This document shows, piece by piece, positions 1-38,233 of a stretch of DNA of 38,233 bases. Both the position numbers and the translations under genes were made by a program. This DNA is from Candidatus Thorarchaeota archaeon (GTDB taxonomy: Archaea > Asgardarchaeota > Thorarchaeia > Thorarchaeales > Thorarchaeaceae): assembly GCA_030612005.1 (NCBI GenBank), contig JAUWOU010000016.1, forward strand, positions 1 to 38,233, in the 5' to 3' direction. The first letter of the stretch is position 1; every line of letters begins with the position of its first letter. The notes under the pieces are model-generated. The model searched no databases and was not told where the DNA came from. It was given only the letters and a program-made list of their open reading frames with translations.

Positions 1-207
1 CCTAGAGACCCTTGTTTCAGCCCACCCTCCCAAGAAGAGAACCCTCTTGGACTTCATACGGATCATCCATTCAGTTGTTATAGTGACCCCAGTTCCCTCT
101 TTGCCACCTGCTATGGAGGTCTGCACTTGAATTGATTCATAGCTCTCTGCCGTTCCAGCGAGTACCTGTTCAACAGTTGGTCTGACTATCGTATCGTTTC
201 CGGTCAA
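1..207 (-). CDS. Unknown protein, 3' part cut off by window edge
   Basis: An open frame of 69 codons runs leftward from a TTG at 207 to base 1 without a stop, so the C-terminus lies outside the window. The start is chosen because a purine-rich AGGGATGTGA stretch lies just upstream. The visible protein begins MTGNDTIVRPTVEQVLAG and continues with Thr/Ser/Gly-rich, mixed charge sequence; I see no signal peptide and no motif that I recognise. It lies 13 bases after the stop of the small ORF at 221-484 on the same strand, so the two could be co-transcribed. Coding status is supported only by the long open frame and start context. Confidence 0.45.
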   Translation of the reverse strand, partial: MTGNDTIVRPTVEQVLAGTAESYESIQVQTSIAGGKEGTGVTITTEWMIRMKSKRVLFLGGWAETRVSR

Positions 208-220
208 TATTCACATCCCT

Positions 221-484
221 CTAATTAGTCGTCATATTTACAATCACAGAGTCTTTCAGCGAAAACACCTCTGTAGGTTCGTACAGAATGGAAAATCCAT
301 GATTTGAGTCTTCTGTAGATTCGTACATAGTACAATCCACCAAATTCGCGCTTTCTGTATGTTCGTACAGAGGGAGAAGTGTAACTAAAAACTCCACTGG
401 ATAGATATTTTTGTAACTTCCAGTAACTGTAAGTGACCTTAATATATATATCATAATTCTAATTAGTGGAATTACTTTAACCAC
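221..484 (-). CDS. Small hypothetical protein with 14-residue repeats
   Basis: An 87-codon frame starting with GTG, preceded by GAAAGG about eight bases upstream. The N-terminus is hydrophobic (PLIRIMIYILRSLTVTG), possibly a short membrane or signal segment. The C-terminal half holds three in-phase repeats built on Tyr-Glu-x-Thr-Glu (LYEHTES, MYESTED, LYEPTEV), spaced exactly 14 residues apart and matching a 42-base DNA period. The function is not recognisable. An alternative reading is that the DNA repeat, which is palindromic, is a protein-binding array and the frame is incidental; the retained codon phase and 14-residue period mildly favour coding. It precedes the truncated gene at 1-207. 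Confidence 0.35.
   Translation of the reverse strand: MVKVIPLIRIMIYILRSLTVTGSYKNIYPVEFLVTLLPLYEHTESANLVDCTMYESTEDSNHGFSILYEPTEVFSLKDSVIVNMTTN
271..370. repeat. Three palindromic repeats with a 42-bp period
   Basis: The motif CTGTAGGTTCGTACAG occurs at 271-286, as CTGTAGATTCGTACA at 313-327 and as CTGTATGTTCGTACAG at 355-370. The starts are exactly 42 bases apart. Each unit is an imperfect palindrome (CTGTA, six bases, TACAG). 42 bp is four DNA turns and also 14 codons, so both a same-face binding array and a protein repeat fit. The bases between units are not conserved. Confidence 0.75.
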
Positions 485-656
485 GATAAACCTTTCTATT
501 TCTTCTTAACAATCAGTTTTCTATTTTTGCTTCATAAGTTTATTAATGAATATGTAATAGAAAAGAGTAGGAGTTCATAACCAATCTTGGGAACAAGAAT
601 GGGAGTGAACTCGAAAGAGATAGGTCAGAAGTTTATTAGTGATTCAGGTGAAATGA

Positions 657-2393
657 ATGGGTCGCTCCAAGGGTGTAATCGTCAGCGTGAAGGTCCCGAT
701 AAAATGGGACGCCATGACTGAGAGACAGAAGACTCGCCTCAACCGGATTACTGGAAGAGATAGTAGAGTCATCAAGGCCTATCTTGGAGTGATTGAACGA
801 TATGAGGATAAGTTACTGACAGGGAAGAAGCGTACAAGGATTAATACCTCAAGACTTGAAGAGCTGACCCTCACAGCATCCAAGGGTAAAGCTGATAGAA
901 GTTACGTACCCCATGACTTCAAGGGAAGATTCCCGAACATATCTGTGAACGAGTTTCAGGAGTGTCGGGACACATCCATTGCCATGTGGCAGAGCTATCT
1001 TGAGCGTCGGGGATCAAAACCTCTCAGAACTAGGGGATATTCCACACGGAAGATCCCACGCTTTGCCTTTACTCAACGGTTTGAGGTTGTGTATACTCCA
1101 GAGTTTGAAATTCGACACTGGTTGAAACTTAGAGATTCCTTAGATTCATTTTCAAAAGGAAAGAAACATCATGATAAACTCATGATTCCACTCTCCATCT
1201 CGTCATTCCATCTCAATCGTATGCAAGAGGGAGAGGTCAAGACAGTTCGAATCTTCAAGGACTCGAAGGGAAAGTGGTGGGCCATCTTCACGGTGACCCT
1301 TGAGGTTGAAAGTATTGATTCTACTGGAAGACCTCCTGCTATCCTTGGAATTGACCTTGGGATAAACAAGACTGCATGTTCAATCCTTCTTACTAAGAAG
1401 GGATACAGACACGTCCGCTACTGGAGACAGAAGGACAAGCTCAGACGTATGAAGGTTCTTGATAAGCGGGTTTCATCTCTACAAAGAGAGAAGGAACAGC
1501 TTATTGCAAAGGGTCAGAGTCCTGATAGAGTGACCACTCAGCTCAGGAGTCTAAGCGGAAAGCGAGAACGAGTCAGTAAAGAGTATGATAAGAAGCTGGT
1601 CAGAGATATTTCGGACTATATCAAAGAGATTACCGAGAATTATGACCTCTATGTATCAATTGGACAATTGAAGGGTATTAGAAACTCCGCTCGAAAGGGT
1701 AATTTCAAGGGACGAAGGTTCAGAGGAATGATCCATCGCTGGGCTTTTGCCCGAGTCCGTGAGATGTTAGGTCACAAGCTTGCCTCCCTTGGATTTGACT
1801 CTAAGAAGTTCAATGCAGTCCCTGAACAGTGGACCTCTATCATGTGTCACAAGTGCGGACACAAGGGAATCCGACCCAAACAGAACCTCTTCATCTGCAA
1901 CACCTGTGGAATAAAACTGAACGCCGACCTGAATGGTGCTCTCAATATCGGAAAGCGCCTTATTATGCTCATCCCCTCACTGAGAGATGAGAACGGACTA
2001 GGGATGTGGCTCACTCCTAGAGATAGAGTCATACTGAAAGCCCGGAGGAAGATTCGTTCTTCTGATAGGAAGTCCGCACTCCCCCAGAGGACACCAGCCT
2101 CCAAAGGGGAGTCCGTGGCCGACTCTTATGACCAGGCGACTCTTGAGTCGTTTGCGAGGAGTAAAGACCCTGCCATGGTAAATGCTGTGGAAACACCGTC
2201 TGCTATCACACCAACTGGTGAGTGTGAATCAATGCAGCGGACAGAAGCCGAGTCCCATCGGAGGAACGATGTTCCAGTGAAGAGGGGCAAAGCTCATGAC
2301 AATGATACTGACTCCGGTCAGGAACAAGCTGGCGACAGCAGTCGTGAGAAAGGTGGAACACAGGAGTCTCTTACAGTTCACTCACAATTGTAA
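657..2393 (+). CDS. tnpB: TnpB-family RNA-guided nuclease-like protein, altered RuvC-II
   Basis: TnpB (IS200/IS605/IS607 OrfB) proteins are RNA-guided DNA nucleases with a split RuvC domain and a zinc ribbon. Here RuvC-I is GIDLGINK with Asp233, the zinc ribbon is CHKCG (397-400) and CNTCG (414-417), and RuvC-III is NADLNGALNI with Asp424. The RuvC-II glutamate, normally in a (V/I)ExL context, is Gly336 (YVSIGQLKG). A Glu lies at 390 in VPEQWTS, just before the zinc ribbon, where Fanzor-like proteins carry a relocated catalytic Glu. The last ~140 residues are polar and low-complexity, unlike the family core; in TnpB loci this 3' region often overlaps the guide RNA. No tnpA is adjacent. The start ATG has AGGTG seven bases upstream. 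It ends 30 bases before the convergent pfkB stop. Confidence 0.88.
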   Translation: MGRSKGVIVSVKVPIKWDAMTERQKTRLNRITGRDSRVIKAYLGVIERYEDKLLTGKKRTRINTSRLEELTLTASKGKADRSYVPHDFKGRFPNISVNEFQECRDTSIAMWQSYLERRGSKPLRTRGYSTRKIPRFAFTQRFEVVYTPEFEIRHWLKLRDSLDSFSKGKKHHDKLMIPLSISSFHLNRMQEGEVKTVRIFKDSKGKWWAIFTVTLEVESIDSTGRPPAILGIDLGINKTACSILLTKKGYRHVRYWRQKDKLRRMKVLDKRVSSLQREKEQLIAKGQSPDRVTTQLRSLSGKRERVSKEYDKKLVRDISDYIKEITENYDLYVSIGQLKGIRNSARKGNFKGRRFRGMIHRWAFARVREMLGHKLASLGFDSKKFNAVPEQWTSIMCHKCGHKGIRPKQNLFICNTCGIKLNADLNGALNIGKRLIMLIPSLRDENGLGMWLTPRDRVILKARRKIRSSDRKSALPQRTPASKGESVADSYDQATLESFARSKDPAMVNAVETPSAITPTGECESMQRTEAESHRRNDVPVKRGKAHDNDTDSGQEQAGDSSREKGGTQESLTVHSQL

Positions 2394-2422
2394 GATATGG
2401 GTTCATACTACCTAGGTAATAC

Positions 2423-3385
2423 TCATCGACGGCGACCCCTTTGTCGAGGTTTGAAAGTCTTGAGAATTGAATCGATTGAAATGTTGTGCTTACGTAACAA
2501 TCTAGCTACTTCTTCTAGGCTTGGTTGCCCATTCTGTGACCCTTCGTGCATTATTGTAAGCGCAGCTGCTGCATTTGCCACATTGAGTGCCTGTGGAATT
2601 CTCTCAGATCTTATCCAAGCTGTTATGAAACCAGCTGCGAATGAATCTCCTGCACCTAACGCGTCTTTGACAGGCACTTCGAATACCTGAGAAGTACAAT
2701 ATTCAAATCCATCAGTTGCAATGGCGCCTTTCTCTCCCATTTTGAGAATTACAATTCCTGGAAAGGTCTTTGCGAATTTCCGTAGTGCAGACTCAGTCGG
2801 TTCTATCTTAAAATATTCCTTCAATTCATGACTGTTCAGGAACAATAGATCAGTATGCCTTAGAATCTTATCAAAATCGAGGTCTCCAGCTGCTCTCCCA
2901 GGGTCTAAGGATAGGATCATTCCATGATTTGTTGTGATTTCTGATGCTCGATCTATCATCATTGGAAATGAACCCGATACATGAATGATCTGCGCATCAA
3001 CAACAGTATCCTCTTCAAAGATTCTTTTCTCAAGGAATTTATTGGCACCAGGTTTAGCTACTACTATCTGGTCATTCTGGGGGTCATGTGCATAGAAGAA
3101 AATCCCTGTTTCGTGGTTATCAAGAACGAGAATGCAACTTGTATCAACACCTATCTTTGTTAGCTCTTTGATTACAAGTTCACCATAGACATCATTTCCC
3201 AAACAACTAACGAGAGTGGTTTTGATACCTAATCGAGTTGCTTGGGTAGCGAAGTTTGCTGCAGAACCTCCCAGTGAAACATGACCCTTTTCACACATGA
3301 TATGGTCATTCTTGTTAGGAAGTCTATCGACATACATATCGATGTCGATATTGATTCTACCAATTGCTACAAACTCGCCTACCAA
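2423..3385 (-). CDS. PfkB-family carbohydrate/nucleoside kinase
   Basis: A sugar or nucleoside kinase of the ribokinase/PfkB superfamily, 320 aa, the usual length. Both family signatures are visible: the N-terminal glycine-rich substrate motif GGSAANFATQATRLG (from residue 39) and the C-terminal anion-hole/catalytic motif DALGAGDSFAAGF with Asp247 as likely catalytic base. The protein ends in an Arg-rich tail (PRQRGRRR). The substrate cannot be deduced; cytosolic. It starts 12 bases after the argF stop on the same strand, so it is probably in the same transcript. Its 3' end lies next to the tnpB insertion, which may have brought the final codons close to foreign sequence. Confidence 0.88.
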   Translation of the reverse strand: MVGEFVAIGRINIDIDMYVDRLPNKNDHIMCEKGHVSLGGSAANFATQATRLGIKTTLVSCLGNDVYGELVIKELTKIGVDTSCILVLDNHETGIFFYAHDPQNDQIVVAKPGANKFLEKRIFEEDTVVDAQIIHVSGSFPMMIDRASEITTNHGMILSLDPGRAAGDLDFDKILRHTDLLFLNSHELKEYFKIEPTESALRKFAKTFPGIVILKMGEKGAIATDGFEYCTSQVFEVPVKDALGAGDSFAAGFITAWIRSERIPQALNVANAAAALTIMHEGSQNGQPSLEEVARLLRKHNISIDSILKTFKPRQRGRRR

Positions 3386-3397
3386 ACAATCATCCTC

Positions 3398-4330
3398 TTA
3401 GACTATTAGCGCAATAATACCTTTCTGAGCATGGAGTCTATTCTCAGCCTGATCAAAGACTACCGAATGAGGGCCATCCATTACTTCTGAGGTTAGTTCT
3501 TCGTCTCTATGTGCGGGAAGACAGTGCATTACTATGACATCGTCTTTTGCTTTTCCGACTAGGGCTTTATTCACTTGAAATGCCATCAATGCATCCTCTT
3601 TCTCCTTCGACTTTTCTTGCCCCATACTAAAGAAAGTATCAGTGTAGATTACATCTGCCCCTTTCACAGCATCGTCCGGATTATTCACAACTTCCAGAGT
3701 TGTACCATATTTCTTACTTAGCTGTGTTGCCTTCTTTAGAATCTCTTCAGAAGGAGTGTAACCCTTTGGTGATCCAACAGTCACATCCATTCCCATAATA
3801 GTGCAGCCCTGCATAATCGAATTACTCACGTTATTCGAGTCACCAACATACACAATTTTCTGTCCTTCTAATTTTCCTCTGTGTTCTTCTATAGTCATCA
3901 TGTCAGCCATAATCTGACAGGGATGAAGAAGATCAGAGAGACCATTGATCACAGGAACTGTACCATACTTAGCAAGACCAGTCACCTCGTCGTGTCCGAA
4001 GACGCGTGCCATGATTACATCACAGTATCTACTCAGAACCTGTGCGGTATCGCCTATCGTTTCTCCACGGCCAAGCTGTGTGCCACTTGGCTGCAGGTAT
4101 AACGCATGACCTCCAAGTTGAGTCATTCCTACTTCGAATGAAACACGAGTTCTGGTTGACGATTTCATAAAGATCATTGCCATGGACTTGCCTTTCAGAA
4201 TCTCATGTGGTTCTCCACGCTTCTGCTTTCTTTTTAGGTCATGTCCAGTATCCAAGAATTGTCTTAATTCAAACCTCTCAAAATCCGACAGGTCTACTAC
4301 GCTTTTACCTCTCAGGCTCAATAACAACAC
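3398..4330 (-). CDS. argF: Ornithine carbamoyltransferase
   Basis: Transfers the carbamoyl group from carbamoyl phosphate to ornithine, giving citrulline in arginine biosynthesis. The carbamoyl-phosphate loop SSTRTR is at residues 57-62, and the ornithine/carbamoyl-phosphate site HCLPAHR is near residue 270. Length (310 aa) is normal for the family. The start is taken as GTG (GTG TTG TTA TTG AGC); no strong Shine-Dalgarno is visible, and a nearby TTG could be used instead. It lies 57 bases after ftsY and 12 bases before pfkB on the minus strand, an unusual metabolic addition at the tail of a translation cluster. Confidence 0.95.
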   Translation of the reverse strand: MLLLSLRGKSVVDLSDFERFELRQFLDTGHDLKRKQKRGEPHEILKGKSMAMIFMKSSTRTRVSFEVGMTQLGGHALYLQPSGTQLGRGETIGDTAQVLSRYCDVIMARVFGHDEVTGLAKYGTVPVINGLSDLLHPCQIMADMMTIEEHRGKLEGQKIVYVGDSNNVSNSIMQGCTIMGMDVTVGSPKGYTPSEEILKKATQLSKKYGTTLEVVNNPDDAVKGADVIYTDTFFSMGQEKSKEKEDALMAFQVNKALVGKAKDDVIVMHCLPAHRDEELTSEVMDGPHSVVFDQAENRLHAQKGIIALIV

Positions 4331-4387
4331 CTCAGGGCTGGTATATCGGCCATCATAAGGCTCTCGTATAAAAAGCTCTCCACTCGC

Positions 4388-5299
4388 TTAATTATCTCCA
4401 ATAAGTCTCTGAGCAAACCATTCTGGGTCGAACTGCTCTATATCATCGTATTCTTGTCCAACCCCTACGAATACAACAGGTCTTCCTGTGACATAAGCAA
4501 TGGATAGCGCAGCTCCGCCTGATGGATCTGCATCTACCTTAGTCAGGACTGCTCCATCAATTTCAATGGCTTTGTGGAACTCCTTGGCTTGCGAGAGGAC
4601 ATCATTACCAGCCAAAGCATCTCCAATAAAGAGTTTAATGTCTGGATCTGCAACACGTGCAATCTTCTTCATCTCATCTAAGAGGTTCTTGTTGCTCTGC
4701 ATCCTTCCTGCACTGTCTATCAATACAATATCGATATGTTTTGCTTTTGCATGAGCAATTGCATCAAAAGCTATAGCTGCAGCATCCGCTCCATAATCCT
4801 GTTTGATAACCCGTATTCCGAGACGTTCTGCATGGCGTTCCAATTGTTCTATACTCCCAGCTCTGAAAGTATCTCCAGCTGCGATGACAACTGAGAATCC
4901 ATTCTTTTTGAAAAGGTTAGCCATTTTTGCCAAAGTCGTTGTCTTACCAGTTCCATTGACACCTACGAATAAAATAGTTGTAACTTCACCCTTCTGTTTC
5001 TTCTCAGAAGCAAACTCAAGAGGATCAAGTGGATGTTCTGGAGTTAGTATCTCGAGAACAGATTCGTATATAGCTTTTTTGAACACTTTACTGAGATTCT
5101 CTAATCTTCCCGCTCTATCACCCAGTATTTTTTCTTTAGTTAATTCGCATATTTGTTCAGCAACTTCGACGGCTACATCATTCTGAATTAAGACCATCTG
5201 CAATTCCCAGACCGAATCTTCAAGGTTCTTATCGCTCAGTTCTTTTGTAGTAGCTTTAGTAACTGCGCTTTCAAGAGCTCCCCTGAGCTTGTCAAACAC
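4388..5299 (-). CDS. ftsY: Signal recognition particle receptor FtsY
   Basis: SRP receptor GTPase that docks ribosome-nascent chain-SRP complexes at the membrane. The N domain covers about residues 1-95 and the NG GTPase follows: P-loop GVNGTGKT (113-120), the SRP-GTPase-specific DTFRAGS (143-149), DSAGR (195-199) and TKVDAD (253-258). At 303 aa it is a short archaeal FtsY without a long acidic A domain. It begins three bases after the pfdA stop, so it is translated from the same mRNA. The gene order prefoldin alpha - ftsY is conserved in archaea. Confidence 0.97.
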   Translation of the reverse strand: MFDKLRGALESAVTKATTKELSDKNLEDSVWELQMVLIQNDVAVEVAEQICELTKEKILGDRAGRLENLSKVFKKAIYESVLEILTPEHPLDPLEFASEKKQKGEVTTILFVGVNGTGKTTTLAKMANLFKKNGFSVVIAAGDTFRAGSIEQLERHAERLGIRVIKQDYGADAAAIAFDAIAHAKAKHIDIVLIDSAGRMQSNKNLLDEMKKIARVADPDIKLFIGDALAGNDVLSQAKEFHKAIEIDGAVLTKVDADPSGGAALSIAYVTGRPVVFVGVGQEYDDIEQFDPEWFAQRLIGDN

Positions 5300-5302
5300 G
5301 GG

Positions 5303-5758
5303 CTACTCCCCCTGACTTGGTGGAGCTTCACCTTGACCTTGTACTTGAGCCGCGAGTTGTTGAAATTGGGAATTCAATAGTGAGGATCGAGCAACGAGTT
5401 TCTGATATTCCTCAGCCATTGACTCGTATTGCTTCTCTAATCTAGTAGTCTGTTCTTGAACAGCTGTCTTTGCAGCTTCAACACTCTGTTCTATTCTGAT
5501 GCCACTTCCAATACTACGAGTTACTTTGGATGGGTCAACGAGATTTGCTTGAACGAAGATACTACCTCCAACGTTCATCAACATCTCTTCACCTTCCTTT
5601 CTTCCCTCAATCTCCTCGAGCACCATGAGTCCTGCTCTAAAGTTAGTCAGGTATGCCTGTACAAGCTCTAAACGTTGTTGGAGTAATGTAATATTTGAAT
5701 CAGTGAGCTGTTGTTCAGTGTATATTTTTTGGAGAATCTGTTGTTGTTCTTCACTCAT
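5303..5758 (-). CDS. pfdA: Prefoldin subunit alpha
   Basis: Alpha subunit of the hexameric prefoldin chaperone, which captures unfolded proteins and hands them to the thermosome. The 151-aa product has the expected two long helices (heptad-rich residues about 1-45 and 95-140) around a central beta-hairpin segment containing MLMNVGGSIFVQANL and VTRSIGSGIRIEQSV. A Gln/Gly/Pro-rich tail ends the protein. Its ATG overlaps the TGA of rpl18a (ATGA), indicating translational coupling, and ftsY follows after three bases. Confidence 0.95.
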   Translation of the reverse strand: MSEEQQQILQKIYTEQQLTDSNITLLQQRLELVQAYLTNFRAGLMVLEEIEGRKEGEEMLMNVGGSIFVQANLVDPSKVTRSIGSGIRIEQSVEAAKTAVQEQTTRLEKQYESMAEEYQKLVARSSLLNSQFQQLAAQVQGQGEAPPSQGE

Positions 5759-6000
5759 GAAAAGTCAGTCTCCAATCCAAGGAATTTACGTAGATTTAGA
5801 TTTTGTACTTCCTCTGGTTTAATCTCTTTAATCTCAGAGATGGTAATTTCTCTTCTTTTCACTCTATGACGACTGCCAAGCTCGGAGAGAATTTTCTCAC
5901 GCACATGAGATTCCTTTTCACCTAGAAGTTCTCGACTGAATGTAAATTTCATTTTATTCTTCATGTATTCGCCTGATGCTAACCAGATTCTCGCACTCAT
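5755..6000 (-). CDS. rpl18a: Large ribosomal subunit protein L18a (eL20/LX)
   Basis: Small archaeal LX/L18Ae protein of the large ribosomal subunit. The 81-aa product MSARIWLASGEYMKNK followed by KFTFSRELLGEKESHVREK has the family's short beta-alpha pattern, and a position between aIF6 and prefoldin alpha is typical of archaea. I start at the ATG at 6000 because GAGGTG lies about eight bases upstream; a GTG three codons earlier is possible. The stop overlaps the pfdA start by four bases. Confidence 0.9.
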   Translation of the reverse strand: MSARIWLASGEYMKNKMKFTFSRELLGEKESHVREKILSELGSRHRVKRREITISEIKEIKPEEVQNLNLRKFLGLETDFS

Positions 6001-6016
6001 CTCAATCACACCTCAA

Positions 6017-6682
6017 CTATACGAATCCTAGGACCTGACTGATGTGTGCAAGTTCTACACCTGTTGTTTCAGATCCCGCAATCATTCCATCAACATTGGC
6101 TATTACACCAAGACTAGTGTACGGGCTGCCTCTGTTGACTGTTGCAACCTCGATGTGTACTTTTAACAGCTGTGATAGCTGTTCAATCTCATCATCTGTG
6201 GCCAATGGATGTATTACTGCACCCTGGTTTGTCGTAACTACACTAGATCCAACTATTGGTAGTTTAGCTACAGTTCCTGGTACTACTTCGACACCTAGGA
6301 CATCAGAGATTTTCTGTATTGATTTCGAACTGAAATCTGGGTGACACATCGCACCATTATCATTGGCAATAATGATATTCCCCAGAGCAGTCATTTTATC
6401 ATCAATCCAATCAACTGGAACCTCTGCACTCTGTTTCACTTGTTTTAATTCTTCATCTGTGGTAATGTACGGGAGTAGAATACCATTAGAATTTGCCACT
6501 GCTACAAGTCCGACTGCATCCAGCGTTGCTACTGTGGACTGAACTAATGGAAGATTGAATGTTCTTTCAACTGTACTAATTCCCTTTTCAGAAATATTAG
6601 AACTGACAAATACAAAGCGGTCTGTGGCGATTCCGTAAGCTCCAACGTTAGAATCGCCCTCGAAGTTTGTTCGGGCGATCAA
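6017..6682 (-). CDS. eif6: Translation initiation factor 6 (aIF6)
   Basis: Anti-association factor that binds the large ribosomal subunit and blocks premature joining; it acts in late subunit assembly. The 221-aa product begins MIARTNFEGDSNVGAYG, the standard aIF6 N-terminus, and shows the family's repeated pseudo-symmetric units (ending TTGVELAHISQVLGFV). The start is TTG, with GGAGGG about ten bases upstream inside the rpl31e 3' end. It follows rpl31e after six bases and precedes rpl18a by sixteen, the usual archaeal order. Confidence 0.96.
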   Translation of the reverse strand: MIARTNFEGDSNVGAYGIATDRFVFVSSNISEKGISTVERTFNLPLVQSTVATLDAVGLVAVANSNGILLPYITTDEELKQVKQSAEVPVDWIDDKMTALGNIIIANDNGAMCHPDFSSKSIQKISDVLGVEVVPGTVAKLPIVGSSVVTTNQGAVIHPLATDDEIEQLSQLLKVHIEVATVNRGSPYTSLGVIANVDGMIAGSETTGVELAHISQVLGFV

Positions 6683-6688
6683 TCTAGG

Positions 6689-7111
6689 CTATCCCTCCGC
6701 AAGATATACGCGAACAAGATTGTCTGCGTTCTTTGTAGCTCGAATTCTTACTCTTCGAGGGGGCTTTTGAATACCTCTGCTCCAGATTATTTCATTTACT
6801 TCTGGTTGAATAAGAATCTCTTCTGGCTTCATGTGCCGCTCTACAAACTCTTTGAGAATTCTGACTGATCTGTTTGCACGCTTTAGTCTACTACCTGTCC
6901 AGTATGCCTTTCGAAGAGGAACAGTATAGATGCGCTCATCTATAATTTCTTCTTCCTCTTCCTCCTCAACTTCAACATCGTCTGGAACCTTAACCTCAGG
7001 AGTTTCATCGTCAGCTGGTGCCTCTTCCACTTCTTCAATCTCTTCGATTTCTTCTAACTCTGGTTTGTCTTCAGAAACCTCGGCCTCTGCTTCTTTCTTC
7101 TTTTTTGACAT
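6689..7111 (-). CDS. rpl31e: Large ribosomal subunit protein L31e with acidic N-terminal extension
   Basis: The C-terminal ~80 residues (IDERIYTVPLRKAYWTGSRL onward, including RANRSVRILKEFVERHM and IIWSRGIQKPPRRVRIRA) are a normal L31e, which sits near the peptide exit tunnel. Before it is an extension of about 57 residues, first Lys-rich (MSKKKKE) and then almost entirely Glu/Asp with Val, Ile and Pro. Typical archaeal L31e lacks this. The start is set at the ATG at 7111 because GGTG is correctly spaced; a GTG three codons upstream is less likely. It follows rpl39e in a conserved archaeal pair. Confidence 0.94.
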   Translation of the reverse strand: MSKKKKEAEAEVSEDKPELEEIEEIEEVEEAPADDETPEVKVPDDVEVEEEEEEEIIDERIYTVPLRKAYWTGSRLKRANRSVRILKEFVERHMKPEEILIQPEVNEIIWSRGIQKPPRRVRIRATKNADNLVRVYLAEG

Positions 7112-7124
7112 TACGCCCACCTGA

Positions 7125-7280
7125 CTATGGTTTCAATTTTGTTTGTCGCCAATTTCTCTGCGCTGGAGTCCGGCGAACCTTTCCTCCAGTCTTAACCACA
7201 ACCCATGTGGGAACGGAGGAATTACTCTTCATTGCTTTGGCCATTCTGAGTTTCTTTGCGAGTGGCTTGTTTCGTGCCAT
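7125..7280 (-). CDS. rpl39e: Large ribosomal subunit protein L39e
   Basis: A 51-residue, strongly basic protein that lines the ribosomal exit tunnel. The frame reads [20 protein letters not shown], then [17 protein letters not shown] and a C-terminal [10 protein letters not shown], with the diagnostic Trp-Val and RNWR motifs and the normal family length of about 50. The ORF is short and easily missed. It sits between pdcd5 (19-base gap) and rpl31e, the standard archaeal L39e-L31e-aIF6 arrangement. Confidence 0.97.
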
Positions 7281-7299
7281 GTTTATCACCAGTGCAGCT

Positions 7300-7629
7300 T
7301 TATCTGAACGTTACTTTCCGTTCACGCTCTTTTTCCTGCAATTGTACCAAGAGCGCTTTTAGTTGCTCGTCTGTTACCTTACCCCTGAGCCTTCCTGAAC
7401 TCGCCAGTTGAATCAGTTGCATCTCAATTTGTTCCGCAAACTGTGGCTTGACCATCTTGATGTTGGACAACCGAGCACGTGCCTCTGCAGTCAAGATCTG
7501 CCTTAACACAGTCTCTTTCTGAGCCTGTGCTTCGACAATAGCTTCTTCTTGAGCTTGGTCTCTGAGTGCCTCTTGTTGAAGTGAAGCCATCTTTCTTTTA
7601 CGGATAGCTTCTAACTCCTCGTCACTCAT
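7300..7629 (-). CDS. PDCD5-like DNA-binding protein
   Basis: Archaeal homologue of PDCD5/TFAR19, a small three-helix protein reported to bind DNA. The 109-aa product starts [19 protein letters not shown], then a Gln/Glu/Ala-rich helix, and contains the core [17 protein letters not shown] and the C-terminal [18 protein letters not shown]. Length is that of the family. It lies between rps19e (18-base gap) and rpl39e, its usual archaeal location, implying co-expression with ribosomal proteins. Its cellular role in archaea is not settled. Confidence 0.95.
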
Positions 7630-7647
7630 TGTGCCAAGTCTCCTGGC

Positions 7648-8100
7648 TTAGTACTTTTCAAGTTCTGGGATTGCTTTTGAGAGTTCCACCTTCAATGTTG
7701 AAGACAATTTATCCATGTATGACCTACCAATGTCGGTCAATTCTCGTCCCTGTCTACCGCGTTTCTTGACAAAACCAGCTCTTTCGAGTTGCTGAAGTGC
7801 AGTCCTGATGATTGCACCACCACTCTTCTGGAACTTGTTTGGTTTTGTCCCACGTCTCTTCCTGCCACCGTACTCAACCCGAAGTTTCTCAGTTCCGATA
7901 GGTCCGTTGAGATAGATCTTCCTGAGGATGCTAGCACATCTGACGAACCAGAAATCTGCATCATCTGGAGCTCTCTCCTTGTGAGAACCAGTTTTCACAA
8001 ACGGTGCCCATTCTGGAGGGGCTATCTCTTCTCTGGACTTAAGGTCCTGAGCGAGTCGTTGTACCAATATGTTGGCTGGAATATCGTAGACTGTGGGCAT
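7648..8100 (-). CDS. rps19e: Small ribosomal subunit protein S19e
   Basis: S19e, a winged-helix-type small subunit protein. The 150-aa product begins MPTVYDIPANILVQRLA and contains the family blocks APPEWAPFVKTGSHKERAP, DFWFVRCASILRKIY and RTALQQLERAGFVKKRGRQG. Complete and of normal length. The 133-base gap upstream (8101-8233) holds a possible TATA element reading CCTTTTATGG on the minus strand near 8190, so a promoter for the downstream ribosomal operon probably lies there. Confidence 0.97.
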   Translation of the reverse strand: MPTVYDIPANILVQRLAQDLKSREEIAPPEWAPFVKTGSHKERAPDDADFWFVRCASILRKIYLNGPIGTEKLRVEYGGRKRRGTKPNKFQKSGGAIIRTALQQLERAGFVKKRGRQGRELTDIGRSYMDKLSSTLKVELSKAIPELEKY

Positions 8101-8233
8101 TGTCAGTCACCATTTTTCTTGAAGATGAGCCACCTAACACAAAATCGGCCGATGACTTACCTCAAAAGGCTGGAGTCACCGTCTAGAGATGCCATAAAAG
8201 GTTGTCGTTGTGTTAGAGTAAAATCAGGTTGAG

Positions 8234-8515
8234 TTATACTCCTTGACCCGCACGAATCTTGTATATGACCCCAGTGTTTCCTCGAAGCCCTTCAAAAGTA
8301 GCTCCTGTTCTCTCACAAAGGGTGTTCATTAGCTCTTGTTTTGTCTTAGCATCTAGTGCACTACGAAGCATTCTGACCTTGATGTAATTGTGCTTCTTGA
8401 GTAACCTTATGGTTTCCTTCACTAGATTGTCCGAAACCCCACCTTTCCCAATTTGTATCATTGCTGGGTCTTGCCATGCAATACTGATTCTAGTGCGGTG
8501 CTTTTCATTCTTCAT
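8234..8515 (-). CDS. YhbY/CRM-domain RNA-binding protein
   Basis: A 93-aa single CRM (CRS1-YhbY) domain protein, a family linked to ribosome assembly and RNA binding. The core reads MIQIGKGGVSDNLVKET, then LLKKHNYIKVRMLRSAL and a GNTGVIYKI-like end, matching the family's GxxG-type loop and 'H..IKV' strand. It lies between rnp4 (38-base gap) and rps19e in the usual archaeal order. The precise RNA target is unknown. Confidence 0.9.
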   Translation of the reverse strand: MKNEKHRTRISIAWQDPAMIQIGKGGVSDNLVKETIRLLKKHNYIKVRMLRSALDAKTKQELMNTLCERTGATFEGLRGNTGVIYKIRAGQGV

Positions 8516-8553
8516 CGTGCTTCACCGTTCGCGCTTTTTGTTCTCTGATTAAG

Positions 8554-8889
8554 CTATGCTTGTGGCTTAAGATTTGTGAGGAAGTATCTCTTCACGTTTC
8601 CACATTCTATACAAGTCACAACCATGTGTTTTGCTCTATTGTGCCTGATACGCACTCTACAGGTACTCCCTGGAATCAGGATAGATCCACACTTCTTGCA
8701 TAGTCTTCTGCTGATATGCCATGGTATCTTTGTCCTTGTTCGCCGTGCAATCTTACGTGCACTTCTCATCTGAAATCGTGCCACTTCTGGACGACTCTTT
8801 GCATTCCGAAGTGCTTGGTGCCATAGAATCTCCACTCTTGTCTGGGCTAGACGTTTGATTCTCTCTTTAGCGTATCTTCTCTTAGACAA
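8554..8889 (-). CDS. rnp4: Ribonuclease P protein subunit Rpr2/Rpp21 (Rnp4)
   Basis: Protein subunit of archaeal RNase P, which matures tRNA 5' ends. The 111-aa product has a basic helical N-terminus (MSKRRYAKERIKRLAQTRVE) and a zinc-binding ribbon formed by CKKCGS (near residue 64) and CIECG (near 97), separated by a basic RIRHNRAKH segment. Length and motif order are those of Rpr2. It is the first gene of the minus-strand cluster; a TATA-like GATTTAAG near 8930 could drive it. In many archaea it neighbours nep1; here a ~9-kb island separates the two. Confidence 0.94.
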   Translation of the reverse strand: MSKRRYAKERIKRLAQTRVEILWHQALRNAKSRPEVARFQMRSARKIARRTRTKIPWHISRRLCKKCGSILIPGSTCRVRIRHNRAKHMVVTCIECGNVKRYFLTNLKPQA

Positions 8890-9029
8890 GGGTATTCCTC
8901 TTACTATCTCTGAGCATGTTTCAAACTGCTTAAATCGTTCGTGTCTATCTCACCAATGAGGTCACTGAACAGCTGCATAAAATCTTGACAAAGCTAGACA
9001 TTCTTTAAATAAATATTTGAACCAAGATT

Positions 9030-9644
9030 ATGTTCTCTGTATCTCAAGCTGCGCTCAGGTTAGGAGTGTGTGTCCGGACCATCCATCGATGGGACCGGGC
9101 AGGCAAGCTCCATTGTTTTAGAACTGTGGGAGGGCATCGCCGAATCCCTCTCTCAGAGATCAATCGACTCCTTGGACTCATGCATCGTGACCTCATCGAA
9201 CAACCAACAAAGAAACGTTGTGCCATCTATGCCCGAGTTTCCAGCCATCGTCAGAAGAAAGCTGGTGATCTTGACCGCCAACTCAAAACCCTCACAAAGG
9301 AATGTCGGACACGCTTCAAGATTCGTCCTCTGGTCTTCACCGATGTTGGTTCTGGACTCAGTATGCTACGACGCGGACTCGCCAAATTCTTCAGACTTGC
9401 CAAGAACGGTTCTATCCACACACTTCTCATCACACACAGAGATAGGCTGACTCGTTTTGGCTTGGAACTCCTAGAACGTATTCTCAATGATTATGGCATC
9501 AGGTTGGAGGTTCTTTATCAACCCAAACAGCAATCCCCGCAGGAAGAACTTGTCACCGACCTTATGGCACTCATCGCTTCCTTTTCAGGTCGGGTCTATG
9601 GACTTCGAGCTGCGGCTCACAGATCGTCATTGCTCATTGAATAA
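9030..9644 (+). CDS. tnpA: IS607-family serine recombinase (TnpA)
   Basis: Transposase of the IS607 type. Residues 1-50 are a MerR-like helix-turn-helix (MFSVSQAALRLGVCVRTIHR, then GKLHCFRTVGGHRRIP). The serine recombinase domain follows with nucleophile Ser in CAIYARVSSHRQ (about residues 65-76), LLITHRDRLTRFGLELLE and the C-terminal IASFSGRVYGLR. The 204-aa length is normal and no frameshift is visible, so it may be active. A TATA-like AT-rich stretch (TTTAAATAAATATTTG) lies at 9004-9019. Unlike standard IS607, the next gene is not tnpB but a large RecB-like protein; a tnpB lies 6.5 kb downstream in the same orientation. Confidence 0.95.
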   Translation: MFSVSQAALRLGVCVRTIHRWDRAGKLHCFRTVGGHRRIPLSEINRLLGLMHRDLIEQPTKKRCAIYARVSSHRQKKAGDLDRQLKTLTKECRTRFKIRPLVFTDVGSGLSMLRRGLAKFFRLAKNGSIHTLLITHRDRLTRFGLELLERILNDYGIRLEVLYQPKQQSPQEELVTDLMALIASFSGRVYGLRAAAHRSSLLIE

Positions 9645-9771
9645 CTTCCCAATATTCCGTATCAGTTTCTGTAATCAGTACAATCTCCAGATATAATGTA
9701 GATGAAAGAAGTGGTCGGGGTACTTCCCTAACAGCTACTTGAAATATCATTCTGTGCCAAAAATGTTCTTG

Positions 9772-9789
9772 CATTTCAAAGTTGAAATG
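9772..9789. promoter_or_regulatory. Perfect palindrome upstream of RecB-like gene
   Basis: CATTTCAAAGTTGAAATG has two 8-base arms (CATTTCAA / TTGAAATG) around AG. It lies 31 bases upstream of the GTG start at 9821, next to a TATA-like GTTTATTAG (9791-9799) about 25 bases before that start. This spacing suggests a leaderless transcript whose promoter is overlapped by an operator. The regulator is unknown. Confidence 0.5.
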
Positions 9790-9820
9790 TGTTTATTAGT
9801 AATCAGAACCTGATTGTAGT

Positions 9821-12800
9821 GTGGCTCCCAGAAATTCACAGATTAAATATCCTGACAGAGCAATGAAGCTGTCTAAGATTTCTGCAATGAATACGCTACT
9901 TTATTTCATCAAAAATGGAGCTGATATTCTTCCTAAGAAATATGAAACGTCACTTGTGGTTTGGGAAGAGACTGTAAGGAAAAGAGCTGAACTAAGTAAA
10001 GAAAAAGATCCAGACAGATTTGTACCTGTTTGTGATGTTGAAAAATATCTGAGAAAGAATTTCCTTTCTGTAGTCTTCAATACTACGGCTCTTTATGGGA
10101 ACACGGAGACTAAGAGAGTATATTCATGGAAGGAAGGGGCAATCGGTCCATTGAATGTCCTGTTGAACATAGCAGGTGCGCACCTCAGGTTTCTTGCAAT
10201 GATAAGATATCCGTTCCCTTTGCCTAAAAAAGGGGGGGTTAGAAGGACCAACAAGAATGGAAAGCAATACTTCCAAACAAATCATGTGTACTGTGGTACA
10301 AAAAATCGTCCCACAGTGATCATCACACATCCCATGCTCCCATCACTGGATTTTGTGGATGCAATTCGAGGTCATTTAGTAGAACTCTGCCGACAATGTT
10401 TCATCCATTCTGTCCCTATTAGTATCGCTTCTAACTACATCAAGCTCCTGACCTTCCGATTGAGGCCGCTACTAGACAGGTTCTATTTGGCTGGTTTTGA
10501 GAAGAGGAAACAGACCTTGGAATTCACAAAGAAATCATTGGCTACCTTAGAATCAGTGTTGAAGAGAGTCAAAGGGCAACATGGGATCACATCAGGATAT
10601 CCAATACGGATGACAGGTAGTCTAGATGACACAAACCCCCTCTCTATTGGACTGGACGAACTTGTTGGAAATATCAATAATGTAAGGATACATTCGATTG
10701 TTACAAACCGTCGAAACAAACACTTGGTCGATGGAGATGATGTAGCGCAATTTGCCAGTAAGATAAACACAGCTAGGTCTCGACTAGGGACACAGATCCA
10801 TAAACGGTTAGCTTGGGGGACAACTCAACCTTCCTCTGCAATGAGTGTAATGTTGGGGGGGGATTATCTAGCAAAAGACAAGACGGGATACATCTTGGCC
10901 GCCGAGATACCTGTGAATTCAGGACGTGGAAAGGTAGACTACACACTCATTGTTAGGAGAATACCCAAGTACATGGAAAACATACCTGACTCTACCTCAG
11001 GTTATTGGCCTCCCAGACTTGTTCTAGATATTAAGACGAAGACCGCATTCAATTGGGGGATCAGTGCTAAGACCCATAACTCGGACAAGTCCTTTATCGT
11101 AGACTTCCCATTTACACGAAGGTTTCTAACTGATTCAGAATGGGATATTCTCATCAAGAATACTCCATCTCTAAAGGAACAGAAACAAGTAGATGCTTAT
11201 TCTGAAGCGTTATTACAAGAGTATAAGGCAATCGCAAAAGATGACCATACACCACCCTCATCAATTCTAAAAGGAATAATTCTTGTTGATGGTCATGAAT
11301 TCACCTCACGCTCAAGACGCATCTTACCCAAATTCATCAAGACTGTTTACAAACAAGTACACCAAGACCTAGTGGAAATGCGTACAAAGAAACCAACTGG
11401 GGAGTTGAAATACCCTCGAACGTTGTTTGAACCTACATTTAGGTGGGCACTAAAAACTCGAATCGCAATTGTGCTCGCTCCTTTCACAATTCCGAAAGGT
11501 AGTTCTCTTCAAGACTTTCTACCTCTACCCATTCCTCTACACGCATTCACTGAATTAAACCCATTTGAGCATAGTTGTAACGGAGTGAAGCGGTTTATTC
11601 TATACCTTTCTGCTGATGGTGTGAGCTCTCCAGGCGATAGTGCAGGTTGGATTGCACAGCATTGGCATGGGTTGAAGTTTGCTTACGAGCTTGCTCACAA
11701 ACGCAATTTCAGGAGGGTGGTCTGGATTGATCTTGCAGGACAATTTACAGACGAGGTGATTCGAGCTGCTACATTGCGATTGGATTTTCATCATGAAAGA
11801 GTAGTGAAATTCTGTAATGATATCAAGTTCTTAGATTTTTCAGCAGAGAAAGAGAATGCACTATTTTCAGGAAACGAACTACCTTCGGTAGACTCGATAG
11901 GATCTCGTATCAAGAACTGTGATCTCGTTATTGTGTCAGGTATCGATACCATTAGACAGATTGCTCCAAAGGAACTCGAAGGGTTAGTTGATTCGCTGTC
12001 GATACACATAGCGAAGGCAACATCTTTACAAAAAACATGCACGCTTTGGTTTGGAACCCCTCAACCCCTCGCTACTACTTCAGAGCTGTACAAGCGGCCG
12101 CAACTGCGACCATTTAGATACGATTCACCTTTACAACCATACATCAATGAGATAGTAATTAATATCCCACTCCCACCTAGAAAGGGAAAAAGTAAGGTTC
12201 CAATATATGATCATGTAAGAGGATTGGTGTCCATTGTTCCGGATATGAAAAAAGGAATTAGATGTACAACAATTGGAATTCCTCCTTTGATTGGATGGTC
12301 CAAACGATTCCTGTCACGAGCGCCATCTGATAAAGAGCAGAAGTTGATGGATAGACTTCGTGCTAGACCACCTAGCGCATTTCGTTGGTTGAAATCTCAA
12401 GGAACACCCATGTTCAGTAATGACATGGCAATTGAGTTATTTCCTTTCTTAGAGCCTTGGATACATAAATCAATCAAATCTTCTAAACCTGAAGATATCA
12501 AAATAGATCAGAATTTGGAGAGCTTAAAGGTTAAGAAGAAGAAGTTGGGTAGAAAAAGGGGGACAAAGGGATACAAGGGACCCAATTCACGTTTGACATT
12601 TTCAGTAAATTTGTGTAAACCATCCCCTAGTTCAATAAACACAAAGAGAGAGTATGGACAGACAGAATTGATTCTCAAACCGCTTGAATCAACTCCACTC
12701 CCTCCTCATCCTTCTGAGTTAGAAGATTCAACGTTCTCAAGTGATGAAGCTGCAAGAATTGAACTAATACGGTTACAAGACACCTGCAAATTATTACAAG

Positions 12801-14101
12801 GTCTTGCTTCAAGTTCACCTTATTTGAAGGAGCAATGTAAAGAGTTTGTCAAGGTCTTAGCAAAAGCTGTCAAACTTCCATCGATGGATATGTTACAGAA
12901 GTTTACTGAATTCTTCAAGAATAGCAGATACTTCAATCAAATCTGGTACAGATTGCTTTGGGGAAGGGATTGGTTGGATGGTTGGCCAATGCCAAGAGCT
13001 CTGAAGAGCAAAATGGCGAAGTTGCGAGTCGACAGAAAAGACGTGCTTCAGTACTATGGTAATTATCTTATTTTCATGATAGCAAGCTTGGCTGAACATT
13101 ATGATCTTCACCAAACAGAGCTACAGTTTCTTTGGGAGATGGTTCGGTCATGGGTAACATTGCAGATGGGAGCAAAACCCAGAGCAGGAGTACAACCTGA
13201 ATCAGAATATGATACTGCTAGTGTATATGCACAACTTAAAGCAAAAGCTACTTTTTGGAATAGAACACCATATCCAACAACTACAACCCTGTCTGACATC
13301 CGATATGGTCTACGTGTTGATGTAACAAAGAGCAATCCTGGTAACTATCGCTGGTATATTTTTGAAGATGGGGCCTATAGCAAACGGTTCGTAGCTGGAT
13401 GTGTTGAACAAAGTGCTGTTAAGTTAGGGCCATTACCACTGATAAGAGCGAATACGGTGACATCACTTGATGAGATATCTTCTCTTGCAGATTTCGAGTT
13501 CACGAACTGTATGGTTCGTCCTTTTTTGATAGCTGAACATCAAGGTATCAATATTCTTTACGAAACAGAACAAGCACTTCAAGGTAAAAAGGAACTTGTT
13601 GCATTTACAAATCCATCCTCATTTAATTGGGATCCTGTAGGGATGATTCGTTATGGAACTAGGTCACGAAATGCAACTGCTAGATTGAGGTACATCAAAG
13701 TCCTCACTTTGGGGATGCAGTATCCTTCTATTCAAAATCAACTACTCCCAGAACGACCTGCTGATTTTGGTGAGAGAATATTCGAGCATATCAAGACGAT
13801 TAGTATCCAGACTCAAGATGTAACTAGAGTGAAATGCAGATTGGAAGGTACAATTGACAAAGGAAGTATTTCATTCGAAGCTCGTACAAAAAAGCGGTGG
13901 ACCAAGGTCGGGCAGAATATTGACCATAAGGATAGGAATCAAGCTATACAAGCACTTCTTTTACCATACAACCAAGGGATTGCGGTTCAAGGAAAATATT
14001 CGTGGGACCCATTATCAGATTTTCATTTTCGGTTTGGAGGAGAAGAGCTTAGAAAAGAAGTAGTTTCTAGAATCCAACTTGATAAGGAGGAAGGTGTATG
14101 A
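9821..14101 (+). CDS. Large RecB-type PD-(D/E)XK nuclease with degenerate RadA-like domain
   Basis: No family name is recognisable over the full 1426 aa, but the middle carries a complete RecB/Cas4-type nuclease signature: His327 (LGTQIHKRL), Glu362 and Asp373 (AAEIPVNSGRGKVDYTLIV), Asp403-x-Lys405 (LVLDIKTKT) and the QxxxY motif Gln456-Tyr460. Residues ~590-760 resemble a Rad51/RadA core: RRVVWIDLAGQFTDEVIRAA parallels the 'VIYIDTEGTFRPERI' strand and CDLVIVSGIDTIRQ the Walker B strand, but the Walker A position reads SSPGDSAGW, so nucleotide binding is probably lost. A basic patch (KVKKKKLGRKRGTKGYKG) lies near 905-925. The C-terminal 500 residues are unassigned. Start is GTG with no Shine-Dalgarno (likely leaderless). 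The stop is one base from the start of the RadA-like gene, implying a functional pair. Confidence 0.75.
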   Translation: MAPRNSQIKYPDRAMKLSKISAMNTLLYFIKNGADILPKKYETSLVVWEETVRKRAELSKEKDPDRFVPVCDVEKYLRKNFLSVVFNTTALYGNTETKRVYSWKEGAIGPLNVLLNIAGAHLRFLAMIRYPFPLPKKGGVRRTNKNGKQYFQTNHVYCGTKNRPTVIITHPMLPSLDFVDAIRGHLVELCRQCFIHSVPISIASNYIKLLTFRLRPLLDRFYLAGFEKRKQTLEFTKKSLATLESVLKRVKGQHGITSGYPIRMTGSLDDTNPLSIGLDELVGNINNVRIHSIVTNRRNKHLVDGDDVAQFASKINTARSRLGTQIHKRLAWGTTQPSSAMSVMLGGDYLAKDKTGYILAAEIPVNSGRGKVDYTLIVRRIPKYMENIPDSTSGYWPPRLVLDIKTKTAFNWGISAKTHNSDKSFIVDFPFTRRFLTDSEWDILIKNTPSLKEQKQVDAYSEALLQEYKAIAKDDHTPPSSILKGIILVDGHEFTSRSRRILPKFIKTVYKQVHQDLVEMRTKKPTGELKYPRTLFEPTFRWALKTRIAIVLAPFTIPKGSSLQDFLPLPIPLHAFTELNPFEHSCNGVKRFILYLSADGVSSPGDSAGWIAQHWHGLKFAYELAHKRNFRRVVWIDLAGQFTDEVIRAATLRLDFHHERVVKFCNDIKFLDFSAEKENALFSGNELPSVDSIGSRIKNCDLVIVSGIDTIRQIAPKELEGLVDSLSIHIAKATSLQKTCTLWFGTPQPLATTSELYKRPQLRPFRYDSPLQPYINEIVINIPLPPRKGKSKVPIYDHVRGLVSIVPDMKKGIRCTTIGIPPLIGWSKRFLSRAPSDKEQKLMDRLRARPPSAFRWLKSQGTPMFSNDMAIELFPFLEPWIHKSIKSSKPEDIKIDQNLESLKVKKKKLGRKRGTKGYKGPNSRLTFSVNLCKPSPSSINTKREYGQTELILKPLESTPLPPHPSELEDSTFSSDEAARIELIRLQDTCKLLQGLASSSPYLKEQCKEFVKVLAKAVKLPSMDMLQKFTEFFKNSRYFNQIWYRLLWGRDWLDGWPMPRALKSKMAKLRVDRKDVLQYYGNYLIFMIASLAEHYDLHQTELQFLWEMVRSWVTLQMGAKPRAGVQPESEYDTASVYAQLKAKATFWNRTPYPTTTTLSDIRYGLRVDVTKSNPGNYRWYIFEDGAYSKRFVAGCVEQSAVKLGPLPLIRANTVTSLDEISSLADFEFTNCMVRPFLIAEHQGINILYETEQALQGKKELVAFTNPSSFNWDPVGMIRYGTRSRNATARLRYIKVLTLGMQYPSIQNQLLPERPADFGERIFEHIKTISIQTQDVTRVKCRLEGTIDKGSISFEARTKKRWTKVGQNIDHKDRNQAIQALLLPYNQGIAVQGKYSWDPLSDFHFRFGGEELRKEVVSRIQLDKEEGV

Positions 14102-14102
14102 G

Positions 14103-15077
14103 ATGAGAAGAATTCTGAAACGAACCCCTCTTGATCAGGTTCCTGATCTTTCAGATGATATTCATTCAAGACTTGAAAAGATAGGCATCACTACTGCGGA
14201 ACTTCTAGCACATGGTTTTCAAGAAGGAGTATCATCCAATATTGGAATTTCAACAGAGAGAATGTTGGAACTCACCAGGCTTGCAAGGCAGGTAATTGGC
14301 CTTGGTGATTTCAGGACTGCTTCTGAAATGAAAGAGAAAGATGCTACTTTACTTGAAACTGGGTTCGAGTGTGTTGACAATGCTCTAGATGGAGGTTTTA
14401 GAGCTGGAAGTATTATTGAGTTACAAGGTCAACAATGGGCTGGAAAAACGCTAATGTGTTCTCATCTGGCGATAAGAGCACAACTCATCAAAACCGATAA
14501 TGGTTCTGTACCAAAGGTAATCTGGTACGACAGCGACCAGAGTTACAGGAAGAAAAGAATCAAAGAGATAGCATACCGATATCGGATAGACCCCAAAGTA
14601 GCTCTACGCAATATCATTCTATTTGATATCAAAAAGAAAGGCAAAATGGAACCTGATTTCGAATCCATGCGTAGAACACTTACACAACACCATGTTTCGC
14701 TTGTGATCATAGATTCACTTCGTGGTGCATTAAAGTACTTGGAAACTCCTTCCACTCTCAAGAACTATGTCGCCAAAATAAATCAAATGGCTTTAACTAC
14801 TGGCACTCTTTTTGTTTATACTAATAGGTCACAGATTGTGTTCAGCAGGAGTTCAACACCGAAACACAAACGAAATGGTCCATTGTCAATAGAGGTTGAT
14901 TATGGCCTCCAATTCTACCTAAATAGAGAGCGAGAAAGAATCGTTATCACACGCGATTTTCATGGGGGTTCAGATATGAAATGTGAACTGTATCTTGGTC
15001 CTGGTGGATTCTTTGAGGATCGTGCTTCTCGAAATCTAGAGGTTCAACGTGTACAACGTTACCTAAAAAGAAACTGA
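14103..15077 (+). CDS. RadA/Rad51-like ATPase
   Basis: RecA-superfamily ATPase, 324 aa. The N-terminal ~60 residues resemble the RadA helix-hairpin-helix domain (VPDLSDDIHSRLEKIGITTA). The core follows: Walker A GQQWAGKT (109-116), the VIWYDSDQSYRKKRIKEIA strand-helix (about 139-157) matching RadA's 'VIYIDTEGTFR', and Walker B LVIIDSLRG (200-208). A Thr-Asn motif (FVYTNRSQIVF) occupies the place of RadA's 'TNQ'. Divergence from canonical RadA suggests a specialised paralogue. I prefer the ATG at 14103, two bases after the upstream stop, with GGAGG at 14086-14090; in-frame TTG 14079 or GTG 14094 are alternatives. It is coupled to the RecB-like gene and convergent with the next gene. Confidence 0.85.
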   Translation: MRRILKRTPLDQVPDLSDDIHSRLEKIGITTAELLAHGFQEGVSSNIGISTERMLELTRLARQVIGLGDFRTASEMKEKDATLLETGFECVDNALDGGFRAGSIIELQGQQWAGKTLMCSHLAIRAQLIKTDNGSVPKVIWYDSDQSYRKKRIKEIAYRYRIDPKVALRNIILFDIKKKGKMEPDFESMRRTLTQHHVSLVIIDSLRGALKYLETPSTLKNYVAKINQMALTTGTLFVYTNRSQIVFSRSSTPKHKRNGPLSIEVDYGLQFYLNRERERIVITRDFHGGSDMKCELYLGPGGFFEDRASRNLEVQRVQRYLKRN

Positions 15078-15085
15078 GATTTTCT

Positions 15086-15742
15086 CTAGGATCGAGTATC
15101 CAATAACTCATTGATTTTATTCATTACAGATTCAGTATCCAAAGATGGTTCAGCTCCAATAGCAGTTTTCCAGATATGATCAAGCAACTTCTGATTCAAA
15201 CCCCGTTCATTTATAGCTAAGAATTGTTTTATGGCTGTAAGTCCGGCAACTACCTGTTCTATCAGTCTGACATATTCGTATCTCACCGAAAAACTGTTCT
15301 CTTGAGCAGAACGAATGATTTGGGGGATTGTTACCTTTGATCCAAACAAATGCTTCGTTTTCTTTAATGTAATTCTTCGTGTTGAAAAACCAGCATTGTC
15401 GGTTTGGAGTTTCCATAATTCAGCGTCCTGTTCATTTGCGAATAATCTAGATTCCTTCTTGTTAATTCTTCTCTCTGCAATTACAAGAGTGTTGTCAAAT
15501 AAAGGAGGGTAAAGCTTCAGTCCCCTGAACGGTTTAGTTCCAAACACCATTACTCCCATTTTGCGTATAACCCGTTTGTGTCTATCAGGAACCTCAGATG
15601 GTAACAGGGGTTCTTTACCAAATTGTGTGACAAGAAATCCCGACACAAACGTTATGGTCCTATAATCATACTTGAGATCCCAGATTGACTCAAACCTAAT
15701 TCCTTTCTTCTCTTGATTTCCTTTTACTACAGCGGAATTCAC
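15086..15742 (-). CDS. Unknown protein convergent with the RadA-like gene
   Basis: A 218-aa frame, no recognised family. Residues about 20-45 (KYDYRTITFVSGFLVTQFG) and 60-100 look like alternating beta strands with charged loops; the C-terminal half is helical (VRLIEQVVAGLTAIKQFLAI). Its stop lies eight bases from the RadA-like stop. The start is uncertain: GTG at 15742 has no Shine-Dalgarno, while the frame stays open to 15823 and the extra codons (EGLTYDILQSDEFGNETIQ) look protein-like. A GAGGGGG sequence sits where a ribosome site for a non-standard start would be. The iteron-like cluster at 15880-15947 is upstream and may control it or the tnpB on the other strand. Confidence 0.65.
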   Translation of the reverse strand: MNSAVVKGNQEKKGIRFESIWDLKYDYRTITFVSGFLVTQFGKEPLLPSEVPDRHKRVIRKMGVMVFGTKPFRGLKLYPPLFDNTLVIAERRINKKESRLFANEQDAELWKLQTDNAGFSTRRITLKKTKHLFGSKVTIPQIIRSAQENSFSVRYEYVRLIEQVVAGLTAIKQFLAINERGLNQKLLDHIWKTAIGAEPSLDTESVMNKINELLDTRS

Positions 15743-15879
15743 TTGGATAGTTTCATTACCAAATTCATCGCTTTGAAGTATATCATAAGTCAGTCCTTCT
15801 TGTGTGATATTGTTAACCCCCTCTTATTAGAATGACATTCTGCTTTGATATCTACCCACATCCTTTAATCCTTTCGAAC

Positions 15880-15947
15880 CCGTACACCCGTACACATATT
15901 GTTACTTTCTTGTACGGCCGTACACATATTCTGTAAAACCCGTACAC
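15880..15947. repeat. Iteron-like cluster of CCGTACAC motifs
   Basis: CCGTACAC occurs at 15880, 15888, 15918 and 15940. The copies at 15888 and 15918 extend to CCGTACACATATT, a 13-base perfect direct repeat exactly 30 bp apart. The copy at 15918 is also half of a perfect 14-bp palindrome, TGTACGGCCGTACA (15911-15924). The cluster lies in the 391-base gap between the minus-strand unknown gene and the plus-strand tnpB. It could be an operator array, a replication iteron or a transposase-binding end. The rest of this gap is AT-rich. Confidence 0.8.
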
Positions 15948-15979
15948 CATTGCCAATTTTGGTATCTATTTTGTAGGTT

Positions 15980-15991
15980 ACTTATAAAAGA
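15980..15991 (+). promoter_or_regulatory. Probable TATA box upstream of the long tnpB
   Basis: ACTTATAAAAGA is a good archaeal TATA box, located downstream of the iterons and about 145 bases before the tnpB start, so a long 5' leader would be transcribed. Two short direct repeats (GAGTTTATAT near 16043 and 16088) within the leader are additional TATA-like candidates closer to the gene. Confidence 0.45.
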
Positions 15992-16133
15992 GGTCCTTAT
16001 AGAATATCTAATCAAAATAGCACTTTAGCTTCATAATATACGAGTTTATATGTTACTGTTGGTAACTAGTATAGTTCTTAATTTGTATGAGTTTATATCC
16101 CCTTCCAAGGAGAAAATTCTGAGGATATAGTTG

Positions 16134-18278
16134 ATGAAAAAGGAAAAGCGGCGTCGACCCCGCTCGTGTAAGAAGCCTAAGGCATCTGAACAACAGACAA
16201 TGGTCGATAACTATTATAGTTCTTCATCAACAACACCCCTCCAAACAACAGGATTGAAGTACCTAGTCGAATCATTCACACTCTGCTCCGTCGATAGAGA
16301 AGTGAATAAGAAGGGGAAGGGAAAAAGACCTGATCCTAGGTATAGACGAGTAAAGGCTGAAATCGTACAAGAAAGAGTTCAAACTATGACCGGACGAAAG
16401 GTCATTGATACAGACCTCTCTTTGATGGGTATGTACTTTGAAAAGTATGTTGAGTTGGTGAACCTTGTTCTTGAACGTGTCTACTCTGATAGGAACCGAG
16501 TTGATTTTCTTGGTGAGGAACTTAACTCCTATAGAGGTCAAGGATATACCTTGCTAAAGAAGGAAGATTATCTTTCTTACAAGGACAACAAGGATATCCA
16601 AGTCCAATGCTTTGAAAGAATGTATCGAAATGTGCTTGAACATGTAGCTCGTGTAATTCATTCTAACTGGCTGCGAAGGCAACTGATGAAGAGTGCAATT
16701 GAGTATGTCAATGAAGATAGGACAGCTTTGATTAGACTATTGAAGAATAAGCACATCTCTTCTAAGATGATCAAGGACGTACGAGCTCAATGTGAGAGCA
16801 CAAAGAACAATGGAACTGGGTACTACCACACAGTTTCTGTCCTTAAACAATTGAGGAAAAAGCTTGATGAGCATATCCTTACCGAACGAGGTGAATCCCT
16901 TGGATTTCGTGGAAGACAGAGGAAGAGAGTGAGTAAATATCTCAAAGATGAAACAGAATCTATTGGGGCTCTAGCTTCAGTGGACGTCCTTCTCCATGAA
17001 TTCATATCTGATGGCTACCCTTTCTCAATTCCTAAGATGGAATCCCATACTGAGGATTTCTCAGCTAGTACTGAGAACAGTCCGGGTCAAGGATACTGGT
17101 ATTCAAAGGACAAAGAACGGGATAACGAGGTCCTCTTCTTCCTCAAACTCCCTGAACCCATCGAAGGGATCGAAGTAGAGGGGTCTCCTTACAGCACAAA
17201 GACTCTTTCCTTCAGATTTCTAGACTGGTTACCCAGAGCTGTTGCTAAGAATAGAGCAAAGGTAGAGGTTGCTGAAAAAGAAGGGAAGTATAACCGGGCT
17301 AGGAAGTTGAATTTCAGAGCTCGCAAGTTCGAGGATATGCATCAGCAATTGTTGAACACTATCGAGCTACAGCATGCAACCTATCAATACTCACGACTCA
17401 AATCCAGAAAGGAGAAGGATGATACGAAGGTGAAAAAGCTTCAAGAGAAGATCACACACCTAAGGAAAGCACGCAAGTGTGGACCTCCTCGACTTCTCTT
17501 AAGAGATAACCGAGTCACACTACAGATACCATTCCTGCCACTAACGAGAGAGATGATTGATGAGGAACTTGGACCACGGACCTATAGAAGGAAAGCAGGA
17601 GCTGACCGTGGAGTTCGAGTACCCATCGTCCTTTCTACTCGTGATGGCAACGGAGGATTTGTAGATGAGATGGTTTCCTTTGATGAACTGGTTTCAAAGA
17701 GGGACCTACTTAGAGAACAGACAAAGTGGCTCACATCCAGCGTCACTTTGATGAAAAACAACTGGGAACGAAAGCATACTGACAGAACCTATCCCGGTCA
17801 CTTACTCAAGAAGCAAAGACATCTTTCTGCGATATGGAGGAAAATCCGTCGACTGGATAGAGAGATTGCCAGACAGGTCGCTTCTCAGGTTGTATGGTTC
17901 TGTGAAGAGTACGGAGTCAAGACACTGTATTTTGAGAACCTTAAGAACTACACTCCTCCAGCTGGTTGGGGAACTCTCTCTTGGAGGTTGAGTTCTAATC
18001 TCTGGTCAAAGGTCTTGGATACAGTGACCTATATGCGTCAGTCTCTTGGACATAGGAGAGGAGGAGTATGGACAGTGAGTCCAGCATGGACCTCCCAGAA
18101 GTGTCATGTGTGTGGGGAAAAAGGTGTTCGGGTTGAATCGGAAGGTTCCACTGAAGAGAAGAAAGGAGGAGAATACTTCTACTGCGAGAGCTGTGGATGT
18201 TCACTCCATGCGGATGTCAATGCCGCAAGAAACATTATTGATGTAAAATCATCCAAACCCAGTGCCGTTGCTGGGTAG
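16134..18278 (+). CDS. tnpB: Long TnpB/Cas12-like RNA-guided nuclease
   Basis: C-terminal half is a TnpB/Cas12 RuvC nuclease: RuvC-I AGADRGVRVPIV (Asp about 491), RuvC-II LYFENLKNY (Glu about 601), zinc ribbon CHVCG and CESCG separated by ~25 residues, and RuvC-III LHADVNAARNI (Asp about 694). All three catalytic acids are present. The segment before RuvC-I is ~490 residues, whereas typical TnpB has about 200, so the 714-aa protein approaches small Cas12 size; no CRISPR array is nearby. The N-terminus is very basic (KKEKRRRPRSCKKPK). I start at ATG 16134 with GAGG ten bases upstream; a TTG one codon earlier is the only in-frame alternative nearby. It ends 46 bases before nep1. Its probable partner transposase is the tnpA at 9030. 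Confidence 0.9.
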   Translation: MKKEKRRRPRSCKKPKASEQQTMVDNYYSSSSTTPLQTTGLKYLVESFTLCSVDREVNKKGKGKRPDPRYRRVKAEIVQERVQTMTGRKVIDTDLSLMGMYFEKYVELVNLVLERVYSDRNRVDFLGEELNSYRGQGYTLLKKEDYLSYKDNKDIQVQCFERMYRNVLEHVARVIHSNWLRRQLMKSAIEYVNEDRTALIRLLKNKHISSKMIKDVRAQCESTKNNGTGYYHTVSVLKQLRKKLDEHILTERGESLGFRGRQRKRVSKYLKDETESIGALASVDVLLHEFISDGYPFSIPKMESHTEDFSASTENSPGQGYWYSKDKERDNEVLFFLKLPEPIEGIEVEGSPYSTKTLSFRFLDWLPRAVAKNRAKVEVAEKEGKYNRARKLNFRARKFEDMHQQLLNTIELQHATYQYSRLKSRKEKDDTKVKKLQEKITHLRKARKCGPPRLLLRDNRVTLQIPFLPLTREMIDEELGPRTYRRKAGADRGVRVPIVLSTRDGNGGFVDEMVSFDELVSKRDLLREQTKWLTSSVTLMKNNWERKHTDRTYPGHLLKKQRHLSAIWRKIRRLDREIARQVASQVVWFCEEYGVKTLYFENLKNYTPPAGWGTLSWRLSSNLWSKVLDTVTYMRQSLGHRRGGVWTVSPAWTSQKCHVCGEKGVRVESEGSTEEKKGGEYFYCESCGCSLHADVNAARNIIDVKSSKPSAVAG

Positions 18279-18307
18279 AAAACCTAATGTCTAGGTTTAT
18301 CTAGGTT
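18258..18307 (+). ncRNA. Putative omega-RNA 3' stem-loops at tnpB right end
   Basis: Two adjacent hairpins cover the last codons and the 3' flank of tnpB: CCCAG-(8 nt)-CTGGG at 18258-18275 and AACCTA-(5 nt)-TAGGTT at 18281-18297, followed by another TAGGTT at 18302-18307. In IS200/605 and IS607 elements the guide RNA scaffold overlaps the tnpB 3' end and the guide begins just past the element end. If this is so here, the guide would read into the nep1 5' region. This is inferred from position and pairing only. Confidence 0.35.
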
Positions 18308-18324
18308 ACAATGAACGGTTTACA

Positions 18325-19041
18325 ATGCTTCACATGATTCTACTTGAATGCGCTTTGGAACTCATTCCCTCAGAGATTTCGGCAATGAAACAGGTACAGA
18401 AACACGCAGGACGTAGGGGAAAGAAACCGGGTGAGCTGCTTCTTGATCAATCCCATCATGGGAGAGAAATGACTCGCCTAGAAAATGGACTCCAGAGGGG
18501 ACGGCCCGATATCGTATTTCATTCTCTTATATCCCTCTTGGAAACCCCACTCTGCAAGAGCGGGAATCTCACCATACATCTACATCTTCAGGATGGTAGA
18601 ATTATCGAAGTTAATCCCGAAGTACGCCTCCCTCGTAATTATGACAGGTATGTAGGTCTCTTTGAGCAACTGCTTGTCAAGGGGCAAGTACCAGTTGAGG
18701 GAACTCCTCTATTGCATGTGACAAATAAGACACTTCCAAAACTCATCTCTGAGTTAAAGAAAGATATCTCAGAAGCTCAGTCTATCCTTACCATTGAGAA
18801 TGGTTCTAAAACTTCAATCGATTCTCTTCAAACAATATTTCCACTAGATGCCTCCATTCCGGTTATTGTTGGAGTTGGAGCTTTTCCCCACGGTGATTTT
18901 CCAAATGAGTTGAAGGAGCTGTTTGATACACACATCGAACTCGATAAAGAGGTCATGATGGCCTGGCATGTCTGTGCTGAGATTTTATGGATTTACTCCG
19001 CTCGGACTGGAGTGATTAAAGATCGATATTCCACTACTTGA
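18325..19041 (+). CDS. nep1: rRNA pseudouridine methyltransferase Nep1 (Emg1)
   Basis: SPOUT-class methyltransferase that N1-methylates a pseudouridine in small-subunit rRNA and helps assemble the subunit. The 238-aa product shows the family blocks LLLDQSHHGREM (about 32-43), QRGRPDIVFHSL (about 51-62), the RLPRNYDRYVGLFEQLL block (about 95-111) and the C-terminal IPVIVGVGAFPHGDF with the SAM-binding knot loop. Complete and of normal length. The start ATG (MLHMILLECALEL) is only 46 bases after tnpB; I see no clear TATA box in between, so the insertion may have replaced the native promoter. Confidence 0.96.
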   Translation: MLHMILLECALELIPSEISAMKQVQKHAGRRGKKPGELLLDQSHHGREMTRLENGLQRGRPDIVFHSLISLLETPLCKSGNLTIHLHLQDGRIIEVNPEVRLPRNYDRYVGLFEQLLVKGQVPVEGTPLLHVTNKTLPKLISELKKDISEAQSILTIENGSKTSIDSLQTIFPLDASIPVIVGVGAFPHGDFPNELKELFDTHIELDKEVMMAWHVCAEILWIYSARTGVIKDRYSTT

Positions 19042-19081
19042 ACAGACAGTATGCAATCACAATGAAAAATTAAGGAACTTT

Positions 19082-19138
19082 ATCAATATCCTTAAATCGG
19101 CACATCTTGTGCTCAGCCTTCGAAGCGGCCATAGTCTA
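19082..19138 (+). pseudogene. tRNA-Gly 5' fragment with its promoter (copy A)
   Basis: Bases 19125-19138 (GCGGCCATAGTCTA) equal the 5' end of the intact tRNA-Gly at 26880. The 43 bases before it, with the TATA-like CCTTAAATCG, match the upstream region of the copy at 23749 in 54 of 57 positions. The tRNA stops abruptly after 14 bases and then runs into the 3' end of the minus-strand gene at 19136, so it is a relic and not a functional tRNA. Confidence 0.75.
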
Positions 19139-20212
19139 TGGATTATGCTCGGATTTTGTTTTCAGAAGTTCACCCAGATCTTTCTTTACAATCATCTTCA
19201 TACCGAAATAACTGATAATTCCCACTACGCTAGTGATTCCAACAATTATGTAAAGTGAAATGTGATAGACAGAATAGGATTCTCCATGTTGTGGTACTAC
19301 TTCAACTATCTCACCCGATAACGCATCAATCTTTACGTATTCTGAATTTAGAAATCCTTCCCAACATAACCAGAACTCTTGGGATTCTGTTACAGCATCA
19401 GTAAAGGCAGGAACAGGTGTAAGAGCTAATTTCATTTGAGAGGATATGATACCATTTGGTGAAATAACTTCTCGTATTGGAATCTCAAGAATGTGTACCC
19501 AATTGTTGGAATAGTAGATTCTTCCATGTTGAGGAATTATTTCAAGTGATATTTTTCCAATGGATTCATCGATTAATATTGGCCCGACTGCTTGAATAAA
19601 TGAAAATGAGTAACTGTAGTTTACATCATGATTAGAAAGATATCTAGATCCTTCAGGTATTGATTCGCTGATTTCTCTGAAGAATGTTAGTGCTGCATTC
19701 TCAGCTTCTTCTGATGTAGTTATATTATCTACGCGAAATGGTGATTTTCCATAAAAATGGATTATTTCTCCAGTTATTGCATTTACATCGATGAATGCAC
19801 AGACATCATTATGAGTTGTGATAGATCCATTGAAAAATTCGAAAGACCAATGTGGGAGAAATCCCGATAGTACAGGAGAATTTACGACCAAATCTTCGCT
19901 AAAACCAACTGGAAAAATTGAATCTATGAAATTCCACGCAGATTCTCTAGCAACGATTTCAGTTATTGGCTGATATTCACTACAACTAATTTGCACAACA
20001 TAGGGGTTTGTAGAAATCTTAGAGTAATTTGTTGCGAATGCCCTTAGATTGTTTCCCTCTTGTACGAGTTCTCCAAAAGAGGTGTTTCGTACATCAATTC
20101 CAATAGGAGAAATATTTGATATGCTTGTTTTTGGAAGTGTGACCGAACTTGCAATTACCAATGAAGCAAGTATACATGAAACCACTACAGACAAAATTAT
20201 CTTGTTTCTCAT
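19136..20212 (-). CDS. Secreted/membrane protein with PepSY-like repeats
   Basis: A 358-aa protein with an N-terminal signal peptide or anchor (IILSVVVSCILASLVIASS), an extracellular region, and a C-terminal transmembrane helix (ISLYIIVGITSVVGIISYFG) followed by a basic tail. Two segments ending INAITGEIIHFYG and IDALSGEIVEVV have the 'D..TGEI' ending of PepSY/FTP-type propeptide domains, which are also suggested in the peptidase at 20836. I choose ATG 20212; a GTG three codons upstream (20221) is possible. It may cooperate with, or derive from, the neighbouring peptidase. Function unknown. Confidence 0.75.
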   Translation of the reverse strand: MRNKIILSVVVSCILASLVIASSVTLPKTSISNISPIGIDVRNTSFGELVQEGNNLRAFATNYSKISTNPYVVQISCSEYQPITEIVARESAWNFIDSIFPVGFSEDLVVNSPVLSGFLPHWSFEFFNGSITTHNDVCAFIDVNAITGEIIHFYGKSPFRVDNITTSEEAENAALTFFREISESIPEGSRYLSNHDVNYSYSFSFIQAVGPILIDESIGKISLEIIPQHGRIYYSNNWVHILEIPIREVISPNGIISSQMKLALTPVPAFTDAVTESQEFWLCWEGFLNSEYVKIDALSGEIVEVVPQHGESYSVYHISLYIIVGITSVVGIISYFGMKMIVKKDLGELLKTKSEHNP

Positions 20213-20275
20213 TATTCCCACTAATACACCAAGTAGGCATCAATATATAATAGTCTAACTTTTGAAATAGTCTTT

Positions 20276-20740
20276 CTAAATTTTGATTCGCCACACTCTG
20301 ATGGTTTCTATCCATGATGTTAAAATTCCAAATGCTAGTATACACAGAAGAAGAATGGATAATGGAGCAATAATAAGGGGGAATGTTAGAATATATCCGA
20401 CAAGTATCATCGTGTAAAATACTGAGTAAAAGGCATATCTTGGTACTAGAAGTTTTCCAGATCCCACAAAGAATTGGAGGACCCCTACTTTGATATCTCT
20501 TTTCAGAAAATACACTCCGTGATTATCAACTTTAACTAACTCCAGCTCTTTGAGCTTGGTAAGATGATACGATGCTAGACTGGGAGTAGAAAGCTTCGTA
20601 CCAATCTGTACTTGTTTGAGAGTAACCCCCTTAGTATTTTTTAGAATATACCAATAGACACTCATAGTTTTTCCTTTGAGCAAGGCTGAAATTTCTTCTA
20701 AGGTTAGATTGTTGTTATCGTCTGTAGATTCCATTGACAT
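20276..20740 (-). CDS. Membrane-anchored winged-helix regulator (ArsR-like)
   Basis: Residues about 12-75 form a winged-helix DNA-binding domain of the ArsR/MarR type (YWYILKNTKGVTLKQVQIG, then STPSLASYHLTKLKELELV as recognition region and a wing near DNHGVYFLKR). Two transmembrane helices follow (FYSVFYTMILVGYILTFPLI and SILLLCILAFGILTSWI). This domain order, cytoplasmic DNA-binding head plus two membrane helices, occurs in many archaea and may sense envelope state. It lies between the PepSY-like gene and the secreted peptidase on the same strand. Targets unknown. Confidence 0.8.
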   Translation of the reverse strand: MSMESTDDNNNLTLEEISALLKGKTMSVYWYILKNTKGVTLKQVQIGTKLSTPSLASYHLTKLKELELVKVDNHGVYFLKRDIKVGVLQFFVGSGKLLVPRYAFYSVFYTMILVGYILTFPLIIAPLSILLLCILAFGILTSWIETIRVWRIKI

Positions 20741-20835
20741 ACACCTTCGTCCCAGACCAGTTTATCCCTATGATTCTGATATATACAAACATTGGACTCT
20801 CTAGTTGAATATCTCATCCAATTCATCTCATTAAT

Positions 20836-22605
20836 CTACGAGCTTATCCAAATATTGAGGTCATAGCATCCTCCATGAACACTATTTTGACTACCGCCAT
20901 AAATTTTGATATAATACCATCCACTACTATCTACTATAGAACAAGATTCCTGATGTCCTTGTCCATAGACATCGCGGGACCTCACGAATACTGAAGGATA
21001 GCGATATACTTCGAATGCAACATCAAGTTCAGAATCTATTGGAGCTACAAAGATATTGATACTTCTCGTTCCATCAACATATAATTTGAACCAATCAACA
21101 TCCAAATAGTTTTCACCCCAAAGACCTTCACAATTTTTCTGGAGCCATATATCATATCCTGAACCTAATAAAGTACCAGGGTAGGAATCCTCTACATCAT
21201 TCTCGGTGAGAAACACATCAGTATCACCATCGATTTTGCAATTAGTCACTTGCGATTTTAATTTAGCGTATTCGTAACAACTCAGCATATTATAGGAGTT
21301 TACAGCTTTGTCGAAGAAATAATCACTGAATATCCAATTTCGCCTTTTTGAAACCTCACCTACCCATCCAAAAACGCATTGAGCTCCTGCATCTAAGAAT
21401 GCCTGAGCAATTGAATAGTCCATCTCAGGAAGACCTCCGACTGGAGCCGTACCTCCAAAAGATAGACAAGTTGCTATATATGCCAACTTGGTTTGACTCA
21501 AGTTCTTTGTTAGTACGTCATCAGGTGCAATATTTCCATCAGGAGTCATTATTACTGAATGCTTCTCACCTCCAGTTGTTATGTAATTCCCATGTCCCAT
21601 ATGATAGTACACCTTGTCCAAAGTTAAAAAGTAAAGTTCAGTGTGAGAAGATGCATCTTTACTGTATGTACAAAGACCTTCCGAAGATGCTGAATGTAAT
21701 TTGCGGTACGCTGAATATGCATGTTGCTGCGTTTCTCCGCCGCCAAACCAATCGTTATCATAGACATACACGTCCTGTCTCCATCCAATCATCATAATGT
21801 CTTTGAAAAGAATCATTCCATTATCTGCATCAATCCAATATATTTCACTAGATTTCTCTCCAAAATCAACAGAAATGACCCAGGCAAGATGAACCTCAGA
21901 ATGTTCAGTTAAGACGATTGATAGATACGCTGTGGAGTCAATTATTTTCTTGTTCTCAATGGTATCCAAAAAAAGTATATCCATTGCTTCAGGAACATTT
22001 AAAGATGGATTTGTATCTATATTTACCAAATTCCATGTCTTGCTATATGAATATACTTCATTTCCTGTTGATTCAACACTTATTGTGAAATAATCATTAT
22101 TTACTGGAACTCCATTATACCAATGCTTCCATATCAGATCCCATCCATATGCAGTCTTTTTAATATCCTCAAAAACAGCACCTTCTGGTAACTCTTGAAT
22201 CCTGAGGAGATTATGAAGGAAGTCCATTGCTGTTCTCCAGACTTCTCTTTCAGATATTTCATTAGAAACCTCACTCGATTTTGTAATTATTGAACCGTCA
22301 AAATATGACAGAATATCAAATGAGCCAGCATCCAACTCAACTTCGACTAAGGCATGATTCGTTGTCATCCAATCGAAAATCCATATCTCTTGTTCTTTCA
22401 CCTCACAATAAACTTTCTCAGCTCTTTGTAGACTCGATTCAATTTTTGGTTCAACAAAATCTCTAGCAAATTCAAAAGCATCACGAAATTCAATATCATT
22501 TTCTAGAGAAGTACGCTGAGTAAGAAGTTGACTATCAGTAATAGTGAGACAAATCAATAGAGTAATTATTAGAAAAACTAGTGTCTTCTTCCTAAATTCC
22601 ACCAT
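20836..22605 (-). CDS. Secreted clan CD-type cysteine peptidase with C-terminal PPC domain
   Basis: A 589-aa exported protein. Residues 8-25 are a signal peptide (LVFLIITLLICLTITDS). Residues ~40-270 resemble FTP/PepSY propeptide repeats (WIDADNGMILF). The catalytic part shows the caspase/gingipain-type pair: His338 in YYHMGHGN and Cys380 in YIATCLSFGG, followed by DAGAQCVFGWVGEV. The last ~100 residues (DVDWFKLYVDG to YYIKIYGG) look like a pre-peptidase C-terminal (PPC) domain. GGAGG lies seven bases before the ATG. Likely a self-processing extracellular protease; whether it acts on self, prey or proteins in the medium is unknown. Neighbouring membrane regulator and PepSY protein suggest a local envelope module. 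Confidence 0.8.
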   Translation of the reverse strand: MVEFRKKTLVFLIITLLICLTITDSQLLTQRTSLENDIEFRDAFEFARDFVEPKIESSLQRAEKVYCEVKEQEIWIFDWMTTNHALVEVELDAGSFDILSYFDGSIITKSSEVSNEISEREVWRTAMDFLHNLLRIQELPEGAVFEDIKKTAYGWDLIWKHWYNGVPVNNDYFTISVESTGNEVYSYSKTWNLVNIDTNPSLNVPEAMDILFLDTIENKKIIDSTAYLSIVLTEHSEVHLAWVISVDFGEKSSEIYWIDADNGMILFKDIMMIGWRQDVYVYDNDWFGGGETQQHAYSAYRKLHSASSEGLCTYSKDASSHTELYFLTLDKVYYHMGHGNYITTGGEKHSVIMTPDGNIAPDDVLTKNLSQTKLAYIATCLSFGGTAPVGGLPEMDYSIAQAFLDAGAQCVFGWVGEVSKRRNWIFSDYFFDKAVNSYNMLSCYEYAKLKSQVTNCKIDGDTDVFLTENDVEDSYPGTLLGSGYDIWLQKNCEGLWGENYLDVDWFKLYVDGTRSINIFVAPIDSELDVAFEVYRYPSVFVRSRDVYGQGHQESCSIVDSSGWYYIKIYGGSQNSVHGGCYDLNIWISS

Positions 22606-22742
22606 TCAATCCTCCAAACAGAAAGTAATAATCATACAGAGTATACATTCCATATGTAAAACCCTCCACCAATACGATGCTTGAATCTTTATCGTGGTTA
22701 TTCTTAAGGATTCTGATTTCAGAAGAACTGTTTCAGAATGTA

Positions 22743-23546
22743 CTATTCGCCCTCTAAATGGGTTATTACTTTACGATATATTTTACTAATCTTAAACATC
22801 ATGCGATTATTTGCAGATAATAGTGATTCGTATTCCTCTTTGGAATGTTTAAGGTCATCTTCCTGCTTGATATTTAGTACAGCTCCAAAACCAAGTTTAC
22901 GTTTATATCGTATCATTGTGAGTTGATGAATTTGTATTGCTTTCTTTGTGAAACTGCCGAATATCTCATTGATTAGTTCCTTTTTTCCTGACGACGATGG
23001 CTTGGAATGTTTGAGGTAACAATCAACAAAGTATAACGTTTTAGCAACATCAATCAGAGTAATACAAGATCCTGAAAACCTAAGATACTTTGATGCATTA
23101 ATTTGTACTTCCTCAAGTCTTTCAATCATCTCAATTATTAACTGTCTAAGCTTTTCAGGGTTGAATCTCATCTTTGGACGGAAATCTTCTCCAAAAACCA
23201 GTACACTTGATTCTAATGCATACCAGATTCCAAAGTGTCCCATTCCGTTGAACTGTTTATGTAAGTTTGTAGAAGTTACCACTTTATGATCACATTGCAG
23301 TAAACCTTTGAAAGTTTGCACATTCTTTTTTGAAAGGATTTTGGTGACTTTTTCATACTTGGCGTCATTAGAAACTACATACAGCATGTCTATATCACTG
23401 TCGGCAGTTGCATTCATCCTTGCCCAAGACCCAAGAAGCAGAATTGAAAGGCAGTTTGTTTTAGTTAGGTCAATAAAATGTTCAATTTGGGATAATAGCT
23501 TACTTGGAAGATCTAATCGACTTAGTGTACGACTCAATTTATTCAC
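22743..23546 (-). CDS. Nucleotidyltransferase-domain protein
   Basis: A 267-aa protein with a pol-beta-type nucleotidyltransferase core: LLLGSWARMNATADSDIDML (about residues 36-55) gives the G-S-x-A and D-x-D metal-binding motif. A helical C-terminal half follows (LIDVAKTLYFVDCYLKH; QIHQLTMIRYKRKLGF), similar in layout to KNTase/HEPN-type substrate-binding domains. Such proteins transfer nucleotides to small molecules, RNA or proteins (antibiotic resistance, MNT/HEPN toxin-antitoxin). No separate HEPN partner is adjacent. It ends just before the tRNA-Gly relic at 23749. Confidence 0.75.
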   Translation of the reverse strand: MNKLSRTLSRLDLPSKLLSQIEHFIDLTKTNCLSILLLGSWARMNATADSDIDMLYVVSNDAKYEKVTKILSKKNVQTFKGLLQCDHKVVTSTNLHKQFNGMGHFGIWYALESSVLVFGEDFRPKMRFNPEKLRQLIIEMIERLEEVQINASKYLRFSGSCITLIDVAKTLYFVDCYLKHSKPSSSGKKELINEIFGSFTKKAIQIHQLTMIRYKRKLGFGAVLNIKQEDDLKHSKEEYESLLSANNRMMFKISKIYRKVITHLEGE

Positions 23547-23748
23547 ATCATTATTCTAGTACATAAGGTTTGAAGAATGCTATATAGAAATCTAACTGAT
23601 AGAAACCACCAAGTACTAAAATCAGTTGAACACTGAAAAGAGGACTACCGCCTTCAATTAACCTGTTCGAACTCATACAGGTGTGATGAGGCTTGTAACT
23701 ATAATAGGATTGAAGTCTTCCACTAACTTGCCTTGTAAGGTTCGGCCC

Positions 23749-23817
23749 ATCAATATCCTTAAATCGACACATCTTGTGCTCTGCTTTCGAAGCGGCCATA
23801 GTCTAGCCTGGTTAGGA
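23749..23817 (+). pseudogene. tRNA-Gly 5' half with its promoter (copy B)
   Basis: Bases 23792-23817 (GCGGCCATAGTCTAGCCTGG then TTAGGA) are a tRNA 5' part ending after the D-arm; upstream 43 bases with TATA-like CCTTAAATCG match copy A at 19082. The 3' part at 28308-28351 carries the matching acceptor strand, T-arm and UCC anticodon loop; together they lack only about seven bases of a tRNA-Gly (the 5' anticodon strand). This suggests one ancestral gene broken by a ~4.5-kb insertion. Confidence 0.75.
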
Positions 23818-23877
23818 AAGAGATGAAATCAAAATAACAAAAGTACATTGAACAATGAACGTTACAACTATCAACTG

Positions 23878-24441
23878 CTATTGCTCTCCCGATTTCTCAT
23901 TGTCTGACCAACTGACAATGCTTCTAGGAACAGGCACAAACCCAATTATTACCAGCCCAACGATGAGGAGTATTAGTAATGGATAACCAAAAATCAGCAT
24001 TGGAAGTTCAACGAGAACTCCAGATATTATTACATAGCTGCGTGAGGTCATGCCTCGATAATACCTATACATCATTAAAGGGAAGACTAGTCTGAGAAGG
24101 GTTATGGGGATTGCGACGAAAAAGAAGGATGTATTGAATGAATGACCTTCCAATACGATGCTTATTGTGTTCAACCACATAGCCGCCAAAGAGGTGTCTG
24201 CGTAGAACCTAATAGCTTCTGGACTAAAGATAGCTAAGATTACCAATATGATCACTCCAAGCTGAGGCTTTCTGGTCTGACCTTTCTCTATCTCTGGGAA
24301 ACCAATCATGTACGCCCGTACAATGATAGCAACTATAATTGTGATAATGAGGATGATGATGCCCCAATTGTAAAATACTTGAATTGGGTCATCAGGGGTC
24401 GGAGCCCATGTTGTAACTGTGTTCTGCATAATATTGGTCAC
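23878..24441 (-). CDS. Polytopic membrane protein
   Basis: A 187-aa hydrophobic protein with about five membrane helices: GIIILIITIIVAIIVRAYMI, VIILVILAIFSPEAIRFYA, FFFVAIPITLLRLVFPLMMY, YVIISGVLVELPMLIFGYPL and LLILLIVGLVIIGFVPV. No family recognised. It is the last of four closely spaced minus-strand genes (26324 to 23878) headed by a helix-turn-helix regulator, with gaps of 7-25 bases, and probably acts with the two single-pass proteins encoded just before it. Confidence 0.75.
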   Translation of the reverse strand: MTNIMQNTVTTWAPTPDDPIQVFYNWGIIILIITIIVAIIVRAYMIGFPEIEKGQTRKPQLGVIILVILAIFSPEAIRFYADTSLAAMWLNTISIVLEGHSFNTSFFFVAIPITLLRLVFPLMMYRYYRGMTSRSYVIISGVLVELPMLIFGYPLLILLIVGLVIIGFVPVPRSIVSWSDNEKSGEQ

Positions 24442-24460
24442 CCAAACTATCTGAGGATCA

Positions 24461-24925
24461 CTATCCTAGGTATGGTTGAATGAGTATACTGATTTCACGG
24501 TCCAGTAGCGTGGTATTTTTCTTCTGTCCGAAATCTATCCTGAGAACGGTAAAAGTCTCTTCATAGTCATCATCGAACCAAATCCTCATCCACACGCTCA
24601 ATAGATTCTCATCCATGATGGTCATGTTTCTAGTGTGTTCTTCATCTGCTGAAGGCTGTACCAGCATTGAAACTCCAGCCCAACTACTGACTGCCTCTGC
24701 TGCATCCTGATGTGAACTGTAGAAATTCAGATGCAGCCAAAACTCTTCTTCTAGTGGTAATATCCAAACTGTAAGAGAGTGAGATATCTCGTATTCCGAG
24801 TTGCTATCATAGCTGAGATTGGGTATGATAATGACTAATTGGAAAACGATAATCATGATGACTATACAGGTAATCCGTTTTCTGTCTCTATAGAACAGTT
24901 CTCTCTTAATCTCTGAATCTTCCAT
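24461..24925 (-). CDS. Single-pass membrane protein, extracellular domain unknown
   Basis: A 154-aa protein. Residues 1-17 are charged, residues ~18-36 form a membrane helix (ITCIVIMIIVFQLVIIIPN), and the rest is a predicted outside domain rich in Trp, Ser and acidic residues (EEFWLHLNFYSSHQ; WAGVSMLVQPSADEE; VWMRIWFDDDYEET). No family recognised. Positioned between two other envelope genes of the same presumed operon. Confidence 0.7.
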   Translation of the reverse strand: MEDSEIKRELFYRDRKRITCIVIMIIVFQLVIIIPNLSYDSNSEYEISHSLTVWILPLEEEFWLHLNFYSSHQDAAEAVSSWAGVSMLVQPSADEEHTRNMTIMDENLLSVWMRIWFDDDYEETFTVLRIDFGQKKNTTLLDREISILIQPYLG

Positions 24926-24949
24926 AACCCAACCAAAGGATAATACTCG

Positions 24950-25837
24950 TTACAGAGCTTTTGTGTTTTTGGGCTCAATTGAGTCTTCTTGCCTACTCTG
25001 CCTAGTTGACCTGCGAATTACAATTAACATAAGAACAATTCCCGTCAATACAGGCATGATGAACAATGGATGAAGGTAGTATACAAATGGGTTCTGAACT
25101 ATCATTCCTGCTCTTACAAACATCGTGAGTTTTGGTCGGTTCTCAACTGGTCCATCGAAGGAATCTAGCACGATCCGCGTATCCTGTTTTGCGGTGATTG
25201 CAAACCCAATGATGCCATACAGGAGCTCTTGTGTCAAACCTCCTGGACCAAAGATACGAACTGAATAACTCCCGTTTGAATTGACTGGCAAACTTGTAAA
25301 TGGTACTGGCTCATAGGGGGGCATACTTGAGTAGGTCAAGTTATCGAAGTCTGTTGCAAACGGATCCCAGAAATCATCTGCGTCAATAATATGTAGCTCA
25401 ATTTCACCCATAGATACAACACCGCAATGAAAACTGAAGAGCACGTCAACCAAACTCCCACCTCCTGGTGGAGGTATGTAGAAGAATTCGAAGAAGCCAA
25501 CCTCGGAAATTTCCTCAGAACCCTGTGAATAGTTACTGACTCTGAGGAAGTGCTCATTGGAGTATTCTTGTTCGTAACTAGAGCTTACAAATGTGTCTTC
25601 ACCAGAATCAAGCTCCACTATACCTCTAGGGGGATTTATGTAGATGAAGTAGATGCCTAGCAATAAAGGCGTGAGGAAGAGGAATACGATCACAGCACTA
25701 GCAGCGATCTGAACCCGTTTAGAGATCAAGTCTAGTTTTAACCGGCGCAATGAAAGTGTTCTTGGTCCGATAGAAGGTGGAATCCGGCAAGCACTCTCAA
25801 CGGAGCTCATTTTAATCCATTCCCGTTCATCTGTCAT
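24950..25837 (-). CDS. Membrane protein with large extracellular domain
   Basis: A 295-aa protein with a cytoplasmic head, a membrane helix at about 40-65 (AASAVIVFLFLTPLLLGIYF), a ~190-residue outside domain (Gly/Pro/Ser-rich, with PPPGGGSLVDVLFSF and YSVRIFGPGGLTQELL) and a C-terminal helix (FIMPVLTGIVLMLIVI) followed by a basic/acidic tail. The outside part is beta-strand-rich, so an Ig- or jelly-roll-like sensor is possible; I recognise no family. It starts seven bases after the regulator gene's stop, indicating co-transcription. Confidence 0.72.
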   Translation of the reverse strand: MTDEREWIKMSSVESACRIPPSIGPRTLSLRRLKLDLISKRVQIAASAVIVFLFLTPLLLGIYFIYINPPRGIVELDSGEDTFVSSSYEQEYSNEHFLRVSNYSQGSEEISEVGFFEFFYIPPPGGGSLVDVLFSFHCGVVSMGEIELHIIDADDFWDPFATDFDNLTYSSMPPYEPVPFTSLPVNSNGSYSVRIFGPGGLTQELLYGIIGFAITAKQDTRIVLDSFDGPVENRPKLTMFVRAGMIVQNPFVYYLHPLFIMPVLTGIVLMLIVIRRSTRQSRQEDSIEPKNTKAL

Positions 25838-25844
25838 TGTCGCA

Positions 25845-26324
25845 TCAACTCCAATTCAATCGCTCCATAACATTGTCAAAAAGATGAGCTGCTGCTTCTG
25901 TAGGGGGAATACTATTAGGTATCTGGACTTGCCATTCCTCAGCAAGTACCTGTAATATTCTATGACATTCATCATTCTTCTCGCATTCCTCGCAGGGTCC
26001 AACGTGGTCAAACCACGTATTGACACCATATGATGGTGAATATGTAATATACGTCTTCGACTTATGCATAGGAGAGTAGCCAATGGCAAAACCATACTTT
26101 CCACTAAGATTTGAAACCTCGATCCTCATGACATTGGCAGTGTTTCTGAGTAATCGTTCTATTCTTTGCTCTGCGATACGTTGAGCCTTGCTGATGTAAG
26201 GTCGAGAAACCTGCAGTTTCTCTGCTATTGTAGACGGATTGGTCTTCTGACGTCTCTTGAGCCAGATGATGTCCTGCTGTTTTGTTGGAAACCGTAATGA
26301 CCTTAGCACTTCATTCAACCACAC
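25845..26324 (-). CDS. Helix-turn-helix regulator with cysteine cluster
   Basis: A 159-aa protein. Residues ~15-60 (QQDIIWLKRRQKTNPSTIAE, then VSRPYISKAQRIAEQRI) form a helix-turn-helix resembling sigma-70 region 4/LuxR-type or archaeal Tfx-like regulators. The C-terminal half contains CEECEKNDEC (about 113-122), a likely zinc or redox site. It is the first gene of a four-gene membrane operon. The start is GTG, seven bases inside a perfect palindrome at 26331-26349, suggesting autoregulation. Confidence 0.8.
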   Translation of the reverse strand: MWLNEVLRSLRFPTKQQDIIWLKRRQKTNPSTIAEKLQVSRPYISKAQRIAEQRIERLLRNTANVMRIEVSNLSGKYGFAIGYSPMHKSKTYITYSPSYGVNTWFDHVGPCEECEKNDECHRILQVLAEEWQVQIPNSIPPTEAAAHLFDNVMERLNWS

Positions 26325-26330
26325 AATGAG

Positions 26331-26349
26331 TTAACCATATTCTGGTTAA
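26331..26349. promoter_or_regulatory. Operator-like palindrome upstream of HTH gene
   Basis: TTAACCATATTCTGGTTAA has perfect 7-base arms around TATTC. It lies six bases upstream of the GTG start of the regulator, between a TATA-like ACTTATTATG (minus strand, about 26354-26363) and the start codon. This is the position where archaeal repressors block transcription. The rest of 26325-26485 holds only AT-rich sequence. Confidence 0.65.
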
Positions 26350-26485
26350 TTATCATAATAAGTTTTTGGTCTCAAATTCCGTTCTAGAGGACAATTGAAA
26401 GCAGCGCTTAGAATGAATCCGATTCAGTCTTAGAAATAATATGGCTGAGGGAGAGAATTTCAGATTCCGAGCTAGGATTCAATCA

Positions 26486-26809
26486 CTATTCATTGATTCG
26501 AAAATAGAAGGAAATACCCGAAATCAGGCCGCCTATAGAAGATATTCCAGTTAGGATGAGTACATCTTCAAAGGTCATAGGTGTTGTAGCAACTGACACC
26601 ACGATGCTATACCAAAAGAGCCCTGTAACAATAATCAATACGCCAAATATTATACCTACCACTCGAATATCTCGTTCTTTCATGAGAAAATCTTCTTTTT
26701 CTCTGAATCCAATCACCTTTGCAATCCTTGTCAACATTGAATCTGAGGAACCTCCTCCCAATATTGAAACTCCATTCCTTTCTCCACTATTAGGATCGAA
26801 GCCTTCCAC
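26486..26809 (-). CDS. Small two-helix membrane protein
   Basis: A 107-aa frame from a GTG at 26809. The C-terminal 65 residues contain two membrane helices (VVGIIFGVLIIVTGLFWYSI and LILTGISSIGGLISGISFYF). An internal ATG at 26683 (MKERDIRVVG) would give a compact 65-aa form; the N-terminal 42 residues are charged and look coding (MLTRIAKVIGFREKEDF) but the start is uncertain. No family recognised. It lies between the regulator operon and the tRNA-Gly gene, whose promoter region abuts its 5' end. Confidence 0.6.
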   Translation of the reverse strand: MEGFDPNSGERNGVSILGGGSSDSMLTRIAKVIGFREKEDFLMKERDIRVVGIIFGVLIIVTGLFWYSIVVSVATTPMTFEDVLILTGISSIGGLISGISFYFRINE

Positions 26810-26879
26810 TGACCTGTCTGTAGGTTCTCTCTATCATAACTCTTAAATCATAACCGCAGACAATCGACTTTCGATGACT

Positions 26880-26956
26880 GCGGCCATAGTCTAGTCTGGT
26901 TATGATCCGAGCCTTCCAAGCTCGTAACCCGGGTTCGAATCCCGGTGGCCGCACCA
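26880..26956 (+). tRNA. tRNA-Gly (UCC), CCA encoded
   Basis: Cloverleaf is complete: acceptor GCGGCCA (26880-26886) pairs with TGGCCGC (26946-26952), discriminator A, encoded CCA 26954-26956. D-arm begins TAGTCTAGTCTGG. The anticodon stem CGAGC/GCTCG closes loop CTTCCAA with anticodon TCC (Gly codons GGA/GGG). The T-arm is CCGGG-TTCGAAT-CCCGG. No intron. A TATA-like CTCTTAAATC lies ~35 bases upstream. Three further partial copies of related tRNA-Gly genes are in this window. Confidence 0.95.
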
Positions 26957-27049
26957 ATTTTCTACCTGGACTGCATATTTTTATGTTGGGACCGACTCGT
27001 CACCCTACTATTACGGCGATTACTATGTATCTTGGAAAGTGAAAGAGTA

Positions 27050-28255
27050 ATGATGAAGAAACTTTTTGGGAGGTCAACTCCCAAGTTGCTAGCTTGGGTT
27101 GCCCTTCTCATCATCTTGACTCCGACAGTTTCTGGCGTAGTCTTTCCAAGCACTACATTCACTGGCTCATCCTTCATCCCTGCACAGAGTGAAACCATTT
27201 GGGAGGTTCTGGACCACGACTATGTAGTTGATAATGTCATTCCTTGGGATATCGCCTTTGTCAACGAAACACACGGTTGGGTCTTGAGCCAAAACCGGAC
27301 AAGTTTCGCACATGGTATCATCTTGAATACTGTGAACAGCGGTGACTCTTGGCAACTTCAATACTCCAATGCTTCTCAGAGCTTTTCTAAGATTGCTATT
27401 ATTGATACTGATACTCTTTGGGTGAGTGGTACTGATGGTCTATTCTATACTGAAGACTGTGGTCAAACATGGAACATGATTGTGGTCGAAGGATCGAGTA
27501 CTGCGTTTTATGACATATTCTTCCTCAATGAAACACACGGTTGGACTGGTGATGGTGAAGACATGTACAAGACCACTGATGGTGGTCAGACTTGGCAATC
27601 AGTATTCTCTTGGATCTCACACGACAAAGCAAGAAGGATTCATTTTATCACAGATCTTGAGGGGTGGGCAATTGGCTTCTATGGACTCTACCATACTACG
27701 GATGGTGGTGATACATGGGAAGAGCAGTTTGAATACGGTGGCTGGGCAATATCCTTCGTGAGCGATTCTGAAGCATGGGCAGTGTCAGATGGGAGGCTCA
27801 CACACATGACAGATGGTGAAACGTGGGTGGAACAACCAATCCCTCGCTCATCTCCCATTTCTTCGGTAACACCTTACTTCACTGACATCTTGTTCTTGGA
27901 TGCTGACAATGGGTGGTTTGTGGGCGGCGAAACCGAAGTTGCCTATACACCCAATGGAGGTAGGGATTGGTATGCACAGGATTTTCCTCACGATACTCGG
28001 GTAACAGCAGTAGATTTCATCAATGTCACTCATGGTTGGGCTGCTGGATCGGGAGGGTATATCTACCGCACAACACAAGGTAACAATCTCGGCACACGAC
28101 TCTGGACCGGAATGACCGATCCCATTGTCTTATCGATTGTTGGAGCATTTGCAGCAGTAGTGTTGATAATCAGTGGATTCTTCATTCGTCGCCGAAGAAG
28201 GAAAGCAGTATATCGTTTACCTGATTTGGTTTCGGAATCTCCCAGAATTGAATGA
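27050..28255 (+). CDS. Secreted, membrane-anchored Ycf48/BNR-type propeller
   Basis: A 401-aa protein with signal peptide (LLAWVALLIILTPTVSGVVF), then about six repeats with 'HGW...G....T.DGG.TW' pattern: NETHGWTGDGEDMYKTTDGG, ITDLEGWAIGFYGLYHTTDG, INVTHGWAAGSGGYIYRTTQ and related units. This is the photosynthesis-assembly-factor Ycf48/BNR propeller type, common in extracellular proteins. A C-terminal helix (IVLSIVGAFAAVVLIISGFF) and RRRRRK anchor it in the membrane with the propeller outside. I start at ATG 27050; the upstream frame back to 26945 runs into the tRNA gene and is not credible. Confidence 0.85.
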   Translation: MMKKLFGRSTPKLLAWVALLIILTPTVSGVVFPSTTFTGSSFIPAQSETIWEVLDHDYVVDNVIPWDIAFVNETHGWVLSQNRTSFAHGIILNTVNSGDSWQLQYSNASQSFSKIAIIDTDTLWVSGTDGLFYTEDCGQTWNMIVVEGSSTAFYDIFFLNETHGWTGDGEDMYKTTDGGQTWQSVFSWISHDKARRIHFITDLEGWAIGFYGLYHTTDGGDTWEEQFEYGGWAISFVSDSEAWAVSDGRLTHMTDGETWVEQPIPRSSPISSVTPYFTDILFLDADNGWFVGGETEVAYTPNGGRDWYAQDFPHDTRVTAVDFINVTHGWAAGSGGYIYRTTQGNNLGTRLWTGMTDPIVLSIVGAFAAVVLIISGFFIRRRRRKAVYRLPDLVSESPRIE

Positions 28256-28307
28256 GTTAAAATTCATTTTCACAGAGTCAATTAGAAAGACCAACCAAGA
28301 TACAATA

Positions 28308-28351
28308 CTTCCAAGCTTCCGAGGCGGGTTCAAATCCCGCTGGCCGCACCA
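28308..28351 (+). pseudogene. tRNA-Gly (UCC) 3' half
   Basis: From the anticodon loop on: CTTCCAA (anticodon TCC), 3' stem GCTTC, variable CGAG, T-arm GCGGG-TTCAAAT-CCCGC, acceptor TGGCCGC, A, CCA. No 5' half is present directly upstream. It complements the 5' fragment at 23792-23817 and shares the first bases of its downstream flank (AATTT) with the intact gene. No GAAGC needed to complete the anticodon stem exists in the 20 bases before it. Confidence 0.8.
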
Positions 28352-28364
28352 ATTTGGTTTCTTA

Positions 28365-28865
28365 TTAGCTAATCTTGCTTGCAACACGTTCTGAAAGGGC
28401 TAGAGCATCTTCGTCACTTGGATTTCCCTTTAGGTATTCTGCTATAGATGTGGCAGCGCCTACAGAATCCCCCTGTTGTTCCCTACAAACTGAGGAATAA
28501 TACAGAGACCTGGTATGTCCGGGCATGACTTTGAGAATATAGTCTAGATATCTGAGGGCTTCTACCCACACCTCTTTTTCAATCAATTCCAGAGCGACTT
28601 CGAAATTCCTCTCAGTAATGGCATACAACCCATAGCGGCCCTGGTATCTGTACCATCCATTAATTGATTTAAAACCATAGACACCCAAAGGAACAAAGAA
28701 TCCGAGAAGGAGTGCAGTTACATCATCCCATGGAAGATATCCCCATCGGGATAATGCTAAACAAGTTAGGGCTGTGAAGACACTATTTGTGAGATACCAT
28801 ATCGCTTGCCATTTTGGATCACTTAGAGTCGCATTTGTTAATTCTCTCAGGTTCACAAGTATCAC
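28365..28865 (-). CDS. TPR-like membrane protein
   Basis: A 166-aa protein with two N-terminal membrane helices (IWYLTNSVFTALTCLALSRW and DVTALLLGFFVPLGVYGF) and a C-terminal cytoplasmic or outside helical region with two TPR-type repeats (VEALRYLDYILKVMPGHTRS, then LYYSSVCREQQGDSVGAATS). Complete with ATG start. No specific family. It follows the tRNA 3' half and is convergent with the propeller gene; topIB starts 136 bases away in the opposite direction. Confidence 0.72.
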   Translation of the reverse strand: MILVNLRELTNATLSDPKWQAIWYLTNSVFTALTCLALSRWGYLPWDDVTALLLGFFVPLGVYGFKSINGWYRYQGRYGLYAITERNFEVALELIEKEVWVEALRYLDYILKVMPGHTRSLYYSSVCREQQGDSVGAATSIAEYLKGNPSDEDALALSERVASKIS

Positions 28866-29000
28866 TCAATCGTACCCTACTAATTATAGTAAAAAGTAGA
28901 ATGATTTGCGCTATCTGAATGCTATATTTCTCAACTGTTTGATTCGACAGCACAATCCTTTTGTTACCACCAATAAAACGTTCACCTACGAGGACTCTTC

Positions 29001-31013
29001 ATGGAAACACTAAAACACAATGGAATTCTTGTCATTGAACCTCCACAAGCACGTGGTCTAAAGATAACTGCGCGTGGGAGAGAGATAATCTTGTCTCAGC
29101 TCCAAGAAGAGATGGCTGTGGCTTGGGTCAAGAAGATTGGAACTCCATATGTTGAAGATCCTGTATTTGGACGGAATTTTATGACAGCTTTTAGCAAGGC
29201 TCTCGGAGTACGTCCCGTTTTGCAGATCGATGAAATAGATTTTGATGAAGTAATTCAAGTAGTGGGGATGGAGCGTGCAGAGAAGGAGAATATGTCTCCT
29301 GAAGAGAAAAAAACAGTACGTGAAGAAAGAAAAGCCATCCTGGCGGAATTAAAGGAAAAATACGGATTCGCAATTGTAGATGGGGAGCGAATGGAACTTG
29401 GTAATTACCAGACTGAACCTTCTGGCATCTTCATGGGCCGTGGAGAGCATCCCTTGAGAGGAAAATGGAAACAGGGTGCCACTCAGAAAGACATCTCATT
29501 GAATATCGATCCTGAAGCTGCGAAACATCTTGAAGGTGATTGGAAAGAACTCTGTTGGGCTCCTGAAACCATGTGGATTGCCAAGTGGATGGATGAATTA
29601 ACTGGCAAAGTGAAGTACATCTGGTTACATGACAGTACTCCCATCAAGCAAGAACGTGAAGCTGCTAAATTCGTTAAAGCAGTGAAGGTTGAACGCAGAA
29701 TCGATGAAATCCGCGAGCACATCATGGATGGGCTCACCTCTGAAATACCAAAGCGTCGATTGGTTGCAGTAGCCTGTTACTTGATTGATAATCTAAGTTT
29801 GAGGGTTGGAGATGAAAAGGACCCGGAGGAAGCAGACACAGTTGGAGCAACCACACTCCGTGCAGAGCATTTGAAATTCAAGGCTACCTCAATTGTCTTT
29901 GATTTCCTTGGAAAAGATAGTGTTTCTTGGCACAAGGAGATAGAACCTCATCCTGATGTTTACACAGTACTAAAGGAACTTCATGATAACGCACTTGAAC
30001 GAATTGAATCTTTCAAGGGTCGAAAAAGCAAGAAGACTAGGGCTGACTCGAAGAAGCTTGCCCAGATATTCCTGAGCGTTAACAGTACACATGTCAACCG
30101 ATTTCTGAGTGAAGTGTACCCTGAGCTCACAGCGAAAGTTTTCAGAACTTATCATGCATCAACAATAATGCGTGAGGAACTCAAAACAAGCAAGGCAAAG
30201 AAGACCGATCCTGAATTCATCAAGAAAGCAGCCTTCAAACGAGCTAACCTCGAAGTTGCCCGTGTAATGAACCACACAAAGCAAGCTCCAAAGGGCTGGA
30301 ATCGTAGTGCTGATAGATATCGCGATAGAATCAAGAAAGCTGAAGTCAGGGTACAGAAAGCTAAGATCAATCTGAAGAATCAGCAATCTCGTTTTAGGAA
30401 GATAAAGAAGAAAGAAGCTAGTGATCGTGCAAAGAAACAAGAGCTGATTAAGAAGAAGAAGGAAACCCTTGAGAAGTATAGGATATCAGTTGCATCATGG
30501 CGTGAGCGCCGCGATAAAGCAAAGGCCACTCGGGATAATGCCCGCGGTCAAAAGAGTCGCACAAGATCAAGTAAACGTAAAGGTAAGAGTACCAAGAAGG
30601 AGCGATTAGAAGAAGCTCAGGAACGTATCGAGCGGTCCAGAGACCGACTTGACAAAGCTGAAAATGGCTTAGTTAGTGCACGAGAACGCTATCAGAAGAG
30701 TAAAGATTCCCTTGAAAAACAACAACAGGCTCTAGCTAGCTGGAAAGAATCTTCAGCTAAGCGTATCGCTGCAGGTGAGAAGTCTGTAAAGACTGCCAAA
30801 GAACGAGTGACAAAAGCGGAGCATGCAAAGAAGAAGATTGAGATTGATTTCACTCTTGCAAAGGAAAGCCGGACTTGGAATCTCGGTACTTCTCTGAAAT
30901 CATACATTCATCCTAAAATCATATACAAATGGTCTCAGAGAGTAGACTACGATTGGAGAAAAGTTTACAGTAAAACCCTTCAGAGGAAATTCGAGGGTTG
31001 GATTGACAAATAA
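29001..31013 (+). CDS. top1B: Eukaryote-type DNA topoisomerase IB
   Basis: Relaxes supercoiled DNA by a 3'-phosphotyrosyl intermediate. The core domain covers about residues 40-430 (ETMWIAKWMDELTGKVKYIW; catalytic Arg268 in NLSLRVGDEKDPEEADTVGA, then TTLRAEHLKF). A long Lys/Arg/Glu coiled-coil linker spans about 430-615, and the C-terminal domain holds catalytic Tyr635 in LGTSLKSYIHPKI, matching the eukaryotic 'LGTSKINYLDPRI'. At 670 aa and with core-linker-C-terminal order, it is a full Top1B like those in Thaumarchaeota and eukaryotes, but lacks the long eukaryotic N-terminal tail. ATG start; the stop abuts that of the convergent DUF362 gene. Confidence 0.94.
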   Translation: METLKHNGILVIEPPQARGLKITARGREIILSQLQEEMAVAWVKKIGTPYVEDPVFGRNFMTAFSKALGVRPVLQIDEIDFDEVIQVVGMERAEKENMSPEEKKTVREERKAILAELKEKYGFAIVDGERMELGNYQTEPSGIFMGRGEHPLRGKWKQGATQKDISLNIDPEAAKHLEGDWKELCWAPETMWIAKWMDELTGKVKYIWLHDSTPIKQEREAAKFVKAVKVERRIDEIREHIMDGLTSEIPKRRLVAVACYLIDNLSLRVGDEKDPEEADTVGATTLRAEHLKFKATSIVFDFLGKDSVSWHKEIEPHPDVYTVLKELHDNALERIESFKGRKSKKTRADSKKLAQIFLSVNSTHVNRFLSEVYPELTAKVFRTYHASTIMREELKTSKAKKTDPEFIKKAAFKRANLEVARVMNHTKQAPKGWNRSADRYRDRIKKAEVRVQKAKINLKNQQSRFRKIKKKEASDRAKKQELIKKKKETLEKYRISVASWRERRDKAKATRDNARGQKSRTRSSKRKGKSTKKERLEEAQERIERSRDRLDKAENGLVSARERYQKSKDSLEKQQQALASWKESSAKRIAAGEKSVKTAKERVTKAEHAKKKIEIDFTLAKESRTWNLGTSLKSYIHPKIIYKWSQRVDYDWRKVYSKTLQRKFEGWIDK

Positions 31014-31877
31014 TCACGGTGGACTGAATTTCACACTAACATCTTCAATACTTTCACCAATTACGAGTGGGTCAAGTACTCCAAGATTATGTTTACTTGA
31101 TTTCACTAGATGGCCAACATCCAATGGTTCAAGCTCAAAGATACGCGTCATTGTGGCATCTACTGATACCGGTTGCCTTCCCAGAATGAAAGATCCAATT
31201 CTGTGTTTTTTTGGACCATTCCAGTCCTCAACACCTACTCTTGCATCTACAATATTCAGTTCAGGTCTGAGAATGCGTGCAAGATCTGTGATAATTTCAT
31301 GGATTTGTTTATGATAGACTGACATATCCTTTCTCGGAAGAACACCAAACAGGTTCTTCAAAGCCCCAGTGATATATGAGAGTTCATGGGTTTTTGCTAC
31401 AGCTACTGAAATGAAATAATGGGGACTTGTGAGGATATCCGGTAGTTCTGGGTCCTTGAAGTATTCCCCATCGAATGAAATCTTTGTAAGCGGTAAGCTA
31501 GAAAGATTTACAGTTGCAACATCAAATCCAGAACTTTGCTTGTTCTCACAGAACTCAGCATATCCGAATTTCACAAAGACTTCTTCCGCGTTCTTACTTT
31601 GACTGTCTGATTCAATAATCTTGATTGATAGTTTAGAATCTATTTCAAAAAGTAAGTCGATTATTGCTTTGACTACTTCAATATCTGTTACAGAGTGACC
31701 TGTTCCATCCTTAATCGTACAGATATTCGGTTTTACCAAGACTGGTGATTTTAGTTCTCCGAAACCACCTATATGATCAAGACCCTCTTCGAGTGTACTT
31801 CGAATATCTTCTCTGTATTTGACAAGAGCAACTGAGTCCAAGTTTGGTTTCCTCAAACTCACCCTAACTAAGTGCAA
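31014..31877 (-). CDS. DUF362-family protein
   Basis: A 287-aa protein with the DUF362 layout: VLVKPNICTIKDGTGHSVTD near residue 47, IKIIESDSQSKNAEEVF, AVAKTHELSYITGALKNLFG (the conserved K-x-H/ALKN segment) and LNIVDARVGVEDWNGP. Some DUF362 proteins carry ferredoxin-type clusters; no Cys cluster is present here (one Cys in NICT, one in EFCENK), so that variant is excluded. Biochemical role is unknown. Stop adjacent to topIB stop; the upstream membrane protein gene (31903) is 25 bases away on the same strand. Confidence 0.85.
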   Translation of the reverse strand: MHLVRVSLRKPNLDSVALVKYREDIRSTLEEGLDHIGGFGELKSPVLVKPNICTIKDGTGHSVTDIEVVKAIIDLLFEIDSKLSIKIIESDSQSKNAEEVFVKFGYAEFCENKQSSGFDVATVNLSSLPLTKISFDGEYFKDPELPDILTSPHYFISVAVAKTHELSYITGALKNLFGVLPRKDMSVYHKQIHEIITDLARILRPELNIVDARVGVEDWNGPKKHRIGSFILGRQPVSVDATMTRIFELEPLDVGHLVKSSKHNLGVLDPLVIGESIEDVSVKFSPP

Positions 31878-31902
31878 CTAAAGTACTCTTGCACCCAGGT
31901 AG

Positions 31903-32907
31903 TTATTCGTTTGGTCCTGAATCCTCAATCTTTGGTATCTTTGTTACTGACATATACTTAGATACTTCATCAACTAACCCATGCATAAGATCGCAGAGAC
32001 TCTCAGGGACTGCTAGATTCCACCGAGCTCTCATCTTATTCATGTCATAACGCACCCGAATGAATGAATTCATGTCAATCTCATCCACAATGAGATGGGT
32101 GTCTTTTCCAGCAACATCTATTATTTCATCTTTCCGAGTACCAAGTCCCTCAGAAAGATAGTAAGTATACTCGGGACCAATATTCTCCATTTTCTCTATA
32201 GTAATCTCTATCTCCATCACAGGTTTGGTCGAGGTTACTGCAAAGACATGAATATCATCAATAGCCTTCAGCATCTGACCCTCTCCAACCTTGTATTTGA
32301 CTATAATTGACGAAACGATGTCACATCGCTCGAGTTTTTCTAGCACATCAGATTTGTCTACATATTTGGTGATCCGATAATACAATGGATTTTTCACAAG
32401 TTTACTTTTCATTGATATTGCTTTGAATGCGAACCTGAATCCAACTATGTACAGAACGACAACAATAATTCCTTCAATGAGAAATGCAATGGTGGGGCCA
32501 ACACTTTCAATTCCGAAAAGAACTCCCCCTCCTAAGAATACTGAAGTAATAAAAATAATCATTAATCCACATCCATAGGCTGGGTGTCCTCCCAGTACAT
32601 CTGTTTCAAAATCCCCCTCATAATACGCTTGTCCAAAATCATCTAACGCTCGGATATCTTCTGTGAATTCTAGTCGATCGGGGTTAATTCTGGTTGCCCT
32701 CTTTTTCATAGCTCCAAAGAATCCCCCTATAAGACATGCACCCACTGGTGCAAAAATAATCATAAACATAACCTCTGGTTGATAGGGCGGTTCTCCTAAA
32801 GTAATACTAAAACTTTGTAGTATGAAAAGGCTCACGACTACAACGAAACCAATAATCGAGTAGAGATTCCATTTTCCTTGACCTCTAGTGTCTATTTCCT
32901 CGTACAT
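31903..32907 (-). CDS. Four-helix membrane protein with C-terminal soluble domain
   Basis: A 334-aa protein. Four membrane helices: YSIIGFVVVVSLFILQSFSI, VMFMIIFAPVGACLIGGFFG, LMIIFITSVFLGGGVLFGIE and AFLIEGIIVVVLYIVGFRFA. The last ~165 residues are soluble with mixed charge (VLEKLERCDIVSSIIVKYKV; TYYLSEGLGTRKDEIIDVAG). No family recognised. Upstream of the DUF362 gene on the same strand and possibly co-transcribed with it. The start ATG is unopposed by alternative starts nearby. Confidence 0.75.
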   Translation of the reverse strand: MYEEIDTRGQGKWNLYSIIGFVVVVSLFILQSFSITLGEPPYQPEVMFMIIFAPVGACLIGGFFGAMKKRATRINPDRLEFTEDIRALDDFGQAYYEGDFETDVLGGHPAYGCGLMIIFITSVFLGGGVLFGIESVGPTIAFLIEGIIVVVLYIVGFRFAFKAISMKSKLVKNPLYYRITKYVDKSDVLEKLERCDIVSSIIVKYKVGEGQMLKAIDDIHVFAVTSTKPVMEIEITIEKMENIGPEYTYYLSEGLGTRKDEIIDVAGKDTHLIVDEIDMNSFIRVRYDMNKMRARWNLAVPESLCDLMHGLVDEVSKYMSVTKIPKIEDSGPNE

Positions 32908-32965
32908 ACCACGCGCACGCTCATTCTTCTCGAGTTGTGAAAGAAGTTAAGGCTTGCGAAGAAAT

Positions 32966-33124
32966 TCAATTATTCTGTTTAGTTAATCTGAGTTTAATTC
33001 CAAGTTGATATGCTTCTTCTAGCATCTCAGGTTTAGAAGATACGTGGAAATCTTCACGGCTTTCTGTATCCATAGTACAGACCGCTAGAACATTCAGTTT
33101 GAACCTGAAGTAATCTTGTACCAT
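32966..33124 (-). CDS. Possible small unknown protein
   Basis: A 52-codon frame from ATG 33124 encodes MVQDYFRFKLNVLAVCTMDT followed by a charged helical end (PEMLEEAYQLGIKLRLTKQ). Composition is protein-like with an amphipathic helix. The frame is open further upstream to 33328, and TTG codons could give a longer start (LKSNSILASSKTAS), but that would overlap the promoter and start of the divergent amidohydrolase. A TATA-like TTATTTACA lies near 33172 on the minus strand. Family unknown; not certain to be a gene. Confidence 0.4.
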   Translation of the reverse strand: MVQDYFRFKLNVLAVCTMDTESREDFHVSSKPEMLEEAYQLGIKLRLTKQNN

Positions 33125-33196
33125 CGACGCAGTTTTTGAAGAAGCCAGTATGGAATTGCTTTTCAATGTGTAAATAATTCTCGGAGTTGGTATATT

Positions 33197-34138
33197 TTGA
33201 CAGACATGTGGAAGTACAAGGGTCCGATATTTGACGCACATACACACATCGGAGAACCAGACACACTTGACAAGATGATCCAAATAGAAGATAAATTTGG
33301 GATTACTGCGCAGATTGCAATAGTTCACTCAAAAGATGGATTCTTAGCCGCACAGGACAAATATCCTGAACGGTTTGTATTTGCAAAATACTTGTCACTT
33401 GCTGATATCGCTCATTACAAAGTAGAACCAGTAGTAGATGATATAGTTCGAACTAAAGATGAGGGATATAGTCTGGCGAAGACTTGGTTTGGCCCACGAT
33501 GGAAGGACTATATCGAAGATGTTCCAAATGGATTTCGGATTGATAGTCCAAAACTCGACCCAATCTTTCAAGCTCTAGAGGATAATGATTTACCATTACT
33601 GATCCACGTAGCTGATCCGGACACCTATTTCGAATTACACTACCAAGACACCTCAAAATATGGAACAAAGGAAGAAAATCTGGTACAAATGGAGAATGTA
33701 ATGGAACGCCATTCGAGCGTCGTATTTCATATCCCCCATTTTGGTGCTCAACCTGAGATTCATAGACTTCCCAACCTCGCTAGTTGGTTAGACCGATTCC
33801 CCAATATTGTCATTGACACTGCATCCTCAAGATGGATGGCTCGAGAACTTAGCAAGGATACAGAGAAAGCTCGTGAATTTCTAATCAAGTATGCTGATAG
33901 AATTCTCTTTGGAACAGATCTCTCCTCTGGTCGTGGTGATCATGAGTACTATGGTGGACGGTATAATGCTCAGAGAATCTTGTGGGAAACCAATCTCTTA
34001 GATGAACCACTTCCCTTTGAAGATGCAGACACAAAGGACTCTGGTGGAACATTCATCAATGGCCTAGATCTACCACTAAGGGTCCTTCGAAAACTTTACT
34101 GGGAGAATGCCATCAAGATATACGGAACTCCAGAATAA
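33197..34138 (+). CDS. Amidohydrolase-superfamily metal-dependent hydrolase
   Basis: TIM-barrel hydrolase of the COG2159-type (ACMSD-like) group, 313 aa. Metal ligands visible: His-x-His in PIFDAHTHIG (about residues 13-18), His in LPLLIHVADPDTYF, His in VVFHIPHFGAQPEIHRLP, and Asp in ILFGTDLSSGRG near 250. Substrate unknown; decarboxylation or C-N hydrolysis are typical for relatives. The start is TTG (GGAG ten bases upstream) or the ATG three codons later at 33206. It is divergent from the small ORF at 32966. Confidence 0.85.
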   Translation: MTDMWKYKGPIFDAHTHIGEPDTLDKMIQIEDKFGITAQIAIVHSKDGFLAAQDKYPERFVFAKYLSLADIAHYKVEPVVDDIVRTKDEGYSLAKTWFGPRWKDYIEDVPNGFRIDSPKLDPIFQALEDNDLPLLIHVADPDTYFELHYQDTSKYGTKEENLVQMENVMERHSSVVFHIPHFGAQPEIHRLPNLASWLDRFPNIVIDTASSRWMARELSKDTEKAREFLIKYADRILFGTDLSSGRGDHEYYGGRYNAQRILWETNLLDEPLPFEDADTKDSGGTFINGLDLPLRVLRKLYWENAIKIYGTPE

Positions 34139-34252
34139 TACTTATGACTTCGAGTTTGATAATTCTCACATTCTAAGTATTCATAGGTACACAAGCAATA
34201 TGATAATCCAAGACATCACTATGATACTTATAGTGATAATGTGGGAATTAAA

Positions 34253-34927
34253 ATGGACCGGAGCATTAAAGTCGTAATTGGTGCTGGAGTCATAGTCGGC
34301 GTGGTAGTGCTAGCAGCATTCAGTGTGGGTCTACTTACACCTGCTAATCCGAAGGAATCACCGGAATTCACATGGATTACACAAACAAATGATACTTTGA
34401 CATATCAGATTACGGTTTATCGGGGTATCCATTTCACAAGTGAATCAATACCAAGATATGACAACTTGAATCATACTTTCATCACATTGAATATCACATC
34501 GCTTGTGGATGTTCAGGAGATTGATGACGAGTCACAATTCACAATGATGGTCGAAACTGAGAAGGTTTCTATTTTACTTCCAGTACTCCATGAGAATGGT
34601 TCTGAGATCACTGTTCCTGATGCAGAATTAATTAGAGGTATTGTATCAAAGTGTATTCTCCCAGTAGGCGGCTGGTCTTTCGTTGATGACTACTATTATG
34701 ATTTAGACGATCCTGGGGACTATTCGTTTTCATGCAATACGTACTTCTCCTTCATAGAATCAGATTCCTTCGTGTTTGGTCATGTGCAATTCAATATAGA
34801 CGCTGGAAAAGGTTGGCACAGCACGATGAACACCACAACAGGACTGCCATCAATAATTGATTGGTGGAATCGTGACTTTATAATTCATAGAGATTATCAG
34901 ATTGTCATGACGCTAATTCCCTCATAG
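34253..34927 (+). CDS. Secreted or membrane-anchored protein
   Basis: A 224-aa protein from ATG 34253 (MDRSIKVVIGAGVIVGVVVL). Residues 6-28 are a signal or anchor helix (VVIGAGVIVGVVVLAAFSVG). The remainder is a beta-rich, Thr/Ser/Asp-rich extracellular domain (FTWITQTNDTLTYQITVYRG) with paired strands and a likely C-terminal end at the surface. A GTG at 34241 is a possible earlier start. No family recognised. It is followed by another surface-protein gene at 35000. Confidence 0.7.
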   Translation: MDRSIKVVIGAGVIVGVVVLAAFSVGLLTPANPKESPEFTWITQTNDTLTYQITVYRGIHFTSESIPRYDNLNHTFITLNITSLVDVQEIDDESQFTMMVETEKVSILLPVLHENGSEITVPDAELIRGIVSKCILPVGGWSFVDDYYYDLDDPGDYSFSCNTYFSFIESDSFVFGHVQFNIDAGKGWHSTMNTTTGLPSIIDWWNRDFIIHRDYQIVMTLIPS

Positions 34928-34999
34928 ATTCAATTTCCGAAAGGTATTTCATTATCTCGAATTAGAAATTGTTCAATTGAAGGAGTAGGAGTTTCGCAC

Positions 35000-35863
35000 A
35001 TGAAAGTAAAGAATTTGAATATCATTACTATTACTGCACTAGTATTTCTGTTAATTGTCGGAGCATTCTCTATATCTGTATCTGCAGCTGTTGCTTGGTC
35101 TGATGATTTCAGTGATGGAAACTACGAAGGCTGGACTATTCTAGGAGGCGGATTTGATACACCCGTTTCTCCCAAGTATAGTCTCACGTGTAGTCCGGCG
35201 GGACTCAGCATGATATACCATCCAAGTACACAATACCATGGAAGCTGGTTATTCGAGTTATATGAAGATGGAACTGATGAAAGAGAAATTGAGGTCCTTT
35301 TCATGGCAACAGGTACAACCTTGCAGGATTTTGAAGGATACTCAATTCATCTACGATATTGGGGATCCGATTATGATGTTGCACTCTTTCGGTGGAACTA
35401 TAGTTCAATCTTTGACGTGAGTATGAAAACGCCGCTAGACCAATATGATATTTGGACTTCTGGATCAACCCTGCCCGATCCTGGTTGGCACTGGTATAAT
35501 GTAACAAGAGATTTGGATGGTAACTTCACTGTTTCCAGAGATGATATTATAATCATCACAACCAGCCCCGAAGTTGAGGAGTTTGAATTCGATGGTCCGA
35601 ACAACACCTCGGACAAGTTTGTTGTCAAGGCTGAAGAATACGCTTCGATAGATACTATAGTTGTAGGGACTGATTTGCCACCAATCACAACTGAAACAAC
35701 GAGTACAACTTCGACTACAACATCGACAACAACATCGACAACAACTTTGACTACCACTACTACGAATGGAACTCAACCAGATCTGACTTCCTTACTACCA
35801 ATCATCGGGATTGGTGCTGCTGCAGTCATCATAGTTGTCGTTATCATCTTGAAGAAAAAATAA
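35000..35863 (+). CDS. Surface protein with Thr-rich stalk and C-terminal anchor
   Basis: A 287-aa protein: signal peptide (ITALVFLLIVGAFSISVSAA), a ~200-residue beta-sandwich-like domain starting WSDDFSDGNYEGWTILGG (a motif seen in concanavalin-/LamG-like carbohydrate-binding domains), a Thr/Ser stalk of about 35 residues (TSTTSTTTSTTTSTTT, likely O-glycosylated), and a C-terminal membrane helix (LLPIIGIGAAAVIIVVVIIL) with KKK. This is the layout of archaeal S-layer-associated or adhesion proteins. GGAGTAGGAG precedes the ATG (AGGAG seven to eleven bases upstream). Confidence 0.8.
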   Translation: MKVKNLNIITITALVFLLIVGAFSISVSAAVAWSDDFSDGNYEGWTILGGGFDTPVSPKYSLTCSPAGLSMIYHPSTQYHGSWLFELYEDGTDEREIEVLFMATGTTLQDFEGYSIHLRYWGSDYDVALFRWNYSSIFDVSMKTPLDQYDIWTSGSTLPDPGWHWYNVTRDLDGNFTVSRDDIIIITTSPEVEEFEFDGPNNTSDKFVVKAEEYASIDTIVVGTDLPPITTETTSTTSTTTSTTTSTTTLTTTTTNGTQPDLTSLLPIIGIGAAAVIIVVVIILKKK

Positions 35864-35929
35864 GATGATCAAACGTTGGCGCAGGGAATCATCACGTTTT
35901 CTGGACAGAAGCTAAAAACAAGGAAAAAA

Positions 35930-35950
35930 GAGCTCTTAATCTAAGAGCTC
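35930..35950 (-). terminator. Intrinsic-type terminator
   Basis: A perfect inverted repeat with 9-base arms (GAGCTCTTA / TAAGAGCTC) and a 3-base loop. Six A residues with two G lie on its left side, giving a T-rich run on the minus strand, so it would stop leftward transcription coming from the SDR gene region. It could also mark the 3' end of the surface-protein gene. The remaining part of 35864-36296 contains only the small repeat-bearing ORF at 36003. Confidence 0.6.
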
Positions 35951-36002
35951 CTGATTTCTAAGTTCTCATTTCCTTTACCACGGGGCAATGAAATGATTCT
36001 TA

Positions 36003-36152
36003 GTGTCGAGCCTAATCATCCATGGCTCTACTGGAGGCTTCTGTGGGTTCAATCTGGTGATCCAAGGTTCTACAGGCGGTTTTTGGGGATTAATTGTTAC
36101 TTTGTTCATTGTTTATTACCGTTATTCTATTCCAGTTCATATCAGAAGTTAG
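36003..36152 (+). CDS. Possible small Gly-rich membrane peptide from a 42-bp tandem repeat
   Basis: A 49-codon frame from GTG 36003 reads VSSLIIHGSTGGFCGFNLV, then IQGSTGGFWGLIVTLFIVYY and a short tail. Two copies of a 42-base unit (36018 and 36060) give the repeated (I)xGSTGGF sequence. The last 20 residues could be a membrane helix. It may be a remnant of a longer gene or only a repeat; no start signal of quality is visible. Confidence 0.3.
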   Translation: MSSLIIHGSTGGFCGFNLVIQGSTGGFWGLIVTLFIVYYRYSIPVHIRS

Positions 36153-36296
36153 ACTCGCAAATTCATATGTCAGTTATTGTTTAAAATCAAGTCTCAAACC
36201 AGCAAATTCCTCGTCAGAACCTAAGGTGAAAGTTGGTGAGTATATAACTACTGGAAATCTTAGCTACAGTCTATTCAAACTATGAAAAGGAAAAGT

Positions 36297-36321
36297 GGTG
36301 CGCTCGCTGGGACTTGAGCTC
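36297..36321 (-). pseudogene. Degraded tRNA 3' end (copy 1)
   Basis: Plus-strand GGTGCGCTCGCTGGGACTTG corresponds to the reverse complement of a tRNA T-arm and acceptor end (compare GGTGCGCTCGCCGGGATTTG at 37374). Several substitutions weaken the T-loop, so this is a decayed copy. It overlaps the stop codon of the SDR gene by two bases. Confidence 0.6.
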
Positions 36322-37297
36322 ATCTTGGATAAAGAACCTTCACTGTGGCTTCGATTGCCTGTCTGATTCCTCCTTGCTTGTATCCCAGCTCCTCAACTGA
36401 TGATGTTGGATCGAAGTATAGCTCATTTGATAGGATGTCTTTAAACACATACTCTAGGTCCAAACCCGACTCAAATCCCCTCTTCTTTTCTCTTCTCTTC
36501 ATCCATTTTCCTATGATTGTTGCTAGACTTGTTGGAAGCGTAATAATCAACCGTTTCTTTAGACCCATTGTATCAAGAACGATTCTGAGCATATCTTTGT
36601 ATGACATATTCTCATCACCAATGGGATATCTCATCCCCGGCTGTCCATGTTCCAGAGCTCCGATAATAGCTTCTGCAACATTTTCTACTGCAATCATATT
36701 TGTGCCTCCTCTTGGGAAGAATACGACCTTCATACCCATTACTCTATCAAATAGAGCATCCTTCCAAAGTGGTATTCGCTCAGGCATTGTACCAAAAATG
36801 TAGGGGAGTTCCATCACCATGACTGCCATAGTTTCTCCTCCCGCCTCAATCACACTTGCTGCTTGCTCAACTCGGCATTTGATATAGCTGTGTCGTTCAG
36901 TCAGTTTCTTGTCTGGCCATATTCGATCGAAATAGGAAAAGTAAGAGTTCAATACTGTGCATCGTTGAATTCCAGCCTCTCTTGCAGCTTCAATTACTCT
37001 TGTGCATGCTATAACAAGTCGGTCGTGAAAGAACTTGTATGCGGGAGCCTTGGGCGTGATTCGGTCATCTGGACCCACTGCATATACCATCCCATCATAA
37101 CCCTTGAAGAGTTGCACCAGTTCTTCGAAAGTCATCTCGAAGATATTCTCATATTTCACAGTCACATCTTTTGGAAACCAATCTCCGAGTTCAATATCCG
37201 GAATTGAGATAGAACTCACTTCATGACCTCGCTTCAAGGCCTCAAGTATAGAATGATAGCCAAGGAAACCTGTCCCACCCACAATGATGATTTTCAT
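36320..37297 (-). CDS. NAD(P)-dependent atypical SDR (epimerase-like)
   Basis: Rossmann-fold protein, 325 aa. The nucleotide-binding motif is MKIIIVGGTGFLGYHSILEA (residues 1-20). Mid-region: VYAVGPDDR, TVLNSYFSYFDRIWPDKK, then the Tyr position in HSYIKCRVE, where the usual YxxxK would be Tyr-x3-Arg; this marks an atypical or epimerase-like SDR. GMRYPIGDENMSYKDML and a C-terminal substrate helix follow. Substrate unknown. The gene is bracketed by tRNA 3'-end copies at 36297 and 37373, an unusual context. Confidence 0.85.
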   Translation of the reverse strand: MKIIIVGGTGFLGYHSILEALKRGHEVSSISIPDIELGDWFPKDVTVKYENIFEMTFEELVQLFKGYDGMVYAVGPDDRITPKAPAYKFFHDRLVIACTRVIEAAREAGIQRCTVLNSYFSYFDRIWPDKKLTERHSYIKCRVEQAASVIEAGGETMAVMVMELPYIFGTMPERIPLWKDALFDRVMGMKVVFFPRGGTNMIAVENVAEAIIGALEHGQPGMRYPIGDENMSYKDMLRIVLDTMGLKKRLIITLPTSLATIIGKWMKRREKKRGFESGLDLEYVFKDILSNELYFDPTSSVEELGYKQGGIRQAIEATVKVLYPR

Positions 37298-37372
37298 TAT
37301 CAGTCACTATAATTTCTTTTGATGAGCAATAACTCTTTTCACACTATCGAATGGGCATCTAAAAATGGAAAA

Positions 37373-37440
37373 TGGTGCGCTCGCCGGGATTTGAACCCGG
37401 GCCGCAAGACCTACGAATCCTCTGACCAGTCCTTGACTAT
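37373..37440 (-). pseudogene. Partial tRNA, 3' two thirds (copy 2)
   Basis: On the minus strand the sequence ends with T-arm CCGGG-TTCAAAT-CCCGG, acceptor CGAGCGC, A and CCA (37373-37375). Upstream lies an anticodon-arm-like GAGGATTCGTAGGTCTT; loop TTCGTAG would read CGU (Thr), loop ATTCGTA UCG (Arg), but neither stem pairs fully. The complementary acceptor strand GCGCTCG is absent upstream, so the tRNA is not functional. Confidence 0.65.
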
Positions 37441-37449
37441 ATTACTCAC

Positions 37450-38010
37450 TCAAGAGATGCCTATTACTACTGATTTGTCCTCATTCTTCGACTTTTTTGG
37501 AGCATAGTAAAATGAACCTATAGCAAATGGTATTGCCACCAATAGAGAGCTTACTCCAGTTGAGTCATCATACCCCAGCCAGCGACTGAACATACTGATG
37601 TCCATTCGCGCATCCCCATAATTTGTCTGCAAAATGATATCAATCGATTGATAATATGATGAAGCGATTTCAACAGAGATCATAAGACTTGTTACATTTC
37701 TTGCTTCATAATATGCAGAGTAATTCTCCCCATTATACCATGCATTCCATTCAGTTCCGTTGAGGACTATTATATCAAGAGCCCCCTCTGTACAAGCAAA
37801 GAAGATGTCTATTGATCGATTGAAGGACCTCCAAGGAAATCTGGCATGAAACGGTGCAGTCAGATTATCCAAGATTCCAAAATTTGATCCGGTTAGAATC
37901 AACTGATCCATTTCGTATGGAACTATGAATGAATGCGCAGAACCTACAATGAACCCAATACATACAAACGCTAAAACAATCGAAACCCCGTTTCCCCTCA
38001 TGGTCATCAA
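37450..38010 (-). CDS. Secreted/membrane protein of unknown function
   Basis: A 186-aa protein with signal peptide (VSIVLAFVCIGFIVGSAHSF), an extracellular middle (FDRSIDIFFACTEGALDII-like pattern, RNVTSLMISVEIASSYYQS) and a C-terminal membrane helix (SSLLVAIPFAIGSFYYAP) followed by KKSKNEDKS. ATG start. It lies between tRNA 3'-end copies at 37373 and 38106. No family recognised. Confidence 0.7.
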   Translation of the reverse strand: MMTMRGNGVSIVLAFVCIGFIVGSAHSFIVPYEMDQLILTGSNFGILDNLTAPFHARFPWRSFNRSIDIFFACTEGALDIIVLNGTEWNAWYNGENYSAYYEARNVTSLMISVEIASSYYQSIDIILQTNYGDARMDISMFSRWLGYDDSTGVSSLLVAIPFAIGSFYYAPKKSKNEDKSVVIGIS

Positions 38011-38105
38011 GCATGATAAAACTCAGAAGAATTTGAACTCATCGATTTTCTATTTTTTACAAATGATGACTCATTGTTTTGGCATTTTTCTATAGGAAGA
38101 AAGAA

Positions 38106-38136
38106 TGGTGCGCTCGCCGGGATTTGAACCCGCGCC
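38106..38136 (-). pseudogene. tRNA 3' end (copy 3)
   Basis: The T-arm/acceptor/CCA segment matches copy 2 for 29 identical bases (plus strand 38104-38132 vs 37371-37399). On the minus strand it ends TTCAAAT-CCCGG-CGAGCGC-A-CCA. The first T-stem pair is mismatched and no acceptor 5' strand is seen up to the window edge; an intron-containing full tRNA extending past 38233 cannot be excluded. Confidence 0.6.
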
Positions 38137-38233
38137 GATAATGGGTTCCTAACGACGACTCAGTCATCTGTTCATCGTAGCACACCTATCATTCACGGCT
38201 GCAGTAGCTTGACTAAGTTGAATATACACTATT

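What the first reader, a model, noticed from the sequence alone, without database searches (positions are those of the whole stretch)
657..2393. TnpB with Gly in place of the RuvC-II glutamate
Asp233 and Asp424 are present, but the RuvC-II site reads SIGQL, so the classic Glu is missing. Glu390 in VPEQWTS, 54 residues on, could be the relocated glutamate described for Fanzor and a subset of TnpBs. Alternatively this is a nuclease-dead TnpB that acts as an RNA-guided repressor (TldR-like). Its location next to housekeeping genes without tnpA suits either view. A Fanzor-like TnpB in an Asgard archaeon would matter for the origin of eukaryotic Fanzors.
Basis: partly seen in the sequence, partly recalled or inferred. 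Interest (0 to 1): 0.75.

Follow-up and report, generated by a model that had tools for sequence, protein, structure and literature searches.

The report
Asgard TnpB with relocated catalytic glutamate
An RNA-guided DNA-cutting enzyme in a Thorarchaeon (an Asgard archaeon) has moved one catalytic residue to a second, known position, so it is very probably active; it belongs to an unusual mobile element that pairs it with a giant protein of unknown function and scatters dozens of stand-alone copies of its guide-RNA gene across the genome.

Summary
ORF 657-2393 is a TnpB with D233, G336 at the canonical RuvC-II position, E390 and D424. Where relatives have a residue there, Glu390 is kept in 80/80 and Gly336 in 78/79. 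The protein fits the published 'alternative glutamate' pattern (ExxxxxxCxxC) exactly, and codon-level purifying selection holds up to the RNA boundary. It is very probably an active nuclease, not a TldR-like dead repressor. It carries DLG, not the Fanzor/pro-Fanzor DPG, so the Fanzor-origin argument is not supported.

What is new lies around it. (1) The last 413 bp of the element (1991-2403) are an RNA, the omegaRNA, with strong covariation in homologues. (2) The host genome holds about 49 copies of this RNA but only about 14 tnpB 3' ends; at least 24 copies are stand-alone genes with a shared TATA-like promoter block and different 3' flanks (guides). (3) Empty sites in sister genomes show insertions with a fixed right end, ragged left end and variable target duplications or deletions. 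(4) The intact 7.8-kb element carries tnpB head-to-head with a 1,400-1,900-aa protein unknown to all libraries, and no TnpA. Nuclease activity and the giant protein's role are untested.

The parts
657..2393 (+). tnpB (578 aa), alternative-glutamate type; protein constraint ends near residue 445
1353..1355 (+). Asp233, RuvC-I (GIDLG)
   Evidence: invariant in A1; 72/73
1662..1664 (+). Gly336 at the canonical RuvC-II Glu position
   Evidence: aligned to Cas12f Glu; 78/79 Gly
1824..1826 (+). Glu390, alternative RuvC-II glutamate (VPEQWTSIMCxxC)
   Evidence: 80/80 Glu; published regular expression matched
1926..1928 (+). Asp424, RuvC-III
   Evidence: 78/78
1991..2403 (+). omegaRNA scaffold (~413 nt); the same stretch occurs as stand-alone copies elsewhere in the genome
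   Evidence: sharp 5' boundary at 1991 in all solo copies; nucleotide-level rather than codon-level conservation
2285..2403 (+). conserved structured 3' core of the omegaRNA, found by a covariance model built only from the other RNA group
   Evidence: E 3.6e-13; covariation in the model's alignment
2404..2423 (+). predicted guide = first bases of the right flank; matches the uninterrupted site in sister genomes
   Evidence: homology of G013 and G005 to the right flank starts at window base 2405; guide length is an assumption
518..656 (+). conserved region upstream of tnpB, shared with other copies of the element
1..207 (-). 5' part of an unknown gene divergent from tnpB, cut by the contig edge; matches the locus in G020 that also carries the ~220-aa gene found between tnpB and the giant gene in the C205 element
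   Evidence: inferred link
9821..14101 (+). a second, stand-alone homologue (1426 aa) of the giant partner protein, in another mobile element of the same window

Best explanation
This is a catalytically competent RNA-guided nuclease of the alternative-glutamate TnpB type (D233, E390, D424), encoded at the right end of a TnpA-less transposon of Thorarchaeota. Shown by sequence: the transposon's 3' end makes a ~413-nt structured RNA gene; the intact form is ~7.8 kb and carries a giant protein gene divergent from tnpB; shortened forms carrying only tnpB, or only the RNA, have inserted at many sites. Inferred: TnpB loads the RNA from its own locus and the RNAs of the stand-alone copies, whose guides are the DNA just right of each insertion, and cuts the matching uninterrupted site on sister chromosomes or incoming DNA. 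Repair then favours keeping or copying the element, as proposed for IS200/IS605 TnpB. The giant protein is inferred to carry out the insertion step, because no known transposase is present and the two genes move as one unit.
For: Conserved D/E/D and zinc Cys across the family and exact fit to the published Ealt expression D{P}G-x(120-160)-ExxxxxxCxxC-x(12-18)-CxxC-x(4-8)-D. AF2 model with TnpB/Cas12f/Fanzor2 matches, E390 directly after strand 385-389 and G336 at the end of strand 330-337. Codon-level selection on tnpB ends where the RNA begins. Group-2 omegaRNA: 14 of 31 pairs with two-sided changes, 98.0% of cells paired, 0/500 shuffles, slides of 1-3 columns 39-55% paired. 49 RNA copies in the own genome, many in relatives. 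At least 24 complete solo copies with a shared promoter block. Insertion sites compared with empty sites in sister genomes, guide = right flank. C205 element of 7,843 bp inserted as one unit. Giant gene head-to-head with tnpB in 29 pairs, mostly ~230-290 bp apart. No Y1 TnpA in the genome. Literature: omegaRNAs of 'ghost' loci lacking the nuclease gene support cleavage by SpuFz1 (PMC10432273).
Against: No cleavage, RNA or transposition data exist for this family. AF2 pTM is 0.51, so domain packing is uncertain. RNA expression and guide length are inferred. That the giant protein mobilises the element is an inference from linkage. The giant partner of this particular tnpB is off the contig and not seen.
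Confidence: 0.72

Rival explanations
1. Nuclease-dead TnpB acting as an RNA-guided repressor (TldR-like): binds with the omegaRNA and blocks transcription without cutting.
For: Canonical RuvC-II Glu is missing; no tnpA nearby; many stand-alone guide RNAs could serve as regulators.
Against: A replacement Glu is invariant in 80/80 and the other catalytic residues in 72/73 and 78/78. Copies are multiple and mobile. Most solo RNAs examined are insertions absent from the same site in sister genomes, and their guides are simply the flank, not conserved promoter-matching guides.
Confidence: 0.06
2. The TnpB is active, but the solo RNA copies are inert debris: 5'-truncated insertions of the element with no role as guide RNAs.
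For: Left ends are ragged and several copies are truncated; a high-copy element leaves debris.
Against: Solo copies share a ~54-bp upstream block with a TATA-like motif not present at that place in tnpB, similar in both RNA groups. RNA structure is kept by compensatory changes across solo and tnpB-linked copies. Solos outnumber tnpB in several relatives (G035 17 RNA matches vs 2 tnpB matches; G024 8 vs 1).
Confidence: 0.2
3. Close relative or ancestor of eukaryotic Fanzors in an Asgard archaeon.
For: Ealt shared with Fanzors; mimivirus Fanzor2 (9b0l) is among profile and fold matches; ghost RNA loci resemble those of S. punctatus Fanzor.
Against: RuvC-I is DLG; DPG + Ealt matched 0 of 86 family sequences. 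Yoon et al. place D-Phi-G Ealt TnpBs in a clade separate from Fanzor/pro-Fanzor and find pro-Fanzors in cyanobacteria. Cas12f and TnpB match better than Fanzor2. No tree with Fanzors could be built here.
Confidence: 0.03

Closest known systems
Alternative-glutamate (Ealt, D-Phi-G) TnpBs, Yoon et al. 2023 (PMC10711439)
   Same: Glu six residues before the first zinc CxxC, D-Phi-G in RuvC-I, spacing rules all met
   Different: That work centres on bacterial and Fanzor-related members; this family is almost confined to one family of Thorarchaeota and lies in a TnpA-less element with a giant partner protein
Fanzor of Spizellomyces punctatus (SpuFz1) and its ghost loci, Saito et al. 2023 (PMC10432273)
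   Same: Alternative Glu; many omegaRNA loci lacking the nuclease gene; no transposase seen
   Different: Eukaryotic, DPG motif, 30-nt terminal inverted repeats; here archaeal, DLG, ragged left ends and a divergent giant gene
IS200/IS605 and IS607 TnpB elements
   Same: tnpB with omegaRNA at its 3' end, guide = right flank
   Different: No Y1 TnpA in the genome; insertions make variable target duplications, which these families do not (IS607: PMC6188088 abstract; IS605: general knowledge)
TldR (RNA-guided repressors)
   Same: TnpB-like protein lacking the canonical RuvC-II Glu, no tnpA beside it
   Different: Complete D/E/D triad with relocated Glu; mobile, multi-copy
Aloposons of Heimdallarchaeum (PMC8813620)
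   Same: Asgard mobile elements coding for very large proteins
   Different: Aloposons integrate at tRNA genes and carry tandem 3,000-6,000-aa genes; here 1,400-1,900 aa, divergent from tnpB, insertions at many sites

Membership tests
TnpB (RNA-guided nuclease family) | TnpB family profile over its curated cut-off | tested here: met
   NF040570 109.1 bits vs 100
TnpB (RNA-guided nuclease family) | omegaRNA at the 3' end of the gene | tested here: met
   (sequence and covariation; no RNA data)
TnpB (RNA-guided nuclease family) | RNA-guided DNA cleavage | not testable with these tools
   needs an assay
Ealt TnpB | Glu six residues before CxxC, with the published spacings and D-Phi-G | tested here: met
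   regular expression matched at residues 233-424 of the window protein and in 62 of 86 family sequences, fragments included
Fanzor / pro-Fanzor | DPG in RuvC-I together with Ealt | tested here: not met
   0 of 86
Fanzor / pro-Fanzor | groups with Fanzor2 in a tree | not tested
   no Fanzor reference set could be loaded
TldR | RuvC catalytic residues lost | tested here: not met
   D, E, D conserved
TldR | guide matching a conserved host or phage promoter | tested here: inconclusive
   guides are insertion-site flanks; one pooled own-genome search scored only 40 of 60 candidates and found mostly the guides themselves
IS200/IS605 element | Y1 HUH TnpA in the element or in trans | tested here: not met
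   PF01797 absent from the 91%-complete genome
IS607 element | IS607 serine recombinase in the same element | tested here: not met
   intact C205 element holds only the giant gene, a ~220-aa gene and tnpB; an IS607-type recombinase occurs in a different element (9030-9644)

The most novel reading that the evidence does not exclude
A new type of transposon in which an alternative-glutamate TnpB works with a giant PD-(D/E)xK / RecA-like protein that performs insertion by a mechanism outside the known IS605, IS607 and DDE classes (fixed right end at the 3' end of the guide-RNA scaffold, 5'-truncated copies, target duplications of 2-14 bp or deletions of ~10 bp, as in target-primed copying or capture at a staggered break), while dozens of promoter-bearing solo RNAs form a dispersed guide repertoire for the nuclease in trans.
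Probability: 0.4. Interest if true: 0.88.

Novelty: new variant of a known kind. Interest (0 to 1): 0.68.

Why it matters
It turns a suspected dead TnpB into a well-supported alternative-glutamate enzyme in Asgard archaea and shows that Ealt alone does not mark a Fanzor ancestor. It also shows, in a prokaryote, a stand-alone guide-RNA ('ghost') system comparable to that of fungal Fanzor, with insertions whose empty sites reveal element ends, guides and insertion-site preference, so cleavage and mobility become directly testable. The unknown giant protein, head-to-head with tnpB in 29 pairs, is a candidate new mobilisation enzyme.

Tried and rejected
Dead-repressor reading: rejected on E390 conservation and mobility. 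Fanzor ancestry: rejected as stated, DLG not DPG. Tail (residues 446-578) as a separate conserved protein: first suspected because the solo copies keep a 136-aa open frame; rejected because variable sites are spread evenly over codon positions (34/38/39 in solos), although the frame staying open is not fully explained. IS605 origin: no Y1 TnpA. Viral spread: no relative of tnpB or of the giant protein in IMG/VR. Guides targeting other genomic sites: a pooled search gave mostly the guides themselves, plus one 94% match of the C15 guide at C244:21929 that was not pursued. Rfam: no family matches the omegaRNA. Profile search of the giant protein against PDB: nothing significant. An early codon-position count for window vs C205 was out of register and is replaced.

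Full report
1. The observation. The ORF at 657-2393 (+) encodes a 578-aa TnpB. Aligned to solved Cas12f/TnpB-type nucleases, G336 falls on their catalytic RuvC-II Glu and E390 on a Pro before the TS..C..C zinc motif. Canonical TnpB-like genes in the same genome have the opposite arrangement, Glu in RuvC-II (VVIENL, TVYFEDL, TLYFENL) and no Glu at the second site (for example SPAWTS), as in L023, L024 and window 16131-18278.

2. Conservation. 86 non-redundant family sequences were aligned. Where the column has a residue: Glu390 80/80, Gly336 78/79, Asp233 72/73, Asp424 78/78, with the zinc cysteines kept in all but one sequence. A sequencing error or a decaying enzyme cannot give this. The family is nearly confined to Thorarchaeota genomes; distant relatives occur in Hermod- and Borrarchaeota MAGs (33-35% identity) and weakly in Natrinema and Natronorubrum. 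In a sample of relatives, 27 of 59 genomes have it, nearly all in the same family as the window's genome. None was found in viral contigs.

3. What the motif means. Yoon et al. 2023 (PMC10711439) define Ealt as a Glu six residues before the zinc CxxC and give a regular expression; the window protein matches it from residue 233 to 424. They report DPG + Ealt as the fingerprint of Fanzors and cyanobacterial pro-Fanzors, and a separate Ealt clade with D-Phi-G. The window protein has DLG, and none of 86 family members has DPG + Ealt. So it is an Ealt D-Phi-G TnpB: a known kind, not a Fanzor ancestor by this test. The AF2 model (pLDDT 78.8, pTM 0.51) has G336 at the end of strand 330-337 and E390 immediately after strand 385-389, in line with the Fanzor site, where the Glu sits on the loop after the fifth strand (PMC11423790). 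Foldseek matches are Cas12f, TnpB and mimivirus Fanzor2. Geometry could not be measured.

4. The gene's 3' part is an RNA. Compared with its closest paralogue (contig C205), the gene differs by 19.8% before base 1991 with third-position bias (56/38/170), and by 7.8% after it without bias (12/10/9). Base 1991 is also the sharp left boundary of stand-alone copies of the last 413 bp. A second RNA group, linked to other tnpB paralogues, shows a structured 3' core: 31 pairs, 14 with changes on both sides, 98.0% of cells paired, no shuffle reaching the observed values. A covariance model from that group finds the window's RNA at 2285-2403 with E 3.6e-13, so the two groups are homologous. Rfam has no match.

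5. Stand-alone RNA genes. The own genome has 49 model matches but about 14 tnpB 3' ends. At least 24 solo copies are complete (8 of group 1, 16 of group 2). They share an upstream block (..gtatgagttcatatactcacat..) with a TATA-like motif; it is similar in both groups and absent at that place in tnpB. Their 3' flanks are all different directly after ..TGTAAGATxTxGGTT. Solo copies are common in relatives too (G035: 17 RNA matches, 2 tnpB matches; G024: 8 and 1).

6. They are insertions. In sister genomes, homology to the right flank begins within 1-3 bases of the predicted guide start at most sites, without the element. Fifteen sites were compared with their empty counterparts. The right end is fixed. 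The left end is either complete (AAAATGTAAGAAAATATGTAAGATTT) or truncated at various points. Target changes by alignment: duplications of about 2, 2, 6, 6, 7, 8, 8, 7-10, 10, 11 and 14 bp; losses of about 10-12 bp at three sites; and one longer duplication (about 59 bp or more). Two further sites show direct repeats of 9 and 12 bp. Lengths are good to about 2 bp. Counting 16 sites (14 of these 15, plus the two direct-repeat sites), insertion prefers R at -2 (15/16), A or C at -1 (15/16), A at +1 (12/16), T at +2 (13/16) and A at +3 (12/16). The guides are therefore the right flanks of the insertions, as in IS605-type logic. The orthologous element of copy C64 and one solo (L049) appear to be shared with relatives, so not all are recent.

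7. The autonomous element. The C205 copy is a 7,843-bp insertion with an approximately 14-bp target duplication, holding tnpB + omegaRNA, a ~220-aa gene and a 1,651-aa gene. The C140 copy is a 2,133-bp tnpB-only insertion. A homologue of the giant gene is head-to-head with tnpB in 29 pairs across Thorarchaeota genomes, in 26 of them 233-287 bp apart (the list was drawn from contigs known to hold tnpB). The giant protein has no match in Pfam, NCBIfam, PHROGs or PADLOC. It has a conserved E362..G370..D373..[D/E]-x-K405 pattern resembling PD-(D/E)xK nucleases and a region whose model resembles Rad51/RecA/KaiC folds (Foldseek E ~2e-4). No Y1 TnpA exists in the genome. In the window the copy is cut at its left by the contig edge; the minus-strand ORF at 1-207 matches the corresponding locus in G020, so its giant partner is probably off the contig.

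8. Mechanism. Shown by sequence: conserved Ealt triad, structured RNA, mobile full and solo forms, guides equal to flanks, linkage to the giant gene. Inferred: RNA expression, nuclease activity, cutting of empty sites, use of solo RNAs in trans, and the giant protein as mobilisation enzyme. The nearest functional precedent is SpuFz1, whose ghost-locus omegaRNAs support editing (PMC10432273).

9. Verdict. The motif itself is a known variant. The element it belongs to, with a giant partner, dispersed guide-RNA genes and unusual insertions, is a new variant of the TnpB world and could prove to be a new transposition system.

Noticed in passing
window 9030-18278: A second mobile element: IS607-type serine recombinase (9030-9644), 1426-aa homologue of the giant partner protein (9821-14101), Rad51/RadA-like ATPase (14079-15077), 218-aa unknown gene (15086-15742, minus) and a 715-aa TnpB with canonical Glu (16131-18278).
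   Followed up: partly
window 260-385; C205 copy upstream of tnpB (L180): Three spaced copies of a short inverted repeat (CTGTAnGTTCGTACAG-like; TGTACGnnCGTACA in C205) between tnpB and the divergent gene in both copies, looking like operator sites.
   Followed up: no
L025-L034, group 1 solo copies: The 136-aa reading frame through the RNA stays open in nearly all solo copies although substitutions show no codon bias.
   Followed up: partly
L051 (C262:7544-7620): The predicted guide of this solo RNA recurs ~50 bp downstream as part of a local tandem duplication.
   Followed up: no
L054 guide (C15) and C244:21929-21962: The guide of one solo RNA matches a second genomic site at 94% over 34 bases, a possible target or a duplicated gene.
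   Followed up: no
L052 (C11): Solo insertion with a much longer direct repeat of target (about 59 bp or more) than the others.
   Followed up: no

What the first reader, a model, noticed from the sequence alone, without database searches (positions are those of the whole stretch)
9821..15077. RecB-like nuclease with dead RadA-like domain, coupled to a live RadA-like ATPase
The 1426-aa protein has all RecB/Cas4 nuclease motifs (His327, Glu362/Asp373, Asp403-Lys405, Gln456-Tyr460) and a second region with RadA-like strands but no Walker A. One base after its stop starts a RadA-like ATPase with a proper Walker A and B. A pairing of an inactive and an active RecA-type fold, with a nuclease attached, could form a heteromeric filament or ring that loads on broken or foreign DNA. 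I know no named system with this architecture. The pair sits on a mobile-looking island, so defence, element replication or integration are all possible.
Basis: partly seen in the sequence, partly recalled or inferred. Interest (0 to 1): 0.9.

Follow-up and report, generated by a model that had tools for sequence, protein, structure and literature searches.

The report
Cas1-like giant protein in TnpB transposons
The odd nuclease/RadA-like pair sits inside a jumping DNA element of Asgard archaea; its large protein belongs to an undescribed family almost always found beside an RNA-guided TnpB nuclease, with a front end resembling the Cas1 integrase of CRISPR, so it may be a new way for such elements to move.

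Summary
In detail: the 1426-aa ORF (P1) has an invariant RecB/Cas4-type nuclease motif set and a RecA/RAD51-like fold without Walker A; a RAD51-family ATPase (P2) follows one base later. But the pair is part of a larger unit. P1 belongs to an undescribed, multicopy family (1,400-1,880 aa) in 33 of 228 Asgard genomes. In 50 of 61 loci it lies beside a TnpB gene; most exceptions are cut by contig ends. P2 occurs only in one sub-branch. Empty orthologous sites show that P1+TnpB moves as one unit; the window's 9.36-kb element (IS607 recombinase, P1, P2, unknown gene, TnpB) is absent in three relatives. P1-TnpB elements without a recombinase gene leave 7-11-bp target duplications in 8 of 12 copies and spawn miniature copies that keep both ends and a structured RNA. 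Best reading: a TnpB transposon whose integrase is a Cas1/Cas4-like fusion. Mobility is shown; Cas1 homology and the integrase role are inferred.

The parts
8960..18318 (+). Mobile element (IS607-type ends, GG|TCACTGAACAGC left and CAATGAACGG| right) containing all genes listed here except the second TnpB
   Evidence: Joined flanks 8700-8959 + 18321-18580 are contiguous in G013:C49, G005:C141 and G012:C61; DNA similarity to other copies stops at 18319-18320 and starts at 8956-8970
9030..9644 (+). IS607-family serine recombinase (TnpA)
   Evidence: NCBIfam NF033518 177 bits, cut-off 110; PF00239 E=7e-20
9821..14101 (+). P1: large Cas1-like/PD-(D/E)XK/RecA-like protein, 1426 aa
9953..10585 (+). 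P1 residues 45-255: Cas1-like domain; E74, R78, H170, D177, D180, R183 invariant
   Evidence: L069 vs TIGR00287 E=3.7e-7; hhalign P=0.0014 in motif register; invariance
10733..11305 (+). P1 residues 305-495: RecB/Cas4-type PD-(D/E)XK nuclease (H327, E362, D373, D403-x-K405, Q456-x3-Y460)
   Evidence: invariance, AF2 topology
11573..12325 (+). P1 residues 585-835: RecA/RAD51-like fold without Walker A
   Evidence: Foldseek prob 1.00 to RAD51D, XRCC2, Dmc1, KaiC; hhalign to P2 P=0.001
12698..14098 (+). P1 residues 960-1426: helical then beta-rich C-terminal region, no known fold
   Evidence: AF2 pLDDT 79, no PDB match at E<=0.001
14103..15077 (+). P2: RAD51/RadA-family ATPase, 324 aa, Walker A about 14427-14450
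   Evidence: PF08423 E=4.8e-21, best PDB match a Rad51 (1pzn) E=6e-19
15086..15742 (-). Unknown 218-aa protein shared by many P1 elements
   Evidence: homologues in L038, L043, L049, L050, L061, L070, L079; no Pfam family
15868..15964 (.). Three iteron-like CCGTACAC repeats, spacing 30, between the unknown gene and TnpB (possible operator)
16131..18278 (+). TnpB type T1, 715 aa; RuvC D492, E602, D695 intact (15/15 homologues)
   Evidence: PF07282 E=8e-13, motif check
657..2393 (+). Second TnpB, type T0 (578 aa), of a neighbouring element cut by the contig end; same type as the partner of most P1 genes
   Evidence: right end at about 2403
1991..2403 (+). Structured RNA (omega-RNA-like) overlapping the 3' end of the T0 tnpB and its element end; kept in miniature copies
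   Evidence: about 90% DNA identity in copies; 15 base pairs with changes on both sides

Best explanation
P1 is the recombination protein of an undescribed superfamily of TnpB-bearing mobile elements in Asgard archaea. Its Cas1-like domain joins the element's ends to a staggered target cut, which gives the 7-11-bp duplications. The Cas4/RecB-like nuclease prepares the ends. The ATPase-dead RecA-like domain is a docking module, for P2 where present and presumably for host RadA elsewhere. TnpB, guided by the RNA encoded at the element's right end, cuts sites that lack the element so that recombination copies it back. In the window's element an IS607 serine recombinase has been added and probably does the integration; P1 and P2 are kept for end processing and strand exchange. 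Shown: P1+TnpB is one mobile unit with duplications, miniature copies, a structured 3' RNA, conserved motifs and purifying selection. Inferred: Cas1 homology and every enzymatic step.
For: TnpB is adjacent in 50 of 61 P1 loci, 46 of them divergent. Empty sites exist for the window element (3 genomes) and for two full-length P1-TnpB elements. Duplications occur in 8 of 12 copies, including full-length L079 (TTATGAAG) and L062 (TATATCCTTC); they are present once in the empty sites of L074 and L079. No other recombinase gene was recognised in the T0 elements. Miniature copies join the P1 3' end to the tnpB 3' end. Cas1: TIGR00287 E=3.7e-7 for L069. hhalign P improves from 0.067 to 0.005 to 0.0014 as Cas1 diversity grows, with 0 of 150 block shuffles as high in the last run. 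E74, H170, D177 and D180 are invariant. Nuclease, RecA fold and P2.
Against: hhalign probability for Cas1 is only 18%, and 33 of 34 members have no Cas1 hit in the NCBIfam scan. Foldseek could not list the N-terminal domain separately. Duplication length is variable, unlike the fixed lengths of most transposases. The left ends are uneven. P1 is also kept in elements that carry an IS607 recombinase, where an integrase seems unnecessary. Some TnpB copies and all miniature copies lack P1, so an unseen enzyme acting in trans is possible.
Confidence: 0.5

Rival explanations
1. P1 (with P2) is not the integrase but the element's own repair machinery. TnpB cuts sites lacking the element, the RecB-like nuclease of P1 resects the break, and the RadA-like parts drive copying from an element-bearing chromosome (homing). 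Mobility itself comes from IS607 recombinase or an enzyme acting in trans.
For: Nuclease plus RadA-like ATPase is a natural resection and strand-invasion set. P1 is conserved also where an IS607 recombinase is present (window, L060, L088, L196). The TnpB link is near-constant.
Against: T0-type elements make target duplications yet encode no other recognised recombinase. The most conserved part of P1 is the Cas1-like domain, which resection does not need.
Confidence: 0.27
2. The elements are mobilised in trans by an unrelated transposase. P1 is cargo that protects or regulates the element, for example by degrading competing DNA.
For: Miniature copies and P1-free TnpB copies (L083) move without P1 in cis. 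Duplication lengths vary.
Against: P1 is the only large gene besides TnpB common to the T0 elements and lies with its 3' end at the left end, with no unrelated transposase shared among loci. Cargo is rarely so constant.
Confidence: 0.13
3. A defence or CRISPR-like system: TnpB-derived Cas12-like effector with a Cas1/Cas4-like adaptation protein.
For: The domain set resembles type V adaptation plus effector; TnpB matches Cas12f and Cas12u models.
Against: No repeat-spacer array in the element, no Cas2 gene recognised, clear transposon ends, duplications and empty sites.
Confidence: 0.04

Closest known systems
IS607-family TnpB transposons
   Same: The window element has an IS607 TnpA (above the family cut-off), a TnpB and GG-type ends.
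   Different: It carries P1 (4.3 kb), P2 and an unknown gene, none of which is part of known IS607 elements as I know them. Most P1 elements lack the IS607 recombinase and make target duplications.
Casposons (Cas1 transposase; PMC6452270)
   Same: Cas1-like domain, Cas4-like nuclease (some casposons encode one), target duplications, mobile in archaea.
   Different: No PolB found; Cas1-like, nuclease and RecA-like parts are fused; duplications of 7-11 bp instead of about 14-15 (recalled); TnpB present. No paper found in the library describes such an element.
IS200/IS605 TnpB elements
   Same: TnpB with a structured RNA at the 3' end, divergent second gene, miniature derivatives.
   Different: No Y1 HUH TnpA found; target duplications occur, which IS605 does not make (recalled).
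Type V CRISPR-Cas (Cas12 with Cas4 and Cas1)
   Same: The same three nuclease lineages (TnpB/Cas12, Cas4-like, Cas1-like) side by side.
   Different: No array, no Cas2 recognised, a mobile element and not an immune locus; the domains are very divergent, so this is not evidence of direct ancestry.
RAD51 paralogues / archaeal RadA
   Same: P2 is a member by sequence with Walker A; P1 has the fold.
   Different: P1's copy has lost Walker A and is fused to nuclease and Cas1-like domains.

Membership tests
PD-(D/E)XK, RecB/Cas4 subgroup (P1 305-495) | H ... E ... D ... (D/E)xK ... QxxxY motif set in alpha-beta3-alpha-beta order | tested here: met
   H, D, K and Q 60/60, Y 59/60, D/E403 60/60; AF2 order
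PD-(D/E)XK, RecB/Cas4 subgroup (P1 305-495) | Direct fold match to a PD-(D/E)XK structure | tested here: inconclusive
   The RecA fold fills the PDB list; in the viral list UL24 (a PD-(D/E)XK family, recalled) appears at prob 0.89, aligned part not shown
Cas1 integrase (P1 45-255) | Sequence homology to Cas1 | tested here: inconclusive
   TIGR00287 E=3.7e-7 for one of 34 members; hhalign P=0.0014, prob 18%
Cas1 integrase (P1 45-255) | E/H/D/(D,E) catalytic tetrad in a helical domain | tested here: met
   E74, H170, D177, D180 invariant in 57-58 sequences; helical order in AF2; spatial clustering not tested
Casposon | Family B DNA polymerase in the element | tested here: not met
   No PolB among the genes of the window element; other P1 elements hold P1, TnpB and small genes only
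Casposon | Target duplication of about 14-15 bp | tested here: not met
   7-11 bp
IS607 (window element) | IS607 serine recombinase plus TnpB, GG core, no duplication | tested here: met
TnpB RNA-guided nuclease (T0, T1) | RuvC D/E/D and TNB zinc finger | tested here: met
   T1 D492/E602/D695; T0 D233/D424 plus E390 six residues before the first CxxC, the rearranged position of PMC10711439
RAD51/RadA (P2) | Family HMM match and Walker A | tested here: met
   PF08423 E=5e-21; GQQWAGKT
CRISPR-Cas | Repeat-spacer array | tested here: not met
   for 8800-18600

The most novel reading that the evidence does not exclude
A new superfamily of DNA transposons in which a single Cas1-Cas4-RecA-like fusion is the transposase and a TnpB nuclease with its guide RNA is the constant partner: a living element that unites the two sources proposed for type V CRISPR-Cas, casposon and TnpB transposon, in one mobile unit.
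Probability: 0.45. Interest if true: 0.95.

Novelty: categorically new. Interest (0 to 1): 0.85.

Why it matters
CRISPR adaptation is thought to come from Cas1 transposons (casposons) and class 2 type V effectors from TnpB transposons, but as separate sources (PMC6452270). Here a Cas1-like, Cas4-like protein and TnpB travel together in mobile elements, with up to 8 matches per genome, in the archaeal phylum closest to eukaryotes. If the integrase role holds, it adds a new class of transposase and another way of making TnpB elements mobile, and shows how integrase and RNA-guided nuclease modules can be joined and swapped. It is directly testable with purified proteins and marked elements.

Tried and rejected
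Viral contigs: no relatives of P1. One GTDB contig scan with P1 found a single close relative, Ca. Thorarchaeota HM4_26_B25. Sequence-only Pfam, NCBIfam and PDB searches of the whole window P1 found nothing, and profile HMMs of the N-terminal and nuclease domains found no Cas1 or nuclease chain in the PDB. Ten further N-termini, including the decayed L188, gave no Cas1 hit in NCBIfam. The large Cas1-bearing ORFs of family f13 looked like a bridge to P1 but are helicase-Cas1 fusions of different architecture. A search for direct repeats of 9 bp or more around full-length elements found few, so the duplication claim rests mainly on young copies. The structure count on A6 failed for a length error and was not repeated because one search gives the pair counts. 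PADLOC gave no defence family for P1, P2 or the unknown gene.

Full report
Observation. P1 has no hit of its own in Pfam, NCBIfam, PADLOC or the PDB by sequence. P2 is a RAD51/RadA-family protein with a RadA-like N-terminal stretch and Walker A.

P1 is a family. A search of 149 genomes related to the window's genome found P1 relatives in 32. A profile search of 228 genomes of the phylum found 33: 30 of 47 in the window's own family, plus three in family f15. The only named relative is a Thorarchaeota MAG at 78% identity. Genomes carry up to 8 matches, nearly all open. Lengths run from 1,400 to about 1,880 aa. The long forms have an extra C-terminal tail.

Domains. Across 57-60 sequences the nuclease residues are invariant or nearly so, with D or E at 403. 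AlphaFold2 of residues 1-860 is confident (pLDDT 87, pTM 0.86) and shows the RecB/Cas4 order of elements. Foldseek gives RAD51 paralogues, Dmc1 and KaiC with probability 1.00, and viral RecA-like proteins likewise. The tool does not print the aligned residues; the 585-835 region is assigned from secondary structure and sequence. No member has Walker A there. Profile alignment of this domain with P2 is in register (P=0.001). The C-terminal part (pLDDT 79) matches nothing in the PDB.

The N-terminal domain. Residues 65-245 are the most conserved part of the family. Within them E74-x3-R78, R99, N112, H170, D177-x2-D180-x2-R183 are invariant. This resembles Cas1: a catalytic Glu in a helix, a (D/G)P-x-N helix start, His, then D-x2-(D/E)-x2-R. 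Three tests bear on it. One member, L069, matches TIGR00287 cas1 at E=3.7e-7 over model positions 103-204, and PF01867 reaches 4.5e-4 in the family. hhalign against Cas1 improves from P=0.067 with 17 Asgard sequences to 0.005 with more sequences, K-12 Cas1 and divergent ones and 0.0014 with ten plasmid-borne Cas1s added. Its alignment pairs E74 with the catalytic Glu, GPLN with DPvN and LDFVDMIR with LDLsEEFR. In the last run none of 150 block shuffles reached the score; one of 60 did. Seven decoy families score lower, the best at P=0.019. hhalign's own probability is only 18%. I rate Cas1 homology as probable (about 0.75), not proven.

The constant partner. 50 of 61 P1 genes lie next to a TnpB: 46 divergent (36 of type T0, 10 of type T1) and 4 in tandem after P2 (type T1). 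Of the 11 others, most end at a contig edge; L032 and L047 have P2 but no TnpB in the 3 kb available; L188 is decayed with a T0 fragment. T1 partners appear in several separate places of the P1 tree, so the partner has been swapped. P2 is confined to one sub-branch of short P1 proteins; eight P1+P2 loci are in the set and further pairs are. T1 has an intact RuvC triad. T0 lacks the usual second Glu but has invariant E390 six residues before the first CxxC of the zinc finger, which is the rearranged position described for Fanzor-related TnpBs in PMC10711439.

One mobile unit. In G000 at least eight short sequences, and more in sister genomes, carry only the last 410 nt of the T0 gene at about 90% DNA identity. 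Several begin with the 3' end of P1: L074 matches L079 16794-16552, across the P1 stop, at 84%. They are internal deletions of [left end - P1 <- -> TnpB - right end]. Empty orthologous sites were found for the miniature copies L071 (left junction not resolved), L072, L074, L075 and L077, for full-length L079 and L062, and for the window element. The L079 duplication TTATGAAG is present once in G013 and G005 and twice in the filled site; TAGGAGGCCAC (L074) likewise in four genomes. Direct repeats starting at the right end occur in 8 of 12 copies: TATAAGGAT, CATATTCATA, TAGGAGGCCAC, ATGTCAG, TAACGTTT, TTCGAAAGCTT, TTATGAAG and TATATCCTTC. By my own estimate, chance would give about 0.2 (7 bp) down to 0.001 (11 bp) such repeats per copy. 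L071, L077, L078 and L081 show none. Some copies show a short inverted motif (ATCTTACAA about 7 nt from each end; L071, L072); left ends are otherwise uneven.

The window element differs. It is flanked by GG, carries an IS607 recombinase and has no duplication. So P1 occurs in elements with two kinds of ends. That is the main argument against P1 being simply the integrase; the retained Cas1-like residues in the window P1 argue the other way.

RNA. The last about 410 nt of T0 plus the right end fold into a conserved structure. In 14 sequences 128 pairs are predicted and 15 have changes on both sides, most clearly in the stem at columns 391-400/405-414. This fits the omega RNA of TnpB elements and would explain why miniature copies keep it. 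Rfam has no match.

Selection. dN/dS is 0.18 for P1 (window against L038): 0.12 in the Cas1-like and RecA-like domains, 0.22 in the nuclease and 0.70 in the linker at 256-304.

Mechanism. I commit to P1 as the elements' recombination protein, most likely an integrase with end-processing nuclease, acting with TnpB-guided cutting of empty sites (0.5). The main rival is that P1 and P2 are a resection and strand-exchange set for TnpB-driven homing (0.27). Both need the same bench tests. Nothing here tests enzyme activity.

Literature. No paper in the library joins TnpB with Thorarchaeota, or TnpB, Asgard and RecB; papers that hold both casposon and TnpB were found, and the one I read (PMC6452270) treats the two as separate sources of CRISPR-Cas. 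Absence from this library is not proof of absence.

Limits. The genomes are mostly MAG-like drafts, so some loci end at contig edges. P1 was not searched by profile outside Asgard. Statements on IS605, IS607 and casposon duplication lengths and on UL24 rest on my own knowledge.

Noticed in passing
window 657-2393: A second TnpB (T0) with its element end at about 2403; the rest of that element lies beyond the contig end.
   Followed up: partly
L153:9038-13126, L154:8769-12776, L155:4973-8941: 1,323-1,363-aa proteins in another Asgard family with an N-terminal helicase and a C-terminal Cas1 domain, each near ORFs of about 270 aa.
   Followed up: no
L071 about 3763-3876 (query 2264-2377): A repeat of about 104 bp with dozens of copies across the genus, close to one miniature element.
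   Followed up: no
window 15868-15964: Three CCGTACAC repeats with 30-bp spacing between the unknown gene and TnpB, possibly an operator.
   Followed up: no
L061 about 8597-8650 and downstream of its TnpB: Right-end-like direct repeats (19 + 18 bp) also lie left of the P1 stop, suggesting a nested or tandem insertion.
   Followed up: no
e.g. G024:C63:59437-60420: Many genomes of the family carry a RadA paralogue of about 360 aa at about 32% identity to P2, closer than their second RadA-like gene; a possible source of P2.
   Followed up: no
L083:3917-5671, L084:8147-9901: T0-type TnpB genes without a P1 neighbour.
   Followed up: partly
L188:940-5976 (G158): A decayed P1 with stops, next to a TnpB fragment, in another Asgard family.
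   Followed up: no
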